Assembly: GCF_019218285.1 (NCBI RefSeq)
Contig: NZ_JAHUZG010000001.1
Coordinates: forward strand, 62,001 to 126,000
DNA length: 64,000 nucleotides
Direction: 5' to 3'
Source: Antarctobacter sediminis
Lineage (GTDB): Bacteria > Pseudomonadota > Alphaproteobacteria > Rhodobacterales > Rhodobacteraceae
The translations under genes were made by a program, and so were the position numbers. Below the pieces are notes generated by a model. It was not told the DNA's origin. It was given only the letters and a program-made list of their open reading frames with translations, and ran no database searches. Every line of letters begins with the position of its first letter. The first letter of the stretch is position 1. This document shows, in pieces, positions 1 through 64,000 of the stretch.

Positions 1-1473
1 CTTGAGTTCGGTAAAGGCTTCGATCGTCGCCTTGCCGCCTTCGCGTCCGATGCCCGAACGCTTGATCCCCCCGGCGGGCGAGTTGGGCATGACCGAATAG
101 CCATTGATGCCGACGGTGCCGGTGCGCATGGCACGGCCAACGCGGAAGGCCCGTGTCAGATCCGAGGTCCAGACCCCGCCTGACAGGCCATAGTCGCTGC
201 TGTTGGCGATGCGGACGGCCTCTTCTTCGGTCTCGAAGGGAATGACCGACAGCACCGGGCCAAAGATCTCTTCCTGCGCGATGCGCATGTCGTTGGCGAC
301 ATTGGTGAACAGCGTCGGGTTGATCCAGTTGCCATTGGCAAGATCCCCGCCCGGGCGATCGCCGCCAAAGACCAGTTCGGCCCCCTGTTCCCGGCCGATG
401 TCGACATAGGTCATGATCTTGTCGACCTGCCGTTTCGAGATGATCGGCGCAGAGGTTGTCGTCAGATCGAAAGGATCGCCGAATTTGACCGTGGCGACCT
501 GTGCCCGTGCGTGTTCCAGAAACTCGTCGAGGATGGCACGGTGCACCACCGCCCGCGTCGGCGTGGAACAGACCTGACCGGACAGAAAGGTCGAGGACAG
601 CGCCATGGTTGTCTTGGCGGCTACCTCGACGCCACGCGCATCGGGAAAGATCAGCGCGGCGGATTTCCCGCCCAGTTCCAGCGTCACGCGCTTCATGTTG
701 CGCCCGGCGGTCGACAGGATCTTTTCCCCGACAACCGGGCTGCCGGTAAAGGTCACCTTGTCCACGCCCGGATGATCGGACAGGGCGGCGCCGGTCTCGG
801 CGCCGCCGGTCACAAGGTTGAAGACGCCCTGCGGCAGGTCGCTTTCGGCGATGATCTCGGCCAGTTTCAGCGCCGCGAGGTTTGCCAGCTCCGAGGGTTT
901 CAGCACGATGGTGCAACCGGTGGCCAGCGCCGGCGCAACCTTGAGTGCGAACATCATGATCGGCGCGTTCCATGGGATGATCGCGCCCACCACGCCCACC
1001 GGTTCACGGTAGGTCATGAAATGCAGGTTCTGGCTGTCCGTGTACTGGGGAAAGGTCTCGCCCGTGATCTTGTCGATCCAGCCGGCGTAGTGGTCGAAAA
1101 TATCCGAGGCCGTGACCGCCGAAACCCGCGTATTCAGGCTGAAGTTGATCGGGATGCCGTTGTCCAGCGTTTGAAGGTGTCCCAATTCCTCGGATGCATC
1201 AAGGATGCGGTCCACCAGCCTTTGCAGGATACGTTTGCGTTCGCGCGCACCCATCTGCGGCCATGGGCCGTCATCAAAGGCGCGGCGTGCGGCGGCCACG
1301 GCCTTGTCGACGCCGCGCTGACCGGCCTCGGGCATCGCGGCCACGATTTCATTCGTCGAAGGATGCACCTGATCGAACGTCGGGCCTTCGCCCGACTGCC
1401 ATGATCCGTCGATGAACAGACGCCCGTCGCCCACGTTCCATCTTGCTTTTTGCTGTAGCACGCTGCTGGTCAT
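1..1473 (-). CDS. NAD(P)-dependent aldehyde dehydrogenase, 3' end outside the window
   Basis: Oxidises an aldehyde to its acid in the cytoplasm. The frame is open from an ATG at 1473, preceded by GGAGG six bases upstream, to the window edge, giving 491 codons; only a few C-terminal residues should be missing. Family marks are the catalytic Cys302 in GQVCSTPTR, the LELGGKSAAL glutamate motif, and EEIFGPVLSVIPF. It is a clear paralogue of the enzyme at 18546-20045; both end in IEAFTELK. It is divergent from the GMC oxidoreductase at 1578, which would make aldehydes or ketones, so this gene probably takes the next step. The natural substrate cannot be told from sequence. Confidence 0.93.
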   Translation of the reverse strand, partial: MTSSVLQQKARWNVGDGRLFIDGSWQSGEGPTFDQVHPSTNEIVAAMPEAGQRGVDKAVAAARRAFDDGPWPQMGARERKRILQRLVDRILDASEELGHLQTLDNGIPINFSLNTRVSAVTASDIFDHYAGWIDKITGETFPQYTDSQNLHFMTYREPVGVVGAIIPWNAPIMMFALKVAPALATGCTIVLKPSELANLAALKLAEIIAESDLPQGVFNLVTGGAETGAALSDHPGVDKVTFTGSPVVGEKILSTAGRNMKRVTLELGGKSAALIFPDARGVEVAAKTTMALSSTFLSGQVCSTPTRAVVHRAILDEFLEHARAQVATVKFGDPFDLTTTSAPIISKRQVDKIMTYVDIGREQGAELVFGGDRPGGDLANGNWINPTLFTNVANDMRIAQEEIFGPVLSVIPFETEEEAVRIANSSDYGLSGGVWTSDLTRAFRVGRAMRTGTVGINGYSVMPNSPAGGIKRSGIGREGGKATIEAFTELK

Positions 1474-1489
1474 GCGATGCCTCCGTTTG

Positions 1490-1512
1490 TTCTGATTTAT
1501 GGGAGTAATCCC
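1490..1512 (+). promoter_or_regulatory. Candidate shared operator, copy A
   Basis: Lies between the divergent aldehyde dehydrogenase and GMC genes. It fits the pattern TTCT-N8-GNANT-AATCCC, found at equal length in four other promoter regions of this island (8642-8664, 13049-13071, 21167-21189, 26868-26890). No regulator is assigned; the call rests only on this recurrence. Confidence 0.45.
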
Positions 1513-1577
1513 AAATATTGCAAAAATCAAGCCGGATGTTAAGACTGCTTTCCAGAGAGTGAGAACAGGGATGAAAA

Positions 1578-3188
1578 ATGACGGACTACGTGATCGTGGG
1601 CGCGGGCTCGGCTGGCTGCGTGCTGGCCAACCGACTGTCGGAAAACCCGAAAAACACCGTGACGCTGCTTGAGGCGGGTGATGCGGACCGGTCCATGATG
1701 ATCCATGTTCCAATTGCCAGCGGCGATCTGATTCGCCGCGGAGCCTTTGGCTGGAACTTTCATACCGAGCCGGAACCGGCGCTGGGCGACCGACGCATTT
1801 TCTGGCCGCGTGGCAAGGTGTTGGGGGGGTGTTCTTCGATCAACGGGCAGGTCTATATTCGCGGCCACCGGTCGGATTTCGACCACTGGGCGCAGCTGGG
1901 CAATAGTGGCTGGTCACATGACGAGCTGCTGCCCTACTTTCGCCGCTCCGAAGGACATGCAGACCGCAACGATCCCGCGCATGGGCGGGATGGAGAGTTG
2001 CGCATCACCCGCGCTGCGATGGAGAACCCGCTGTTTGATGCCTTCGTGCAGGCCGGAGGGCAGGCAGGGTATCCGGCGACCGATGATTTTAACGGCGCGC
2101 AACAAGAGGGCTTTGGGCGTTTCGATTTCACCACCTGGAACGGGCGGCGGCAAAGCAGCGCGGTGGCCTTTCTGCGGCCTGCCAAAGGGCGGCCAAACCT
2201 GCGGGTGGTCAAACATGCCCATGTGACCCGGGTTGTGATCCACGACGGGCGTGCCGTGGCCGTCGAGGCGCGGGTGCGTGGCAGACCGACGCGTTTCGCC
2301 GCCGCGCGCGAGGTGATCCTTTCGGCGGGGGTTGTCGGGTCTCCGCATGTGCTGATGCTGTCTGGTATCGGTGGGGGTGCCGCCCTGTCGGCGCAGGGGA
2401 TATCGGTGCAGACGGATCTGCCGGGCGTGGGTGGCAATTTGCAGGACCACGTGCAATCGCCGCTGATGTTTGCCTGCAACGCACCGCTGACCATGCATCA
2501 GTTGATACGCATGGATCGGGCCGCGTTGCGCTTTGCCCAGGCGTTGTTTCTGCGCAGCGGTCCCTTTGCGCATTTCCCGGTGCAGGGCGGGGCCTTTACC
2601 CGGTCGCGTCCCGGACTGGAGGTGCCGGACACGCAATGGCATTTTGGCATCGCGCTGGGGATGCGCCGCGCCCGTTGGCCCAGCTGGAAAGCCTCTGGCG
2701 ATCCTTTCGACCGCGATGGCTTCACACTTGCTCCCTGCCTGTTGCGACCGCAAAGCAGGGGGCGGATTTCGCTGGCTTCCTCGGACCCCGATGCCGCGCC
2801 GCGGATCGAAGCGCGCTATCTTTCGGCCGAGGCGGACAGGCTGTTCTTCCGCGATGTCCTGCGCGATGGCCGCCGGATCGCGGGGCAGCCCGCGCTGTCG
2901 CGCTATGTCGCCGCCGAACTGAGGCCCGGCGATGCGGTGCAAAGCGACGACGAAATCGACGCCTATGTGCGTGAGACACTGGCCACCTGTCACCATCAGG
3001 TCGGCACCTGCAAGATGGGCGTCGACCCTCAGGCCGTGGTGGATCCGCAATTGCGGGTGCGCGGGGTTGCGGGGCTGCGCGTGGCCGATGCCTCGATCAT
3101 GCCGACGCTGGTGGGCGGCAATACCAACGCGGCGGCGATCATGATCGGTGAAAAAGCTTCGGACCTCGTGCTGGGCAAGGCGGCCTGA
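1578..3188 (+). CDS. GMC-family FAD oxidoreductase (choline/alcohol dehydrogenase-like)
   Basis: A 536-residue flavoenzyme of the glucose-methanol-choline family that oxidises a primary or secondary alcohol. The dinucleotide motif G8-AGSA-G13 starts almost at the N terminus, followed by LEAGD and the GGCSSINGQVYIRG FAD signature near residue 90. The C-terminal active site shows CHHQVGTCKMG (His473) and GGNTNAA. There is no signal peptide, so it is cytoplasmic. AGGGA precedes the ATG by seven bases. It is divergent from an aldehyde dehydrogenase and ends 4 bp from the convergent MFS gene. BetA-like sequences in such islands are often long-chain or cyclic alcohol dehydrogenases; choline is unlikely here because no betB, betI or choline transporter is present. 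Confidence 0.9.
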   Translation: MTDYVIVGAGSAGCVLANRLSENPKNTVTLLEAGDADRSMMIHVPIASGDLIRRGAFGWNFHTEPEPALGDRRIFWPRGKVLGGCSSINGQVYIRGHRSDFDHWAQLGNSGWSHDELLPYFRRSEGHADRNDPAHGRDGELRITRAAMENPLFDAFVQAGGQAGYPATDDFNGAQQEGFGRFDFTTWNGRRQSSAVAFLRPAKGRPNLRVVKHAHVTRVVIHDGRAVAVEARVRGRPTRFAAAREVILSAGVVGSPHVLMLSGIGGGAALSAQGISVQTDLPGVGGNLQDHVQSPLMFACNAPLTMHQLIRMDRAALRFAQALFLRSGPFAHFPVQGGAFTRSRPGLEVPDTQWHFGIALGMRRARWPSWKASGDPFDRDGFTLAPCLLRPQSRGRISLASSDPDAAPRIEARYLSAEADRLFFRDVLRDGRRIAGQPALSRYVAAELRPGDAVQSDDEIDAYVRETLATCHHQVGTCKMGVDPQAVVDPQLRVRGVAGLRVADASIMPTLVGGNTNAAAIMIGEKASDLVLGKAA

Positions 3189-3192
3189 GAGG

Positions 3193-4776
3193 TTACAGCC
3201 GCACGGCCACCCAATGCGCCACGCGCGGCGGGTGGCCTTCGACCAGCAGTTCCATCTTTCGTTCGCGCAGCAGTGCATCGGCTTCGGTCGTGCGCAGGGC
3301 CTGCCGCTGTCGGTCGCCCCAGCTTTCATAGATGACCTGTTCGGTGAACCGGTGACTGTCTTCGAGGTCGCGGAACAAGGACCACGACAACGCGCCGGTC
3401 CGTAGGCGCAGGCGGCGGCTTTGGCGCAGTATGTTCAGGAACGCGGCTTCGGCCCCGTCGCGGATCGTGTATTCGATCAGCAGCACGGCAGGGCCGCTGT
3501 CATGGGTGACGGGGATCGCCAGAGCAGGTTCGCTCCAATAACGGTTCGGGGTGATCTCGGGCTGCGCGGGGGCCAGCAGGGTCAGCCATGGGCGCACCGA
3601 CGCCATTGCCAAGCCGCCAAGCGCCGCCAGCCAGAGCGTCGGCGTCAGCCCGATCAAGCTTGCGATCTGCCCCCAGACGGCGGCACCGATGGCCACACCG
3701 CTGATCAGGGCCGCATGGGCCAGCGCCATGCCACGCGCGCGAATCCATTCCGGCAGCGATTGCTGGGCGAGGCTGGTAAAGGTCGCCAGACCCGCCAGCC
3801 AGCCCATCCCGTGCAGGATGGCCCCTCCAAGGGCCAATGGAATCGACGGCGCAAGGCTGACACAAAGCGCCCCGGTCGCCATGAACAGCGCCGCAAGCCG
3901 CGCCACCTGCGTCCGGCGCAGACGACTGCGCAGACGGGGCAGGGACGCCCCGGCGAGAATTGCGCCAACGCCCGCCGCGCCGATCATCGCCATAAAGCTG
4001 TTGGCCCCGCCACCCAAAGAACGCGTCGCCGCCAAAGGGGCCAAGGCCTGCGCCGCCGCGCCGAAGAAAAAGAAAAAACCGCCCCGGATCAGCACCCGGC
4101 GCAGCTCGGGGCTTTGGGTGGCAAACTGGACAGAGACGCGGATCGCACCCAGCATCCGCTCGGCGGGCAGGACGGTGTCCGGACGGCCTTGCGGCAGGTC
4201 GCGCAGCAGGATCAGCGCCCCAAGGCTGAACAGGGCTGTCAAAAGGTAGGGGCCGGGTGTCCCCAACGCCCAGATCGCCACGGTTGCCAGAGCGGGCCCC
4301 AGAAAGCGGCTGACCGAAGTGGCGATGCCCAGCAAGGTCATTCCGTCGGGCAGATGCGCGGGGTCCAGCGTTTCGGGAACCAGCGAGGTCAGCGCCGGCA
4401 GCCGCATCGCCACCGACAGTCCCCCCAGCGCCACCGCGCCCAGCAGCCAGACCGGTGTCGTGGCCCCCAGCCAGACCATGACTACAACCGCACAGGCGAC
4501 CAGAACGCTCAGCATCTGCGCCACGCGCAACTGGCCAAGGCGTCCGCCGGTATCGGCCAGCGCGCCAAAGGGCAGGATCATCAGGACCACGGGCAGGGTC
4601 GCGGCGGTGGAGGTCAGCGCCACCAGCGCTTCGGGCGCGCCATTTGCGGCCAGAGTCCATGCGGCGCTGGCCTCGAAAATGGCCGAGCCCAGAAAGCACA
4701 GGACATAAACGATATAGAGCCGCGCAAAGCCCGCGCCGCGCAGCGGATGCCAGACAGCGCCCGGCGTGTCAGGCAT
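3193..4776 (-). CDS. MFS transporter, transmembrane secretion effector (MFS_3/EntS-like)
   Basis: A 527-residue inner-membrane exporter with about twelve hydrophobic segments in residues 15-410. A soluble C-terminal domain of roughly 100 residues follows (from about [12 protein letters not shown]), as in the MFS_3 family. The ATG at 4776 was chosen because it overlaps the end of the upstream aldo/keto reductase by eight bases; a longer reading would run deep into that gene. It is the last gene of the dctPQM-AKR-MFS operon, so it may expel a toxic substrate or intermediate. Substrate unknown. Confidence 0.85.
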
Positions 4777-5764
4777 CGACCCGCGCGCCGACGCTGCCCT
4801 CGGGCCAGCTTTGCCCGCCAAAGGCCTCGGCGGGGGCGGCGCGTTCGATGGCGGCAAGGTCCTGCGCCGTCAGGTGAAGGTCCAGCACGGCGGCATTTTC
4901 TTCGAGTTGTGCAATGGTGGTGGCCCCGTTCAGCGGTGTGACGGATGCGGGGGCGGCGCGGCACCATGCCAGCGCCAGCTGCGCCAAGGTGCATCCCTTG
5001 GCCTGCGCCACCTTTTGCACCGCGTCCACGATGGCAAGGTTGCGGGCAAAATTCTCGCCTTGGAAACGTGGGGAATGCCGTCGCCAGTCATCTTCGGCAA
5101 GATCGTCGATGGATCGGATCTGCCCCGACAGGAAACCACGCCCCAGCGGGCTGTAGTTGACGAAGGAAACGCCCAGTTCGTTCAGCGCCTCGAAATGCAT
5201 TTCCGGATCGCGGTGCCAGAGCGAATATTCCGATTGCAGGGCCGAGACCGGGTGCACCGCGTGGGCGCGGCGCAGGGTGGCGGCGCTGATCTCGCAAAAG
5301 CCGATGTGGCGGACCTTGCCTTCTTGCACCAGTTCGGCCAGCGCGCCGGTGGTTTCCTCGATCGGTGTGGTCGGGTCCAGCCGGTGCATGAAGTAGAGAT
5401 CGATCACATCCGTCTGCAACCGTTTCAACGAGGCCTCGCAAGCGCGCTTGACGAACTCGGGCCGGCCGTTCAATCCGCCCGTCAGACCAGCTGCATTGCC
5501 TGCTTCGCGGTCGACGCCGAACTTGGTGGCAAGAATGGCCTTGTCACGCTTGCCTTTCAACGCCCGGCCCACAGCCTCCTCGTTGCGGAACGGGCCATAG
5601 GCATCGGCGGTATCAATCAGCGTGATACCCAGATCCAGCGCGCGGCCGATCACCGCGTCCGGGTCGGCATGGGCGCTGTCCTTGCCATAAAATTCCGTCA
5701 GGGCCATGCAGCCAAGGCCAAGACCGGGCAGGGTGAGGCGCGGGGAAGGGGAAGTGTCGGTCAC
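4769..5764 (-). CDS. Aldo/keto reductase
   Basis: A 331-residue NADPH-dependent oxidoreductase of the TIM-barrel AKR superfamily. The catalytic tetrad is visible: Asp51 and Tyr56 in DTADAYG, Lys81 in ATKFG, His127 in YFMHR. It starts with GTG, with GGAG eight bases upstream, 12 bp after dctM, and overlaps the following MFS gene. It would reduce a carbonyl intermediate or act in reverse on an alcohol. It resembles the YajO/AKR13 type of open-reading-frame enzymes; the substrate is not predictable. Confidence 0.92.
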
Positions 5765-5776
5765 GGGCGGGCTCCG

Positions 5777-7075
5777 TTACATCGAATTGGGAAGATACAG
5801 GACAATGATCGGGAACAGCACGATCAGGATGACGCGGATCATGTCGACCGCGATGAAGGGGGTCACGCCGGCATAGATCTCGCCCAGCCGCAGGTCGGGG
5901 GCGACGCTTTTCAGCACAAAGACGTTCATGCCGTAGGGCGGAGAGATCAGGCCGATCTCGACCACCATGACCAGCAGGATGCCGAACCAGATCGGGTCGT
6001 ATCCCAGTTCACGGATCACCGGCAGCATGATCGGCACGGTCAGCAGGATGATGGCAAGGCTGTCGAGGAACATGCCAAGGACGACATAGCCGAGGATGAT
6101 GATGAGCAGCACGGTGCCCGGACTCCACGGCAGGTCTCCGACATAGTTGGCAAAATTCTGCGGCGCGCGGGTCACGGTCAGGAAATAGCCGAAAATCACC
6201 GCGCCGATGGCAATGATAAAAATCGCGCCGGTCAGGCGGGTCGCTTCCTTCAGCGAGGCGAGCGTGCTGGAGAGCGTCAGCCGACCGCGCAGGATGCCGA
6301 TGATCAGCGTGCCGCCCGCGCCCATGGCCGCGGCCTCGGTCGGGGTGAAGAACCCGACATAGATGCCGCCGATCACAAAGACGAACAGCAGAACCACCGC
6401 CCAGATCCCGGCCAGAGACCGGATCGCCTCACGCAGGTCGAACTGGCCAGAGGCCGGGGCTACTTCGGGTTTCAGTCGGGTCAGGACGGCGATCACCCCG
6501 GCATATAGCGCAATGGCCAGCAGGCCCGGCACCAGGCCGGCGATGAACAGCCGGGCAATGTCCTGTTCGGTCAGGATGCCATAGACCGCAAGCACGATGG
6601 ACGGCGGGATCAGGATGCCCAGCGTCCCGCCCGAGGCGATCGTGCCCGAGGCGAAAGAAGGCCGATAGCCATAACGCAGCATCTCGGGCAGGGCGACCTT
6701 GCCCAGCGTTGCGGCAGAGGCCACCGAAGACCCGCAGATCGCCGCGAAACCGCCGGAGGCAAAGATCGTGGCAAGGGCCAGACCGCCGCGCCGATGCCCG
6801 ACCCAGGCGTGCGAGGCCTTGTACAATTCCTGGCTGAGGCCGGAATTGGTGGCAAAGGTGCCCATCAGGATAAACAGGGGGATAACGCCAAACACCTCGT
6901 CCGTCGCGGTGCGGATCGGCGCTTGACCAAGGATGTTCAGCGCCGGGTCAAAGGCGATCATCGTGCCGAAGCCGCCAAAACCCACCATGATCATCGCGAT
7001 GCCGATCGGCACCCGCAGGATCATCAGGCCAAAGAGCGCGCCAAAGGCCAGCAGGGCAATGAGTTCGCCGCTCAT
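5777..7075 (-). CDS. dctM: TRAP transporter large permease, DctM subunit
   Basis: A 432-residue multi-spanning permease of the tripartite ATP-independent periplasmic transporters, which take up organic acids using the sodium or proton gradient. Segments such as LRVPIGIAMIMVGFGG near the start and GLISPPYGMNVFVLK near the end are typical of DctM. The ATG at 7075 overlaps the dctQ stop by four bases (ATGA) and has GGGGAG upstream. A longer in-frame reading would overlap all of dctQ in another frame and was rejected. It works with DctQ and DctP encoded just upstream. Confidence 0.95.
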   Translation of the reverse strand: MSGELIALLAFGALFGLMILRVPIGIAMIMVGFGGFGTMIAFDPALNILGQAPIRTATDEVFGVIPLFILMGTFATNSGLSQELYKASHAWVGHRRGGLALATIFASGGFAAICGSSVASAATLGKVALPEMLRYGYRPSFASGTIASGGTLGILIPPSIVLAVYGILTEQDIARLFIAGLVPGLLAIALYAGVIAVLTRLKPEVAPASGQFDLREAIRSLAGIWAVVLLFVFVIGGIYVGFFTPTEAAAMGAGGTLIIGILRGRLTLSSTLASLKEATRLTGAIFIIAIGAVIFGYFLTVTRAPQNFANYVGDLPWSPGTVLLIIILGYVVLGMFLDSLAIILLTVPIMLPVIRELGYDPIWFGILLVMVVEIGLISPPYGMNVFVLKSVAPDLRLGEIYAGVTPFIAVDMIRVILIVLFPIIVLYLPNSM

Positions 7076-7572
7076 GCCTTGGGCTCCCCGACCAGCGCCA
7101 GCCATGTGTTGCGCAGGGCAAAGCCCGCCGCGACCAACAGCGCCAGCGCGCAGGCGGCGTAGAAATACCAAAGCGGGATGCCGGTGTCCTGCGTGCGGAT
7201 GCCATTGCCCTGCGCGTCGATCACGGTCAGGACCATCCGCCAGCTTAGCAAGGCAAGGATCACCAGCGTGCAGGCCGATCCGGCAAGGTCCAGAATGCGG
7301 CGCCCGGTCTGGCCCAGCGCCTGATACAGGAAATCCGCCGTGATCAACGACCGCCACGCCACCGCGCCCGCAATGCCCCATGTGACCAGAACGCCAAGGA
7401 ACATTCGCGACAGGTCGAAAGCGTCAGGAATGATAAAGCCGAAAACTTGCCGCGCGATGACGGAGCAGAAGATGACCGCCATCACGATGAACAGCGCGAC
7501 GGCGCCAATGGTTTCCGAGATGTCCTGCAAGCGCTGCACGGGGGCCTCCTTTGTTGTTCGGCGGGCGGTCAT
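7072..7572 (-). CDS. dctQ: TRAP transporter small permease, DctQ subunit
   Basis: A 166-residue inner-membrane protein with four hydrophobic segments, matching the small TRAP subunit that anchors the large permease. It starts 30 bp after dctP and overlaps dctM by four bases, giving the order dctP-dctQ-dctM. The start codon sits in the loop of a strong GC-rich hairpin (7560-7586), which could lower translation of the permeases relative to the binding protein. Confidence 0.93.
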   Translation of the reverse strand: MTARRTTKEAPVQRLQDISETIGAVALFIVMAVIFCSVIARQVFGFIIPDAFDLSRMFLGVLVTWGIAGAVAWRSLITADFLYQALGQTGRRILDLAGSACTLVILALLSWRMVLTVIDAQGNGIRTQDTGIPLWYFYAACALALLVAAGFALRNTWLALVGEPKA

Positions 7573-7586
7573 GAAAGCCGCCCGCC
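7560..7586 (-). promoter_or_regulatory. Stem-loop presenting the dctQ start codon
   Basis: A perfect 9-bp inverted repeat (GGCGGGCGG/CCGCCCGCC) encloses a nine-base loop that contains the dctQ ATG (7572-7570). It spans the dctP-dctQ junction. Such a structure could both protect the dctP message 3' end and limit dctQM translation. There is no U-run, so it is not a simple terminator. Confidence 0.55.
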
Positions 7587-7602
7587 GGTTTCCCTGTCTG
7601 GA

Positions 7603-8616
7603 TCAGTAAGCCACACCGGCCTGTGCCAGCGCATCCAGCAACTGGTCCAGCGCGGCCTGCGGGTCGTCCAGATCATCGGCCACGTCGGCCATCCAAGCGT
7701 CGCGGATCGGCAGGCTGGCGGCGATCCATTCGGCCTGCGCCTCGGCGGGTATGTCGAAAAAGACGTGGCGGTCATCGCTCTCGGCGAGGATCTGGTTGGC
7801 CTCTGCCTCCCAGTCCGACCACATGCCGTTGATCCGCTCGGACCATTCCGGGGTGCAATGGGCATCAACGGCGGCGCGGCCCTGTTCGGACAGCCGGTCA
7901 TAGCTGCGCTTGTTGAACACCACGGCGGCGGGCACCGCGTAAAAGATCATCTGCTGATGGTAAAAGACCGAGCGATCCATGCCAAAGGGGATCAGGGTAC
8001 GGGTAGGAAAGGCGATACCGTCCAGCATACCCCGGTCAAAGGCCTGTTGCGCCTCCGGGGCCGGGATGGCCACGGGTACAGCACCAGCATCGGTGAAATA
8101 CTTGGTGACCAGCGTGCCCGCCGGACGCATTCGCAAGCCGGCGATCTCGGCGTAGTGCACCACTTCGCGGTCTTTGAAAGACAGTTTGCCGTTCGGTGCC
8201 ATTGTGACAAAGCAGAACTTGGTCTCTGACATCTCTTCGTCGGCATATTGCGCATACCATTCGTGGAATACGCCCGAAGCCTTGGCGGCATCGGTGGTCA
8301 TGAAGGGCATTTCCATCGCCGCGAAGATCGGAAAACGACCGGGTTCGAAGGCGGGCACTGCCCATGTCAGGTCGGCGATGCCGTCGCGCGCCATGTTGTA
8401 ATGGTCGCGCGGGTTGCCCAGCTGGCCCGAGGGATAGAGATCCACCTTGATTTCGCCGCCCGAGGCATCTTGTAGCGACTCCATCCAGGCCTTGAACCCC
8501 GGCGTGGGGTGGGTGGTTTCGGGCACCCATGTGCCAAAGCGCAGGGTGGTTTCTGCGGAGGCCGTGGATGTCATCATCAAGGCAAAGGCGCCCGCGGTGA
8601 GAAACTTGGTCAGCAT
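7603..8616 (-). CDS. dctP: TRAP transporter substrate-binding protein, DctP family
   Basis: A 337-residue periplasmic solute receptor. The first 22 residues form a signal peptide ending near STASAET, and the mature part begins TTLRFGTWVP, the usual DctP opening. A conserved arginine around GLRMRPAGT is in the place that clamps a carboxylate in this family. The ATG at 8616 is preferred over one 12 bases upstream, because the upstream ATGGAGGAG is itself the ribosome site. First gene of the dctPQM-AKR-MFS operon, with the motif at 8642-8664 just upstream. It suggests that the island takes up a carboxylated substrate. Confidence 0.94.
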   Translation of the reverse strand: MLTKFLTAGAFALMMTSTASAETTLRFGTWVPETTHPTPGFKAWMESLQDASGGEIKVDLYPSGQLGNPRDHYNMARDGIADLTWAVPAFEPGRFPIFAAMEMPFMTTDAAKASGVFHEWYAQYADEEMSETKFCFVTMAPNGKLSFKDREVVHYAEIAGLRMRPAGTLVTKYFTDAGAVPVAIPAPEAQQAFDRGMLDGIAFPTRTLIPFGMDRSVFYHQQMIFYAVPAAVVFNKRSYDRLSEQGRAAVDAHCTPEWSERINGMWSDWEAEANQILAESDDRHVFFDIPAEAQAEWIAASLPIRDAWMADVADDLDDPQAALDQLLDALAQAGVAY

Positions 8617-8641
8617 GATCTCCTCCATCCTGCTGTTATGT

Positions 8642-8664
8642 GGGATGACTTCTATTATTTAGAC
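8642..8664 (-). promoter_or_regulatory. Candidate shared operator, copy D
   Basis: Read on the minus strand it gives GTCT-N8-GAAGT-CATCCC, matching the shared pattern. It is 26 bp upstream of the dctP ATG, in the short gap behind the CMD-family gene. It is in the opposite orientation to the other copies on the plus strand. Confidence 0.42.
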
Positions 8665-8672
8665 GATTCGAT

Positions 8673-9230
8673 TTATGTCAACGCGTTTCTGTCAAAGACC
8701 GTGCTTCCATCGGTCGTTTCATGTTCAACCGCGTTCAGAAGATGCGCGCCGATCTGGTAATAGCCGATCAGGGCGGTCAGCTCGACAAGGGCCTTTGCGC
8801 CAAATTCTGACATGAAGTCAGTGTATTGCGCGTCGCTTAGCCGGTTCTTGTCGAGCAGGCCGCGCACCGTGTCGTGCAGGATGGCCGCCGGGCCTTGCAG
8901 ATCCTCGGGCGGTCGGCCTTGGCGCAGGGCGTCAATAATTTGCGGTGCCAACCCCTCGCGCGCGGCGATGGGGGCGTGAACGAACCATTCGAACTCGCAG
9001 CGATGATGGGCGGCGACCATCAGGATCACCATTTCGCTCAGGTGCTTTGGAAACACGTTGTTGAAGCGCAGATGCTCACCCAATGCCTGTGCGCGTTCGG
9101 CCAGATCGGGGCTGTTCAACCACAGCGCCAACGGTCCGGCCACGCGGCCGCGCGGGCCGCTGGCGATTGTGTCATGCAGCGCCTGCTGGCGCGCGTCCAT
9201 ATTCGGGGGAATACCCTTCAGTCGGTCCAT
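8673..9230 (-). CDS. Carboxymuconolactone decarboxylase family protein
   Basis: A 185-residue all-helical protein of the CMD/AhpD family. The core HHRCEFEWFVH around residue 80 matches the family but lacks the CxxC pair of AhpD-type peroxidases, so thiol peroxidase activity is unlikely. It is last in the MDR-ligase-thiolase-CMD operon, 5 bp after the thiolase. True gamma-carboxymuconolactone decarboxylases use a similar fold; no other protocatechuate-branch gene is nearby, so a different ring or lactone intermediate is more likely. Confidence 0.85.
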   Translation of the reverse strand: MDRLKGIPPNMDARQQALHDTIASGPRGRVAGPLALWLNSPDLAERAQALGEHLRFNNVFPKHLSEMVILMVAAHHRCEFEWFVHAPIAAREGLAPQIIDALRQGRPPEDLQGPAAILHDTVRGLLDKNRLSDAQYTDFMSEFGAKALVELTALIGYYQIGAHLLNAVEHETTDGSTVFDRNALT

Positions 9231-9235
9231 CTGGC

Positions 9236-10483
9236 TTAACCCTTTTGCGGTGCTTCCAGCACCGTCACCACGCAGGCGGCATCCTCGACGCCCACGAAAC
9301 CGCCACCGTTCTCGGCCACAGCAATCCGCGCACCGTCGATCTGTCGTGGCCCCGCCTCGCCACGCAACTGCGTCACCAGTTCGTGCAACTGGATGATGCC
9401 CGTCGCCGCAATCGGATGCCCTTTGGACACCAGCCCCCCCGAGGGGTTCACCGGCACCCGTCCGCCCAACGCCGTGTCCCCGGCCAGCGTTGCCGGGCCA
9501 CCTTGGCCGCGCGGCACGATGCCAAGGTTCTCGATCTGCATGATCTCGCCAAAAGAGGTTGCGTCATGCAATTCGACCACGTTCACCTCACTGGCCGAGA
9601 TCCCGGCGGCGTCATAGGCGTCCAGCGCGGTCAGGCGGCCGATGTGGCCGTCATAGTCTTCCACGTCGCGCGCCTGTCCCGAGCGCAAGGCAATGCCCCG
9701 CAGCCCAACGGCGCGGCCACGGCCATGGCGGCGCACCCAGTCGTCCGAGGCGACGACCAGCGCGGCGGCCCCGTCGCTGATCGGCGCGCACATGGCGCGG
9801 GTCAGCGGAAAGGTGATCGCCCGGTCGGCCAGCACCTCGTCCAGCGTCATCGCATGCTGATATTGCGCCAGCGGGTTCATCACGGAATGAGCGTGGTTCT
9901 TGGCCGCCGCCGCGCCGATCTGTTCCTGCGTCGTGCCGAATGTCCGCATGTGGTGTTTGGCCAGCGCGGCGTACATATCCATAAAGAAGGTATGCGTGCC
10001 GCCCTCGGCGGTTGCCCCGTCGCCCAGTTCGCCGGCCAACTGGCGGAAAAAGGCGCGGGCCTCGTCCATGCGGTGGATGTCGGTGCCGCCCATGAAGGTC
10101 TTGAACACCGTTTCCTTGTCCACGTCGGGATAGATCATCTTTTCCGATCCGACGACCAGCGCGACCTCGCAGGTGCCCGAGCGGATCGCGTTGACCGCGT
10201 TCCAAAGCCCGGTCGAAGACGAGGCGCAGGCGTTTTCGACATTGTTGATGCCGGCCCCGTGAAAGCCGAGATCGCGCAGCGCCGCCTGTCCACGGATCGA
10301 GTTTTGCCCTTCCATCAATGCCTGTCGCGTATTGGAGAACCAGATCGCCTGCACCTCGGGGGGCTCGATCCCGGCATCTTTCAGGGCGCCGCGAACGGCC
10401 TCTTCGGCCATGTCCTTGACGGACCGGTCCAGCAGCTTGCCGGTGCGCAGCATGTGGATCCCGATGATAGATGTACCGGTCAT
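9236..10483 (-). CDS. SCP-x-type thiolase (acetyl-CoA acetyltransferase family)
   Basis: A 415-residue thiolase-fold protein. The nucleophile Cys86 lies in NACASSSTG, and the histidine motif reads GHPIAATG. The usual C-terminal CxG is replaced (ENGGGFVGVEDAA), as in the sterol-carrier-protein-x branch, which cleaves branched or bulky 3-ketoacyl-CoA. It overlaps the upstream ligase by four bases (ATGA). Its presence alongside the conventional thiolase at 15988 suggests that one intermediate has an alpha-branched or otherwise unusual chain. Confidence 0.88.
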   Translation of the reverse strand: MTGTSIIGIHMLRTGKLLDRSVKDMAEEAVRGALKDAGIEPPEVQAIWFSNTRQALMEGQNSIRGQAALRDLGFHGAGINNVENACASSSTGLWNAVNAIRSGTCEVALVVGSEKMIYPDVDKETVFKTFMGGTDIHRMDEARAFFRQLAGELGDGATAEGGTHTFFMDMYAALAKHHMRTFGTTQEQIGAAAAKNHAHSVMNPLAQYQHAMTLDEVLADRAITFPLTRAMCAPISDGAAALVVASDDWVRRHGRGRAVGLRGIALRSGQARDVEDYDGHIGRLTALDAYDAAGISASEVNVVELHDATSFGEIMQIENLGIVPRGQGGPATLAGDTALGGRVPVNPSGGLVSKGHPIAATGIIQLHELVTQLRGEAGPRQIDGARIAVAENGGGFVGVEDAACVVTVLEAPQKG

Positions 10484-11991
10484 GCCAATTCTCCCAGCGC
10501 GATGGCCCAGGCCTTTGCGTCCTTGCGCAGCACCTTGCCGATGGGCGAGCGGGGCAGATCGTCCGAGATGTGCACACGCTTTGGGGCTTTGACCGATCCG
10601 ATCCGCTCTTTGACGTAGGCGATCACGGCGTTTTCATCCGTGGTCATCCCCGGATGCAGTTCCACCGCCGCCTCGACCCGTTCGCCCCATTTTTCGTCGT
10701 CGATGCCAAAGACCACCGCCTCGCGGATTGCGGGATGCTGAAACAGCACGTCTTCGACCTCGATCGGGTAGACGTTAAAACCGCCGGTGATGATGACGTC
10801 GCGCAGGCGGTCCTTGATATAGAGAAACCCCTGATCGTCGAGGTAGCCCACGTCGCCCGTATGCAGCCAGCCATCGACCACCGTGCGGGCGGTTTCCTCG
10901 GGCATGCCGTAATACCCTTTCATCATCAGCGGGCCGCGCCCGACGATCTCGCCGGTTTCGCCGGGCGGCAGGATTCGGCCCTGTGGGTCCATGACCTCGA
11001 CCTGAATGCCGGGGGTGATCCGGCCCGATGATGCCAACCGGCGATCATCGGCGAGGTCCCGCGCCGTCATGATCGACATGACCACTGGCATCTCGGTCTG
11101 GCCATAGACGACCTCCAGCTTGTCCCGGAAGAACGCGCGCGCCTCGCGGACCTTTTCCGGCGGCATTCCCGCCGCGCCGTAAATCAGGTGGCGCAGGTCG
11201 GCGAAGGCGGGGCGGCGGTCGCCCGCAGAATCCATGATGGCATAGACCAGCGTCGGCGGAATGAAGGTGGTGGTGCCTTCGCCGGTTTCCAGCAAGTCCA
11301 GCACGATCTCGGGGGCCGGGTTCGGCACCAGCCGGTTGACACCGCCGGTGGCGAGGATCGGTATCATGAAGGTGCCCGCGCCATGGCTGATCGGTGCCAC
11401 GCAAAGATGCCGGTCCCCGGCGTCGAAGCCAAATTCCATCATCATCGTGGTGACAAGAGTGCTGACACAACGAAAGCTCTGTTCCACCGCCTTGGGCACA
11501 CCCGAAGTGCCGCCGGTGAATTTCAGCCCGTTGGTGTCGTCCAGCGTCACATCGGGCCAGTGGGGTGTCTGCCCGGCAAAGCTCTGGCGCAGCTCCGAGG
11601 CATCATAATCTCCGACACCGGGCGCGCCGCCGATGACTGGCACATCGGCCCCGGCGAACAGGCCGGCGGTCTTGGGTTCGGTATAGATCATGTCCGGTTC
11701 CGCCCGCGCGATCTGGGCCTGCGCGTCGGATGCCGAATTGCGGGCATTGATCGGCACAAGGATGCCGCCTGCCGCGTGAACGGCCAGCACGGTTGCGAAA
11801 TGGCCCAGCGTGTTGTTGCCGCAGACGGCGACCTTGGGGCGCTTGGTCCCGGCCAGTGTTTGCAGCGCGGCGGCCATGGCATCGACTTCGGCCAGCATCT
11901 GGCGGTAGGTCCACGTGGTCTGCCCGTCGCTGGCGGCGGGGGCGTCGGGCGTGTAGCGCGCGGTGCGGCGCACGAAATCTATGGGAAACAT
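10480..11991 (-). CDS. AMP-dependent acyl-CoA synthetase/ligase
   Basis: A 503-residue class I adenylate-forming enzyme that activates a carboxylic acid to its CoA thioester. The P-loop-like motif is TGGTSGVPK, followed by YGQTEMP and GWLHTGDVGYL; the hinge and core are KDRLRDVIITGG and FNVYPIEVED; and PIGKVLRKD carries the catalytic lysine. It begins 3 bp after the quinone oxidoreductase and overlaps the thiolase. The A-motif has no glycine after the lysine (PKAV), a mild deviation. Substrate unknown; likely the acid made by the island's aldehyde dehydrogenases or hydrolases. Confidence 0.92.
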   Translation of the reverse strand: MFPIDFVRRTARYTPDAPAASDGQTTWTYRQMLAEVDAMAAALQTLAGTKRPKVAVCGNNTLGHFATVLAVHAAGGILVPINARNSASDAQAQIARAEPDMIYTEPKTAGLFAGADVPVIGGAPGVGDYDASELRQSFAGQTPHWPDVTLDDTNGLKFTGGTSGVPKAVEQSFRCVSTLVTTMMMEFGFDAGDRHLCVAPISHGAGTFMIPILATGGVNRLVPNPAPEIVLDLLETGEGTTTFIPPTLVYAIMDSAGDRRPAFADLRHLIYGAAGMPPEKVREARAFFRDKLEVVYGQTEMPVVMSIMTARDLADDRRLASSGRITPGIQVEVMDPQGRILPPGETGEIVGRGPLMMKGYYGMPEETARTVVDGWLHTGDVGYLDDQGFLYIKDRLRDVIITGGFNVYPIEVEDVLFQHPAIREAVVFGIDDEKWGERVEAAVELHPGMTTDENAVIAYVKERIGSVKAPKRVHISDDLPRSPIGKVLRKDAKAWAIALGELA

Positions 11992-11994
11992 CGG

Positions 11995-12981
11995 TTACTC
12001 CTCGGAACCCGTGGTCAGGATGACCTTTCCGAAATGCTGGTTGGCACGCATGTAATCTTGCGCGGCGAGCGCTTTGTGCAGGGGAAAGGCGCGGTCGATG
12101 ACCGGCGCGATGCGGCCCGAGCTGAGATGCGGCGACAGATCCCGCAGCATGGCGTCTCGCACCGCCCGTTTCTGGTCGCGTGTCCGGGTGCGAAAGGTGA
12201 CCCCGATCAGCGAAAGACGGCGCAGCGCCAGCTTGTCGAAATCCACCGTGTCGTTGAACCCGCCCATGCGCCCGACAGAAACGATGCGCCCGCCAAGCGC
12301 CGCGGCATCCATCAGGGCCGGGACAAGGCCCGCGCCAACCATGTCGATTGTGACATCTGCGCCGTGGCCCTCGGTCTGCGCCATGACCTGATCGGCCAGA
12401 GTGCCCGGTTCGCCGGACAGCACCGCATCAAATCCCGCATCGGCCAGCCTGGGATCTTCGCTGCGCACCGTTCCGATGACCCGACCCGCGCCAAGCGCCT
12501 TGGCGCATTGGGCGGTGGCAAGGCCGACGCCTGATTTGGCGGCGGTGATCAGCACGGTGTCGCCCGGTGTGAAACCTCCGGCACTGACCAGCGCGTCATG
12601 CGCGGTCTGATACCAGACCGCCAAAGCCGCCGCAGCGTCGAAAGAGACGCCTTGCGGCACCTTCAGCGTCGCGGCTTCGTCGGCAATGGCGAAATCCGCG
12701 TATCCCCCCGGCGCCATGGCAGCCACCCGTTCGCCAATGGCATAGCCGGTGACGCCGGGACCCAGTGCCGCGACGCGGCCCGACACCTCCAGCCCGGCGA
12801 TCACCGGGCCATCGACCGCGAAATGCGCCTGTGTGCGGCGCAGGTCGGCACGGTTAAGCCCGGCTGCGACCACCTGGATCAGGATCTGGCCCTCTCCCGG
12901 TTCGGGGCGCGGGGCCGAGATCACTTCCAGTGTCGGTCCGTCCTGTCCTTCGATGATTGATACAGCGCGCATCGTCGCCAT
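11995..12981 (-). CDS. MDR-family NAD(P)H:quinone/enone oxidoreductase
   Basis: A 328-residue medium-chain dehydrogenase/reductase of the zinc-free quinone oxidoreductase type. The Rossmann motif is AAKSGVGLATAQ, a variant of the usual AASGGVG. No catalytic or structural zinc ligands are seen. GGAGG precedes the ATG. It heads the operon that runs to the CMD-like gene and is divergent from ribB. Relatives reduce alpha,beta-unsaturated ketones or acyl-CoA esters, so an enone reductase role is plausible. Confidence 0.88.
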   Translation of the reverse strand: MATMRAVSIIEGQDGPTLEVISAPRPEPGEGQILIQVVAAGLNRADLRRTQAHFAVDGPVIAGLEVSGRVAALGPGVTGYAIGERVAAMAPGGYADFAIADEAATLKVPQGVSFDAAAALAVWYQTAHDALVSAGGFTPGDTVLITAAKSGVGLATAQCAKALGAGRVIGTVRSEDPRLADAGFDAVLSGEPGTLADQVMAQTEGHGADVTIDMVGAGLVPALMDAAALGGRIVSVGRMGGFNDTVDFDKLALRRLSLIGVTFRTRTRDQKRAVRDAMLRDLSPHLSSGRIAPVIDRAFPLHKALAAQDYMRANQHFGKVILTTGSEE

Positions 12982-13048
12982 GGCGTCTTGCCTCCCGGAT
13001 CATGTGGCAGCGATCCCCGGATCGCGGCTTGTTGACAAGCTAATACAT

Positions 13049-13071
13049 GTCTGCAATGTTAAACAAGTCCT
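13049..13071 (+). promoter_or_regulatory. Weak copy E of the shared operator motif
   Basis: GTCT and TCC fall at the same distance as in the four better copies, but the middle positions differ. It lies between the divergent MDR and ribB genes, which is where an operator would be expected. Confidence 0.25.
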
Positions 13072-13107
13072 GTTTTTTAGAACAGTTGTGAATTGGAGGA
13101 GAAAGAG

Positions 13108-13755
13108 ATGTCCCAGCCGGGTCTGTCACCGATCGAAGAGGCGCTGGACGAGATCCGCGCAGGGCGTCCGGTCATCGTGGTCGATGATGCGGATCGCGAA
13201 AACGAAGGCGATTTCATCATGGCGGCGGAACATGCCGGTGCAGACTGGCTGGGGTTCGTCATTCGTTATTCCAGCGGCATCGTCTGCGCAGCGATGGGCG
13301 CGGACCGGGCTGACGCTCTAGAACTGCCGCCCATGGTCGATACCAACACCGATCCGCGTCAGACGGCCTATACGGTGACGGTGGATGCGGCGCATGGGGT
13401 GACGACGGGGGTTTCGGGCGCTGACCGGGCGCACACCATCCGGCTTTTGGCCGATCCGGCAACCCAACCCGACGCGCTCAGCCGTCCGGGGCACATCCTG
13501 CCTCTGCGAGCCCGCGAAGGCGGCGTGCTGACCCGCACCGGCCACACCGAGGCGACCGTCGATCTCTGCCGTCTGGCCGGGTGTCAGCCCGTTGGCCTGC
13601 TGTCCGAGGTCATGCGCGACGATGGCGAGATGATGCGCCTGCCGGAACTGGTGTTCTTTGCGCGGCGGCACGGGTTGGTCGTCATCTCGATTGCCGATCT
13701 GGTGGCCTGGCGGCTGCGCAATGACGTGCCCGAAGGGGTCGAACGTGTCTGCTGA
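13108..13755 (+). CDS. ribB: 3,4-dihydroxy-2-butanone-4-phosphate synthase, stand-alone
   Basis: A 215-residue enzyme that converts ribulose 5-phosphate to the four-carbon riboflavin precursor. It shows the acidic loop RENEGD (residues 30-35), VTTGVSGADRAHT, PGHILPLRA and TRTGHTEATVDL, all family signatures. The C-terminal GTP cyclohydrolase II domain of RibBA is absent. The ATG at 13108 follows GGAGGAG by about seven bases; the TTG inside that site is not the start. It leads a catabolic operon rather than a rib cluster, so it probably boosts flavin supply when the pathway is induced (inference). Confidence 0.93.
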   Translation: MSQPGLSPIEEALDEIRAGRPVIVVDDADRENEGDFIMAAEHAGADWLGFVIRYSSGIVCAAMGADRADALELPPMVDTNTDPRQTAYTVTVDAAHGVTTGVSGADRAHTIRLLADPATQPDALSRPGHILPLRAREGGVLTRTGHTEATVDLCRLAGCQPVGLLSEVMRDDGEMMRLPELVFFARRHGLVVISIADLVAWRLRNDVPEGVERVC

Positions 13756-14638
13756 CCAGTCCCTCAGCGCCAGCGACATGGGCCGCCTGTCGCCCAGCCT
13801 GCGCGCACAGGCTGAAACCTACGCCAAGGCGCGAGCGGCGCGGGGTGTGGATGACGACAGTTTTGACGTTGACGGCGCGCGGGCCGCGCTGGCCAAAAGC
13901 TCGGAAGGGCGGGCCACGGCGGAGGCTTTCATGCGGCGCAGGCTGGGTGAGGCCGCCGTCTGCGAACGTCCGGGGCAGGGGCCGGTGCTGCTTTACCTGC
14001 ACGGCGGCGGGTTTGTCGGCGGATCGGTGGACAGCCACGGACATATCGCCCTGCAACTGGCCGCGCCGCTTGGCCTGCCGGTGTGTTTCGTCGATTACCG
14101 GCTTGCGCCGGAACATCCGTTTCCAGCCGCATTTGACGATGTGGACGCCGCTTTGTCCGCCACGCGGGGGCCGGTGCTTTTGGCTGGCGACTCGGTTGGG
14201 GGGGCGCTGGCGCTGTTTCTGGCGCTGCATCATCGGGACCGCGCCCGCATCCGCGCGCTGGCGCTGCTGGCCCCGATGCTGGCATTTGATACCGGCACCT
14301 CGGAATACATGCGCACGCACGGGCGCGCCCGCGCCATGATCGCAAACGCGATCCGCGAAGGGGACCGGACCGATCCCCGCCTTTGTCCGCTGGCGCAAGA
14401 CCTGTCGCACCTGCCACCTACCTTGGTGCAAAGCGGCGGCGCCGATTACGTCAAGGCGGACGGCATCGCCTTTGCCAGCCGGGCCATGCAGGCCGGCGCA
14501 CCGGTTGTTGCCGAACACTGGCCGCACATGCCGCATGTCTGGCAGCGCTACGCCCCCGACGCGCCCGAGGCGGCGCGGGCGCTGGCACGGGCCTCGGCCT
14601 TTTTGTCGGCCCATGCCGGCACCTTTCCCTCAACCTGA
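13745..14638 (+). CDS. Alpha/beta hydrolase, hormone-sensitive-lipase family
   Basis: A 297-residue esterase or lactonase of bacterial family IV. The oxyanion motif HGGG is at 86-89 and the nucleophile Ser150 is in GDSVGG. An Asp and a late His in PHMPHVW complete the triad. A GTG start at 13745, overlapping ribB by 11 bp with GAAGGGG upstream, fits better than the ATG at 13778, which has no ribosome site. It is followed by gcdH after 18 bp. The likely role is opening an ester or lactone made by the island's oxygenase. Confidence 0.88.
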   Translation: MSADQSLSASDMGRLSPSLRAQAETYAKARAARGVDDDSFDVDGARAALAKSSEGRATAEAFMRRRLGEAAVCERPGQGPVLLYLHGGGFVGGSVDSHGHIALQLAAPLGLPVCFVDYRLAPEHPFPAAFDDVDAALSATRGPVLLAGDSVGGALALFLALHHRDRARIRALALLAPMLAFDTGTSEYMRTHGRARAMIANAIREGDRTDPRLCPLAQDLSHLPPTLVQSGGADYVKADGIAFASRAMQAGAPVVAEHWPHMPHVWQRYAPDAPEAARALARASAFLSAHAGTFPST

Positions 14639-14656
14639 CCCGCTGGAGACATTCCG

Positions 14657-15886
14657 ATGGACGGACAATCCGTGACGCGCGATCTCGCGCCCAAATCCCG
14701 CCCCGAGCTTGGCCATTTCGACTGGCAGGACCCGCTGCTGCTGGAGGCGGACCTGACCGACGAAGAGCGCATGGTGCGTGACACCGCGCGCGCCTATGCG
14801 CAGGACAAGCTGCTGCCGCGCGTCATGAGCGCCTATGCCGAGGAACGCACCGACCGGGAAATCTTTTCCGAGATGGGCGAACTGGGCCTTCTGGGCTGCA
14901 CCACACCCGAAGCCTATGGCGGGGTAGAGGCCTCTTACGTCGCCTATGGCCTTGTCGCCCGCGAGGTCGAGCGGGTCGACAGCGGGTATCGTTCCATGAT
15001 GTCGGTGCAAAGCTCGCTGGTGATGTACCCGATCTATGCCTACGGTTCCGAGGAGCAGCGGCAGAAATACCTGCCGAAACTGGCCAGCGGCGAATATGTC
15101 GGCTGTTTCGGACTGACCGAACCCGATGCCGGCTCTGATCCGGGCGGTATGAAAACCCGGGCCGAACCGGTCGATGGCGGCTATGAGCTGACCGGATCCA
15201 AGATGTGGATTTCGAACTCGCCCTTCGCGGATGTTTTTGTGGTCTGGGCCAGATCGCGGGCGCATGACAACCGCATCCGGGGTTTTATCCTCGACAAGGG
15301 GATGGCGGGCCTCAGCGCGCCCAAGATCGGCGGCAAGCAAAGCCTGCGCGCCTCTGTCACCGGCGAAATCGTCATGGACAAGGTCTTTGTCCCCGAAGAA
15401 AACCTGATGCCGCATGTCGAAGGTCTGAAAGGTCCGTTCGGCTGTCTGAACCGCGCGCGCTATGGCATCTCATGGGGGGCGATGGGCGCGGCAGAGGATT
15501 GTATGCACCGCGCCCGGCAGTATGGGCTGGACCGCAAGCAATTCGGCAAGCCTCTTGCCCAGATGCAGTTGTTCCAGAAAAAACTGGCGGATATGGAAAC
15601 CGAGATTGCGCTTGGCCTGAACGCCTCGCTGCGGGCCGGGCGGTTGCTGGAAGAAGGGCGGCTTGGCCCCGAGGCCATCAGCCTGATCAAGCGCAACAAT
15701 TGCGGCAAGGCGCTGGAGATCGCGCGCATGGCCCGCGACATGCATGGCGGCAATGGCATCTCCGAGGAATTCCACGTGATCCGCCATGCCGCGAACCTTG
15801 AAACGGTGAACACCTACGAGGGAACGCATGACGTGCATGCGCTGATCCTTGGCCGTGCAATCACCGGTCTTCAGGCCTTTGCCTGA
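14657..15886 (+). CDS. gcdH: Glutaryl-CoA dehydrogenase
   Basis: A 409-residue FAD enzyme that oxidatively decarboxylates glutaryl-CoA to crotonyl-CoA. The C-terminal motif [18 protein letters not shown], with catalytic Glu388, and [17 protein letters not shown] are the hallmarks of this subfamily. GGAG lies about nine bases before the ATG. It sits in one operon with a thiolase and another acyl-CoA dehydrogenase. Electrons would go to ETF. Its presence indicates that the island's pathway passes through glutaryl-CoA, as in breakdown of odd-numbered dicarboxylic or cyclic acids. Confidence 0.94.
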
Positions 15887-15920
15887 GATCTGACCCGACG
15901 TCCCTTTTCGCTAAAACGCC

Positions 15921-15941
15921 CCGGCCGGACCGAGCGGCCGG
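15921..15941 (+). other. GC-rich intercistronic hairpin between gcdH and the thiolase
   Basis: CCGGCCG and CGGCCGG form a perfect 7-bp stem around a seven-base loop in the 101-bp gap. There is no U-tract after it, so mRNA stabilisation or attenuation is more likely than termination. Confidence 0.3.
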
Positions 15942-15987
15942 GCTGTGCCTTGTCGCGCCTGCGACCCATGACGGAGACCTTATAACC

Positions 15988-17166
15988 ATGACTGACGTGG
16001 TGATCCTGTCCGGTGCCCGGACCCCGATCGGAACCTTTGGCGGCGCGCTCGCCAGTGAAACGCCAACACGGCTGGGGGCGCATGTCGTGCGCGCGGCCTT
16101 GGCGCGTGCGGGGCTGGACCCGGCGCAGGTGGGCCATGTTGTCATGGGCCATGTGATCAATACCGAACCGAAAGACATGTATCTGGCCCGAGTTGCCGTC
16201 GTCGAGGCGGGCCTGCCGGACAGCGTGCCCGCGCTGACGGTCAACCGGCTTTGCGGGTCCGGTGCGCAGGCCATCGTTTCAGCGGCGCAGCATCTGATGC
16301 TGGGCGATGCAGATTTCGCCGTGGCCGGTGGCGCCGAGGTCATGTCGCGCGGACCGCACGCGCTGCAATCTGCGCGTTGGGGCCAGAAGATGGGTGATAC
16401 GCAGGCTGTCGACATGATGGTGGGCGCATTGACCGATCCCTTTGGCACCGGTCACATGGGCGTCACGGCTGAAAACGTGGCCGCCGAGAATGGCATCACC
16501 CGCGAGGAACAGGATTCCTTTGCCTTGGAAAGCCAGCGCCGCGCCGCGGCAGCCGTGGCCGCCGGGCATTTCGACGAACAGATTGCGACGCTGACGCTGA
16601 AGACCCGCAAGGGCGAGGTCGAGGTTTCGCGCGATGAACACATCAAGGCCGATGCGACCGCCGAAGGGCTGGCCAAGCTGCGACCGGTCTTTCGCAAGGA
16701 CGGGACGGTGACGGCGGGAAACGCCAGCGGCATCAACGATGGCGCGGCGGCGCTGGTTCTGGCGCGGGCCGAGGCGGCGCAGGCGGCGGGATTGACGCCG
16801 CGCGCACGGATCGTCGGCTATGCCCACGCGGGCGTGCGCCCCGAAGTCATGGGCATCGGCCCGATCCCGGCCGTTCAGACCTTGATGCAAAAGACCGGCC
16901 TGACGGTCGCGGATTTCGACGTGGTGGAATCGAACGAGGCCTTTGCCGCGCAGGCCTGTGCGGTCTCAAGGGCGTTGGGATTTGATCCGGCGCGGGTGAA
17001 TCCCAATGGCGGCGCAATTGCCCTTGGTCATCCGATTGGCGCGACGGGGGCGATCATCACCCTGAAATGCCTTGCCGAACTGGAACGCACCGGGGGCCGC
17101 CATGGCCTGATTACCATGTGCATCGGCGGCGGGCAGGGTATCGCGCTCGCCATTGAGCGGCTGTGA
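15988..17166 (+). CDS. Acetyl-CoA C-acetyltransferase (thiolase)
   Basis: A 392-residue biosynthetic/degradative thiolase. All three catalytic positions are present: Cys89 in NRLCGSGAQ, His348 in GHPIGATG and Cys378 in CIGGGQG. It would split acetoacetyl-CoA, the product expected from crotonyl-CoA after glutaryl-CoA dehydrogenase, into two acetyl-CoA. The next gene starts 10 bp after its stop. Confidence 0.94.
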
Positions 17167-17176
17167 GGGCAGGGCG

Positions 17177-18412
17177 ATGAAAGACATGACACAGAGCCCC
17201 GTTCCCCGCATGGCGGACACGATGTATCACGACATGCTTTCGCCGCCCGAAGTGGTGGCCATCCGTGCCGAGGTTCGCGATTTCGCCGAGCGCGTGCTGC
17301 GCCCGCGCGCCCGCGCCATCGGTGAGACCGACGAGTCGGTCGAGAGTTTTCCCCGCGATGTCTTTGACGCGATGGGAGAGGCCGGGCTGTTCCGGATCCC
17401 CTTTTCGGCACAGAATGGTGGCCGCGGCCTGTCCCATCCTGTGGCCGCCACGGCGACGGCAATTGAAGAACTGGCATATGTCTCCAACTCTGTTGCCGCA
17501 GTCTATGACGTGCATTGCATCCTCGCCGGGCGCACGATGGAACGCGCCTCGCCCGAATTGCGCGAGGAATTTCTGCTGCCGGTGACCCAAGGCACCAAGA
17601 TCGGCGCTTTTGCCACCACAGAACCCGAGGCGAGTACCGATCTCTCGCGGCGCGCGATGCAAACCACCGCAATGCGCAAGGGTGCAGGTTATGTCGTCAC
17701 CGGGCACAAGCGCTGGATCACCAATGCGCCGGTGGCGGATTTCGTCACCATGCTGTGCAACAGTGACGAGGGCATGGTCGAGCTGTTGATCGACCTGAAA
17801 TCGCCGGGCGTCCGGGTCGGGGCGCCGGATCGAAAACTGGGCAATCGCGGCCAGTTGACCGGCGACATCTACCTGGACAAAGTAGAGGTGCCGGAAGCCC
17901 GCCGCATCGGGGAGCCGGGCGAGGGGCTGCGCATCGCGCTGCAAACCTTGACCTATGGCCGGATTGGCATTGCCGCGACCGGCGCGGGCATGGCGCAGGC
18001 CTGTTTCGACGAGGCGATGCAGCATCTCAAGACCCGGCAGGCCTTTGGCAAGCCGGTGGGGGCCAACCAGCATTGGCAGTTCAAGATGGCCGAGCGCGCC
18101 ACCGCGCTGGAAAACGCGCGCAGCCTGTACCTCAAGGCGGCGCTGCGCATGGATCAGGGCACCGAGTTCCCGGAACCCGAAGCCGCCATGGCGAAATACT
18201 ATGCCACCGAACTGGCGGTCGACATGGCGCGCGATGCCATTCAGGCGATGGGTGGCTATGGTTTCATGCGCAGCCTGTCGCATGACGATCATCACAATCT
18301 GGTCGAGACCATGTACCGCGATGCCAAGATTGCCGAGATCTACGAGGGCACGAACGAGATCCAGCGCCTTGTGATCGCCCGCGCCTTGTTCGGCAAAGAG
18401 TTGACGGGCTGA
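17177..18412 (+). CDS. Acyl-CoA dehydrogenase
   Basis: A 411-residue FAD flavoenzyme introducing a 2,3 double bond into an acyl-CoA. It has the C-terminal EIYEGTNEIQRLVIARALFG motif with the catalytic Glu, and GFMRSLSHDD in the FAD/ETF-contact region. AGGGCAGGG precedes the ATG at 17177; the longer reading into the thiolase gene was not accepted. Last gene of the ribB operon; a strong terminator follows. The substrate-specificity subgroup cannot be called by eye. Confidence 0.92.
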   Translation: MKDMTQSPVPRMADTMYHDMLSPPEVVAIRAEVRDFAERVLRPRARAIGETDESVESFPRDVFDAMGEAGLFRIPFSAQNGGRGLSHPVAATATAIEELAYVSNSVAAVYDVHCILAGRTMERASPELREEFLLPVTQGTKIGAFATTEPEASTDLSRRAMQTTAMRKGAGYVVTGHKRWITNAPVADFVTMLCNSDEGMVELLIDLKSPGVRVGAPDRKLGNRGQLTGDIYLDKVEVPEARRIGEPGEGLRIALQTLTYGRIGIAATGAGMAQACFDEAMQHLKTRQAFGKPVGANQHWQFKMAERATALENARSLYLKAALRMDQGTEFPEPEAAMAKYYATELAVDMARDAIQAMGGYGFMRSLSHDDHHNLVETMYRDAKIAEIYEGTNEIQRLVIARALFGKELTG

Positions 18413-18439
18413 GATACAGCGCCCCGAGATCCAAGCGAA

Positions 18440-18471
18440 AGCCGCCGGGTACATCCGCCCGGCGGCTTTTT
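18440..18471 (+). terminator. Intrinsic terminator of the ribB-to-acyl-CoA-dehydrogenase operon
   Basis: AGCCGCCGGG and CCCGGCGGCT make a perfect 10-bp stem with an eight-base loop, followed by five T. It lies 28 bp after the acyl-CoA dehydrogenase stop. Confidence 0.85.
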
Positions 18472-18493
18472 CGTGCCCGGTTGAAGGGAACGG

Positions 18494-18520
18494 CAAAAGA
18501 AACGGGCGCCGAAGCGCCCG
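18494..18520 (-). terminator. Intrinsic terminator of the second aldehyde dehydrogenase
   Basis: CGGGCGC-CGAA-GCGCCCG is a 7-bp stem with a tetraloop. On the minus strand it is followed by TTTCTTTT, and it lies 26 bp beyond the stop codon of the aldehyde dehydrogenase at 18546. Confidence 0.75.
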
Positions 18521-18545
18521 CATGCTTTTCCGCCGTGCGTGGATC

Positions 18546-20045
18546 TTAGACGTTGAGGTTGAAGATCATGGTCTTCAGCTCGGTAAAGGCCTCGATCGAG
18601 GTAAAGCCGCCTTCGCGCCCCAGACCCGAGGCCTTGAACCCGCCGAACGGCGAATTGGGCTGGAAGGAGTAGCCGTTCACCCCCACGGTCCCTGTGCGCA
18701 GACCCTGTCCCACGCGCCATGCCCGGCCATTGCTGCCGGTGTAGATGCCCGCGGACAGGCCGTATTGCGAGTCATTGGCGATGCGGATCGCTTCTTCTTC
18801 GGTCTCGAATGGGATCACGGTCAGCACTGGGCCAAAGATTTCTTCCTGCGCGATGGTGGCGTTCGATCCGACATCGGCAAAAAGCGTCGGGTTGTACCAG
18901 TTGCCCTGTTCCAGATCTCCGCCGGGACGGGTGCCGCCAAAAACCATGCGGCCCTCGGTCTTGCCCTGATCGACGAACCCCTGAATCTTGTCCAGCTGGC
19001 GCGGGTTGATGATCGGGGCCGAGGTGGTCGTGTCCGCGAAAGGATCGCCAAAGCGCACTGTTTGCACCTGCTCTTGCGCGTGGGAAATGAACTCCTCGTA
19101 GATGTCGCGATGCACGATGGCGCGGCTGGTGGTGGAACAAACCTGCCCGGACAGGAACATGCTCATCATGCCCATGACACCATGCGCCGCGGCCTTCAGA
19201 TCCGGCACGTCAGGAAAGACCAGCGCCGGGCTTTTGCCGCCCAGTTCCAGCGTTACCCGTTTGATGCCCTGTGCCGCGACGGACTGGATGTGTTCGCCCA
19301 CCGCGCGCGAGCCGGTAAAGCTGATCTTGTCCACGCCCGGATGCCGCACCAAGGCGTCGCCCGTCACGCCGTCGCCGGTCAGGTACTGGAAAACGCCCGG
19401 CGGCAGGTCGGCCTCTTGCACCAGTTCGGCCATTCGGGTCGAAGCGTGGGGCGCGAATTCCGACGACTTGATGAGGATCGTGCAGCCCGCCGCCAGCGCC
19501 GGGGCGACCTTTTCGGGGAATTGTAGCAAGGGCGCGTTCCATGGCGTGATGCCCACCGTCACCCCGACAGGTTCGCGGACCGAAACCATTCGCATCGGAA
19601 CGTTATCGGTAAATTGCGGATAGCTGTGGCCGGTGATCTTGTCGATCCAGCCCGCGTGGTGGCGGAAGATATGCCCGCCCAGTTCGCCGGTAAATCCGAC
19701 CCGGTTGCTGACCGCGTAGGGGATCGCGTTGTCCAGGGTTTGCAGCCGGGTCAGTTCATCGGCGTGTTTGTCGAACAGGTCGGCGATCCGCAACAGCACC
19801 TTTGTCCGCTCGGCGGCCTTCATCTTGGGCCATGGGCCTTCGTCAAAGGCGCGGCGTGCGGATTTTATGGCCCGGTCGACTTCGTCTGGCTCGGCAAAGG
19901 GGATCTCGGCGATCACCTCGTTGGTGGCCGGGTTGCGGTGCTGGTGGCTGCGCGTGCCACCGGCATCGACCCATTGCCCGTCGATCAGGAACTTGTTGGA
20001 CGTAACGCCGAGCGTGTCTCGGACGGTCAGCACGGAAAGGGGCAT
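18546..20045 (-). CDS. NAD(P)-dependent aldehyde dehydrogenase
   Basis: A 499-residue aldehyde dehydrogenase with Cys303 in GQVCSTTSR, VTLELGGKSPAL and EEIFGPVLTVIPF. The ATG at 20045 is favoured because GGAG lies six bases upstream; an alternative ATG at 20057 has only a weak site. It is a close paralogue of the enzyme at 1-1473, so the island oxidises either two aldehydes or one at two stages. It follows the riboflavin kinase by 104 bp on the same strand and ends at its own terminator. Confidence 0.93.
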   Translation of the reverse strand: MPLSVLTVRDTLGVTSNKFLIDGQWVDAGGTRSHQHRNPATNEVIAEIPFAEPDEVDRAIKSARRAFDEGPWPKMKAAERTKVLLRIADLFDKHADELTRLQTLDNAIPYAVSNRVGFTGELGGHIFRHHAGWIDKITGHSYPQFTDNVPMRMVSVREPVGVTVGITPWNAPLLQFPEKVAPALAAGCTILIKSSEFAPHASTRMAELVQEADLPPGVFQYLTGDGVTGDALVRHPGVDKISFTGSRAVGEHIQSVAAQGIKRVTLELGGKSPALVFPDVPDLKAAAHGVMGMMSMFLSGQVCSTTSRAIVHRDIYEEFISHAQEQVQTVRFGDPFADTTTSAPIINPRQLDKIQGFVDQGKTEGRMVFGGTRPGGDLEQGNWYNPTLFADVGSNATIAQEEIFGPVLTVIPFETEEEAIRIANDSQYGLSAGIYTGSNGRAWRVGQGLRTGTVGVNGYSFQPNSPFGGFKASGLGREGGFTSIEAFTELKTMIFNLNV

Positions 20046-20149
20046 CTTGATCTCCATCTTGGGTCTTTCGGGGCGGCGGATCTGACGGATGCGTCCAAGC
20101 CCGGGATGCTCCGGTAAATTCGGACGATGATCTGCGGCCATGCAAGTTT

Positions 20150-20689
20150 CTAAAGGGGGTGCGGGCCGCCTGTCGGTGCAGGTTTCCCGGTTCCGGGGGG
20201 CGGTGTCGTTGGATGGGGGCGGGTCGCGTCAGTTATGTTTGCGGATATGCGCCGCAGGACGCGTCGGGCGTTTAGTACATCCGCATCGATCTGTCGGATC
20301 AGGGCGTCGATGCTCTGGAATTTGACCTCTGTGCGCAGGAATTTCACGAGGTCGACCGCGAGCCGGCGACCGTAGAGATCGCCTGTGAAGTCCAGAAGAT
20401 GAACCTCGAAATTCGCGGCAAAACTCCCGATGGTCGGGCGTGTGCCAATCGAAGCGCAGCCGTCATAAAGACCCATGTCCGGCCCTTCCAGAACGGCGAC
20501 CCGGGCAACGTAGATGCCATGCGCCAGACCCGCCTCCGAGGGGAGCACGAGGTTCGCGGTTGGAAAGCCGAACTTGCGCCCGTTTTTCAGCCCGTGCACC
20601 ACGGTGCCGGTGATCCGTTGCAGCGGTTTGGCCTTTTCTATTCGGGTAGGGGCGTGACGCATGTCGTCAACCGGGGGCGCGGCATTCAT
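20150..20689 (-). CDS. Stand-alone riboflavin kinase (flavokinase domain)
   Basis: A 179-residue protein that should phosphorylate riboflavin to FMN. The nucleotide-binding motif GRKFGFPTAN (residues 37-46) and IGTRPTIGSF...FEVHLLDFTGDLYG match the kinase half of RibF, including the catalytic Glu95. The N-terminal FMN adenylyltransferase domain of ordinary bacterial RibF is missing, so the product would stay as FMN. A proline-rich tail of about 25 residues follows. AAAGGAG precedes the ATG. It starts 3 bp after the MaoC gene. Found with ribB and an FMN-type monooxygenase in the same island. Confidence 0.9.
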   Translation of the reverse strand: MNAAPPVDDMRHAPTRIEKAKPLQRITGTVVHGLKNGRKFGFPTANLVLPSEAGLAHGIYVARVAVLEGPDMGLYDGCASIGTRPTIGSFAANFEVHLLDFTGDLYGRRLAVDLVKFLRTEVKFQSIDALIRQIDADVLNARRVLRRISANITDATRPHPTTPPPGTGKPAPTGGPHPL

Positions 20690-20692
20690 GGA

Positions 20693-21142
20693 TCAACTCC
20701 TTTGGACAAGAAACAGCGCCTCGGCCACGGCGACTGTTGTTCCGTCTTCGGCAAGGCAGATCGTGCTTCGCGTCCTGAGCAGCAGGCCGGTGGATTTTGC
20801 GTCGATGTCCAAGACCTCGATGTCAAAGCTCAGTTCCGCGCCCGAGGGCACGGGCGCGAGAAAGCGCACCTTGTCCAACCCGTAGTTCAGGACCTGCGCG
20901 GCCTCTTGCGGGAAAATTCCCGCAGCTTGGTGCGCGGCGACAAGGAAGGACAGCGTGAGATAGCCGTGGGCAATCGTGCCGCGCGTTGGGCTTTCATTTC
21001 GGGCGCGCGACGGGTCGACGTGAATCCATTGATGGTCTTCGGTGCAGTCCGCAAATTGGTCGATGCGGGCCTGCGATACCGGAAAACGCCGGGCCGGTCC
21101 AAGACGGACGCCGGGCCGGATCGTTGGCAGTAGGTCTAGCAT
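20693..21142 (-). CDS. MaoC-like hot-dog enoyl-CoA hydratase
   Basis: A 149-residue hot-dog-fold protein. The R-hydratase motif is present: FADCTEDHQWIHVD, with Asp36 and His41 as the catalytic pair, followed by GTIAHG. It would hydrate a 2-enoyl-CoA to the (R)-3-hydroxy form. It is first in the minus-strand operon with the riboflavin kinase and aldehyde dehydrogenase. The divergent partner is the DmdC-like acyl-CoA dehydrogenase, which could make its substrate. Confidence 0.9.
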   Translation of the reverse strand: MLDLLPTIRPGVRLGPARRFPVSQARIDQFADCTEDHQWIHVDPSRARNESPTRGTIAHGYLTLSFLVAAHQAAGIFPQEAAQVLNYGLDKVRFLAPVPSGAELSFDIEVLDIDAKSTGLLLRTRSTICLAEDGTTVAVAEALFLVQRS

Positions 21143-21166
21143 CCGTGGGTCTCCGGCTTGATTTTA

Positions 21167-21189
21167 GTCTGTATAATGGTATTAATCCA
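21167..21189 (+). promoter_or_regulatory. Candidate shared operator, copy B
   Basis: GTCT-N8-GTATT-AATCCA lies between the divergent MaoC and acyl-CoA dehydrogenase genes. A TATAAT hexamer falls inside it (21172-21177), so a regulator bound here would cover a likely -10 element. Confidence 0.45.
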
Positions 21190-21271
21190 AAAATACAGAT
21201 CAATTCGCGAGTGTCAACCTCGCCTTGCGATCACCGTCAAACCCGCCATCACACATTCAAAGGATATCCCG

Positions 21272-23020
21272 ATGCAGCCATATGCGGCCCCCCTTCGTTC
21301 CATGGATCACGTCTTGGCCCGGATTGTCGGGATGGACGATTTGCAGGGCAGGTATCCCGACGCGGATCCAGAGCTTGTTTCGGCCCTTTTGGAAGAGGCG
21401 GGCCGGTATATCGCGGGCGAAGTGGCCCCGCACAACCTTGCGTGGGACAGGATCGGCGCGCGCAGAACCGAGGATGGCGTGACAATGCCCGACGGCATGA
21501 AAGCCGCGTGGGACGGGTATCGTGCGCTTGGCCTGACCGGGATCACCGCACCGCCGGAATTTGGCGGACTGGGGTTGCCGCATACGGTTTTCTCGGCGGT
21601 GCAAGAGATGACGGCGGCCGCCGGCCTGTCCTTTGTTCAGACGCCGATGCTGAACCTCTGTGCCATCGAGGCGCTGGAGGTTCATGCGCCGGAAGCGCTG
21701 AAACGCCTCTATTTGCCACGCATGGCAGCGGGAGACTGGACCGGGACGATGAACCTGACTGAACCGCAGGCGGGGTCGGACCTTGGCGCCCTGCGCACAC
21801 GGGCCACTCGAGCAGGGGACGGCAGTTATCGGATCAGCGGGCAAAAGATCTTTATCACCAGTGGCGAACATGATCTGGCAGAAAACATCGTTCATCTGGT
21901 TCTGGCCCGGCTGGAGGATGCGCCTGCGGGCACGCGCGGTTTGTCGTTGTTCCTCGTGCCCAAGTTCCTTGTCGGGGATGACGGCGAATTGGGGCCCCGA
22001 AATGACGTCACCTGCGCGGCCATCGAGGAAAAGATGGGCCTGCATGCCTCGGCCACATGCACGATGATCTTTGGCGAAGCCGGCGGTGCCAAGGGCTATC
22101 TGATCGGCGAAGAACACAAGGGCCTTGCCTGCATGTTCACCATGATGAACTCGGCCCGGTTGCACGTCGGGTTGCAGGCGGTGGGCTGTGCTGAACGCGC
22201 CTTTCAGATGGCCGCCGCCTTTGCCGCAGAGCGGGTGCAGGGCACGCCGCTTGGGGCGGAGGCCGGAGCACCGATCCGCGACCATGCCGATGTGCGACGG
22301 ATGTTGATGACCATGCGTGCGCGCATCGCGGCGGCGCGGGCCATCTGCTATCGCACGGCCAAGGCGCTGGACATGGGCGATGATGCCGTGGCCGATGTGC
22401 TGACGCCGCTGGCCAAGGGATATGCCACCGATATCGGGGTCGAGGTCGCCTCGGACGCGATGCAGGTTTTTGGCGGCATGGGCTTTGTCGAGGAAACCGG
22501 CATCGCCCAGATCTATCGCGATGTGCGCATCACGCCGATATACGAAGGCACCAATGGCATCCAGGCATGGGATCTGGCGAACCGCAAGCTGCGGCTGGCG
22601 GGCGGCGCGGCCTTTGATGGTGTCGTTGCGCAAATCGCGGGCTTCGTGGCAGAGCAACCCCGGGCCGGGGCAATGGAAGGGGCATTTCGCGCGCTGAGCG
22701 CGGCGGTGGAGGCGGTGACCGCCACGGCCGGATGGTTGCGGGACCAGCATGACAGCGCCCCGCGCAGCGCGGCGGCTGGGGCCGTACCCTTTCTGCGCAT
22801 GGTCTCGGACACAGTGGGCGCGTGGTTGTTGCTCAAAGGGGCGGTGGCGGCGCAGGCCGAGATCGACAGCGGCGCAAAGGACCCGTTCCTGCACGCTCAG
22901 ATCACGCTGGCGCGGTTCCATGCCGAACGGCTTTTGCCGCTGGCCGTGGCGCAGGCCGCGCCCATCCAGACGGGCGACGACCTTGTGTTCGGGGCTGATC
23001 CAGAGATGCTGGTGGCCTGA
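21272..23020 (+). CDS. DmdC-like acyl-CoA dehydrogenase with extra C-terminal domain
   Basis: A 582-residue acyl-CoA dehydrogenase, longer than the usual 380-410 residues. The standard core ends near VRITPIYEGTNGIQAWDLA, carrying the catalytic Glu. An additional C-terminal domain of about 140 residues follows, as in methylmercaptopropionyl-CoA dehydrogenase DmdC and relatives. The ATG at 21272 follows AAAGGA. No dmdA, dmdB or dmdD is nearby, so DMSP use is not indicated; members of this subfamily handle varied short or branched acyl-CoA. Convergent with the enoyl-CoA hydratase. Confidence 0.9.
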   Translation: MQPYAAPLRSMDHVLARIVGMDDLQGRYPDADPELVSALLEEAGRYIAGEVAPHNLAWDRIGARRTEDGVTMPDGMKAAWDGYRALGLTGITAPPEFGGLGLPHTVFSAVQEMTAAAGLSFVQTPMLNLCAIEALEVHAPEALKRLYLPRMAAGDWTGTMNLTEPQAGSDLGALRTRATRAGDGSYRISGQKIFITSGEHDLAENIVHLVLARLEDAPAGTRGLSLFLVPKFLVGDDGELGPRNDVTCAAIEEKMGLHASATCTMIFGEAGGAKGYLIGEEHKGLACMFTMMNSARLHVGLQAVGCAERAFQMAAAFAAERVQGTPLGAEAGAPIRDHADVRRMLMTMRARIAAARAICYRTAKALDMGDDAVADVLTPLAKGYATDIGVEVASDAMQVFGGMGFVEETGIAQIYRDVRITPIYEGTNGIQAWDLANRKLRLAGGAAFDGVVAQIAGFVAEQPRAGAMEGAFRALSAAVEAVTATAGWLRDQHDSAPRSAAAGAVPFLRMVSDTVGAWLLLKGAVAAQAEIDSGAKDPFLHAQITLARFHAERLLPLAVAQAAPIQTGDDLVFGADPEMLVA

Positions 23021-23038
23021 ATCCCGCCGGACCCGGGG

Positions 23039-23902
23039 TCATTCGAACCCGGGTTCTTCCTCCCAGTCCAAAGCGCGCGGCATGTCGCGGCTGACCTTGC
23101 CGGTGAAGGCGGGGGCGCGTTTTTCGGCAAAGGCGCTCACGCCTTCCTTGCCGTCGCGCATGCTGAGTTCGAACATGGTGCGGCTGTCGATCTTGTGCGC
23201 CTCCATCGGATGGGCTGCCCCGGCCATGCGCCACAGCAACTGCCGGTTCACCGCAACCGAGACCGGTGCCGTGCCCCGTGCATAGCGCTGCGCCAGCTTG
23301 CGGGCAGTGGGCAAAAGGTCCTCAGGCGCGACGAGATGCCGGGCAAAACCTGCCCGGTGGGCTTCGGCCGCGCCGATGATCTCGCCGGACAGCGCCCAGT
23401 CCAGAGCGGTTTCCATGCCAACGAGGCGCGGCAGGAACCAGCTGGAACAAGCCTCCATCGAGATTCCGACCTTGGAAAACACAAAACCGATCCGCGCCCG
23501 TTCCGACAGCACCCGGGCATCCATGGCCAGCGTCATGGTTGCGCCAATGCCCACGGCGACGCCGTTGATGGCGCCGATCACCGGTTTCTTCATGCGGAAA
23601 ATACGCAACGTGACCTGCCCGCCAGTGTCGCGGATCTTCTCGGCTTCGGGTCCGTAGGGATCGACGCTTTCGTCAAGGCCAAAGACATTGCCGCCCACCG
23701 ACAGGTCCATCCCGGCACAAAAGGCGCGGCCTTCGCCCGTCACGATCACCGCGCGTACTTCGTCATCGGCATCGGCCATTTCCAGTGAGTCCTGAATCTC
23801 ATGGCACATCTGCACGGTGAAGGCATTCAACCGGTCCGGGCGCGACAGGGTCAGCGTGGCGATGCCGTCCTCGACGGCATAGGTCAGGGTGTCATGGCTC
23901 AT
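23039..23902 (-). CDS. Enoyl-CoA hydratase/isomerase (crotonase family)
   Basis: A 287-residue crotonase-fold protein. The oxyanion-hole segments are AFCAGMDLS and INGVAVGIGATMTLAMD. The position of the second catalytic glutamate (region VFSKVGISMEACSSWFLP) carries the common Glu-Ala-Cys arrangement seen in broad-range homologues. It overlaps the upstream SDR by four bases. It would hydrate an enoyl-CoA made by the island's dehydrogenases. Confidence 0.91.
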   Translation of the reverse strand: MSHDTLTYAVEDGIATLTLSRPDRLNAFTVQMCHEIQDSLEMADADDEVRAVIVTGEGRAFCAGMDLSVGGNVFGLDESVDPYGPEAEKIRDTGGQVTLRIFRMKKPVIGAINGVAVGIGATMTLAMDARVLSERARIGFVFSKVGISMEACSSWFLPRLVGMETALDWALSGEIIGAAEAHRAGFARHLVAPEDLLPTARKLAQRYARGTAPVSVAVNRQLLWRMAGAAHPMEAHKIDSRTMFELSMRDGKEGVSAFAEKRAPAFTGKVSRDMPRALDWEEEPGFE

Positions 23903-24690
23903 GCGGCACCCCCGAAGTCAAGCGGCGCGCCGTTCAACGCCCAGCCGCCATCCGCGGTCATCACGGTGCCGTTGACGAACCCCGCCGCGTCAGAGCCGAG
24001 GAACAGGCAGGCGCGGGCCACGTCCTCTGGTGCGCCCCACCGCCGCATCGGCACGCTGGCGGTCACGCGGTTGCGTGCCTCGTGCGTGGGCGCAAGCCGT
24101 GCCATGCCTTCGGTGCCGTCGATCGGGCCGGGGATCACGCCGTTCACCCGCAGCCCCTCTGGCGCCCATTCGATGGCAAGGCAACGTGTCACCATGTCAA
24201 CGCCGGCCTTGGCGGCGCAGACATGCACCTGATGCGACATGGCCACCACCGATTGCGGGGCAGAGATGTTGATCAAGCTGCCGCCGGGTTTCTTCATGTG
24301 CGGATATGCGGCCTTCATCACGTGGTATGTGCCCAGCAGGTCGATATCGACCACAGCCTTGAAACCATTGGGGCTGATGTCGTGGGCCAATGCCGGAAAA
24401 TTGCCCGCAGCGCCCGAAACCAGCACGTCGATCTGACCGACCTCATCCGCAAAGGCGTCAATTCCCTCGGCCACGACGGCAGCATCGCGCACGTCAAAGG
24501 TATAGCCCAGCGCCGGGCCCGCCGTGTTCGAGAGCATCCCGACCGCCGCATCGACCTTTTCCTGCCGGCGCGAGGCCACGCCGATCCGCGCGCCCGCTTC
24601 GGAAAACGCTTTGGCGATGCCAAGGTTGATGCCGCTGGTGCCCCCCGCGATGAAGACATTGCATCCGGTGTAGTCGAAGTTCGCTTTCAT
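23899..24690 (-). CDS. SDR oxidoreductase, 2,4-dienoyl-CoA-reductase-like
   Basis: A 263-residue short-chain dehydrogenase with GGTSGINLG at 16-24 as the cofactor loop. The usual YxxxK is modified: Lys161 is present but position 157 is Val (HVCAAK). Peroxisomal and bacterial 2,4-dienoyl-CoA reductases have the same change, and SGAAGNFPA and INISA also fit them. A role in removing a conjugated double bond before further beta-oxidation follows from the family. It is translationally coupled to the hydratase. AAGGA precedes the ATG. Confidence 0.88.
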   Translation of the reverse strand: MKANFDYTGCNVFIAGGTSGINLGIAKAFSEAGARIGVASRRQEKVDAAVGMLSNTAGPALGYTFDVRDAAVVAEGIDAFADEVGQIDVLVSGAAGNFPALAHDISPNGFKAVVDIDLLGTYHVMKAAYPHMKKPGGSLINISAPQSVVAMSHQVHVCAAKAGVDMVTRCLAIEWAPEGLRVNGVIPGPIDGTEGMARLAPTHEARNRVTASVPMRRWGAPEDVARACLFLGSDAAGFVNGTVMTADGGWALNGAPLDFGGAA

Positions 24691-24705
24691 TTTCCGTCCT
24701 TGCGT

Positions 24706-24741
24706 TCAAAGAAAAGGGCGGGCGCTTGGCACGCCCGCCCT
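24706..24741 (-). terminator. Intrinsic terminator after the flavin monooxygenase gene
   Basis: AGGGCGGGCG and CGCCCGCCCT form a perfect 10-bp stem with a seven-base loop; on the minus strand TTTTCTTTG follows. It lies between the monooxygenase stop (24764) and the SDR start (24690), dividing two transcription units that would otherwise look like one operon. Confidence 0.8.
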
Positions 24742-24763
24742 GACAGTCGGCTTCAGTGAGGTG

Positions 24764-25999
24764 TCATCCAGCGGTGGCCATCTGGAATTTGGGCTGCTGG
24801 AATTTCTGCAAGCGGGGCAGGACCTCGGTGCCGAACAGACGGATCGAATCCTGCGCCTCTTCGCCCGACAATTCGCCGCCGTGGCCCATCATCAGGAAGG
24901 TGCCCAGCCCGCCGATCTGTTCGGCGAACTCTGTGATCTGGTGGTGAACGTCATCGGGGCTGCCGGCAAAGACAAGATTGGCGTCGATCACGTCCTCCAT
25001 CGGCACCTCCCCGGTCCAGTCGCGGCCCGACCCGATCTGCAAGACCGTCCCGTCGCGTTTCTGAACCGGGAAGTGGTCGCCCGCGCGGCCGCGTGTCTGG
25101 TTCTTTTTCATCCACATGACGTTGCCTGCGGGCGGCATGTAGCCCGGCGGGTTCATAAAGACATCCGACACGATCGAGGTGGTGCGCAGGTAGCCCATGA
25201 TCTTTTCGGCGCGCGCCCAGCCTTCCTCGCGGGTCTCGCCCACGGCCATGATGCCCATGTAGGCGAATTTCTCGGGGCCGGGTTCGGGCAGCCCGGCCTC
25301 TGCTGCACCCTGATAGTAGGCCTCTTTCAGCTTGCGCGCGTTCAGGCCGGACAGGAACATCGCCATGGTATGGCCGCGCGCGCCGATTTCCTTGGCCGAG
25401 CCAAGCGAGCCTGCGGGAATCCAGATCGGCGGGCGTTCCTGTTGGTAGGGCCGGGGCCAGATGTTGACCTGCCGGAAATGGTGAAAATCGCTTTCCCAGT
25501 TGAACGGTCCCTCGTGATGGGTCAGCGCCTTGATGATAAGGTCATGCGCATCCCAGAAACGCTCCATGAAACGTGCGGGGTTCGAATTGGCGGGGGACAG
25601 TTCATAGGGCGCGGCCTTGGTAAAGCCCACGTCCAGCCGCCCCTTGGTCACGCAGTCGATATAGGCGATTTCCTCGGCCAGCCGGATCGGGTCTGTCCGG
25701 TTGGCGATGGGAAAGCCCAGACCCAGCAGGCGTACGTTCTTGGTGCGTCGCGCCAGCATCGACAGGGTCATGGTGTTCGACGGCGACAGGCATGTGGCCG
25801 AACTGTGGTGCTCGTTCACAAGGATGTTGATGCCGTATTTATCGCACAGCTCCCACTCATCGAGCCGGGCGTTGATCAGGTCCGAGGCGATCTGCGGGTC
25901 GCAATATTTGTTCGGCAAGGTCACGCGCAGGCTGTCGTGGTTATCCTGGTGCTCCCAGGCGCCGGGGTAGGGTTGTTCCGAGAAATAATAGGTTTGCAT
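24764..25999 (-). CDS. LLM-class (luciferase-like) flavin-dependent monooxygenase
   Basis: A 411-residue TIM-barrel enzyme of the bacterial luciferase family, which uses reduced FMN and oxygen. Typical elements are NILVNEHHSSATCLSP near residue 60, IANRTDPIRLAEEIAYID and GRLDVGFTKAAPYE. GAGGAG lies five bases before the ATG at 25999. It follows the alpha/beta hydrolase by 13 bp and has its own terminator. Relatives include type II Baeyer-Villiger monooxygenases and C-C or C-S bond-cleaving enzymes. No flavin reductase gene was found in the window, so one must be supplied from elsewhere. Oxygen insertion into a ketone is the favoured role (inference). Confidence 0.9.
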   Translation of the reverse strand: MQTYYFSEQPYPGAWEHQDNHDSLRVTLPNKYCDPQIASDLINARLDEWELCDKYGINILVNEHHSSATCLSPSNTMTLSMLARRTKNVRLLGLGFPIANRTDPIRLAEEIAYIDCVTKGRLDVGFTKAAPYELSPANSNPARFMERFWDAHDLIIKALTHHEGPFNWESDFHHFRQVNIWPRPYQQERPPIWIPAGSLGSAKEIGARGHTMAMFLSGLNARKLKEAYYQGAAEAGLPEPGPEKFAYMGIMAVGETREEGWARAEKIMGYLRTTSIVSDVFMNPPGYMPPAGNVMWMKKNQTRGRAGDHFPVQKRDGTVLQIGSGRDWTGEVPMEDVIDANLVFAGSPDDVHHQITEFAEQIGGLGTFLMMGHGGELSGEEAQDSIRLFGTEVLPRLQKFQQPKFQMATAG

Positions 26000-26012
26000 G
26001 GGGGCTCCTCGC

Positions 26013-26849
26013 TCAGGCGGCCTCGTGGCGCGCGGCGGCGCTGGTTTCCAGGAATTCGCGCAGCAGCCGCAGCGTGTCCTCGGGCTGTTCGTGCCACGGG
26101 TGGTGGCCGGCCTTGGCGACGGTTTCGAAAACGGCGCCGGGGATCGCCCCGGCCATCTGGCGGCCATAGTCGGGTGGGGTCACACCGTCCTCTGCGCCCC
26201 AGACCACCAATGTTGGCACATCGATCAGACCCGCCCAGTGGCGCAGCGCCGGATCATGCATGTAGGGTTTCCAGCCATAGCGCGCGACCGCCTCGCGCGA
26301 GCGGGCCAGCGCCCACATCTGCCAGTCGGACATTTCGGTATACTTGTTCAGCTTGTTGTCCGGGTCGGCGTATTCCAGCGCCTCGAACTGCGCGAAGGGG
26401 GTGCCGTAGATATCCGCGATTTCACGGGTTTCCCGGTCTCTGAATTTCATCCCGACCGACCCGATCAGGGCCAGGGCGCCGATCCGCTCGCAGCCCGTGG
26501 CCGCCAGTTCCAGAGCGATCCAGCCGCCAAAGCCCGCGCCGATCACGGTCACGTCTTTCAGGTCCTGTTCGCGCAGGAAATGGGCATAGAAGTTGGCAAG
26601 GTCATGGATGGTCTGAAACGCATCCGGCCCTTCGCTATGGCCGAACCCGGGGTGCCACGGGGCAATCACACGTGCCTTTTGCGACAGTCCCAGCAGAAAA
26701 GGATGGTCAGGAAAGATACCGTCCAGTCCATGCAGGTAGAGGATCGGTTGCCCCGAGCCAAGATCCACAAGGTCAATGTTCAGCCCGGCGATCCGAACCC
26801 TTGTTTCGGGGCGATCGTCCGGTTGGGTAATGTCAAAGGGCGGTGCCAT
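26013..26849 (-). CDS. Alpha/beta-hydrolase-fold protein with no nucleophile serine
   Basis: A 278-residue alpha/beta hydrolase by fold: oxyanion segment YLHGLDG near residue 40, acid region WGAEDGVTPP, and late histidine in AGHHPWHEQP. The nucleophile elbow reads VIGAGFGGW, so the expected Ser106 is Gly. The gene is otherwise intact and codon-consistent. It is translationally close to the flavin monooxygenase, so it probably acts on that enzyme's product or substrate. It may be a lyase-like or water-activating variant, or a non-catalytic partner. Classical ester hydrolysis through a serine is not supported. Confidence 0.85.
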   Translation of the reverse strand: MAPPFDITQPDDRPETRVRIAGLNIDLVDLGSGQPILYLHGLDGIFPDHPFLLGLSQKARVIAPWHPGFGHSEGPDAFQTIHDLANFYAHFLREQDLKDVTVIGAGFGGWIALELAATGCERIGALALIGSVGMKFRDRETREIADIYGTPFAQFEALEYADPDNKLNKYTEMSDWQMWALARSREAVARYGWKPYMHDPALRHWAGLIDVPTLVVWGAEDGVTPPDYGRQMAGAIPGAVFETVAKAGHHPWHEQPEDTLRLLREFLETSAAARHEAA

Positions 26850-26867
26850 GAGTTCCTCTCCATTATT

Positions 26868-26890
26868 GTCTATAATGATGTAATAATCCC
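26868..26890 (+). promoter_or_regulatory. Candidate shared operator, copy C
   Basis: GTCT-N8-GTAAT-AATCCC, 19 bp upstream of the alpha/beta hydrolase ATG on the other strand. It is flanked by ATTATT and AATAAT arms that make a wider imperfect palindrome (26862-26887). A TATAAT hexamer overlaps it. Confidence 0.45.
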
Positions 26891-27122
26891 GTTATGCAGT
26901 CAACATGAGAATGCCGGATCTTTTCAAGACGCGCGAATGTGATGTCTATTAGTTTGAAGCTATTCAGATTTTCAGCTATTGGTGCTGCGCCCTTTCAGTG
27001 CATCGACCCCTGTTTCCATGGACCGGTGCCTATCTGAGGAAGCGCGCAGGTTCGGTCTTCCTGAACCTGCAAATCCTTGGAGGGGCCATTGAAACGGAAG
27101 TGAACGCACGCAGATTGTCCAG

Positions 27123-27881
27123 ATGCCCGATGTCGCCACGAACAAGACCGTTTTGCCTGCAGGGGGCGGCCCCTTTGCCTTGTCCTCGTTGACGGTGGGG
27201 ATCTTTCTGAACGATCAGCCGGCGCATCGCTTTGCGCATGCAGGCACGCTGGCCTCATCGGTGCCGTTAAGGGCCAGGCAGGGGTGGATCCTGCCGCCGG
27301 GCAGCGAGGGGGTCTGTGAATATGATCAAGAGCTTGAGTTCGTCACCGTGCAACTGGACGATGCCATTCTAGCCGAGTTCGGGATAGAGCGGACGGTGGA
27401 TTTCTCCCCGATCCTTGGGGACATTGATCCGCTTTTGCTCAACCTCAGCCTGACGGCCAGCGAGGCCGCCAGCGGCAGCACGCTTTACCGCGAAACGATC
27501 CAGCGCGCTCTGGCCGCGCAGATCGTCGAGCTGATCAGGCCAACCCCGTCTTGGAGCGGCACAGTCACGGACCGGCGCCTGCGCCGGGTCCTGGATCACA
27601 TTCACGACCAGCTTGCCGAGGATCTGTCGTTGACGGCAATGGCCGAACTGGCCGCCATGAGCCCGACCCATTTCTCCAAGGCCTTTCGCAAGGCGATGGG
27701 TGAGTCGCCCCTGCAATATGTCATCGCGGCGCGGATGGAAAAGGCCGCAGTCCTGTTGAGGACCACGGCCCTGACGGTGGCCGAGGTGGCCTACCGCGTG
27801 GGGTACGAGGATGTCAGCCGCTTCGGGCAGCACTTCAAGCGCAGGTTCGGTGCGACCCCGGCGGCGTTCAGGACGGGATGA
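27123..27881 (+). CDS. AraC-family transcriptional regulator
   Basis: A 252-residue regulator with the double helix-turn-helix of AraC/XylS in the last 100 residues: LSLTAMAELAAMSPTHFSKA and VAEVAYRVGYEDVSRFGQ, the latter followed by HFKRRFGATP. The N-terminal 150 residues resemble the cupin-type sensor but show no clear ligand motif. It is divergent from the monooxygenase operon across 273 bp that contain operator copy C. It is the only regulator found in the catabolic island and the most likely local activator. No strong ribosome site precedes the ATG. Confidence 0.9.
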   Translation: MPDVATNKTVLPAGGGPFALSSLTVGIFLNDQPAHRFAHAGTLASSVPLRARQGWILPPGSEGVCEYDQELEFVTVQLDDAILAEFGIERTVDFSPILGDIDPLLLNLSLTASEAASGSTLYRETIQRALAAQIVELIRPTPSWSGTVTDRRLRRVLDHIHDQLAEDLSLTAMAELAAMSPTHFSKAFRKAMGESPLQYVIAARMEKAAVLLRTTALTVAEVAYRVGYEDVSRFGQHFKRRFGATPAAFRTG

Positions 27882-27904
27882 TCCGCAGGATCGCTGCTGC
27901 GATT

Positions 27905-28414
27905 TCAATCCTGTGTTTTGGCCGTGCGTTCTGCGGCAAGCGCCACCAGTCCGCGATCACCGGTTTCCCAAAGTGCGGTCATTGTCAGGGACCGAACCTT
28001 CCATCCTTCCTCGGTTTTGGTCAGTTCATAGGTGTACCGCCCACCCAGCACCCACAGGGCCGCGTCGATACGGTGGGTCGCGGTGAAATCGGCCTCTGCT
28101 CGGGCCGTGTTTTTGTCCAAGGGCGTCACGCTGTGATTGGTGACCATGTGGTGGGTTGCCTCGAACCCGGGCAGGAAGCCTGACCACGCTGCGATCAGTT
28201 CTTCGGCCGGTTGGGTTTGCGGCTCGCCGCCCCAAAGGCTTGTGTAATCGGTGGTCACTGTATCCGCGAAGGCGGCCCGCACGCGGCGCCAGTCGTGCCG
28301 GTCCGCGCCTGCCGCAATGTCGGTGATGAGGTCAGAGATCTGGGCCGGTTCAGCAAGGGCCGCCCCGCCGATCAGGCAGGCGGCGGCGAGGTGGGTCAGG
28401 AAATGCGATGTCAT
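27905..28414 (-). CDS. Secreted NTF2/SnoaL-like protein
   Basis: A 169-residue protein with a cleavable signal peptide (cleavage expected after AALA, about residue 21). The rest has a cone-shaped NTF2-like pattern: a dimer-prone helix near DRHDWRRVRAAFAD and a final beta-sheet TYELTKTEEGWKVRSLTMT, a classic SnoaL-like ending. GGAGG precedes the ATG at 28414. It lies 55 bp after the secreted hydrolase gene on the same strand, so the two may be co-expressed. Enzymatic role unknown. Confidence 0.8.
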   Translation of the reverse strand: MTSHFLTHLAAACLIGGAALAEPAQISDLITDIAAGADRHDWRRVRAAFADTVTTDYTSLWGGEPQTQPAEELIAAWSGFLPGFEATHHMVTNHSVTPLDKNTARAEADFTATHRIDAALWVLGGRYTYELTKTEEGWKVRSLTMTALWETGDRGLVALAAERTAKTQD

Positions 28415-28469
28415 GGGAAGCCTCCGTAACAAGGGGAGGGGCCGGGATTTCCCGACCCCTGTATCAGGA

Positions 28470-29414
28470 TCAGCGCGCCGCGTGGAAATGGTCGGCCACG
28501 GTTTCAGCAGCGCGTTCAACGTCCTCGGGGTTGTCGTAGAAGTCGAACTGGGTCACGTCCTCCAGCCACTGCATTGTGGCGTCGCCGGTGAAGCCTCCAA
28601 GGAAGGAACGGACGCCCTGCGGGATGGCCGCGCTTTCCGAATGAACAACGGCCAGCGGTTTATCCAGACGCTGCGGGTTGTCGGCGGGGTGATAGGTCAG
28701 CCAGCCTTCCCAGCCCGCGTTGTTCCACTTGTCGTCATACTCGGGGATCGCGCCGCGATCTGCATCGTAGTAATAGCCGCCGATCGGCATCAGCACACCT
28801 TCGGCACCTTCGGGGCCGGCAGCGGGGATGATCTGGCCTCCGGCCGCTTCGGCCTGACGCGACACGTCGATCAGCGATGCAACGCCCGCGGCACCGCCAT
28901 AGACGGTTTCGACGATCTCGGCGTTCTGAAGCCACGGCGCGACAAGGCCAAGACGATTGACCAGCGGGTTTCCGGCGACCGCATCCACCATGTAGCCCGC
29001 CGAGGCACAGATCCCGAGGCCATGCACCTGTGATGCGTCGACCTCGGGCAGGGTGGCGACAAAGGCAAAGGCCGCGCGGATGTCCGATGTTTTTGCCTCG
29101 GGGCTTTCGACAAAGCGGTCATGCTGCGGCAGGTCGCCGGATTTGCCCCAACCGCGGAAGTCGAAGGTAAAGGCGGCAAAGCCGCGTTCGGCCATTTCGC
29201 GGGCATAGTTGGCGGGCATCTGTTCTTGGACCGAGGTCCAGGCGCCGGTCACGACAACCGTCGGCAGGGGCGCGCCGCTGTGGCCATCGGGCAGATAGAG
29301 CGTGCCCGCGAGGGTGGCGCCTTCGTTTTCGAAGGTGACGGCGCGTGTTTCGATATCCGCCAAGGCGGTTGTTGCCATTAGCGCGGCGGCTGTGGTCAGG
29401 GTGGTCAGTTTCAT
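28470..29414 (-). CDS. Secreted alpha/beta hydrolase
   Basis: A 314-residue hydrolase with a signal peptide ending near TTALA (residues 1-19), so it acts in the periplasm or outside. The fold is shown by PTVVVTGAWTSVQEQM, the strand and turn at FDFRGWGKSG, and a nucleophile elbow GLGICASAGY. Cys sits where Ser is usual, as in dienelactone-hydrolase-like proteins, with a Ser two residues on. The ATG at 29414 was chosen over an ATG 12 bases earlier, because the earlier one is part of the ribosome site. Natural substrate unknown. Confidence 0.82.
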   Translation of the reverse strand: MKLTTLTTAAALMATTALADIETRAVTFENEGATLAGTLYLPDGHSGAPLPTVVVTGAWTSVQEQMPANYAREMAERGFAAFTFDFRGWGKSGDLPQHDRFVESPEAKTSDIRAAFAFVATLPEVDASQVHGLGICASAGYMVDAVAGNPLVNRLGLVAPWLQNAEIVETVYGGAAGVASLIDVSRQAEAAGGQIIPAAGPEGAEGVLMPIGGYYYDADRGAIPEYDDKWNNAGWEGWLTYHPADNPQRLDKPLAVVHSESAAIPQGVRSFLGGFTGDATMQWLEDVTQFDFYDNPEDVERAAETVADHFHAAR

Positions 29415-29805
29415 GTTGGTCTCCATCTTGGACGGTTGGTTTTCGTCATGAGGGGAAGATGAACATTGACCCGTGCCGTGAGAGGCGCGATTCCTGTCGT
29501 TCGATATGCCATTCCTGTGCTTTGCGGGCGCATTGGCCCGGAAGCAGCCCGCGCGTCGATGATCCCGGCGCGCACCGGGCGCAGTGACGGAGCACTTTGT
29601 TCCTGTCGGTGGGGTTGCGGGCCGATCTGGCCAAGAGTTGTGCTGGCCTGTTCGGATCGTTAGTAGGGTCCGAAATCCGGGATTTGCCTGCTGCGGGTGA
29701 CGGCCGGGGCTGGTCTGGCCAAGCCCGCCTGCCGCGCCGGGTCGTGAAACCGCGCCGGTGCGCCCTAGAACCCGAACAGGCACCGGCAAAGATGGAGAGT
29801 GCGAC
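29415..29805. other. Intergenic region without a recognised gene
   Basis: This 391-bp gap separates the divergent secreted hydrolase and dusA, so it should hold both promoters. A ten-base sequence TCTGGCCAAG occurs twice, near 29627 and 29716. No convincing open frame with a ribosome site, terminator or RNA fold was recognised. Confidence 0.5.
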
Positions 29806-30813
29806 GTGAACACGACGGTACACGCAACAGTGGCCAATGCGGCGCGCCTGTCCGTCGCCCCGATGATGGATTGGACCGACAGGCATTGCCGGTATTTCCA
29901 TCGGCTGATGTCTGGACGGGCATTGCTGTATACCGAGATGGTGACCGCACCCGCCTTGGTACGTGGTGGCGCGCTGCACCTGCTGGACTTCAATGCCGAG
30001 GAACACCCAGTGGCCCTGCAACTGGGCGGGTCGGATCCTTGGGAACTGGCGCAGGCCGCAAGGATGGGACAGGCGGCTGGCTATGACGAAATCAACCTGA
30101 ATTGCGGCTGCCCGTCGGATCGCGTGCAATCGGGCACCTTTGGTGCGGTGCTGATGAAACATCCGCAGACCGTGATCGACTGCGTCAAGGCAATGCAGGA
30201 CGCGGTGGATGTCGAGGTGACGGTCAAATGCCGGATCGCGGTCGACGATCAGGACCCCGAAGAGGTGCTGCCCGAATTCCTCGCCCGGCTGGGTGCCATT
30301 GGCTGTGCGCGGATTACCATCCATGCCCGCAAGGCTTGGCTGCAAGGGCTCAGCCCCAAGGAAAACCGCGACATTCCTCCGCTGGACTATGACCTGATCC
30401 ATCGCATGCGGGCGCTGTTCCCGCATCTGCACCTGTCGGTCAACGGTGGCATCACCAGCCTTGATCAAGCCGAAACATTCCTTGAAGGCGGACTGGACGG
30501 CGTGATGGTCGGCCGCGCGGCCTACCATCAGCCATGGGACATTCTGGGCGAGGCGGATGCCCGTATCTGGGGCGAGGAGCGGGCGCAAAGCCCCGAAGAG
30601 GTCGCCCGGGCCATGTTGCCCTATGTCGAGACTCATCTGACCTCTGGCGGCAAGCTGCACCAGATCACGCGGCACATGTTGGGGCTTTTTGCGGGCCGTC
30701 CGGGGGCGCGTCGCTGGCGGCAAATCCTGTCCACCGGGGCCAGCCGCGACGGCGCGGGGCCTGAATTGGTCGAAGAGGCGCTTTCACATATCGGACCGGC
30801 AAAGGCAGCCTGA
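29806..30813 (+). CDS. dusA: tRNA-dihydrouridine(20/20a) synthase
   Basis: A 335-residue FMN enzyme that reduces uridine 20/20a in the tRNA D-loop. RLSVAPMMDWTDRHCRYFHR at the start is diagnostic of DusA; the active-site cysteine is in NLNCGCPS and the FMN-phosphate loop in VNGGI. The start is taken as GTG at 29806 with GGAG upstream, which gives the normal N terminus; no in-frame ATG lies between the preceding stop and the core domain. It is followed by the TauE/SafE gene 3 bp later. Confidence 0.95.
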   Translation: MNTTVHATVANAARLSVAPMMDWTDRHCRYFHRLMSGRALLYTEMVTAPALVRGGALHLLDFNAEEHPVALQLGGSDPWELAQAARMGQAAGYDEINLNCGCPSDRVQSGTFGAVLMKHPQTVIDCVKAMQDAVDVEVTVKCRIAVDDQDPEEVLPEFLARLGAIGCARITIHARKAWLQGLSPKENRDIPPLDYDLIHRMRALFPHLHLSVNGGITSLDQAETFLEGGLDGVMVGRAAYHQPWDILGEADARIWGEERAQSPEEVARAMLPYVETHLTSGGKLHQITRHMLGLFAGRPGARRWRQILSTGASRDGAGPELVEEALSHIGPAKAA

Positions 30814-30816
30814 CAC

Positions 30817-31632
30817 ATGGATTTATCGATTGTTCTGCCCCTTCTGGGGGTGCTTGTTGTTGCGGCGGGCTTTGCCGGGGTGCTGGCGGGGTTGTTTGGC
30901 GTCGGCGGGGGGATCATCCTTGTGCCCGCCTATTATTATGTCTTCTCGGCGACGGGGTTTGACGGGCCGCAGTTGATGCAAGTCTGCCTTGCGACCTCGC
31001 TGGCCTCGATCATCGTAACATCGACACGGTCGGTCATGGCGCATAACAAACGCGGCGCGGTGGATTGGGCGATCCTGCGGACGTGGGCCCCGGGCATCGC
31101 GCTGGGTGCGCTGGTGGGCGTCTTTATCGCCGCCGGCCTGCGGTCCGAGGCTCTGGCCGTGATCTTTGCTGTCCTGGCCATGCTGGTTGGCCTGTATCTG
31201 GCCTTTGGCCGCAAGGATTGGCGTATCGCCGCACAGATGCCGGGGATCGTCACGCGCTCGGTGTTGTCGCCTGTGCTGGGATTCCTGTCGGTGCTGATGG
31301 GGATCGGCGGTGGCAGCTTTGGCGTGCCGTTGATGACGCTGTATAACGTTCCGATGCACCGGGCGGTGGCGACGGCGGCCGGGTTTGGCCTGTTGATCGC
31401 GGTGCCTTCGGTGCTGGGGTTCCTGTTCGTCACGATCGACGGGGCGCCGCCATGGACGCTGGGCGCGGTCAACGGTCCGGCCTTTGTCGTGACGATCTGC
31501 ATGACCGTTCTGACCACGCCACTGGGAGCCAAACTGGCCCATGCCTTGCCTGCGCTGGTGCTGCGGCGCATCTTTGCGGTCTTTATCCTGATCGTCGCCG
31601 CCAACATGATGCGAGAGGCCCTGTGGGGCTGA
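30817..31632 (+). CDS. Sulfite exporter TauE/SafE family membrane protein
   Basis: A 271-residue inner-membrane protein with about eight hydrophobic segments and the repeated glycine motifs GLFGVGGGIILVPA and LMGIGGGSFGVPLM, which define the TauE/SafE (DUF81) family. Members export sulfite, sulfoacetate or other small anions. It starts 3 bp after dusA and overlaps the next gene by one base (TGATG). Specific substrate unknown. Confidence 0.92.
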   Translation: MDLSIVLPLLGVLVVAAGFAGVLAGLFGVGGGIILVPAYYYVFSATGFDGPQLMQVCLATSLASIIVTSTRSVMAHNKRGAVDWAILRTWAPGIALGALVGVFIAAGLRSEALAVIFAVLAMLVGLYLAFGRKDWRIAAQMPGIVTRSVLSPVLGFLSVLMGIGGGSFGVPLMTLYNVPMHRAVATAAGFGLLIAVPSVLGFLFVTIDGAPPWTLGAVNGPAFVVTICMTVLTTPLGAKLAHALPALVLRRIFAVFILIVAANMMREALWG

Positions 31633-32405
31633 TGGATCTGCAAACGCGCGGCTGGACGCGGTTCGGTGTCGATCCCGACACGCTGGCCTGGGCGCGGGCT
31701 GCGCGCGAGGCCGGGATGCAGGTCTTGGCGGATCCGGAGATGCGCCGGCAATGGTTGCAATGCGAAGGCACGTGGTTTGTCGGTGTCGACGCATTGCCCA
31801 CCGCACCGGATGGCAGCGTGGGCGGCGTACCCCTTGCCGGGGCGGCGGTGTCCGCGCTTGGCGCGCTGCCGCCACTTCATCCCGCGCAACTGTCCGTCAC
31901 TTACCCCGGCTATCCGCGCCCCCGTGCAGGGGAGAGCGACGCCAGCTTTCGCTATCGGTTGCGGCGCGATGCGGCCCATGTGGACGGGGTGATTGCCGAT
32001 GGCGCAGCACGGCGCCGCCGGATTCTGGAACCGCATGCCTGGATCCTTGGCCTGCCGCTGACAGAGGCAGAGCCAACCGCCAGCCCGCTGGTTGTCTGGG
32101 AAGGCAGCCACAGGATCATCCGCGAGGCGCTGTTTGCCGAACTGTACAAATACCCGCGGGAACGCTGGACCGAGGTCGATGTAACCGAAGCCTATCAAGC
32201 CGCACGGCGGATCTGTTTCGATCAATGCCGCCGGCTGCCGCTGCCTGCGGTTCCCGGCGAAGCGCTGGTGCTGCATCGTCACCTGCTGCACGGGATCGCG
32301 CCTTGGGCCGAGGGGGCAAAAGCGCCGCAAAAAGGGCGGATGGTTGCCTATTTCCGCCCGCAGATGGCGGGCGGTGTCAGCGCATGGATCGCAGAGGTGG
32401 CGTAA
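31632..32405 (+). CDS. Uncharacterised protein, possibly PhyH-like Fe(II)/2-oxoglutarate dioxygenase
   Basis: A 257-residue soluble protein not recognised with confidence. Two segments recall the end of the phytanoyl-CoA hydroxylase fold: VVWEGSHRIIREA, and LHRHLLHGIAPWAEG followed by GRMVAYFRP, giving a late histidine and an arginine about 25 residues on. A clear HxD iron motif was not seen earlier. The start overlaps the exporter stop by one base (TGATG), so the two are coupled. Family placement is tentative. Confidence 0.6.
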   Translation: MDLQTRGWTRFGVDPDTLAWARAAREAGMQVLADPEMRRQWLQCEGTWFVGVDALPTAPDGSVGGVPLAGAAVSALGALPPLHPAQLSVTYPGYPRPRAGESDASFRYRLRRDAAHVDGVIADGAARRRRILEPHAWILGLPLTEAEPTASPLVVWEGSHRIIREALFAELYKYPRERWTEVDVTEAYQAARRICFDQCRRLPLPAVPGEALVLHRHLLHGIAPWAEGAKAPQKGRMVAYFRPQMAGGVSAWIAEVA

Positions 32406-32423
32406 CCCGCCGCGACGGCCGGA

Positions 32424-32660
32424 TCAGTTCCCGGATGCAACGCGCGCCGCGCGCCCGCCGCGACGCTTGCGCAAGCGTCCCGAGCGTTCGGGAAGTTCAT
32501 CCAGAACCTCGCGCCGTTCCTCGGGCGACATTTTGGACCAGAGGGTGATTTCCCGCGCGGTCCGCAAACAACCGGTGCAGAGCCTTTCACGCGGATGGAT
32601 CACGCAGACTTTCACGCAGGGGCTTTCGATTTCTGATCGCGCCCAGACGTCGTCTTTCAT
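32424..32660 (-). CDS. DUF1289 domain protein, small cysteine-rich
   Basis: A 78-residue protein with four spaced cysteines, SPCVKVCVIHP and LCTGCLRT, then REITLWSKMSPEERREVLDELPER; this is the DUF1289 signature. The cysteines probably bind a metal. The arginine-rich tail may bind nucleic acid. The ATG at 32660 has GGAG eight bases upstream. It follows ruvX by 5 bp. Function unknown. Confidence 0.9.
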   Translation of the reverse strand: MKDDVWARSEIESPCVKVCVIHPRERLCTGCLRTAREITLWSKMSPEERREVLDELPERSGRLRKRRGGRAARVASGN

Positions 32661-32665
32661 CAATA

Positions 32666-33163
32666 CTACTCCGGCTCGTCCGTCGTCTTGCCCAGACTGT
32701 CCAGATGCCTCATCCGGTCCAGCGCTCCCTGAAGGATATAGGCCGCGGCCACATGATCAATCACCTCAGAGCGACGTTTTCGCGTCGTATCCGCCTCAAG
32801 AAGGGCTTTTTCGGCGGCAACTGTCGATAATCTTTCGTCCCAAAACGCAATCGGCCCCGGCCAGAGTGCCTGAAAGTTGCGCGCAAAGGCGCGGGTGGAC
32901 TGGCACCGGGGGCCTTCGCTGCCGTCCATGTTGCGCGGCAGGCCGAGGACGATGCCGCCAATGGCGCGCTTCTCCAGAATGGCCCGAAGCTCGGCGGCAT
33001 CGACGCCGAATTTCTTGCGTTTGATTGTTTCCAGAGGCGTCGCGACCGATCGGAAACTGTCGCTGACCGAGACGCCGATTGTGCGCGTGCCAAGATCCAG
33101 CCCCGCAAGGGCGCTCATCGGAGGGAGCGCCGCGGCGAAATCTTCGATCGTGTCGTGGATCAT
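32666..33163 (-). CDS. ruvX: Putative Holliday junction resolvase / pre-16S rRNA nuclease
   Basis: A 165-residue YqgF/RuvX protein of the RNase H-like fold. Visible motifs are LAGLDLGTRTIGVSVSD, VLGLPRNMDGSEGPR and the C-terminal EVIDHVAAAYILQGALD, which supply the acidic active-site residues; FWDERLSTVAAE is also typical. The ATG at 33163 gives the normal length. It is in a tight pair with the DUF1289 gene, as commonly seen in Rhodobacteraceae. Confidence 0.93.
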   Translation of the reverse strand: MIHDTIEDFAAALPPMSALAGLDLGTRTIGVSVSDSFRSVATPLETIKRKKFGVDAAELRAILEKRAIGGIVLGLPRNMDGSEGPRCQSTRAFARNFQALWPGPIAFWDERLSTVAAEKALLEADTTRKRRSEVIDHVAAAYILQGALDRMRHLDSLGKTTDEPE

Positions 33164-33307
33164 CTTGTCCGGTTCCTGTCCGCGAGTGCGATTAGAAAGA
33201 GCGCCTTGCGGCGCGCAGGTTGCCTCGCCCTCGGCCTGTGGCCTCTGGCTCGAGCAGGGGCGTCGCAACGCGGATAGCCGTAGCGGAGTTTCCGGGCCGG
33301 GGCCGGG

Positions 33308-34540
33308 TCACTCGACGATCCCGGCCTGCCGCGCGGCGGCTTTGAGTGTTTCCAGCGCCTCGGGGCGCTGCGCAAAGACGGTCAGCGACTCGTTGTAGAT
33401 GGCCCCGGCGCGCTCGGTCTCGCCCAGAACGCCGAGGGACGAAATCAACCGCGCCCAGTCTTCTGGCGGGCCGCCTTCTTCGGCGAGCCGGGCCGAGAGT
33501 TGCCCCACCATGCCTCGGATCATCTCTTGGCGTTCTTCCGGGGTCATGTCGCGCGCCGCGGCGATGTCTGCCGCGCTTGGGCCACGGGGCGTGCCGCCCA
33601 GAGTCGGCATCTGGAAATCCTGAACCCCGGCCATAAAGGCCAGATCCTCGATCTGGCCGCTGATCGGCGCCACCCATGGATCCTGCGCCGTGCTTTCGCG
33701 CAAGAGCTTGTTCCACATGCGAAAGCCCACGTCGGGGCGGCCGACCTGTGCCATCATCAAGCCGCCGTAATAGCGCGCCACGCCATTGTCGGGGTCGCGC
33801 GACAGGGCCTGTTCCAGCACCGACTGCGCCTCTGGCGAAACATAGCCGCCGGCGGCAAGGATCATCATATCGGCCAGATCGGTGAAATCCTTTGCAGTCG
33901 CGGCGTCCCCCTTGAGCTGGATCACCTGTGCCTGCGCCTTGTAGGCGGCACTGAAATTGCCCAGCCGCGCCTCGGACCGGGTCAGCAGAAGATGCCCTTG
34001 CAGGTCATCCGGACGGCTGGCCACGGCCTGCCGCAAACGTTCCACCAGCTGCATATAGTCCGCCGAGACATCCGGCGCCGGTTGCGGGGGGATTCCGGCC
34101 TCGACCTTGGCCTGCGAGGGCCGGTTCTTCAAAGCTTCGTCCGCACGGGCCAGCCGCGCCTTAAGCGGTACGTCAGCATAGCCCGGCGCGCCGATCTGTG
34201 TGTAAAGACCATAACTGCCGCCGATCACGGCCAGCCCGATCACCGCGGCCAAGACCAATCCCAGCGTCCGCGGTTGTTCCGATCGGGAACCGCCCTGTTG
34301 CAGCTTGGCATCCGCCGCGAGCAAACGGCGTGAGATCTCCACGCGCAGCCGTTCCGCCTCTTCTGCCGGGATCTTGCCACGCGCGGCGTCGGCCTCGACC
34401 TCCTTCAACTGGTCGCGATATACATCAAGGTCAAAAGCCTCTGCCGGACCGGTCGCACGGCGTCCACGCAACAACGCCAGAACCAGCGCCCCGGCGGTCA
34501 AAAGCACGGCCCCTGCGGTCACAATCCAGAATACGGTCAT
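33308..34540 (-). CDS. ccmI: c-type cytochrome biogenesis protein CcmI
   Basis: A 410-residue protein of the CcmI/CycH family that holds apocytochrome c for haem attachment. It begins with a membrane segment (FWIVTAGAVLLTAGALVLAL). The charged cytoplasmic loop FDLDVYRDQLKEVEADAARG is the family signature, and a second membrane segment is near residue 105. The rest is a periplasmic TPR domain. It is not beside other ccm genes here, which is usual in this family of bacteria. Confidence 0.93.
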   Translation of the reverse strand: MTVFWIVTAGAVLLTAGALVLALLRGRRATGPAEAFDLDVYRDQLKEVEADAARGKIPAEEAERLRVEISRRLLAADAKLQQGGSRSEQPRTLGLVLAAVIGLAVIGGSYGLYTQIGAPGYADVPLKARLARADEALKNRPSQAKVEAGIPPQPAPDVSADYMQLVERLRQAVASRPDDLQGHLLLTRSEARLGNFSAAYKAQAQVIQLKGDAATAKDFTDLADMMILAAGGYVSPEAQSVLEQALSRDPDNGVARYYGGLMMAQVGRPDVGFRMWNKLLRESTAQDPWVAPISGQIEDLAFMAGVQDFQMPTLGGTPRGPSAADIAAARDMTPEERQEMIRGMVGQLSARLAEEGGPPEDWARLISSLGVLGETERAGAIYNESLTVFAQRPEALETLKAAARQAGIVE

Positions 34541-34620
34541 CGGCCTCCCTTTCTTGATCCTGATTTAAGCCGCGGCCCCGATGGAAAAAAGGGCAAAAGG
34601 ACGCGATGACGCGCCATGTC

Positions 34621-34647
34621 GCAACCGCACGCTATTGTGACGGTTGC
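34621..34647. promoter_or_regulatory. Inverted repeat upstream of soxB
   Basis: GCAACCG and CGGTTGC are perfect arms 13 bases apart. The symmetry extends outward as TGT and ACA with a one-base bulge. It lies 63 bp before soxB, between soxB and the divergent ccmI, and is a plausible operator for glycine betaine or sarcosine catabolism control. Confidence 0.4.
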
Positions 34648-34710
34648 ACACGTCTTCAGTTTGGCGTTTGGGTGCATCACAGCCAAAACGGAGATCCGGA
34701 TTCGAGCGCC

Positions 34711-35955
34711 ATGAAACGATATTCCGCCTTTGCCATTGCCCGCGAAGCCTTTTTTGGCCACCAGAACTGGGAGCGCGCCTGGCGCAATGCCCAGCCTAAG
34801 AAACGCTACGACGTGGTTATCGTCGGCGCGGGGGGGCACGGCCTTGCGACAGCCTATTACCTCGGCAAGAACTTCGGCATCACCAATGTGGCGGTGATCG
34901 AGAAGGGCTGGCTGGGGGGCGGCAACACGGGCCGCAACACCACCATCATCCGGTCGAACTATCTTCAGGATCCCTCTGCCGCGATCTATGAAAAGGCCCG
35001 CAGCCTGTACGAGACGCTGAGCCAGGACCTGAACTATAACATCATGTTCAGCCCGCGCGGCGTCATGATGCTGGCACAGACCGAACATGAGGTGCGCGGA
35101 TACAAGCGCACCGCCCATGCCAACGCCCTGCAAGGTGTCGAAACCCGCTATATCACCCCGCGCGAGGTCAAGGAGATCGTTCCGATCATCAACCTCGACG
35201 GTCCGCGCTACCCGGTGCTGGGCGCGCTCTGGCAGGAACGCGGCGGCACAGCCCGCCACGACGCCGTGGCCTGGGGCTATGCGCGGGCCTGTTCGGCCAT
35301 GGGCATGGATATCATCCAGAAATGCGAAGTCACCGGCGTCAGCCAGGAAGGCGGTCGCGTGACCGGCGTGGACACCACCAAGGGCCATATCGCCTGCGAG
35401 AAGCTGGGCATCGTGGTCGCCGGCCATTCCGGCGACCTTGCCGCAAAGGCAGGCTTTCGTCTGCCGCTGGAATCCGTGCCGCTTCAGGCGCTGGTGTCGG
35501 AACCGATCAAGCCGATCATGGATTGTGTCGTCATGGCCAACACGGTGCACGGCTACATGAGCCAGTCCGACAAGGGCGAAATGGTCATCGGCGGCGGCAC
35601 CGACGGGCACAACGGCTATACCCAGCGCGGCAGCTTCCACCATGTCGAAGAAACCGTGCGCGCGCTGATCGAAACCTTCCCCATGGTCTCGCGGCTGAAG
35701 ATGTTGCGGCAATGGGGCGGGATCGTCGACGTGACCGGCGACCGCTCGCCCATCCTGTCGAAAACCCCACTCGAAGGCTGCTTCATCAACTCCGGCTGGG
35801 GCACCGGCGGCTTCAAGGCGATCCCGGGCTCGGGCTGGGGCTTTGCCGAACTGATGGCCAAGGGCCATTCGCCACTCTGCGAGGAATTCAGCATGTGGCG
35901 CTTCGGCGAGGGAAAATTTATCGACGAATCCGTGGCGGCGGGGGTGGCGCACTGA
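34711..35955 (+). CDS. soxB: Sarcosine oxidase subunit beta
   Basis: A 414-residue subunit of heterotetrameric sarcosine oxidase, which demethylates sarcosine to glycine with transfer to tetrahydrofolate. The FAD motif is VVIVGAGGHGLATAYYLGK near residue 36, followed by GWLGGGNTGRNTTIIRSNY, typical of SoxB. The ATG at 34711 gives the standard N terminus MKRYSAFAI; the ribosome site is weak. First gene of soxB-(small gene)-soxD-soxA-soxG. It acts in the cytoplasm with the three other subunits. Confidence 0.96.
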   Translation: MKRYSAFAIAREAFFGHQNWERAWRNAQPKKRYDVVIVGAGGHGLATAYYLGKNFGITNVAVIEKGWLGGGNTGRNTTIIRSNYLQDPSAAIYEKARSLYETLSQDLNYNIMFSPRGVMMLAQTEHEVRGYKRTAHANALQGVETRYITPREVKEIVPIINLDGPRYPVLGALWQERGGTARHDAVAWGYARACSAMGMDIIQKCEVTGVSQEGGRVTGVDTTKGHIACEKLGIVVAGHSGDLAAKAGFRLPLESVPLQALVSEPIKPIMDCVVMANTVHGYMSQSDKGEMVIGGGTDGHNGYTQRGSFHHVEETVRALIETFPMVSRLKMLRQWGGIVDVTGDRSPILSKTPLEGCFINSGWGTGGFKAIPGSGWGFAELMAKGHSPLCEEFSMWRFGEGKFIDESVAAGVAH

Positions 35956-36061
35956 TGCGCGTGCAACCGCTCATGCCCGACACAGTGCGGAACCCCGTCG
36001 GGGGGCAGGCCGTTGTGTTGTCAGATCGTAGAAACGAGATGACAACCAAGGAGGCTTCGCC

Positions 36062-36304
36062 ATGTCCGACGCCACGCATAACAATACGACCACCACAACC
36101 ACGACCCGTGACCGGGGCGGCAACAGCGGGCTGGCCTTCATCGTCGGCATCCTTGTCGTCGTCGTGGCCCTGCTGGGGTATGTCGTCTTCTCGGGCGGTG
36201 TCCCCACGGCCTCCGGTGACGGCGGCGCAGATCTCAACATCACCGTGCAAAGCGACGATGGCGCAGCGCCTGCGGCCGACCCGAAAGGCGGCGGCGACAA
36301 CTGA
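36062..36304 (+). CDS. Small single-pass membrane protein within the sox operon
   Basis: An 80-residue protein with AAGGAGG seven bases before the ATG. It has a threonine-rich N terminus, one membrane helix (LAFIVGILVVVVALLGYVVF, about 24-43) and a short acidic-glycine tail. It lies between soxB and soxD, which are usually adjacent. Similar small Thr-rich single-span proteins are common and unannotated in Roseobacters. No function can be given. Its strong ribosome site supports real translation. Confidence 0.75.
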   Translation: MSDATHNNTTTTTTTRDRGGNSGLAFIVGILVVVVALLGYVVFSGGVPTASGDGGADLNITVQSDDGAAPAADPKGGGDN

Positions 36305-36421
36305 TCCGTCCATCAATGCTCTGGCATTTCCGGGGGTCGAGGCGCGTCTGCGCCCCGGCCCCTTTGCCTGTGAGCGCACGACATCCCGCAACGCCTCGAT
36401 GCTGCAAGAGGAGACCGGACA

Positions 36422-36751
36422 ATGCTGATCCTTGAATGCCCCTACTGCGGCGTCAAAGCCGATGAAACCGAATTGCACGCCGGCGGCGAGGCGCATCTGA
36501 CGCGGCACGGCCCCGGCTCTTCGGATGAGGACTTCGAGTCCTACCTTTTCATGCGCGAAAACCCGAAGGGTGTGCATTTCGAACGCTGGCGCCACGTGAA
36601 TGGCTGCGGAAAATGGTTCCACGCAGCGCGCTGCACCATGACGATGGAGGTCTTCGGGACTTATCCGGCCCAAACCACCGAACCGCCACAGGAACTGCGC
36701 GACGCGATTTCCGAACAACGCCCCGGCTGGAGCTGGAGAGATCTGTCGTGA
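36422..36751 (+). CDS. soxD: Sarcosine oxidase subunit delta
   Basis: A 109-residue zinc-binding subunit. LECPYCG near the start supplies two cysteines, with a later His and Cys (VNGCGKWFHAARC), the metal site known for SoxD. GAGGAG precedes the ATG. It is followed by soxA after 62 bp. Confidence 0.96.
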   Translation: MLILECPYCGVKADETELHAGGEAHLTRHGPGSSDEDFESYLFMRENPKGVHFERWRHVNGCGKWFHAARCTMTMEVFGTYPAQTTEPPQELRDAISEQRPGWSWRDLS

Positions 36752-36813
36752 TGTTTCTTCTTGGTGAAAATACTCAAAATATCAAACGCCTGCAAAGCGT
36801 GGAGGCCTGAGGC

Positions 36814-39800
36814 ATGAGCATCCGTCTCGCCACCGGCGGCCGTCTGATCGACCGCACGACCCCTGTGACATTCACCTTCAACGGCAAGAAATTGACCGGT
36901 GCCAAGGGCGATACGCTCGCCTCTGCGCTGCTGGCCAATGACCAGATGCTGGTGGGGCGCAGCTTCAAATATCACCGCCCGCGTGGGATCGTCGCCTCAG
37001 GCGCCGAAGAGCCGAACGCGCTGGTGAACCTCGGTGAAGGCAATCGCCATGAGCCGAACCAGCGCGCCACCACGACTGAGATCTTTCCGGGACTGGCCGC
37101 AAGTTCACAGAACCACTGGCCCTCTCTGGAATACGACGTGGGTGCCCTGAACGGCTTTTTTGCGCGCTACCTGACGGCCGGGTTCTACTACAAGACCTTC
37201 ATGTTCCCGCGACCGTTCTGGAAACATATCTACGAGCCTTTCATCCGGCAGTCGGCGGGGCTGGGCAAGGCTCCCGATCCGGAGAACCGGGACCCCGACA
37301 CCTACGAACATTTCTACGCTTTCGTGGATGTGCTGGTGATCGGCGGCGGTGTCGCGGGATTGCAGGCGGCCAAGGCGGCAGGCGACAGCGGTGCCAAGGT
37401 ACTGTTGATCGAACAGGACGCCAACTGGGGTGGCCGCGCGCCCGTCGACGGTGGTGAAATCGACGGCATGCCCGCCGGTGAATGGATCAAGACCACGCTG
37501 CAAGCCCTTGAAGACATGCCAAATGTCACGCTTCGCAACCGCTGCATGGGGGCGGGGGTCTATGATCACGGCTATGTCCTGGGATACGAACGGCTGACCG
37601 ACCATCTTGGGGCATCCAAGGGGCCGCGCCACCGCTTGTGGCGCATTCGGACGGCGCAGATCATCACCGCAACCGGTGCGATCGAACGCCCGCTCAGTTT
37701 TGCGGGCAACGATATTCCGGGCGTGATGCTAGCCTCGGCCGTGCGCGATTACCTTGTCGACTACGGCGTTGCCGCGGGCAAAAAGACTGTCGTTGTCACC
37801 AACAACGACGATGCCTACCGCACCGCAATCGCGCTCAAGAAGGCCGGGCTTGACGTCCCCGTGGTGATTGATGCGCGCGAATACGGTGGCGGCCCGCTGA
37901 TGGAAGAGGCCAAGGCGCTTGGGATCCGCGTCGAAACCGGCAAGGCCATCGCCAAGGTCAAGGGCGGCAAGCGGGTCACTGGCGTGGCGCTCTGCGCCAT
38001 GGCGGGCGGCGGCGCGCTGCTGGAGGAAATCAAATGTGACGCGGTCGCCATGTCTGGTGGCTGGTCGCCCGTCGTGCACCTCTGGTCGCATTGCGGCGGC
38101 AAGCTGACATGGGACGATGCACAGGCCTGTTTCCGCCCCGATCCGGCGCGGGCGCCCACGGGGGCCGACGGTCAGGCCTTTGTGACCTGCGTTGGCAGCG
38201 CCAATGGTCATCTCCGTCTGAACGACGTTCTGCAAGATGCTGACAAGGCTGCAAAAACCGTATCCAAGGCGGCGGGTGCCACGGTCTCGTCCACCGCGGC
38301 CCCTCAAGGTGCGGACAGTGACGAGGCCGCGTTGATGCCGGTTTGGCTGATGCCTGCCAATGCCTGGGATGACCTGCGCATGAAGGCCTGGCTGGACTAC
38401 CAGAACGACGTCAAGGTTTCTGACGTGCAACTGGCCGCACGCGAGGGTTATGAATCGGTCGAACATACCAAGCGCTACACGACGCTGGGCATGGCGACGG
38501 ATCAGGGGAAATTGAGCAACATCAACGGTCTGGCAACGCTTGCTGCATCGTTGGGTGAAGATATTCCCAATGTCGGAACCACCACGTTCCGTCCGCCCTA
38601 TACCCCCATCAGCATGGGGGCCATCGGCGGCGAGGCGCGCGGCGAGATCTTTCAGCCGGTGCGCAAGACACCGATCCACGGCTGGCATGAGGAAAACGGT
38701 GCAAAATGGGAACCGGTTGGCCACTGGCGCCGTCCCTATTGCTACCAGAAACCGGGCGAAAGCGTGCATGACGCCGTGAACCGCGAGGTTCTGGCGACGC
38801 GCAACAGCCTTGGGATGCTGGATGCCTCGACCCTTGGCAAGATCATCGTCAAGGGGCCGGACGCGGGCAAGTTCCTCGACATGCTCTACACCAACATGAT
38901 GAGCACGCTGAAACCGGGCAAATGCCGCTATGGTCTGATGTGTACGGAAAACGGGTTCCTGACGGACGACGGCGTTGTGGCGCGGATCGACGAGGATACT
39001 TTCCTGTGCCACACCACCACCGGCGGCGCGGATCGCATCCATGCCCATATGGAAGAATGGCTTCAGACCGAGTGGTGGGACTGGCAGGTCTATACCGCAA
39101 ATGTGACCGAGCAATACGCACAGGTCGCCGTGGTCGGCCCCAACGCGCGCAAGCTGTTGGAAAAGCTGGGCGGCATGGATGTCTCGAAAGAGGCGCTGGC
39201 CTTCATGGAATGGAAGGATGGCACGCTGGGCGGTTTCCCTGTGCGGGCTTACCGGATCTCGTTCTCGGGCGAACTGAGCTATGAAATCGCCGTGCCCGCG
39301 CATCTGGGCCGTGGTTTCTGGGATGCCCTGATCGAGGCCGGCAAAGAGTGGGACGTCACCCCCTATGGCACCGAGGCGCTGCATATCATGCGGGCCGAGA
39401 AGGGCTTTATCATGATCGGGGATGAGACCGACGGCACGGTGATCCCGCAGGATCTGGGCCTGCACTGGGCGATCTCGAAGAAGAAAGAGGATTTCCTTGG
39501 CAAGCGGGCGCAGGTGCGCAGTCACATGGCCGATCCGAACCGCTGGCAATTGGTGGGGCTGGAAACGCTGGACGGCTCTGTCCTGCCCGATGGCGCCTAT
39601 GCAGTTGCTCCGGGGCGCAATGCCAACGGGCAGCGCAACACCGAGGGCCGCGTGACCTCGACCTATTATTCGCCGACGCTGGGCAAGGGGATTGCCATGG
39701 GGCTGGTTCACAAGGGGCCGGACCGCATGGGCGAGACCGTGACCTTTATCGGTGACGATGGCGAAACCGAACACAAGGCCAGGATCGTGAACCCGGTCTT

Positions 39801-39834
39801 CTTTGATCCGGAAGGGGAAAAGCAGAATGTCTGA
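36814..39834 (+). CDS. soxA: Sarcosine oxidase subunit alpha
   Basis: A 1006-residue subunit, the usual length. The N-terminal part (about 20-110) is the ferredoxin-like Fer2_4 region FTFNGKKLTGAKGDTLASAL. An NAD/FAD-binding domain begins at VLVIGGGVAGLQAAKAAG, near residue 171. The C-terminal half is a glycine-cleavage T-protein domain that binds tetrahydrofolate. The stop overlaps the soxG start by eight bases. It gives the methylene-tetrahydrofolate product of the complex. Confidence 0.97.
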   Translation: MSIRLATGGRLIDRTTPVTFTFNGKKLTGAKGDTLASALLANDQMLVGRSFKYHRPRGIVASGAEEPNALVNLGEGNRHEPNQRATTTEIFPGLAASSQNHWPSLEYDVGALNGFFARYLTAGFYYKTFMFPRPFWKHIYEPFIRQSAGLGKAPDPENRDPDTYEHFYAFVDVLVIGGGVAGLQAAKAAGDSGAKVLLIEQDANWGGRAPVDGGEIDGMPAGEWIKTTLQALEDMPNVTLRNRCMGAGVYDHGYVLGYERLTDHLGASKGPRHRLWRIRTAQIITATGAIERPLSFAGNDIPGVMLASAVRDYLVDYGVAAGKKTVVVTNNDDAYRTAIALKKAGLDVPVVIDAREYGGGPLMEEAKALGIRVETGKAIAKVKGGKRVTGVALCAMAGGGALLEEIKCDAVAMSGGWSPVVHLWSHCGGKLTWDDAQACFRPDPARAPTGADGQAFVTCVGSANGHLRLNDVLQDADKAAKTVSKAAGATVSSTAAPQGADSDEAALMPVWLMPANAWDDLRMKAWLDYQNDVKVSDVQLAAREGYESVEHTKRYTTLGMATDQGKLSNINGLATLAASLGEDIPNVGTTTFRPPYTPISMGAIGGEARGEIFQPVRKTPIHGWHEENGAKWEPVGHWRRPYCYQKPGESVHDAVNREVLATRNSLGMLDASTLGKIIVKGPDAGKFLDMLYTNMMSTLKPGKCRYGLMCTENGFLTDDGVVARIDEDTFLCHTTTGGADRIHAHMEEWLQTEWWDWQVYTANVTEQYAQVAVVGPNARKLLEKLGGMDVSKEALAFMEWKDGTLGGFPVRAYRISFSGELSYEIAVPAHLGRGFWDALIEAGKEWDVTPYGTEALHIMRAEKGFIMIGDETDGTVIPQDLGLHWAISKKKEDFLGKRAQVRSHMADPNRWQLVGLETLDGSVLPDGAYAVAPGRNANGQRNTEGRVTSTYYSPTLGKGIAMGLVHKGPDRMGETVTFIGDDGETEHKARIVNPVFFDPEGEKQNV

Positions 39835-40399
39835 TCCGGTTCTGCCGCTGGGCGGCGTGCGTTTCGAAGGTCTGGTGGACGTTCGGGAAACTGGCCCGCA
39901 GGGGATGATCACCCTGCGCGGCGATCTGGCCGATGGCGATGTACAGGCGGCGGTCACCGACCTGACCGGCGTGGCCATGCCGGATCTGCGCGGGGCCAAC
40001 ACCGAGGGCGACACCGGTCTTTTGTGGATGTCGCCTGACGAATTGCTGGTGCTGGTGCCCTATCGTCAGGCCGCACAAGCCGTCACGCGGCTAAGCGAGG
40101 GGCTGGAGGGGCATCACGTTCTTGTGGTCAATGTCTCGGATGCGCGGGCGCTGTTCCAACTGCGCGGGACGCAGGTGCGCGACGTTCTGGCCAAGCTGGC
40201 GCCGGTGGATTTCGCCCCCGAGGCTTTTGCCGCAGGCGAACTGCGCCGCACCCGGCTGGCACAGGCAGCCGCCGGCATCTGGATGAGCGATGACACCACG
40301 GCGCATGTCTTCTGCTTCCGGTCCATGGCGACCTACATGTACGGGCTGCTGTGCACGGCGGCGGACCCCAACGCGCGGGTAGGCTTTCACGCCAAATAA
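39827..40399 (+). CDS. soxG: Sarcosine oxidase subunit gamma
   Basis: A 190-residue subunit related to the GcvT fold, with the family segments LLWMSPDELLVLVP and VNVSDARALFQLRG. The ATG at 39827 overlaps the end of soxA by eight bases. No glyA, purU or folD gene follows, so the one-carbon genes must lie elsewhere. Confidence 0.95.
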   Translation: MSDPVLPLGGVRFEGLVDVRETGPQGMITLRGDLADGDVQAAVTDLTGVAMPDLRGANTEGDTGLLWMSPDELLVLVPYRQAAQAVTRLSEGLEGHHVLVVNVSDARALFQLRGTQVRDVLAKLAPVDFAPEAFAAGELRRTRLAQAAAGIWMSDDTTAHVFCFRSMATYMYGLLCTAADPNARVGFHAK

Positions 40400-40473
40400 G
40401 CCGGGCGTGGCAGTTGCCTTGTCGGGCGGCTCTGCCGATATTGGCAGGGTCGTCCCCAAGACACGGAGCCGCA

Positions 40474-40890
40474 ATGCGCCGCCTGTTCCTGACCTGCCTT
40501 GCATGGATGGCCCTTGCGGGGGCTGCTGCGGCGGAAAAGACCGCTTACCAGTGCTTCATCAGGGGCACGTCGGAAAGGCAATGGATCCAGCCATTGATCT
40601 TTATCGCGCTGGATCGGGCCATTGACCGCGTTGTCGTGTCCGACGCGTCAATCCTTGGGTTCAACGACGGCGTTCCGGTCGAAGGGGCGCTGATCAAGGA
40701 CAACAAGGCGCGGCTGACCGTATCGTGGCAGTTGCAGATGCGCTCGGCCTCGAACCAGCGGGTCGACATGGCCTACCGGGCGACCTTTCTCAAGTCCACG
40801 GGCAAGGTGAATGTCACTGCGCGCCCGCTGGGCCGCGAGGGGCTGTTCAACCGGTCCGGCACCTGCACAGTGACGAAACTTTCGGGTTGA
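40474..40890 (+). CDS. Hypothetical secreted protein
   Basis: A 138-residue protein beginning with a signal peptide (MRRLFLTCLAWMALAGAAAA). The mature part has two cysteines (near TAYQCFIRG and SGTCTVTK), which may form a disulfide, and a beta-rich pattern. GGAG is six bases before the ATG. It lies 74 bp after soxG and before sodB. Not recognised. Confidence 0.8.
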   Translation: MRRLFLTCLAWMALAGAAAAEKTAYQCFIRGTSERQWIQPLIFIALDRAIDRVVVSDASILGFNDGVPVEGALIKDNKARLTVSWQLQMRSASNQRVDMAYRATFLKSTGKVNVTARPLGREGLFNRSGTCTVTKLSG

Positions 40891-40982
40891 AGTCATCTTT
40901 AGCGGGTGGCGCAGGGTTGACGATCCGGTGCAGGCGCGACACCTATTGATCCATCTACCGCCACATCACGAAGGGGTGAACC

Positions 40983-41582
40983 ATGGCTTTCGAACTTCCC
41001 GATCTTCCTTACGCACATGACGCGCTGGCCAGCCAGGGCATGAGCCAGGAAACGATGGAATACCACCACGACATCCACCACAAGGCCTATGTCGACAACG
41101 GCAATAAGCTGATCGCCGGCACCGAGTGGGAAGGCAAGTCGCTGGAAGACATCATCAAGGGCACCTACAACGCTGACGCGGTTGCCCAGAACGGTATCTT
41201 CAACAACGCATCCCAGCACTGGAACCACATGCAGTTCTGGGAAATGATGGGCCCGGGCCCGAACGCGATGCCCTCTGAACTCGAAGCGGCGCTGAAAGAA
41301 AGCTTTGGCACCGTCGAAGAGTTCAAATCGCAATTCGCCGCGGCCGGTGCCGGTCAGTTCGGTTCGGGCTGGGCGTGGCTGGTCAAGGACGCCGACGGTG
41401 GCCTGAAAGTCACCAAGACCGAAAACGGTGTGAACCCGCTGTGCTTCAACCAGACTGCGCTGCTGGGCTGCGACGTGTGGGAGCATTCCTACTACATCGA
41501 TTTCCGCAACAAGCGTCCGGCCTATCTGGCCAACTTCCTGGACAACCTGGTGAACTGGGAAAACGTGGCCTCGCGCCTGTAA
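40983..41582 (+). CDS. sodB: Superoxide dismutase (Fe/Mn family, probably Fe)
   Basis: A 199-residue cytoplasmic enzyme that removes superoxide. The metal ligands are His28, His82, Asp165 and His169 (NHMQFW and DVWEHSYY). AQNGIFNNASQHWNH resembles the iron form. AAGGGG precedes the ATG. It is followed by a strong terminator. Mn use or cambialism cannot be excluded by eye. Confidence 0.96.
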   Translation: MAFELPDLPYAHDALASQGMSQETMEYHHDIHHKAYVDNGNKLIAGTEWEGKSLEDIIKGTYNADAVAQNGIFNNASQHWNHMQFWEMMGPGPNAMPSELEAALKESFGTVEEFKSQFAAAGAGQFGSGWAWLVKDADGGLKVTKTENGVNPLCFNQTALLGCDVWEHSYYIDFRNKRPAYLANFLDNLVNWENVASRL

Positions 41583-41608
41583 ATCCCGCCCTAGCCGGAA
41601 ATACCGAA

Positions 41609-41635
41609 AGGCCCGCCTGTTTGGCGGGCCTTTTT
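41609..41635 (+). terminator. Intrinsic terminator of sodB
   Basis: AGGCCCGCC and GGCGGGCCT are perfect 9-bp arms around a five-base loop, followed by T to 41635. It lies 26 bp after the sodB stop. Confidence 0.88.
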
Positions 41636-41733
41636 CGTATTTGGGCTGATCCCGGATCCCTTGGCCGCAATTCGGAACGCCCGCGGCAGGTCATGCGTTT
41701 GTCTTTGAATCGCAAAGCATTGGAGGAACGACC

Positions 41734-41964
41734 ATGGCCGACCGTGCAAGATCAAAAGATGGACGCCGCGAAACCGAGGAGGTCCTTGGCGAAAAGCCCG
41801 AAGATATGGGGCCTGCGCCGGGCGCTCAGGGCCGTTCGGGTGGCGAGATCGCCCGCAAGGTGGGCACCCGTGATGAGGTGAAACGCCACGACCAGACGTC
41901 GGCGGGCAAGACGCGCCCGCTCGCGCAGGACCAGAACAGAAGCGGCGACAAGGAGAACGTGTGA
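41734..41964 (+). CDS. Small hydrophilic hypothetical protein
   Basis: A 76-residue, very charged protein with no hydrophobic core, probably disordered. GGAGG lies nine bases before the ATG. Its stop overlaps the start of the next gene by one base (TGATG), so the two form a coupled pair after the sodB terminator. Small disordered proteins of this kind are often general-stress induced; that is only an analogy. Confidence 0.72.
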   Translation: MADRARSKDGRRETEEVLGEKPEDMGPAPGAQGRSGGEIARKVGTRDEVKRHDQTSAGKTRPLAQDQNRSGDKENV

Positions 41965-42416
41965 TGGGTATCTTGACCAAGGGCACATGGGTGCTGGTTG
42001 CCGATGGTGAAAAGGCGCTGTTCCTGCGCAATGACATCGACGACATCAATCCGGACCTGAACGTGGTGCGGATCGAACAGCAGGAAAATCCGTCGGACCG
42101 CGAACAATCCGCCAACCGTCCGGGCCGCATGAACGATGCGGGACCGGGGCAGAAGTCGGCGATGGACGACACCGATTGGCATGAACTGGCAAAGGAACGC
42201 TTTGCCGATGACCTGTCCGAGATCCTGTACAAACAGGCACATAGAGGCGCTTTTGACCGGATCGTCATTGTCGCGCCGCCGCGAACGCTGGGCGAATTGC
42301 GTGACAAGCTGCACAAGGAAGTTCTCGACAAGGTTGTGGCGGAACTGGACAAGACTCTGACCAACCATCCGATCGACAAGATCGAAACGCTGCTGGTGAA
42401 CGAACTGGCGGCTTGA
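41964..42416 (+). CDS. Host attachment family protein
   Basis: A 150-residue protein of the family named after the Agrobacterium attachment protein. The family pattern starts WVLVADGEKALFLRN and continues with DRIVIVAPPRTLGELRDKL. AAGGAG precedes the ATG. Homologues are widespread in free-living bacteria, so attachment to a host is not implied; the fold resembles release-factor or baeRF-type ribosome-associated domains. Confidence 0.85.
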   Translation: MGILTKGTWVLVADGEKALFLRNDIDDINPDLNVVRIEQQENPSDREQSANRPGRMNDAGPGQKSAMDDTDWHELAKERFADDLSEILYKQAHRGAFDRIVIVAPPRTLGELRDKLHKEVLDKVVAELDKTLTNHPIDKIETLLVNELAA

Positions 42417-42510
42417 CAGATTTGGGTCGGGGCAGCGCCTGTTGCCCCGGCCCTTGCCCTTGGAAATCCGTCGCTCTACCCATTGGCGGGTAACGACGAA
42501 AGCCCTCCTC

Positions 42511-43425
42511 ATGAACAACAGCACGTCCGGTGTCCTGCTGATGATCGCTGCCTGCACGGTCTGGGGGCTGTCGCCGATCTATTACAAGCTGCTGGTGAAT
42601 GTTCCGCCGCTGGAATTGTTGGCCCATCGCACGGCGTGGTCTTTGGTGGTCTTTGCCGGGCTTCTGGCGGTTCAGGGCCGGCTGGGACAGCTCAAGGCGC
42701 TGCTGGGGCAGGGCCGGTCGGTGCTGATCACCGGCTTTGCCGCCCTGATGATCACCGCCAACTGGTTTCTTTTCATCTTCTCGGTGCAAATCGGACAGGT
42801 GCGTGAAACCTCCCTAGGCTATTACATCTTTCCCCTGGTGGCGGTTCTTTTGGGCGTGGTCGTGCTGCGCGAACGGTTGGCCGCCCTGCAATGGGCGGCG
42901 GTCGGGCTGGCGGCGCTGGCGGTTCTGCTGCTGACGCTGGGACTGGGCGATGCGCCGTGGATCGCACTGATCCTTGCGACCACCTTCGGGGCCTATGGGC
43001 TGATCAAGAAGCGCCTGACAGCCGGGGCTGTCGTATCGGTCACGGGTGAGGTTCTGTTGCTGACGCCGCTGGCGCTGATCTGGCTGGGGACGATCCATGC
43101 ACAGGGCAAGGGCGTCTTTGGCAGCGATTTTCAAACCTCGGCGCTATTGGTGTTTTCCGGCTTTCTGACGGCGCTGCCGCTGATCTTTTTCTCTGCCGCA
43201 GCCAAGCGGGTGGACATGGCCACCATGGGATTGTTGCAATACATCAACCCGACCTTGCAATTCTTCTGTGCCGTGGTGCTGTTCGGTGAGCCCATGACAA
43301 CATGGCATGTAGCGGCCTTTGGGCTGATCTGGGCGGCGTTGGCCTTGTATTCCGCCTCGGGTTACGCGCGGGGCAGGGCGCGCCGCAAAAGCGCCATGAC
43401 CTCCTCGGCCGAACCACCGCTCTGA
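42511..43425 (+). CDS. rarD: EamA-family transporter RarD
   Basis: A 304-residue inner-membrane protein with ten hydrophobic segments. The opening IAACTVWGLSPIYYKLL is the RarD hallmark, and VRETSLGYYIFPLV lies in the first EamA half. The ATG at 42511 gives the standard N terminus but has no clear ribosome site. The 3' end overlaps the convergent LOG gene by 64 bp. Substrate unknown. Confidence 0.92.
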   Translation: MNNSTSGVLLMIAACTVWGLSPIYYKLLVNVPPLELLAHRTAWSLVVFAGLLAVQGRLGQLKALLGQGRSVLITGFAALMITANWFLFIFSVQIGQVRETSLGYYIFPLVAVLLGVVVLRERLAALQWAAVGLAALAVLLLTLGLGDAPWIALILATTFGAYGLIKKRLTAGAVVSVTGEVLLLTPLALIWLGTIHAQGKGVFGSDFQTSALLVFSGFLTALPLIFFSAAAKRVDMATMGLLQYINPTLQFFCAVVLFGEPMTTWHVAAFGLIWAALALYSASGYARGRARRKSAMTSSAEPPL

Positions 43426-43919
43426 ACGAAATCCAGCAGCGAGCCATCGGCAAAGCCGCTGTCGACCACATGCGCCATCAGCGCCCGCAGAGGCCCCCAA
43501 TATCCCGCCACATCCATCAGGATGATCGGCTTGTCGTGCAGGCCCAACTGGCGCCATGTGAGCACTTCGAAGAATTCGTCCAGCGATCCGGCCCCACCGG
43601 GCATGACAACCACAGCGTCGGCGTTCATCAGCATGACTTTCTTGCGCTCGTGCATCGTCTCGGTGATGACGAAACTGGTCAGGTCGGTCTTGCCGACCTC
43701 CAGTTGCAGCAGGTGCGTGGGGATCACGCCAAAGGTCTCGCCACCGGCGGCCTGTGCGGCCCGTGCCACGCTGCCCATCAGCCCCACGTCGCCCGCTCCA
43801 TAGACCAGCCGCCAGCCTTCCTGCGCCAGCGCCTGACCCAGCACCTCTGCCTGGGTGGTAAAGTCGGGATTGTCGCCCTTGCGCGATCCGCAATAGACAC
43901 AGATGGAGAAGTTGGACAT
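43362..43919 (-). CDS. LOG-family protein (cytokinin riboside 5'-monophosphate phosphoribohydrolase type)
   Basis: A 185-residue Rossmann-like protein. ICVYCGSRKG and VYGAGDVGLMG open it, and the catalytic motif MPGGAGSLDEF matches PGGxGTxxE. Members hydrolyse nucleoside 5'-monophosphates to base and ribose 5-phosphate. The ATG at 43919 was chosen as the first methionine of the conserved fold. It overlaps rarD tail to tail by 64 bp. Confidence 0.92.
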   Translation of the reverse strand: MSNFSICVYCGSRKGDNPDFTTQAEVLGQALAQEGWRLVYGAGDVGLMGSVARAAQAAGGETFGVIPTHLLQLEVGKTDLTSFVITETMHERKKVMLMNADAVVVMPGGAGSLDEFFEVLTWRQLGLHDKPIILMDVAGYWGPLRALMAHVVDSGFADGSLLDFVQSGGSAEEVMALLRRALPRA

Positions 43920-44050
43920 CGCGGGCCTCAAGGCTAGTAGAAAAAACGACTTTTGACGCTTGTTAGCCTGTGGTTTATATTCGCTCAACCGTACTGTTGG
44001 CCTGCTGTCGGGGGGCTTGGGCCACAGAGGCTGATATTCGGAAGGCTGCC

Positions 44051-46018
44051 ATGAGCAAGATCGTACTCTATTTGGTCCTCGCCGGCGCAGGCACCGCCGG
44101 TGCCGTGGCGGTGATGGTGATGACCGGCATGATCGACATGCCGGGCGCGGCAAAGCCGGATGCGCCCGCCCCGGAGGTTGCCGCCGATGCGCCCAAGGCA
44201 CCGGTTTCGCCCGATCCGGCAAGCCCTTCGACACCTCTGGCCCCATCGGCAACGGCAAAGGTGGCCGATCCGGTGGCCCCGGACGTCGCACCGGCAGATC
44301 CCGTGAAACCGGTCGAGGTTGCGGAACCGACCGAAACGGTGGATGCGCCCGAACCGGTCAATCCGGTTGTGCCGACTGACCCGGCCATGCCGCCGGTTGA
44401 CACCGCAGAGGCGGCCGAGCCTGCGGAGCCGGTGGAAACGGCCCTTGCGCAGGATGTGGCGGATCCCGATCCCGCTGACCCTGCGGCGGTCCCGGCCGCG
44501 CCGGACGAAACCGTTGCAGCACCCGCGCCGGATGAAACCGCTGCCGCGCCTGTTGTGACCGATGGCGATCTTGATCCGGCCTCGGTCGAAGCTGTTCCGG
44601 ATCCCGATGCGACCGCGCTGATCCCGCTGTTTGATCCGAATGCCAAACCGGTGGCCGAGGAGTTGCTACTGGACGGCGATCTTGCCATCAAACGGCCCAG
44701 CTTTGACGTCGTGCGGGCGGAAACGGATGGATTTTCGCTGATCGCGGGCGGAGGAGAGCCGGGCGCCAAGCTTGAGGTCATCGTTAATGGCGAACCGGTC
44801 GAAACGCTTGAAATTGGCCGGGACGGCAAGTTCACCACTTTCCTCAACCTGCCGCCGGACCGGGCCGCAGTCATCACGCTGCGCCAGACCAAGGATGAAC
44901 GAACCGTCGTTTCCGAGGGGGAACTGATCGTCGCCCCGCGTCAGCAGGTCGCTGCCGCGGATATTACGCCGGAACGGCAACCGGCGGTGCCGGTGGACAC
45001 AGGCCCGATCCTTGAGCGACAGCCCGACGCGCCCGAGGCGGACAGCGCGCCTGCCGCTGGCGATGCGGTTGTGGTGGCCGATGGGCCTGAACCGGGGTCC
45101 GTTGACCCGGTGGATTCCACGTTTGTGCCCCTGGCGGATGGCGACCAACTGGCCCGTGTTGACCTGCAACCCGACGTGGGCGAGGGGCCCGATCCGCTGG
45201 GTGCACCGAAATGGAATGGCGCGCCGGCACGCGGCCCCGTTCCCGGCAGTCAACCCGCCCCGGCGACGGCGGGCGCACCGCTGCGCCCCGGCGGTTTGCC
45301 CGGTGCTCAGGCCGCCGTCGACAGCAAGGATCCGACCGAACCGCAGGTTGGCACCGTCGATCCGGCGCGACTTGCCGGGGCCGACCCGGCGGATGGCACG
45401 GGGGCAGGGCGTCCGGCGGCCGATCCGGTGATCACGGCAAGGGCCGAACCTGATGTCGGCGACGCACCGGTCACGCCACGCCCGCCCGCCGTGCTGCTGT
45501 CTTCGCCGCGCGGGATCGAGGCGCTGTCGACTGCGCCGATCGCTCCCGGTGACGTGGCGCTGGATTCGATCAGCTATGACGATTCCGGCGATGTCCTGCT
45601 GTCGGGGCGCGGCACGACGGCGGCTTTCGTGCGCATCTATCTCGACAATACGCCGGTCACCACCTCGCGCATCCGCGAGGACGGCCGTTGGCGCGTGCAA
45701 CTGCCCGAGGTCGACCAAGGCACCTATGTGCTGCGGGTGGACCAGATCGACGCGGGCGGACGGGTCTTGGCGCGGGTCGAAAGCCCCTTTCTGCGGGAAA
45801 GCGCCGCAGTTCTGGAACAGGCCGTGGCCGGGGGCCGCGGGCCGGTGCGCAGCGTGACGATCCAGCCGGGCAACACGCTTTGGGGGATCTCGCGGCAACG
45901 CTATGGCGACGGGATGCAATACGTCCGCATCTACGAGGCCAACCGCGACCGCATTCGCGATCCCGACCTGATCTATCCCGGACAGATCTTTGATTTGCCG
46001 GACGGAGAAACCAACTGA
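44051..46018 (+). CDS. LysM peptidoglycan-binding protein with Ala/Pro/Asp-rich region
   Basis: A 655-residue envelope protein. A membrane anchor is near residues 4-30. A long low-complexity stretch rich in Ala, Pro, Asp and Glu follows (about 38-200), then an Ig-like segment [20 protein letters not shown] and a second linker. A LysM domain is at 602-651 ([18 protein letters not shown]). It probably binds the cell wall from the inner membrane. GGAAGG precedes the ATG at 44051. The linkers are repetitive but not an exact tandem repeat. Confidence 0.9.
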
Positions 46019-46153
46019 TCCAGCGGTTATTCCGGTGTTGCGCGGTGTCCTGCGCTGTTGCACGGGGGACAGGTTCGGTTTGCAACGCTGTCCCCCGGCT
46101 TGCAGCCTGCGGCCCGCCGCCCTAGGTGAAAGGGCCTAACAGGAAAGCCTTTC

Positions 46154-47971
46154 ATGCCCCCCGAGACATCCGCCGACGCCCAGATCGCCAAAGATGAACG
46201 TCGCTCTGGCTGGCGGACGATCCGCCGCGTGGGGCCATATCTCTGGCCCGAGGGGCAGACTTGGGCCAAACAGCGCGTGGTGATCGCCATGGGGTTCCTG
46301 GTGCTGGCCAAGCTGATCGCGGTTTTCACACCCATCCTTTACAAGAACGCCGTCGATACGCTGTCGGGAGAGGTTTCCGACCTCATGCTGAGTGCGGTCG
46401 GTCTGACGGTGGCCTATGGCATGGCCCGTTTGATGACCGTCGGCTTTCAACAGTTGCGGGATGCGGTCTTTGCCAAGGTCGGACAGCGGGCCCTGCGGAC
46501 GCTGGCGCTTCAGACCTTTACGCATATTCACCGCCTCTCGATGCGCTATCACATCACGCGCAAGACCGGCGGGTTGAGCCGCATCATCGAACGCGGGGTC
46601 AAGGGGGTCGAATTCCTGCTGCGCTTCCTGCTTTTTTCCATCGGTCCGCTGATGCTGGAACTGGTGCTGGTGGCGGCGGTACTCTTTTTCCTGTTCGACG
46701 TCTGGTATCTGGCGGTCGTGGTCGGGGTGGTCAGCCTTTACGTCGCCTTCACCTTCAAGGTGACCGAATGGCGGGTGAAACTGCGCCGCGAGATGAACAA
46801 GCAGGACACGGATGCCAACCAAAAGGCCATCGACAGCCTGCTGAACTTTGAAACCGTCAAGTATTTCGGTGCCGAGGGGCGCGAGGCCGCGCGCTATGAC
46901 GTGGCGATGCAGGGCTATGAAAAGGCCGCGATCAAGACGGCGACCTCGCTGGCGATGCTGAACACGGGGCAATCGCTGATCATCACTTCGGGCCTTGTGG
47001 CGGTCATGGTCATGGCGGCGGTGGGCGTACAGAACGGTGCGCTGACCGTGGGCGATTTCGTCATGGTCAACGCCTATATGATCCAGATCACCATGCCGCT
47101 GAACTTTCTTGGCACGGTCTACCGCGAGATCCGGCAGGCGCTGGTGGATATGGGAGAAATGTTCGACCTGCTTGAACAGCCGCGCGAGGTGTCCGACAAA
47201 CCCGGCGCGCCCGAACTCGGGGTTTCGGGCGGTGTGGTCAGCTTCAAGGATGTGCGCTTTGGCTATGACCCGGCGCGCCCGATCCTCAAGGGGATCGACG
47301 TGCAGGTCGGCGCGGGGGAAAGCGTGGCGCTGGTCGGGCCATCGGGGTCTGGCAAGTCGACCATCGGGCGGCTTTTGTTCCGCTTTTATGATGTGGACGG
47401 CGGCTCTGTGCGCATCGACGGGCAGGATGTGCGCGACGTGACGCAGGATAGCCTGCATTCGGCCATCGGCGTGGTGCCGCAGGATACGGTGCTGTTCAAC
47501 GATACGATCCGCTACAATATCGCCTATGGCCGCGACGGTGCCACCGAGGAAGAGATCATTGCCGCCGCGCGGGCCGCGCAGATCCATGATTTCATCTCGA
47601 ACCTGCCCGAGGGCTATGACACGCAGGTGGGTGAACGCGGGCTGAAGCTTTCGGGCGGTGAGAAACAGCGCGTGGGCATCGCCCGCACCCTGCTGAAGGA
47701 TCCGCCGATCCTGCTGCTGGACGAGGCGACCAGCGCATTGGACACCGAAACCGAAGCCTCGATTCAGGAGGCGCTGCGCCGTGCCGGTGAAGGGCGCACC
47801 GTCATCACCATCGCACACCGCCTGTCGACAATTGCCGATGCGGACCGGATCGTGGTTTTGCAGGACGGGCAGGTGGTCGAACAGGGCACACATGAGGCGC
47901 TGCTGGAACGACACGGGCGGTATGCTGCGCTGTGGGCCCGTCAGCAGGCCGGCGAGGATGAGGCGGCCTGA
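46154..47971 (+). CDS. ABC exporter, ATP-binding/permease (Atm1/ABCB7 type)
   Basis: A 605-residue half transporter with an N-terminal six-helix membrane domain (about 45-330) and a C-terminal ATPase domain. Walker A is GPSGSGKST at 395-403, the signature is LSGGEKQRVGIARTLL, Walker B is ILLLDEATSALD, and the H-loop is IAHRLSTI. Segments such as SRIIERGVKGVEFLLRF and FETVKYFGAE match Atm1 proteins, which export glutathione-type or sulfur species for cytosolic iron-sulfur and metal homeostasis. It forms a homodimer. Confidence 0.93.
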   Translation: MPPETSADAQIAKDERRSGWRTIRRVGPYLWPEGQTWAKQRVVIAMGFLVLAKLIAVFTPILYKNAVDTLSGEVSDLMLSAVGLTVAYGMARLMTVGFQQLRDAVFAKVGQRALRTLALQTFTHIHRLSMRYHITRKTGGLSRIIERGVKGVEFLLRFLLFSIGPLMLELVLVAAVLFFLFDVWYLAVVVGVVSLYVAFTFKVTEWRVKLRREMNKQDTDANQKAIDSLLNFETVKYFGAEGREAARYDVAMQGYEKAAIKTATSLAMLNTGQSLIITSGLVAVMVMAAVGVQNGALTVGDFVMVNAYMIQITMPLNFLGTVYREIRQALVDMGEMFDLLEQPREVSDKPGAPELGVSGGVVSFKDVRFGYDPARPILKGIDVQVGAGESVALVGPSGSGKSTIGRLLFRFYDVDGGSVRIDGQDVRDVTQDSLHSAIGVVPQDTVLFNDTIRYNIAYGRDGATEEEIIAAARAAQIHDFISNLPEGYDTQVGERGLKLSGGEKQRVGIARTLLKDPPILLLDEATSALDTETEASIQEALRRAGEGRTVITIAHRLSTIADADRIVVLQDGQVVEQGTHEALLERHGRYAALWARQQAGEDEAA

Positions 47972-48005
47972 CGCGCCACCAGCCACCAGCCAACAGGCAC
48001 TTCGC

Positions 48006-48026
48006 GTCCCGGGCTTGACCCGGGAC
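48006..48026. repeat. Palindromic repeat of the alphaproteobacterial RPE-like type
   Basis: GTCCCGGG-CTTGA-CCCGGGAC is a perfect 8-bp palindrome in the 84-bp gap between the convergent ABC exporter and acetyltransferase. This exact form recurs in many alphaproteobacterial genomes as a dispersed element; it may double as a convergent transcription stop. Confidence 0.6.
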
Positions 48027-48055
48027 CTCTTACCAGCCAGCCAAGCGGGGCTGGC

Positions 48056-48691
48056 TCAGCCCGCCGCCCCGTCCAGTGCCGCCTGCGCCGCTTTGAAAAA
48101 GCCGCCCAGATGTTCGCCGTCCACCAGCGCGTGATGCACCTGAATGCTCATTGCCATGCGCCAGCCGCCGGTATCTTCGACGATTTTTCCCCATGCGACG
48201 CGGGGGATACAATCCTGCGCATGGGGCAGGGCGTTGTCCAATGACGTGAAATCCAGCCACGGAAGGCAGGACATGAAGGCCACGCCGTCCTGTCCTTCGC
48301 CATTGGCCGCCAGCGACTCTCGCTGTCGGGCCTCCTCGATCGCCGCGTGTGCGCCTTTGTCGAAGGCATCGAAGTCTGGCACAAAGGGCACGTAGGAAAA
48401 GTTGAACCCGCCATCCGGGCGCGGCACCGGCGTGGACAGCATCACGCGGTCATGGTGCACCACCACATCGCCGCGAAAGCGCATGTTCAACTCGGGCACC
48501 GCGTGCAGCCCGCAGCCGATGGCGTGCAATCCTGCGCGAAACAGCGAAACACCCGCAGGTTTGCGGACGCGCATCAGATGCGAGACATCCATGCGAACCG
48601 TCACGGCGTAATGCGGACGTTCAAAGCCGCGGAACCAAAGGAACTGCGCCTTGCGGGGCCATTTCTCCAGATCCACAACATGTTCGGCCAT
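48056..48691 (-). CDS. Chloramphenicol acetyltransferase-like protein (CatA fold)
   Basis: A 211-residue trimeric acyltransferase fold. The catalytic HHALVDGEH (His186/187) matches HHxxxDG. It is shorter at the N terminus than some plasmid CATs but complete across the core. CAGGAG precedes the ATG at 48691. Chromosomal copies in Roseobacters are common and rarely proven to give resistance, so the native acceptor may be another alcohol. Confidence 0.88.
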
Positions 48692-48826
48692 TGGGCGCTC
48701 CTGTCTGTTTTCAAATCCCGCAGGAAACTGCATTCGCCCCGAGGCGGGCAATATCGGCGGTGCAGCATGTTGCCTATCGGAAACAGAATGCTACTGTCCG
48801 CGTCAAGCCATCAGCGGAGGTATACC

Positions 48827-50977
48827 ATGGTCGACCGTGTCGAGCGCGCCGGACTGCAAGTCGATGCAGGCCTTGCGAATTTCATCGAAACGCAGGCGCT
48901 GCCCGGAAGCGGTATCGCCACCGAGGGGTTCTGGGCCTCGCTGTCGCGACTGGCGCAAGACTACGGGCCGCGCAATCGCGCCTTGCTGGACGCCCGTGAG
49001 GCGATGCAAAAACAGATCGACGACTGGCACAAGGCGCGCGCCAACCAGCCGCATGACCACGAAGCCTACAAGGCGTTCTTGACCGAGATCGGCTACCTTC
49101 GTCCTGAAGGTGAGGATTTCGAGATCGAGACCGCCAATACCGATCCGGAAATCGCCCATGTGCCCGGCCCTCAGCTGGTGGTGCCGATCACCAATGCCCG
49201 CTACGCGCTGAACGCGGCCAATGCCCGCTGGGGCAGCCTGTATGACGGGCTGTACGGCACTGACGCGCTGGGCTCTGTGCCTCCGAAAGGGGGATATGAC
49301 AAGGGCCGAGGCGCCCGCGTCGTGGCGCGGGCGCGGGTTTTCCTGGACGAGGCCTTTCCGGTCGAAGGCGTCAGCCATGCCGATGCCCGCCGCTATCATG
49401 TTCAGGGCGGGGCGCTGCTGGTCGACGATCAGCCGCTTTCCGATCCGTCCAAGTTTCGCGGCTATCGCGGCCACCCCAAGGCGCCCACTTCGATCCTGCT
49501 GTGCAACAATGGTCTGCATGTCGAACTGGTCTTTGATCGTACCCATCCGATCGGCGCCCGCGATCAGGCCGGTCTGGCCGATGTCCGGCTGGAATCTGCC
49601 GTCTCGGCGATCATGGATTGCGAGGATTCCGTGGCTTGCGTCGATGGTGAGGACAAGGCGCTGGCCTATGCCAACTGGCTGGGCCTGATGAAAGGCGACC
49701 TGACAGAAACCTTCGAGAAGGGCGGCAAGACGATGACCCGCCGCCTGACCCCGGATCACGAGTTTATCGGCCCCGAGGGCGCGCCCTTTACGATCAAGGG
49801 CCGCGCGCTGATGCTGGTGCGAAACGTGGGCCACCTGATGACGAACCCGGCGATCCTTTTGCCGGACGGCTCCGAGATCTTCGAAGGCCTGATGGACGCG
49901 CTGGTGACGGTGTTGATCGCCAAACATGATCTGAACCGCACCGAGGGCGGCCTGCGCAACAGCCACCATGGATCTGTCTACGTGGTGAAGCCCAAGATGC
50001 ACGGCCCTGACGAGGTCGCCTTTGCCGACGAGGTTTTTACCTTCGTCGAAGAGGCACTGGACCTGCCGCGCTACACGGTCAAACTGGGCATCATGGATGA
50101 GGAGCGCCGGACTTCGGTCAACCTCAAGGAGTGCATCCGCGCCGCGAAACACAGGGTCGCCTTCATCAACACCGGTTTCCTTGACCGCACCGGGGACGAG
50201 ATCCATACCTCGATGGAGGCGGGCCCCTTCAGCCGCAAGGATTTCATCAAGCGCAAGGGCTGGATCGGTGCCTACGAGGCGCGCAACGTCGACATCGGAC
50301 TGGAATGCGGCCTGTCCGGCAAGGCGCAGATCGGCAAGGGCATGTGGGCCATGCCGGACAAGATGGCGGCAATGCTGGAAAGCAAGATCGAACATCCGAA
50401 ATCCGGCGCGAACTGTGCATGGGTTCCATCGCCCACTGCGGCCACGCTGCATGCGTTGCACTACCACAAGGTCGATGTCTTCGCGGTGCAAAAGGCGCTG
50501 CGCGCCGGGGGGCGGCGCGCCCATGTGGACGCGGTTCTGGAAATCCCGCTGGCGACCTTCCGCAAATGGCGCCCCGAACAGATCACCCGCGAGGTGGAAA
50601 ACAATGCGCAGGGCATCCTTGGCTACGTGGTGCGCTGGATCGACGCCGGTGTGGGCTGTTCCAAGGTGCCCGACATCAATGACGTCGGCCTGATGGAAGA
50701 CCGCGCCACCTGCCGGATCTCGTCTCAGCATATCGCCAACTGGCTGCACCACGGGGTCGTCAGCCATGACGAGGTGATGGCGATCATGAAACGCATGGCC
50801 GAGGTCGTGGATCGCCAGAACGCGGGCGATGCCTCGTATGTGCCGATGGCACCAGGTTTCGACGGCATCGCCTTCAAGGCGGCTTGCGAACTGGTCTTTG
50901 ACGGGCGTGTGCAGCCCTCGGGCTATACCGAACCGGTGCTGCATCGTCGGCGGCTGGAACTGAAGACCGCAGGCTGA
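48827..50977 (+). CDS. glcB: Malate synthase G
   Basis: A 716-residue enzyme that condenses glyoxylate and acetyl-CoA to malate. The length and the segments [37 protein letters not shown] and [20 protein letters not shown] are those of the G isoform. The ATG at 48827 has GGAGG six bases upstream. It is monocistronic, with a terminator. It allows growth on C2 units and on the acetyl-CoA from the catabolic island. Confidence 0.96.
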
Positions 50978-50994
50978 TCGGTTTTGAAACCATT

Positions 50995-51027
50995 CGGCGG
51001 GCGACACCGGGTCGCCCGCCGTTTTTT
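50995..51027 (+). terminator. Intrinsic terminator of glcB
   Basis: CGGCGGGCGAC and GTCGCCCGCCG are perfect 11-bp arms around a five-base loop, followed by six T. It begins 18 bp after the glcB stop and lies before the convergent gene at 51057. Confidence 0.9.
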
Positions 51028-51056
51028 GGTGTTGTTGGGGATGCGGCGGCGGGCTG

Positions 51057-51386
51057 TCAGGCGGCGGCCGACACGGTCTTTGGCGTCTCGGCCGGCGGCT
51101 GGATCGCTTCTCCCGCGTGTTCATCGGTGGCGTTCTCCAGCATGGCCAGCACCTCGTGGCCGACCTGTCGCTGGCGTTCGGCCTCGATCATCATGTCGGA
51201 TACCGTCTCGAACAGGGTGTCGCGATGCAGGCCGATCATGGCAAGGCGACGGTCTGACAAGCGGTCAAGCGTCGCCATGATCGCTGCCACGTCCCGCTGG
51301 AACCGCCAGCTTTCGTATTTCTCCTGCAACGAGGGCCGTGGCTCGTCGGCCTCTGCGGCCTTGGTACGGAACAGTCGGTCAAACAT
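51057..51386 (-). CDS. Hypothetical protein, helical
   Basis: A 109-residue soluble protein, mostly predicted helix, with FQRDVAAIMATLDRLSDRRLAM in the middle and a low-complexity tail. GGAGG lies seven bases before the ATG. It starts 29 bp after the DUF2333 stop on the same strand, so they likely form an operon. Not recognised. Confidence 0.75.
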   Translation of the reverse strand: MFDRLFRTKAAEADEPRPSLQEKYESWRFQRDVAAIMATLDRLSDRRLAMIGLHRDTLFETVSDMMIEAERQRQVGHEVLAMLENATDEHAGEAIQPPAETPKTVSAAA

Positions 51387-51415
51387 GGGTTTTCCTCCAG
51401 GTTACAAGGTCGGGG

Positions 51416-52432
51416 TCAGACCGCCATCACGCTGACGATCTCTTCGAGTTGCAGGATCGCGCGCTTCATGTAGAAACCCTGCAAGGCGAGGTGGTTGGCA
51501 AAGACGGACTGGTCCAGATCGCCGTTCAGCACGATTACCGGCTGAAGCTGGGACCCCTGTTGCAAGCTTTGCAACGCCTGGTTCCAGACCTGGCCGAGGT
51601 TGCGCTCGCGGATAACGGGTTCGAAATCTTCGCCAAGGGCGGAGAGCATCACGTAATAGCCGTAAAGCATCCCCTTGTTGTAATAGAACACGTCGTCTGC
51701 GGTGCGGCTGAAGATCCACCAGCCGGTATCCTGCGCCCGGTCCAACTGGGCGGTTTGTGAACCAAGGTCGGCCGAGATCCGCGAAATGGTCCCTGCCAGC
51801 GTATCGGCGCGGCGTTCAAAGACCGCCTCGCCGCGGGCCAGCCGGGCGTTGTAGCGTTCCAGCGCCGCAAGGCCTTGGCGATACTGGCTTTCGGAAGGCA
51901 CGGTCGGAAGCAGCGAGATCGACGGTTCCCATACCCAGATGTCGGGCGGGAATTGCAGAAAACCGCTGGCACGTTCGAGATCGGGATCGGCGCTGGACGA
52001 TCCCCGCGTGCGCGCGATCTGGTCCAGCAGTTCGAAACTGAACCGCCCCACGGATTTTGTTACACCCGCCTGAAAGTTCGGCATGTTGTCGAGGATCGCC
52101 GAGGGGGACATCCATGGATCGTTCGGTGTCCAGCCGTTCACGTTGACCTCCCGGTCGATCAGCGCGGCCGCCGTGGCGACGGCTGCGCTGCCGCCTTGGG
52201 GGACCGTTGCGGGACGAAACTCGGGATCGTTGTCGATCTGATGGGTCAGCGGTCCCAACACGCCGTAATTCACCGTTGCGCCCAGCAAGAGCGCCGCGAC
52301 GGTCAGCTTGACCACCCGGGGGCCGACCCTGCGGCGTTTGCGGCGGTCCTGTTCATCCGGCGCCGCCTGAAAGAGGACCAGCGCGCCCTTGCCTTGATCG
52401 GACCTGTCTGCGGTCGCACTTGCGGTTGTCAT
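51416..52432 (-). CDS. DUF2333 family membrane protein
   Basis: A 338-residue protein with one membrane helix near residues 40-60 (LTVAALLLGATVNYGVLG) and a large outside domain. NGWTPNDPWMSPSAILDNMP and GWWIFSRTADDVFYYNKGMLYGY are marks of DUF2333. GGAGGGG is five bases before the ATG at 52432. Divergent from the ECF sigma factor gene. Function unknown. Confidence 0.88.
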   Translation of the reverse strand: MTTASATADRSDQGKGALVLFQAAPDEQDRRKRRRVGPRVVKLTVAALLLGATVNYGVLGPLTHQIDNDPEFRPATVPQGGSAAVATAAALIDREVNVNGWTPNDPWMSPSAILDNMPNFQAGVTKSVGRFSFELLDQIARTRGSSSADPDLERASGFLQFPPDIWVWEPSISLLPTVPSESQYRQGLAALERYNARLARGEAVFERRADTLAGTISRISADLGSQTAQLDRAQDTGWWIFSRTADDVFYYNKGMLYGYYVMLSALGEDFEPVIRERNLGQVWNQALQSLQQGSQLQPVIVLNGDLDQSVFANHLALQGFYMKRAILQLEEIVSVMAV

Positions 52433-52586
52433 GGTCGCCCCCTCCATCGGTTGGTTCGACACAAAAACGCACGCGGCGGGCGGTCCATCCCTGCAATCCG
52501 CGGGAAGGGGCGAAAAATATTTTTGCAAATTTTTGGATGAAGCAGCCGGTTCGTGCGTATTCGGTTATATCACAGAGGAGACGGAT

Positions 52587-53096
52587 ATGGGTGGACGCGA
52601 GGAACTTGAGCGCCGGTTGTCAGACTACGTGAAAAGTTTGCGACGCTATGCGCTTGTTCTCACGCGAGACGGGGATGCCGCAGAGGATCTTGTGCAGGAA
52701 ACCCTGACCAAGGCAATTGCGGCGTCCGACAGTTGGCAACCGGGGTCGGACATGCGTGTCTGGCTGTTTCGGATCCTGCACAATACGCATGTCAGCGACA
52801 TGCGTCGCGTGCGGGTGCGGGAAAACGCCAAGCTGATGTTGCCCGAACCCGTAGAGGAAACCGATCCGACAAAGAGGCTGGAACTTCAGCAGGTGCTGGA
52901 TGCGCTTGAGGAACTGCCCGAACCGCAGCGCCTGCCCATTGTTTTGGTCGCGCTCAAGGAAATGAGCTATGCGGATGCGGCCCAGACGTTGAACGTGCCG
53001 CTTGGGACGTTCTACAGCCGGTTGGCGCGTGGCCGCGAGGCGCTTCGCAAGATCATGGCGGGCGTGAAATCCACCAAGCTCAAACTGGTCGTATAA
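52587..53096 (+). CDS. RpoE-like ECF sigma factor
   Basis: A 169-residue group IV sigma factor. Region 2 shows GDAAEDLVQETLTKAI and the DNA-melting stretch MRVWLFRILHNTHVSDMRR; region 4 is EMSYADAAQTLNVPLGTFYS followed by RLARGREALR. AGAGGAG is seven bases before the ATG. The next gene, 11 bp on, encodes the anti-sigma factor. Its target promoters were not identified. Confidence 0.93.
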   Translation: MGGREELERRLSDYVKSLRRYALVLTRDGDAAEDLVQETLTKAIAASDSWQPGSDMRVWLFRILHNTHVSDMRRVRVRENAKLMLPEPVEETDPTKRLELQQVLDALEELPEPQRLPIVLVALKEMSYADAAQTLNVPLGTFYSRLARGREALRKIMAGVKSTKLKLVV

Positions 53097-53107
53097 GGAG
53101 AGAACGA

Positions 53108-53902
53108 ATGACCCCCAGCGATACGATCGACATTCATTCCTACCTTGACGGCGAGCTTGGCCCCGAAGAAGCGGCGGCCATCGAAGACCGGCTTGAAAAC
53201 GATCCCGAGGCGCGCGCCCGGCTGGAAGCCATGGCGCGGCAAAAGGAACTGGTGGGCGCAGCCCTGACCGGCGTCGCCGGGACGCAGGCGGAAAACCTGC
53301 GCACGGCCCGGCTTGAACGGCGTCTGGCCGCGGCCCTGCACCGGCGGATCGCACCGCGCCGCGCGCCGATGTTCGTCGAGACATGGGGCCGCAAGGCCGT
53401 GCAGATCGCGGCGGCCTGTGCACTTGTCAGCTTTGGCTGGTGGGGCCACGCGCTTTGGTCTCCGGGTGCGCAGGGTATCCCGGAATACGTGTCCGAGGCC
53501 GTCGGTGCCCATCGTGTCTTTGCCGAAGACAGCCTGCGCCCGGCTGAGTTCATCGGCAATGACGTTGACACGGCCGCGGCGTGGTTCTCGAACAAGATGG
53601 GGGTGCCGGTGGATGTCCCGGACCTTGTTGCCTTCAACCTCAATCTTGTCGGGGCGCGTCTGCTTGGCACCAAGGAAGGCCCGCTGGCGCAGTTCATCTA
53701 TGAAGATGCCGGTGGAAACAGGTATTCCCTGACGCTTGCGCGGCACCCTGTCGAACGACCGCTGGAACCCTTGCAGGTTGTCGATTACCCGGATCGCTCG
53801 GTTGGCTACTGGAGCACGACAAACATCGATTTCGCGCTGGTCGGAAACCGGGATGCGCCCGTGGTCAAGGATCTTGCCATGACGCTGGCCAGCGTGGATT
53901 AA
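53108..53902 (+). CDS. Membrane anti-sigma factor
   Basis: A 264-residue protein encoded right after the ECF sigma factor. The N-terminal cytoplasmic part starts DIHSYLDGELGPEEAAAIED, an anti-sigma fold; a membrane helix follows near residues 95-115 (AVQIAAACALVSFGWW), then a periplasmic domain. The zinc anti-sigma motif HxxxCxxC is absent, so redox release through cysteines is unlikely. It holds the sigma factor until an envelope signal acts. Confidence 0.9.
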   Translation: MTPSDTIDIHSYLDGELGPEEAAAIEDRLENDPEARARLEAMARQKELVGAALTGVAGTQAENLRTARLERRLAAALHRRIAPRRAPMFVETWGRKAVQIAAACALVSFGWWGHALWSPGAQGIPEYVSEAVGAHRVFAEDSLRPAEFIGNDVDTAAAWFSNKMGVPVDVPDLVAFNLNLVGARLLGTKEGPLAQFIYEDAGGNRYSLTLARHPVERPLEPLQVVDYPDRSVGYWSTTNIDFALVGNRDAPVVKDLAMTLASVD

Positions 53903-53923
53903 CTGACCGAACCGGCCCGTATC

Positions 53924-53962
53924 GAAAAAACACCGCCCGTTCCGTCCGGGCGGTGTTTTTTC
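53924..53962 (+). terminator. Intrinsic terminator of the sigma/anti-sigma operon
   Basis: CACCGCCCG and CGGGCGGTG form the core stem, extended by A6/T6 to 16 bp, with a seven-base loop. The A-tract and T-tract make it usable from either side. It starts 22 bp after the stop codon. Confidence 0.9.
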
Positions 53963-54061
53963 GTTTTTGCCCGGATGAAAGCCGAGGCGCGAGCGTTTTC
54001 CTGACATGAGCGCGGGCCGGGCAGGTTTGACCCCCATGGCAGGCAACGAAAGATGGGCCGA

Positions 54062-54220
54062 TACCGGTTCGCCGTGATCCCCTGCGGGACAGGCTACGAA
54101 CGGCTGCCACCGGTCCAACCGCAAGACTCGCGTTCTGCCCGGCGAAGCGTCCTCCGTCCCTTGTCCCTCCGGCGCTTCGCGACTTGGGGGTCGGTCTCCT
54201 CCGGGCCGGCCCCCTTTTTT
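54062..54220 (+). ncRNA. Candidate anti-Shine-Dalgarno small RNA (cuckoo/CcsR-like)
   Basis: In the 500-bp gap without a gene, two stem-loops stand in tandem. The first pairs 54142-54149 with 54173-54180 (GCGAAGCG/CGCTTCGC) around a loop holding CCTCC twice. The second pairs 54186-54194 with 54206-54214 around a loop reading CTCCTCC, and runs into six T as an intrinsic terminator. Tandem hairpins exposing CCUCC are the mark of the alphaproteobacterial cuckoo RNAs, such as CcsR1-4 of Rhodobacter sphaeroides. A weak TTGACC (54027) with a -10-like AAAGAT suggests a start near 54062; the 5' end is uncertain. Confidence 0.55.
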
Positions 54221-54403
54221 ACGGTTTCTTAGGGATGAAATCGCGCGCCGGGGCGTAATTTCACCAAAGGCGCGGCGCCAAGGGCGCGCGTGTCGGTCTG
54301 AGCACAAGACCACAGGGTCCGGGCCCCTCTGACAACCGACGGCAGCCGGTTGTGATGTCGGAACCTTCCACCAGCGCCATCCGAGGCTGCCGAAGGAGGT
54401 TCG

Positions 54404-54970
54404 ATGAACGTAAGACATGATTTCATTCCTTGTCCGCAGCCGGTGCAATCGGCGCCGGCGACGGTGCCGGGCATCAAGGGGGCCTTGGGTGCAGGCCGCC
54501 TGCGTTCGGCCCTGTTTGCCGCCGGCGGTCTGACGGCGATCTGGGCCGGCCTGCACTGGTCCGATCCGGCGAGCTGGATCATCGGTGTGCCGACCATCCT
54601 TCTGGGCAGCGCCTCGACCCTTCTGTTGCCCGCCAGCCCGCCGCCCCGTCTGTCTGTCCGGGGGGCTTTTCGGTTCGCGGGGTTTGCAGCGCGCGGGATC
54701 ACCTTGGGCGCGGTCGATGTCACCCGGCGCAGCCTGCGCCCCGAACTGCTGAACGCCGGTTGCCTGACCTTTCACACGCGCCTGCCGCAGGGCCGCCCGC
54801 GCCGGATGTTCGCGGTGGCCATCACCTTGCTGCCGGGCACGCTGACCAAGCGGATGGACGACGAAACCCTGATTGTTCACGCGCTGGATGCCGGGCCGGC
54901 CACGATGCGGGAACTGACCGAACTGGAGGACCGCGTCGCCCAACTTTTTGGACTTGAGGAAATGGAATGA
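54404..54970 (+). CDS. mnhE: Mrp-type cation/proton antiporter subunit E
   Basis: A 188-residue MnhE/MrpE protein with two hydrophobic segments near the start and the conserved RSLRPELLNAGCLTFHTRLP and ITLLPGTLTKRMDDETLIVH. GAAGGAGG lies just before the ATG. It leads an eight-gene operon (E, F, G, B, C, D, D, D) in which every junction overlaps. Confidence 0.92.
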   Translation: MNVRHDFIPCPQPVQSAPATVPGIKGALGAGRLRSALFAAGGLTAIWAGLHWSDPASWIIGVPTILLGSASTLLLPASPPPRLSVRGAFRFAGFAARGITLGAVDVTRRSLRPELLNAGCLTFHTRLPQGRPRRMFAVAITLLPGTLTKRMDDETLIVHALDAGPATMRELTELEDRVAQLFGLEEME

Positions 54971-55227
54971 TGCAAATGATCCTTGAACTCCTTGCCTTGG
55001 CGACCTTGATCGCAACGCTTGCCGTTCTGCCCCGGCTGATCGTCGGGCCCGAGGCTGCCGACCGGATCCTTGCCGCCCAGCTTGCCGGAACGGGCGTTGT
55101 TGCAACGCTGATCCTGCTTGGCGCTGCGGGGGCGGCTCCGGCGCTCTACGAGGTGGCTCTGGTCTTTGCGGCGCTGGCCGCCGTTGCCGGGCTGGCCTTC
55201 GTCGCATTGGGGAGGCAGCCGCAATGA
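54967..55227 (+). CDS. mnhF: Mrp-type antiporter subunit F
   Basis: An 86-residue, three-helix subunit (MrpF family), with RLIVGPEAADRILAAQL as the conserved loop. It overlaps mnhE by four bases. Confidence 0.93.
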   Translation: MMQMILELLALATLIATLAVLPRLIVGPEAADRILAAQLAGTGVVATLILLGAAGAAPALYEVALVFAALAAVAGLAFVALGRQPQ

Positions 55228-55526
55228 CCCTTGTTCTGGAAACGTTGGGTACGGCGCTGATCGGTACGGGCGTCCTGTTCCTGTTGGCGGCGGCCATCGG
55301 TTTGTGGCGTCTGCCGGACGTGTTGTCCCGCCTGCACGCGTTGACCAAGGCCGACACGCTTGGTCTGGCCTTTGTCGCGGCGGGGGCGGCCTGCCTGTCA
55401 CCCACGCCTGCCGCCGTCGTGGCCTTGTTTCTTTGCGTGTTCCTGATTGCGGTGTCCGGCGTCACCGTCGGACATCTGATCGCGCGGTCCCATCCCGAAC
55501 GGCGGAGCGCGGGGGACGCGGAATGA
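55224..55526 (+). CDS. mnhG: Mrp-type antiporter subunit G
   Basis: A 100-residue, three-helix subunit (MrpG family), with LWRLPDVLSRLHALTKADTL as the conserved motif. It overlaps its neighbours on both sides by four bases. Confidence 0.93.
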   Translation: MTLVLETLGTALIGTGVLFLLAAAIGLWRLPDVLSRLHALTKADTLGLAFVAAGAACLSPTPAAVVALFLCVFLIAVSGVTVGHLIARSHPERRSAGDAE

Positions 55527-56422
55527 GCGTGCTTTTCGATCTGCTGACCGCGTTGGGCGTGCTTGTCTGCGCCGGGGTGGCCTTGATCGCGCGGGACCGT
55601 ATCGCGTCGGTTGCGGCCTTCATGATCATGGGTTTGTTGGTCGCGCTCGCCTGGGTGCGGCTTGGAGCGCCGGATGTGGCGCTGGCCGAGGCGGCGATCG
55701 GTGCGGGCCTGACAGGCGCGCTGTTCCTGCGCAGCCTGCGCCGGATGACGCCCGCCGGGGAACAGGGCAGCCCACCAAAGTGGATGTCATGGGCGGCGGG
55801 AGGTCTTGGGCTGGTCTTGGCCGGGGCAATCACCGTTGTGCTTGTCACCGCGCTGGCAGAGCCGGTCTACCCCATGCTCGTCGCGGGCAATCTGGACCAA
55901 AGCGGAGTGACAAACCCGGTCACGGCGGTTCTGCTGAACTTCCGCGCATGGGACACCCTGCTGGAAATCGCCGTGCTTCTTGTTGCCTTGCTTCTGGTCC
56001 GGCTGCTGTTGAACAGGCCGCTGGATCCGTCACCGCTGGGTGAACTTGTGTTGCCCTTTGCCCGGATCATCGCGCCGATTGCCGTGTTGCTGGCCGGGCA
56101 TCTGTTGTGGCGCGGCGCCAGCGCGCCGGGGGGAGCCTTTCAGGCCGGGGCCGTTCTTGCCGGTGGTGGGCTGGCCCTTGTGATGACGGGCGTCGTCCGG
56201 ATCGGGCAGGGCGCTGGCCGCCTGTTGGTCCTTGCCGGGTTGGCGGGGCTGGCGGTCTTTTTGCTGGCCGCTCTGGCAACCGCTGCCATGACGGGCGGCT
56301 TTCTGGATTACCCCGCTGGTGAGGCCAAGATCTGGATCATGGCGATCGAAACCGCCCTTACCCTTTCCATCGCCGCGACGCTTGTCCTGTTGTTCGTCGG
56401 CCCTGACCGGAGTGCGCAATGA
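55523..56422 (+). CDS. mnhB: Mrp subunit B fused to an N-terminal DUF4040 (MbhD-like) domain
   Basis: A 299-residue membrane protein. The first 75 residues match DUF4040, the C-terminal piece of MrpA and MbhD (IMGLLVALAWVRLGAPDVAL). The rest is MrpB, with TNPVTAVLLNFRAWDTLLEI as its signature. The start at 55523 overlaps mnhG by four bases. Because this MrpA tail is present here and no full MrpA is encoded, the operon is a split-MrpA arrangement. Confidence 0.9.
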   Translation: MSVLFDLLTALGVLVCAGVALIARDRIASVAAFMIMGLLVALAWVRLGAPDVALAEAAIGAGLTGALFLRSLRRMTPAGEQGSPPKWMSWAAGGLGLVLAGAITVVLVTALAEPVYPMLVAGNLDQSGVTNPVTAVLLNFRAWDTLLEIAVLLVALLLVRLLLNRPLDPSPLGELVLPFARIIAPIAVLLAGHLLWRGASAPGGAFQAGAVLAGGGLALVMTGVVRIGQGAGRLLVLAGLAGLAVFLLAALATAAMTGGFLDYPAGEAKIWIMAIETALTLSIAATLVLLFVGPDRSAQ

Positions 56423-56697
56423 CCTCTCCCGAACTTTTCTACATGTCCACCGGGGCCGGTCTGGTGGCCCTTGCGCTGTGGCGATTGGCCACCAGCGCGG
56501 ATGCCATCCGGCGCATTCTTGGCCTTAACGTGCTGGCTGTGGGGATCGCCATGCTGTTCCTTGCCGCCGCACGTCAGGCGGGGAACACCGACGCTGTTCC
56601 GCAAGCCTTTGTGCTGACGGGGATCGTGGTGCTTGTGGCGGTGACGGCCGCGTTGCTGGCGCTGGCCGAGCGGATCGGAGCCTTTGGCGATGACTGA
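56419..56697 (+). CDS. mnhC: Mrp-type antiporter subunit C (NuoK-like)
   Basis: A 92-residue, three-helix NuoK-like subunit. RRILGLNVLAVGIAMLFLA and PQAFVLTGIVVLVAVTAALL are the conserved parts. It overlaps mnhB by four bases and the next gene by eight. Confidence 0.92.
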   Translation: MTSPELFYMSTGAGLVALALWRLATSADAIRRILGLNVLAVGIAMLFLAAARQAGNTDAVPQAFVLTGIVVLVAVTAALLALAERIGAFGDD

Positions 56698-58123
56698 ACC
56701 GATGTTTCTGGTCACCGTGCCGTTTCTGGCCGCCTTGATTGCGGCGGCACATGCCCGCAGCGCCGGTGCGCTGGGCCTTGCGGCGACGCTGGGCAACCTG
56801 GTGGCATCTGTTGCACTGCTGCACAGCCTAAGGCTGGGCGGCGCGACGGAAACTCCGCTGGGCGGCTGGTCCAGCCCGCTTGGCATCGCCTTCACAGTCG
56901 ACGGTCTTGCCGCCCTGATGATCCTGATGACAGCGGTTGTCGGTGCCTTTGTCGCCCTTCAGGCGCAAAGCTGGGGCGCATTTACGCCCCGTGACCCGGA
57001 TGTGGCGCAAACGCGGGCCGGCTTCTGGCCGATGTGGCTTTCGACGCTTGGGGCGATGAATGCGTTGTTCCTGTCGAACGACCTGTTCAACCTCTATGTC
57101 GCCTTCGAGGTCCTTGGGCTGGCGGCTGTTGGCCTGACCGCACTGTCAGGACAGCGGGCCGCGCTGGCGGCTGCATTCGATTACCTGTGTGCCGGGCTTG
57201 CCGGCAGCCTGTTGATGCTGCTGGGGATCGCCTTGGCCTATGCGGCCACAGGGCGGGTCGACATCGCGGCGATGCCGGAGATGGCAGGAACGATGCAGGG
57301 ACGGGTTGCGCTTGCGCTGATGGTGGCCGGACTGGCCGTGAAGGCGGCGCTGTTCCCGCTGCACTTCTGGATGCCCGCCGCGCATTCCAGCGCGACACCT
57401 GCCGCAAGCGCAGTGCTGTCGGCGCTGGTGGTCAAGGCGGGCCTGTATCTTGCGTTGCGGATCTCGGTCGAAGGCGGCGCCGGGGTCGAGCATCTGCGAA
57501 CGGTCTTGGCCGTCGCGGGTGCCGGGGCGATGATTTGGGGATCGTGGAAAGCGCTGCGCGCCACCCGGCTGAAACTGCTGGTCGCCTATTCCACCGTGGC
57601 CCAGGTGGGGCTGATCACGCTGGCGCTGGGCGTTTCGGGCGAGGGGGCCCTGTGGCACGCGGCAGCGGTGGTGATGGTGTCCCATGCGCTGGCCAAGGCG
57701 GCGATGTTCCTTGCCGTAGGCCGGATCGCCGAGGAACTGGGCCATGACAGGATTTCGGGTCTGAACCGCGAGGACCTGCGGCCGGGTGCGGCGGAATTTG
57801 CCTTTGCCATCGCAACCATAAGCCTGATCGGCCTGCCGCCGACGGCGGGGTTCGTCGGGAAATGGGTTCTGATGGAAGGCCTGATCGACCGGGGTGCATG
57901 GATCTGGGTCGGCCTTGTCCTCGCCGGGACTGCCCTGTCTGCGGCCTATCTGCTGCGGGTCGTTTCGCGCTGCCTCCGCGGAGGGCCGCATGTTGCGCCC
58001 GGGGCGCGCCGTCCGCCGTGGCGCACCGGAGACGTGGCCGCGCTTGGTCTGGCTGCGGCGGCGCTTGCGCTAGGCCTTGCCTCGGCGCTCCCCCTAACGC
58101 TTCTGGAGATCACCGTTACATGA
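56690..58123 (+). CDS. Antiporter-like subunit, MrpD/NuoN family (first copy)
   Basis: A 477-residue protein with about fourteen membrane helices. It keeps the helix-5 glutamate (Glu140 in NLYVAFEVLGL) and the lysines of the proton path (VKAALFPLHFWMP and VVKAGLYLALR). The ATG at 56690, eight bases inside the end of mnhC, was chosen. It is one of three such subunits in this operon. Confidence 0.9.
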   Translation: MTEPMFLVTVPFLAALIAAAHARSAGALGLAATLGNLVASVALLHSLRLGGATETPLGGWSSPLGIAFTVDGLAALMILMTAVVGAFVALQAQSWGAFTPRDPDVAQTRAGFWPMWLSTLGAMNALFLSNDLFNLYVAFEVLGLAAVGLTALSGQRAALAAAFDYLCAGLAGSLLMLLGIALAYAATGRVDIAAMPEMAGTMQGRVALALMVAGLAVKAALFPLHFWMPAAHSSATPAASAVLSALVVKAGLYLALRISVEGGAGVEHLRTVLAVAGAGAMIWGSWKALRATRLKLLVAYSTVAQVGLITLALGVSGEGALWHAAAVVMVSHALAKAAMFLAVGRIAEELGHDRISGLNREDLRPGAAEFAFAIATISLIGLPPTAGFVGKWVLMEGLIDRGAWIWVGLVLAGTALSAAYLLRVVSRCLRGGPHVAPGARRPPWRTGDVAALGLAAAALALGLASALPLTLLEITVT

Positions 58124-59592
58124 CCGACCTGCTTCCCTTGGCCATCCTGATGACCTCGCTGGGCGTTGCCCCGGTGATCCTGGCCATGCCCGATCATTGG
58201 AGCCGATTGCGCACCGTCATCAACCTTGGCGCGGCGGCCATCAAGGTGGCGCTTGTCGCCTGGATTTCAGTGGCGGTCGCCAATGGTGCCGAATTCGAAC
58301 TGGGGCTGGAGATCGTTCCGGGCCTGTCCCTGACCTTACAGGCCGACGCGCTTTCGGTTCTGTTTCTGGCGCTGTCGGCGGTGCTGTGGCTGCTGACCAC
58401 GATCTATGCCATAGGCTATCTTGAGGGCGGCACCGACCGCAGCCGGTTCTTCGGGTTCTTCAGCCTTTGCGTGGCTTCGACCGTTGGTATCGCCATGGCG
58501 GGGAACCTCTTTACGTTCCTCGTCTTTTTCGAGTTGCTGACGCTGGCGACGTGGCCGCTGGTGGTGCATCGCGGGTCTGCGGAGGCGCATCGCGCGGGCC
58601 GCATTTACCTTGCCTATACGCTGGGCGGCGGAGTGGCGCTGACGCTTGGCACCGTCTGGCTTTACGCGCTGGCGGGCAGTGTCCCCTTCGTCCCGCAAGG
58701 AGTGCTGGGGGCGCTGGCAGAAACGCATCCTGTCACTTTGGTGGCGATCTTTGTTCTGCTGATCGCCGGCGTTGGGGTCAAGGCGGCGCTGGTGCCGTTG
58801 CATGGGTGGTTGCCGCTGTCGATGGTGGCCCCGGCACCGGTCAGCGCCCTGCTGCACGCGGTGGCGGTGGTCAAGGCAGGGGCCTTTGGCATCATGCGGA
58901 TCGTCTATGATGTCTACGGCGTGGAAACCGTCCAGTTGCTGGGCCTTGCCGGGCCGCTTGCCGCCCTCGCGGCGGTGACGATCCTCTGGGGGTCTTTGCG
59001 GGCGCTGGCACAGGACGATCTGAAAAAGCGGCTGGCCTATTCGACGGTCAGTCAGGTCAGCTATATCACGCTGGGCGTTGCTTTGATCTCGCCCATCGCG
59101 GCGGTGGGCGGGCTGGCGCATCTGATCCATCAGGGCATCATGAAGATCACGCTGTTCCTTGCGGCGGGTAATTTCGCCGAGGGGCGCGGGGTCAAGACCG
59201 TCAGCGCGATGGATGGCATGGGACGGCTCATGCCCGGTGCGACGATCGCCTTTACGATCGGTGCACTTGGCATGATCGGGATCCCGCCTTTGGCCGGGTT
59301 CGTCAGCAAATGGTATCTTGGTGCCGGCGCCCTTGATGCGGGCCAGCCCGCGGTCATCGCTTTGCTGGCGGGCTCCAGCCTGCTCAATGCCGCGTATTTC
59401 CTGCCGATCCTGTACCGCGCATGGTTCCGCGATCCGCCCAAGACCGCGGCGGTCAAGCGGCGCATCGGCTGGATGCTGGCCGTACCGCCTGCGGCGACGG
59501 CCGTTCTGATCCTTTGCGCCGGTTTCCTTGCAAATGCTCCCTTCAGCCCGCTGGGCTGGACCCAATTCATCGTGTCACTGGAGTACCTATGA
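58120..59592 (+). CDS. Antiporter-like subunit, MrpA/MrpD/NuoM family (second copy)
   Basis: A 490-residue multi-helix protein. The key glutamate is Glu138 in FLVFFELLTLATWP; lysines lie in GVKAALVPLHGWLP and VVKAGAFGIMRIVY. SAVLWLLTTIYAIGYLEG is NuoL/NuoM-like. It overlaps the previous gene by four bases. It may be the channel half of a shortened MrpA. Confidence 0.9.
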   Translation: MTDLLPLAILMTSLGVAPVILAMPDHWSRLRTVINLGAAAIKVALVAWISVAVANGAEFELGLEIVPGLSLTLQADALSVLFLALSAVLWLLTTIYAIGYLEGGTDRSRFFGFFSLCVASTVGIAMAGNLFTFLVFFELLTLATWPLVVHRGSAEAHRAGRIYLAYTLGGGVALTLGTVWLYALAGSVPFVPQGVLGALAETHPVTLVAIFVLLIAGVGVKAALVPLHGWLPLSMVAPAPVSALLHAVAVVKAGAFGIMRIVYDVYGVETVQLLGLAGPLAALAAVTILWGSLRALAQDDLKKRLAYSTVSQVSYITLGVALISPIAAVGGLAHLIHQGIMKITLFLAAGNFAEGRGVKTVSAMDGMGRLMPGATIAFTIGALGMIGIPPLAGFVSKWYLGAGALDAGQPAVIALLAGSSLLNAAYFLPILYRAWFRDPPKTAAVKRRIGWMLAVPPAATAVLILCAGFLANAPFSPLGWTQFIVSLEYL

Positions 59593-61286
59593 TCGCCTTT
59601 CCTCTCTGGCTCGTTCCTGCTGTTCCGCTTGCCGTTCTGGTCTTGTTCCCGGTGCCCGCGCTGCGCCTTGCACGGGGGGCGCTGGTGCCGCTTGCGGCGC
59701 TGCCTGCGCTTTTCGCGGCGTTGGCGGACCCGGTGCCAGCATCCCTGCGGCTTGACTGGCTGTTGCTGGGAACCGAATTTGCCCTGACCGAGACAGGGCG
59801 CAGTTTTCTGGCCTTTTCCGCGCTGCTTTGGGCGCTGGCGGGATGGCAGGCGGTGCGGCTTTTGTCCGGTGATCCGCGGCGTGACCGTTTCCTTGTCTTT
59901 TTCCTGCTGGCAATGGCGGGCAACCTTGGCTTGTTGATCGCGCAGGACATCGCCTCTTTTTACGCGTTTTTCGCGCTGATGAGCCTGTCTTCATGGGGGC
60001 TTGTCCTGCATGGGCAGGGGGCCGCGCAGGTCTTTGCCGGGCGGGTCTACATCGGCTTTGCCATAGCGGGGGAGGTGGCGCTGTTTGCCGGGCTGGCCTT
60101 TGGGGCCGCGGCAACGGGCGATCTGGCGCTGTCGGGCATGGCTTCGGCCGAGGTGCCGACCCTGGCGACGGCACTGATGGCTAGCGGGTTGCTGGTCAAG
60201 CTGGGGGCGGTGCCCCTGCACCTGTGGTTGCCCTTGGCCCATGCAGCAGCTCCGGCTCCGGCCAGTGCGGTCTTGTCCGGTGCCATGCTCAAGGCGGGGC
60301 TGTTCGGACTGATGATCATTTTGCCGCTGGGCGGTGCACCACAATTGGCGGCGGCAACGGCGCTTGCAGCGATGGCGCTGTCCGGGTTGGTGATTGCACC
60401 GGCGCTGGGGCTTGTACAGGGCGATCCCAAAGCTGTGCTGGCCTATTCCAGTGTCGGACAGATGAGTCTGATGGCGCTTGGTCTGGCCGGTGGGCTTGCC
60501 GCACCCGAGGCATGGCCCGTGATCGCACCGGCGCTGGTCCTGCTGGCGGCACATCACGCTTTCTCCAAGGCGGCCTTGTTTCTTGGCGTGCCCGCCGTTT
60601 GGGCCACGACGACAGGCCCGCTGCGATACGGAATGATGGCGGTGCTTGCGTTGCCGGCGCTTGCACTGGCCGGATTGCCGGCCACCAGCGGCTGGATGGC
60701 AAAGGACGCGCTGAAATCCGCGCTGGGCGGCGTCCCCGCAGGCTGGCAGATCTGGCTGGGGGCTGCGCTGTTCGTCGCAAGCCTTGGGACGGCGCTGCTG
60801 ATGCTGCGGGCGCTGGTCCTGCTGGCGCGGGCCGAGCGAAAGCCTGATGTGCCAACCGACGTGACCGTGCCGGCGCTTGCGGCGGCCGGGCTTGTCGTTG
60901 CGGGGCTGTGGATCGTGCCCATCACACCGCATCAACCCAAACCGGCGGATCTTGCCGCGCTCGCTCCGTTGCTGCTGGCGGCGAGCCTTGCCTTGGCTGG
61001 TCTGATGCTTGCGCGGTTCGGGCGGCTCCGGCTGGCTGCGATGCCTCCGGGCGAGCTCTTTGCCCTGATCCGAGTCGAAGCCGCACCAGAGCCTGTTCTG
61101 GCGCTGCCCGGACCGGTGCGGCCAAGCCGGGCGCTGGCCCCCCGACGGCAACGGGACAGGCTGCCACGACCAGAACAAGGGGCTCTTGCGCTGCTGGGGA
61201 TCGCGGCGGTGCTGGCCATCGTCTTTGCCGTAACCCCGCCGTCAGAAGCGAAGTTCGCGCCGCCTGTCCCGGTCGAAACCGGCTGA
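59589..61286 (+). CDS. Antiporter-like subunit, NuoL/MrpD family (third copy), lacking the helix-5 Glu
   Basis: A 565-residue membrane protein with the lysine motifs VKLGAVPLHLWLPLAH and MLKAGLFGLM. Where the other two copies carry the conserved glutamate, this one reads FYAFFALMSLSSWG, with Ala129. A cytoplasmic loop and a last helix extend the C terminus. Proton transfer through this subunit may therefore differ or be lost. It is the last gene of the antiporter operon. Confidence 0.88.
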   Translation: MIAFPLWLVPAVPLAVLVLFPVPALRLARGALVPLAALPALFAALADPVPASLRLDWLLLGTEFALTETGRSFLAFSALLWALAGWQAVRLLSGDPRRDRFLVFFLLAMAGNLGLLIAQDIASFYAFFALMSLSSWGLVLHGQGAAQVFAGRVYIGFAIAGEVALFAGLAFGAAATGDLALSGMASAEVPTLATALMASGLLVKLGAVPLHLWLPLAHAAAPAPASAVLSGAMLKAGLFGLMIILPLGGAPQLAAATALAAMALSGLVIAPALGLVQGDPKAVLAYSSVGQMSLMALGLAGGLAAPEAWPVIAPALVLLAAHHAFSKAALFLGVPAVWATTTGPLRYGMMAVLALPALALAGLPATSGWMAKDALKSALGGVPAGWQIWLGAALFVASLGTALLMLRALVLLARAERKPDVPTDVTVPALAAAGLVVAGLWIVPITPHQPKPADLAALAPLLLAASLALAGLMLARFGRLRLAAMPPGELFALIRVEAAPEPVLALPGPVRPSRALAPRRQRDRLPRPEQGALALLGIAAVLAIVFAVTPPSEAKFAPPVPVETG

Positions 61287-61488
61287 ACCAGTTGGGCAGG
61301 AAAACTTGGGGCGGGCGGCCCTGGTGCGGATGAAACGGCGCGCCGGGGCGTTTTTCCTCGACATGACACAGGCCGTGGCCCCGGTGATGACGACGGGTTG
61401 CGCCACCAGAAATGTCCCGTGATCCGTTCTTGGTGCGGGCTGTCGGAAAACGACCAACGGGCGCGGACCGCAAGGGGAACGCGCCGGA

Positions 61489-62958
61489 TTGGCCAAGGGA
61501 ACTGATCCCAAAGGTAAGAAAGGTTTGCGCGTGCAGCAGGCGATTGAAAACTATGCCGAGATGATCCGGGATTTTTACAGCGATCCGCTGGAACCGCTTT
61601 CAGAACAGTTCATGTTCCGGCGTCCCCCGACCATCGGTGAGCTGCGACGGCCACCGCAGGTCTTGTTGCTGGGCAACCATTCCTCGGGCAAGTCGACTTT
61701 TGTGAATTATCTCGTTGGCGAGGATATCCAGAAAACGGGCGTGGCCCCCACCGATGACAGTTTCACCATCGTGACTTGGGGGGCGGCGCTGGCGGATCGG
61801 GACGGGCCATCGGTGGTCAGCAACCCGGACCTGCCCTACGAGGGGTTGCGCCATTTTGGCGACCAGCTTGTCAGCCACGTGCGCCTGAAACAGCGCCCCG
61901 CCGAATTGTTGCAGACGGTGACACTGATCGACAGCCCGGGGATGATCGACGAAGCCAAGGCCGAAGGCGGGCGCGGCTATGATTTTCCCGGAGCTGTGCG
62001 CTGGTTTGCGGAACGGGCCGATCTGGTCATCGTCTTCTTCGACCCGGACAAGCCGGGCACCACCGGCGAGACGCTACAGGTTTTCAAAGAGGCCCTGAAC
62101 GGCATCGACCACAAGCTGTTGATCGTCATGAACAAGATGGATCGCTTTCGCAACCTGCACGATTTCGCCCGCGCCTACGGGGCCTTGTGCTGGAACCTCG
62201 GGAAGGTGATTCCGCGCAAGGACCTGCCGCTGATCTACAACACCTATGTTCCCGTGGCGGGGCAGCCGGTTTCAGATCTGCCGACGGCGGATTTCGACAG
62301 CGCGCGAGCGGAACTGGTGACCGAACTGTACCGTGTGCCGACCCGCCGCCTGGACAACCTGATCACGCAGATGCAGGGATTTGCCGAACGGCTGCGCCTG
62401 CATGTCTTTGTGATCGACGCCGCCGCGCGCCGCTTTCGGCGGTTGCGCAACCGCTGGCGATTGTCGCTGGGGGCGCTCTTTGCCGGGCTGTCAGGCGCCG
62501 CTGTGGTGACCGGACTGATCATTGCGCTGCCGGTTGTGGCGGCTGTCTTGGCAATGCTCGTGGCCATCGTGGAACTGGTTGTCTTGCCGAAGACGCGCAA
62601 GCGGATGGTCGCGCGGTTCGACGATGTCTTTGAGCGCATCTATGAAAGGGAATTGCTGGTGCGCGACCGGGCCGAGGATCTGCGGGCCTTGTGGGCAGAG
62701 GTTTTGCCCCGCGCGCGCGACGTTGCGATGAAATGCGGCCTGCAATCCTTTCCAAGGTTGTCGCGGTCAGACCGCATCAAGCTGGATGAATTGATCGACG
62801 AAGCCATCCCCAAGCTGCGCAGCGATCTCTACGGCCATTTCAACGCAAAGGAGGGCAGCGTCGAACCGCTGGACACTTACCTGTCCGGTCTGTCGGAGGA
62901 CATGCCGTCCGACAAAGGCGAGCTTTCCCCGGACTGGCGGGGCCGCAAGGCTGGCTGA
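61489..62958 (+). CDS. Dynamin/EHD-like GTPase with a membrane hairpin
   Basis: A 489-residue protein. The P-loop is GNHSSGKST at 62-70, G3 is DSPG at 148-151, and G4 is NKMD at 215-218; the order and DPDKPGTTGETLQVF resemble the EHD branch of dynamins. Two hydrophobic helices follow (about 325-365), then a helical tail. The start is uncertain: TTG at 61489 has AAGGGG about eleven bases upstream, and GTG at 61531 has AAAGG closer. No ATG is available. Bacterial relatives remodel membranes. Confidence 0.85.
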   Translation: MAKGTDPKGKKGLRVQQAIENYAEMIRDFYSDPLEPLSEQFMFRRPPTIGELRRPPQVLLLGNHSSGKSTFVNYLVGEDIQKTGVAPTDDSFTIVTWGAALADRDGPSVVSNPDLPYEGLRHFGDQLVSHVRLKQRPAELLQTVTLIDSPGMIDEAKAEGGRGYDFPGAVRWFAERADLVIVFFDPDKPGTTGETLQVFKEALNGIDHKLLIVMNKMDRFRNLHDFARAYGALCWNLGKVIPRKDLPLIYNTYVPVAGQPVSDLPTADFDSARAELVTELYRVPTRRLDNLITQMQGFAERLRLHVFVIDAAARRFRRLRNRWRLSLGALFAGLSGAAVVTGLIIALPVVAAVLAMLVAIVELVVLPKTRKRMVARFDDVFERIYERELLVRDRAEDLRALWAEVLPRARDVAMKCGLQSFPRLSRSDRIKLDELIDEAIPKLRSDLYGHFNAKEGSVEPLDTYLSGLSEDMPSDKGELSPDWRGRKAG

Positions 62959-63171
62959 ACTGGTCTGCATCTCAGGCCTCAATCCGACGTCGCCACAGGC
63001 GGCGCAATGGATTGGGTGAATCTCAGGGTTTTTGACCGCCCGGAGGGATGAAAACGCACCTTGGCACGTTTGTGTTGGTGAAGGCGCGGGCAAAGCGTCT
63101 GGCCGCGGCGGTTGCGCGCGCAGGTCAGGCGAAGGCCCGCGACGTTTCAGAGATTGGGAGGGAAGACAAGG

Positions 63172-64000
63172 ATGCATCAAGTCACGTCAATCACGCCGGC
63201 GCTGGCCGTCAACGCCCCGTCGGATGTTGCGACCGGACAGGAAGCGGGCTTTCGGCTGCGCCGATACCGGGTGACGAACTTCCGCTCTGTCACCGACTCC
63301 GGCTATCTTGACCTCGACCGCGTCACGGCGCTGATCGGCGTGAATGAATCCGGCAAGACAAACCTCCTTTTGCCGCTTTGGAAACTGAACCCTGCCGGTG
63401 ATGGCGCGATTGATCCGACCTCGGACTTTCCCAAGGCCTTGTTCGGCACGATCCGGCAATCACCGGGTGCCTTTCCATTCGTCACGGCGGAATTCGAAAC
63501 CGGCGAAGCGGCGGCTGAACTCGCCGCGCTTGGCCGCATTCCGGAAGAGGCGGCGGCCGTGGTCTCTGTCAGCCGCAGCTATGATGGCAGCTATCTGGTC
63601 AGTTTCCCGCTTCATCGCCCGCGCAAGACCAACGATTGCGCCGATGTGCAAAAGCAGGTTCTGGAAACGCTGGAGCGCCTTTCCACATACGAGGAAACCG
63701 ACGGGGATCTGGCGGCGCAGGCGAAAGAGGTTCTTGCGGAAATCCGCGATGAACTGTCTGGCGGGGCGCCCCTGACGGCAAACGACCTGATGCGCCTGCG
63801 CAATCGCGTAGGGGCCCTGGTGCCCGAGGATGCGCCCGACTCGGGCGAGGGCGCATCGGCGCTGGTCGACGACCTGCGGGCGCTGCGCAGGGGCCTTGGC
63901 GAGCGCATGGCACGCATTCTTGCACCGGACCCCGGGCAGTTGGATCCGGTGCGGGAGTTCGTGCTCTCGCGGATGCCGGTTTTTGTCTATTACTCGAACT
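63172..64000 (+). CDS. OLD/RecF-like ATPase, 5' part only
   Basis: The first 276 codons of an ATPase cut by the window edge. It opens LRRYRVTNFRSVTDSGYLDL, then a P-loop GVNESGKT at 56-63, as in SMC/RecF/OLD proteins. Walker B and any TOPRIM nuclease domain would lie beyond the end. GGGAGGG lies about ten bases before the ATG. Such genes include anti-phage OLD nucleases and repair ATPases; which one cannot be told. Confidence 0.8.
   Translation, partial: MHQVTSITPALAVNAPSDVATGQEAGFRLRRYRVTNFRSVTDSGYLDLDRVTALIGVNESGKTNLLLPLWKLNPAGDGAIDPTSDFPKALFGTIRQSPGAFPFVTAEFETGEAAAELAALGRIPEEAAAVVSVSRSYDGSYLVSFPLHRPRKTNDCADVQKQVLETLERLSTYEETDGDLAAQAKEVLAEIRDELSGGAPLTANDLMRLRNRVGALVPEDAPDSGEGASALVDDLRALRRGLGERMARILAPDPGQLDPVREFVLSRMPVFVYYSN

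Follow-up and report, generated by a model that had tools for sequence, protein, structure and literature searches.

A rare RNA unit ending in two hairpins, probably controlled by an ECF sigma factor, at the Mrp antiporter locus of Antarctobacter sediminis

Background

Cuckoo RNAs (CcsR/ar14) are stress-induced sRNAs by which mRNAs are silenced at their ribosome-binding sites. Criteria for the family were drawn from the Rfam title and from the available parts of two articles (PMC10253847 and PMC10746234), and CUCCUCCC in the hairpin loops is one of them. In the former, CcsR is described as cotranscribed with a DUF1127 gene at the CIN1 locus, and a figure legend assigns the ccaF1-CcsR promoter of Rhodobacter sphaeroides to RpoHI/RpoHII; in the latter, ar14 consists of three hairpins carrying CCUCCUCCC. 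R. sphaeroides also has Pos19, a 219-nt RNA that belongs to the regulon of RpoE, an ECF-type sigma factor; the article title (PMC5036791) calls Pos19 a small coding RNA. As far as the available text of PMC8844928 goes, AbcR1/2 carry C/U-rich anti-Shine-Dalgarno motifs, one of which is UUCCCCUC. For the ECF26 regulons of Sinorhizobium meliloti, Table 1 of PMC6180224 gives promoters with a GGAAT-type -35 and a CGT-type -10 element, and one sRNA appears there as an RpoE6 target. The RNA reported here is not described in the titles and abstract openings of the open-access papers listed on ECF sigma factors and Mrp antiporters, on ECF sRNAs of the Roseobacter group or on GGATGAA.

Map of the locus

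The window, the whole 64,000-nucleotide stretch of Antarctobacter sediminis DNA analysed here, contains the following features around the two hairpins, termed H1 and H2.

52535..52558, + strand: ECF-type promoter motif GGATGAA-N14-CGT of the sigma gene (same motif at the sigma genes of the related loci L068, L071, L072 and L081)
52587..53096, + strand: ECF sigma factor gene, 169 aa (Pfam Sigma70_r4_2 and Sigma70_r2 and TIGR02937, all over cut-off)
53108..53902, + strand: gene of a probable anti-sigma factor of 264 aa (matches below cut-off, E ~1e-6, to anti-sigma models of NCBIfam)
53923..53963, + strand: terminator-like hairpin 3' of the anti-sigma gene, 17 pairs and then a T run
53973..53996, + strand: ECF-type promoter motif of the RNA unit (putative RNA start, by estimate, near 54005)
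54005..54220, + strand: predicted RNA of ~216 nt (bounded by promoter motif and terminator)
54142..54180, + strand: hairpin H1 with C/U-rich loop (fold and alignment tests)
54186..54220, + strand: hairpin H2 and six T, intrinsic terminator with CCUCC loop (fold and T run)
54233..54256, + strand: ECF-type promoter motif of the antiporter operon (motif scan)
54311..54370, + strand: terC RNA leader, RF03067 (51.3 bits against a cut-off of 39.9)
54404..54970, + strand: first antiporter gene, MNHE subunit, 188 aa (PF01899, 64.8 bits)

The 264-aa protein has no match in Pfam; its assignment as a probable anti-sigma factor also rests on the position of the gene and on relatives annotated as anti-sigma factors. 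A coding reading of the hairpin region, based on a 59-aa ORF at 54053-54232, was rejected, as this ORF runs across the terminator and has no Pfam match. Small ORFs lie near the estimated RNA starts, one of 23 aa at ~54006 here and one of 50 aa in Pseudoponticoccus, which show no likeness by eye, and the predicted RNA may encode a tiny protein.

Folding of the hairpins

H1 is a 10-bp stem (54142-54151 paired with 54171-54180) closing a C/U-rich loop of 19 nt, with a folding energy of -16.5 kcal/mol (z -1.8, equalled by 6 of 200 shuffles). H2 is a 12-bp stem (54186-54197 paired with 54203-54214) with a loop of exactly five nucleotides, CCUCC; it folds at -24.6 kcal/mol (z -3.5, none of 200 shuffles equal) and has the makeup of an intrinsic terminator, 9 of its 12 pairs being G-C and TTTTTT following directly 3'. 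The CCUCC motif starts at 54151, 54166 and 54198, the first copy sharing one base with the H1 stem and the last forming the entire H2 loop. Taken jointly (54139-54220), the hairpins reach z -3.54 (1 of 200 shuffles), so that two hairpins with CCUCC in both loops, the second followed by six T, are real, as the sequence-only reading had stated; the fold of the full interval 54062-54220 that it delimited is ordinary (z -1.04, 28 of 200). Upstream of the hairpins, the stretch 54004-54138 folds slightly better than its shuffles (z -1.93, 5 of 200), and the predicted RNA may have a structured 5' part.

An Rfam scan over the hairpins gave no family at its cut-off. The listings at or near them, suhB/mmgR (17.5 bits) and ar7 (15.5) on the same strand and Thr_leader (25), mir-3136 and ncr1175 on the opposite strand, were far under their cut-offs and were discarded. 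The Pseudoponticoccus RNA gave nothing in Rfam at E<=1, and the hairpins of Roseivivax only sub-threshold listings, the best being Atu_C4 with 19.9 bits.

Comparison with cuckoo RNAs

The same genome supplies a positive control in the form of a DUF1127 gene followed by hairpins with 11 copies of CUCCUCCC (L087, near 35 kb of G000:C6). This canonical DUF1127-CcsR array scores up to 55.4 bits with CcsR1 (E 3.6e-12; gathering score 65.3) and up to 57.2 bits with ar14 (E 4.6e-9; gathering score 58.8), just below the gathering cut-offs.

The hairpins near the antiporter operon had been read as having the layout of cuckoo RNAs, and the tandem arrangement, CCUCC in both loops and the terminator do speak for a stand-alone anti-Shine-Dalgarno sRNA of the CcsR/ar14 type. 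However, the covariance search with the cuckoo models, which recovers the array of this genome, passes over them: neither CcsR1 (RF02791) nor ar14 (RF02344) is listed at E<=1 over 53880-54420. The whole window has no copy of CUCCUCCC on either strand, and none of the three DUF1127 matches of the genome (one of them below cut-off) lies within it, so the hairpins have no DUF1127 neighbour. Two tandem hairpins exposing CCUCC are present here, but this trait is not kept in the two relatives that share the hairpin pair, Pseudoponticoccus and Roseivivax, both of which lack CCUCC in it; among the three genomes, CCUCC is particular to A. sediminis. Our own model of the hairpin pair does list the CcsR array (25.2 and 20.5 bits), which is no sign of kinship because the model gives 26.3 bits to an unrelated window site. 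We therefore rejected cuckoo membership on the grounds of family models, the CUCCUCCC motif and neighbour genes, and consider this origin of the hairpins most improbable. A different part of the earlier proposal held up, namely a stand-alone RNA unit with a terminator and with control that is probably unlike that of the CcsR copies, to judge from its ECF-type motif as opposed to an RpoHI/RpoHII promoter.

Promoter motif and the ECF regulon island

GGATGAA-N14-CGT has five exact sites in the window, compared with 0.17 expected, and a count of five was reached by none of 100 shuffles. All five are + strand sites within 52.5-63.1 kb, upstream of the ECF sigma gene, the RNA unit, the antiporter operon and two further genes.

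61489-62958, motif upstream on the + strand: dynamin-family GTPase gene (PF00350)
63112, motif upstream: gene running off the window end (AAA_15 match below cut-off)

A sixth copy with one mismatch, at 52490, faces the DUF2333 gene on the other strand. Among spacings from 10 to 18 other than 14, only 10, 13 and 17 gave a site, a single one in each case, and the site with spacing 10 overlaps a 14-site. Genome-wide, the exact sites number 23, as against 2 with the reversed pattern; the 18 sites outside the island were judged by eye alone. The bases that follow CGT fit A/T, A/C/T, T/G at 5 of 5 island sites versus 3 of the 18 others, likewise by eye.

The RNA unit has its promoter motif (53973) in common with the sigma gene (52535). 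The motif also occurs 5' of both the sigma gene and the first antiporter gene in Pseudoponticoccus (L068), Roseivivax (L071), Octadecabacter (L072) and the SC52 plasmid pSC52_1 (L081), in a scan open to any spacing from 12 to 16; upstream of these genes the spacing is 14 throughout. Because the motif itself served to select the 24 tabulated sites, part of their uniformity was built in, whereas their position before genes was not.

The island thus delimited (52.4-64 kb) comprises the sigma/anti-sigma pair, DUF2333, the RNA unit, the Mrp operon, the dynamin-family GTPase and the AAA-type gene, each with the same promoter motif. On this pattern, one ECF sigma factor seems to control itself, DUF2333, the RNA, the Mrp antiporter, the GTPase and the ATPase-like gene. 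Related sigma/anti-sigma pairs with the same motif are found on two Skermanella plasmids (L082 and L083), where the genes after them carry the annotations SPW repeat, DUF2333 and YqhA; this type of island exists outside Rhodobacterales.

The slot between the two promoters in related loci

Pseudoponticoccus (P. marisrubri SJ5A-1) keeps the order of the window: a promoter, a non-coding stretch with the hairpin pair after it, a further promoter, terC RNA and the MNHE gene. The RNA unit there is ~240 nt long, and two extra genes separate it from the anti-sigma gene. In Roseivivax (R. isoporae LMG 25204), the promoter at 8147 is followed by a 125-aa ORF (8237-8611) with a weak SPW match below cut-off, and the hairpin pair begins ~15 bases past its stop. 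The Octadecabacter slot, from a metagenome assembly in which errors are possible, holds a different small ORF and, across 76 aa, a stretch 51% like the protein of Roseivivax, its frame broken by two stops. By eye, the slot of pSC52_1 has neither RNA unit nor hairpin pair. The first antiporter gene is a PF01899 member in three of the four related loci, and the pSC52_1 copy is annotated as subunit E. This mnhE gene (L081, 9082-9665) looks split over two frames, as tblastn aligns it in two pieces; its first ORF, of 141 aa, has no Pfam match.

H2-type terminators, with a G+C-rich stem and a T run, are likewise present in Pseudoponticoccus and Roseivivax. The three hairpin pairs each fold better than their shuffles (0-1 of 200), and in each of the three genus pairs the hairpins align better than any of 1000 shuffles. 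With H1 only, the alignment scores were reached by 10, 2 and 38 of 1000 shuffles in the three genus pairs. Between the second promoter and terC the sequence is conserved as well (0 of 1000), while the 5' part of the unit lacks sequence conservation (168 of 1000 in the one pair tested). In the three-row alignment, 96% of the cells pair, and sliding cuts this to 45-58%; three pairs are altered on both sides, a number reached by 17 of 500 shuffles and one biased towards the consensus structure, which was written from these same three sequences. The minimum free energy fold of H1 from Pseudoponticoccus keeps six of the seven consensus pairs, with the stem base shifted. The hairpin pair is conserved in two other genera, which makes three examples in all.

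Loss of the ORF from a Roseivivax-like state would be the simplest guess for the history of the slot. One reading is that the slot is a near-empty relic: a small SPW-like membrane-protein gene would have lost its coding part in A. sediminis and Pseudoponticoccus, leaving the promoter and the 3' hairpins with no regulatory role. The Roseivivax ORF, flanked by the same promoter and hairpin pair, the Octadecabacter stretch with its two stops and the lack of conservation in the 5' part all fit such a relic, but a BLAST comparison of the 5' parts of both non-coding copies with the Roseivivax gene gave chance-level short words only, and H1 is conserved though a terminator by itself would suffice. 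We regard a functionless relic as rather unlikely. Another reading is a new family of ECF-dependent sRNAs, born from the 3' UTR of the membrane-protein gene and acting through the H1 loop: the Roseivivax pair would still follow its gene, while here and in Pseudoponticoccus the gene would be gone, leaving a free-standing RNA under the sigma factor that also serves the Mrp antiporter. We put this forward tentatively, as an unlikely but reasonable possibility.

The position of the unit directly 5' of the operon in the window, Pseudoponticoccus and Roseivivax would also fit an attenuator, in which RNA started at 53973 would sometimes read through H2 into the antiporter operon, with H1 and H2 as a switch; by eye, pairing between the C-rich loops of H1 and the G-rich arm of H2 is conceivable. 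Against this, the operon has its own promoter copy past H2, which is the only copy in SC52, and H2 is very stable. An attenuator is thus highly unlikely.

Distribution

The island is rare. A promoter pair with this spacing was found in 2 of 394 family genomes, own included. Matches to the anti-sigma protein occur in 55 of 295 family genomes, own included, and one other exceeds 60% identity. The Roseivivax isoporae locus is among the anti-sigma relatives listed, and the related loci number at least those found here. Five other genomes of the genus were compared: the anti-sigma protein matches weakly in one, the antiporter matches in none, and a model of the hairpins (R1), built from the three pairs, gave nothing above 31 bits in them. 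At E<=1, R1 listed 148 of 394 genomes. Scores above 40 bits came only from Pseudoponticoccus (81.1) and from the own genome (75.5), both of which belong to the training set of R1, and the next score was 38.7. Most of the 28 further R1 loci (L091-L118, ~110 bases each) have a terminator-like hairpin; L112 and L114 have two hairpins each, of different sequence, and the promoter motif occurs at one of the 28 (L099), on the other strand and more than 1.2 kb off.

A DNA search of 101 genomes yielded three matches besides the own one, each downstream of the hairpins. When the region was compared with plasmids, two records matched, in the terC part only, and a plasmid search with the Roseivivax 125-aa protein was without match. 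The island is possibly mobile because it lies on a plasmid in SC52.

The terC leader

In all five island loci, terC RNA (RF03067) leads the Mrp antiporter operon; the copies at L068 (4536-4596), L071 (8796-8855), L072 (7683-7743) and L081 (8988-9048) are all over cut-off. The terC RNA was found in 49 of 295 family genomes; of 30 such loci, 6 were tested downstream, where the genes encode TerC (3) or DUF475/TerC (3). The association with a cation antiporter hints at the signal to which this uncharacterised leader responds.

Proposed mechanism

The reading we favour, with fair confidence, is that a short and probably non-coding transcription unit of the ECF sigma regulon ends in the hairpins. 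Once the sigma factor is released by the anti-sigma factor, RNA polymerase would start past the GGATGAA-N14-CGT promoter at 53973 and make an RNA of ~216 nt carrying H1, with transcription stopping at the terminator H2; that such an ECF-dependent RNA is made and ends at H2 is likewise fairly probable. H2 would separate the RNA unit from the antiporter operon, which the promoter copy directly 3' of it (54233) would drive through the terC leader. The motif, the order of the parts, the hairpins and their conservation in two genera are read directly from the DNA, and it is from these that we infer transcription, sigma dependence and any action in trans. Against a dedicated RNA unit, the hairpins of Roseivivax do no more than close a protein gene at its 3' side, and the SC52 plasmid is without the pair.

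Whether the RNA acts in trans via H1 is more doubtful, and we think it somewhat unlikely. H1 is the likeliest trans-acting part because it is the sole conserved part found upstream of the terminator, and it might pair with G-rich ribosome-binding sites. When the H1 loop was paired with the ribosome-binding sites of nine local genes, it did no better than shuffled loops, 92 to 455 of 500 being equal. If the RNA does act in trans, the 3' end of a gene would have outlived the gene and become a free regulator. At the level of the locus, a wrong family label (cuckoo) gives way to a testable ECF regulon that contains a rare, probably ECF-controlled RNA unit.

Comparison with known systems

With CcsR1-4 and the other cuckoo RNAs (RF02791, RF02344, NfeR1), the unit shares hairpins with pyrimidine-rich loops, a terminator at its end and a predicted stress-type sigma control, as well as, in the Antarctobacter copy only, CCUCC in the loops. 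Unlike them, it has no CUCCUCCC, no DUF1127 gene and no family-model match, and its promoter is of the ECF type rather than the RpoHI/RpoHII type named in the figure legend cited above. AbcR1/2 resemble it in that CCCUC occurs in each of the three H1 loops, a likeness expected by chance in 21-44% of shuffled loops; as far as AbcR1/2 are described in the available text, structure and control differ. The ECF26 regulons of S. meliloti, compared by the promoter types of Table 1, resemble it in the CGT-type -10 element and in having an sRNA among their targets but differ in the -35 element, which is GGATGAA here. Pos19 differs in its sigma factor and neighbours but is near-equal in length and belongs to an ECF-type sigma regulon, a parallel by published description between two RNAs of R. 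sphaeroides and A. sediminis, the second of them predicted.
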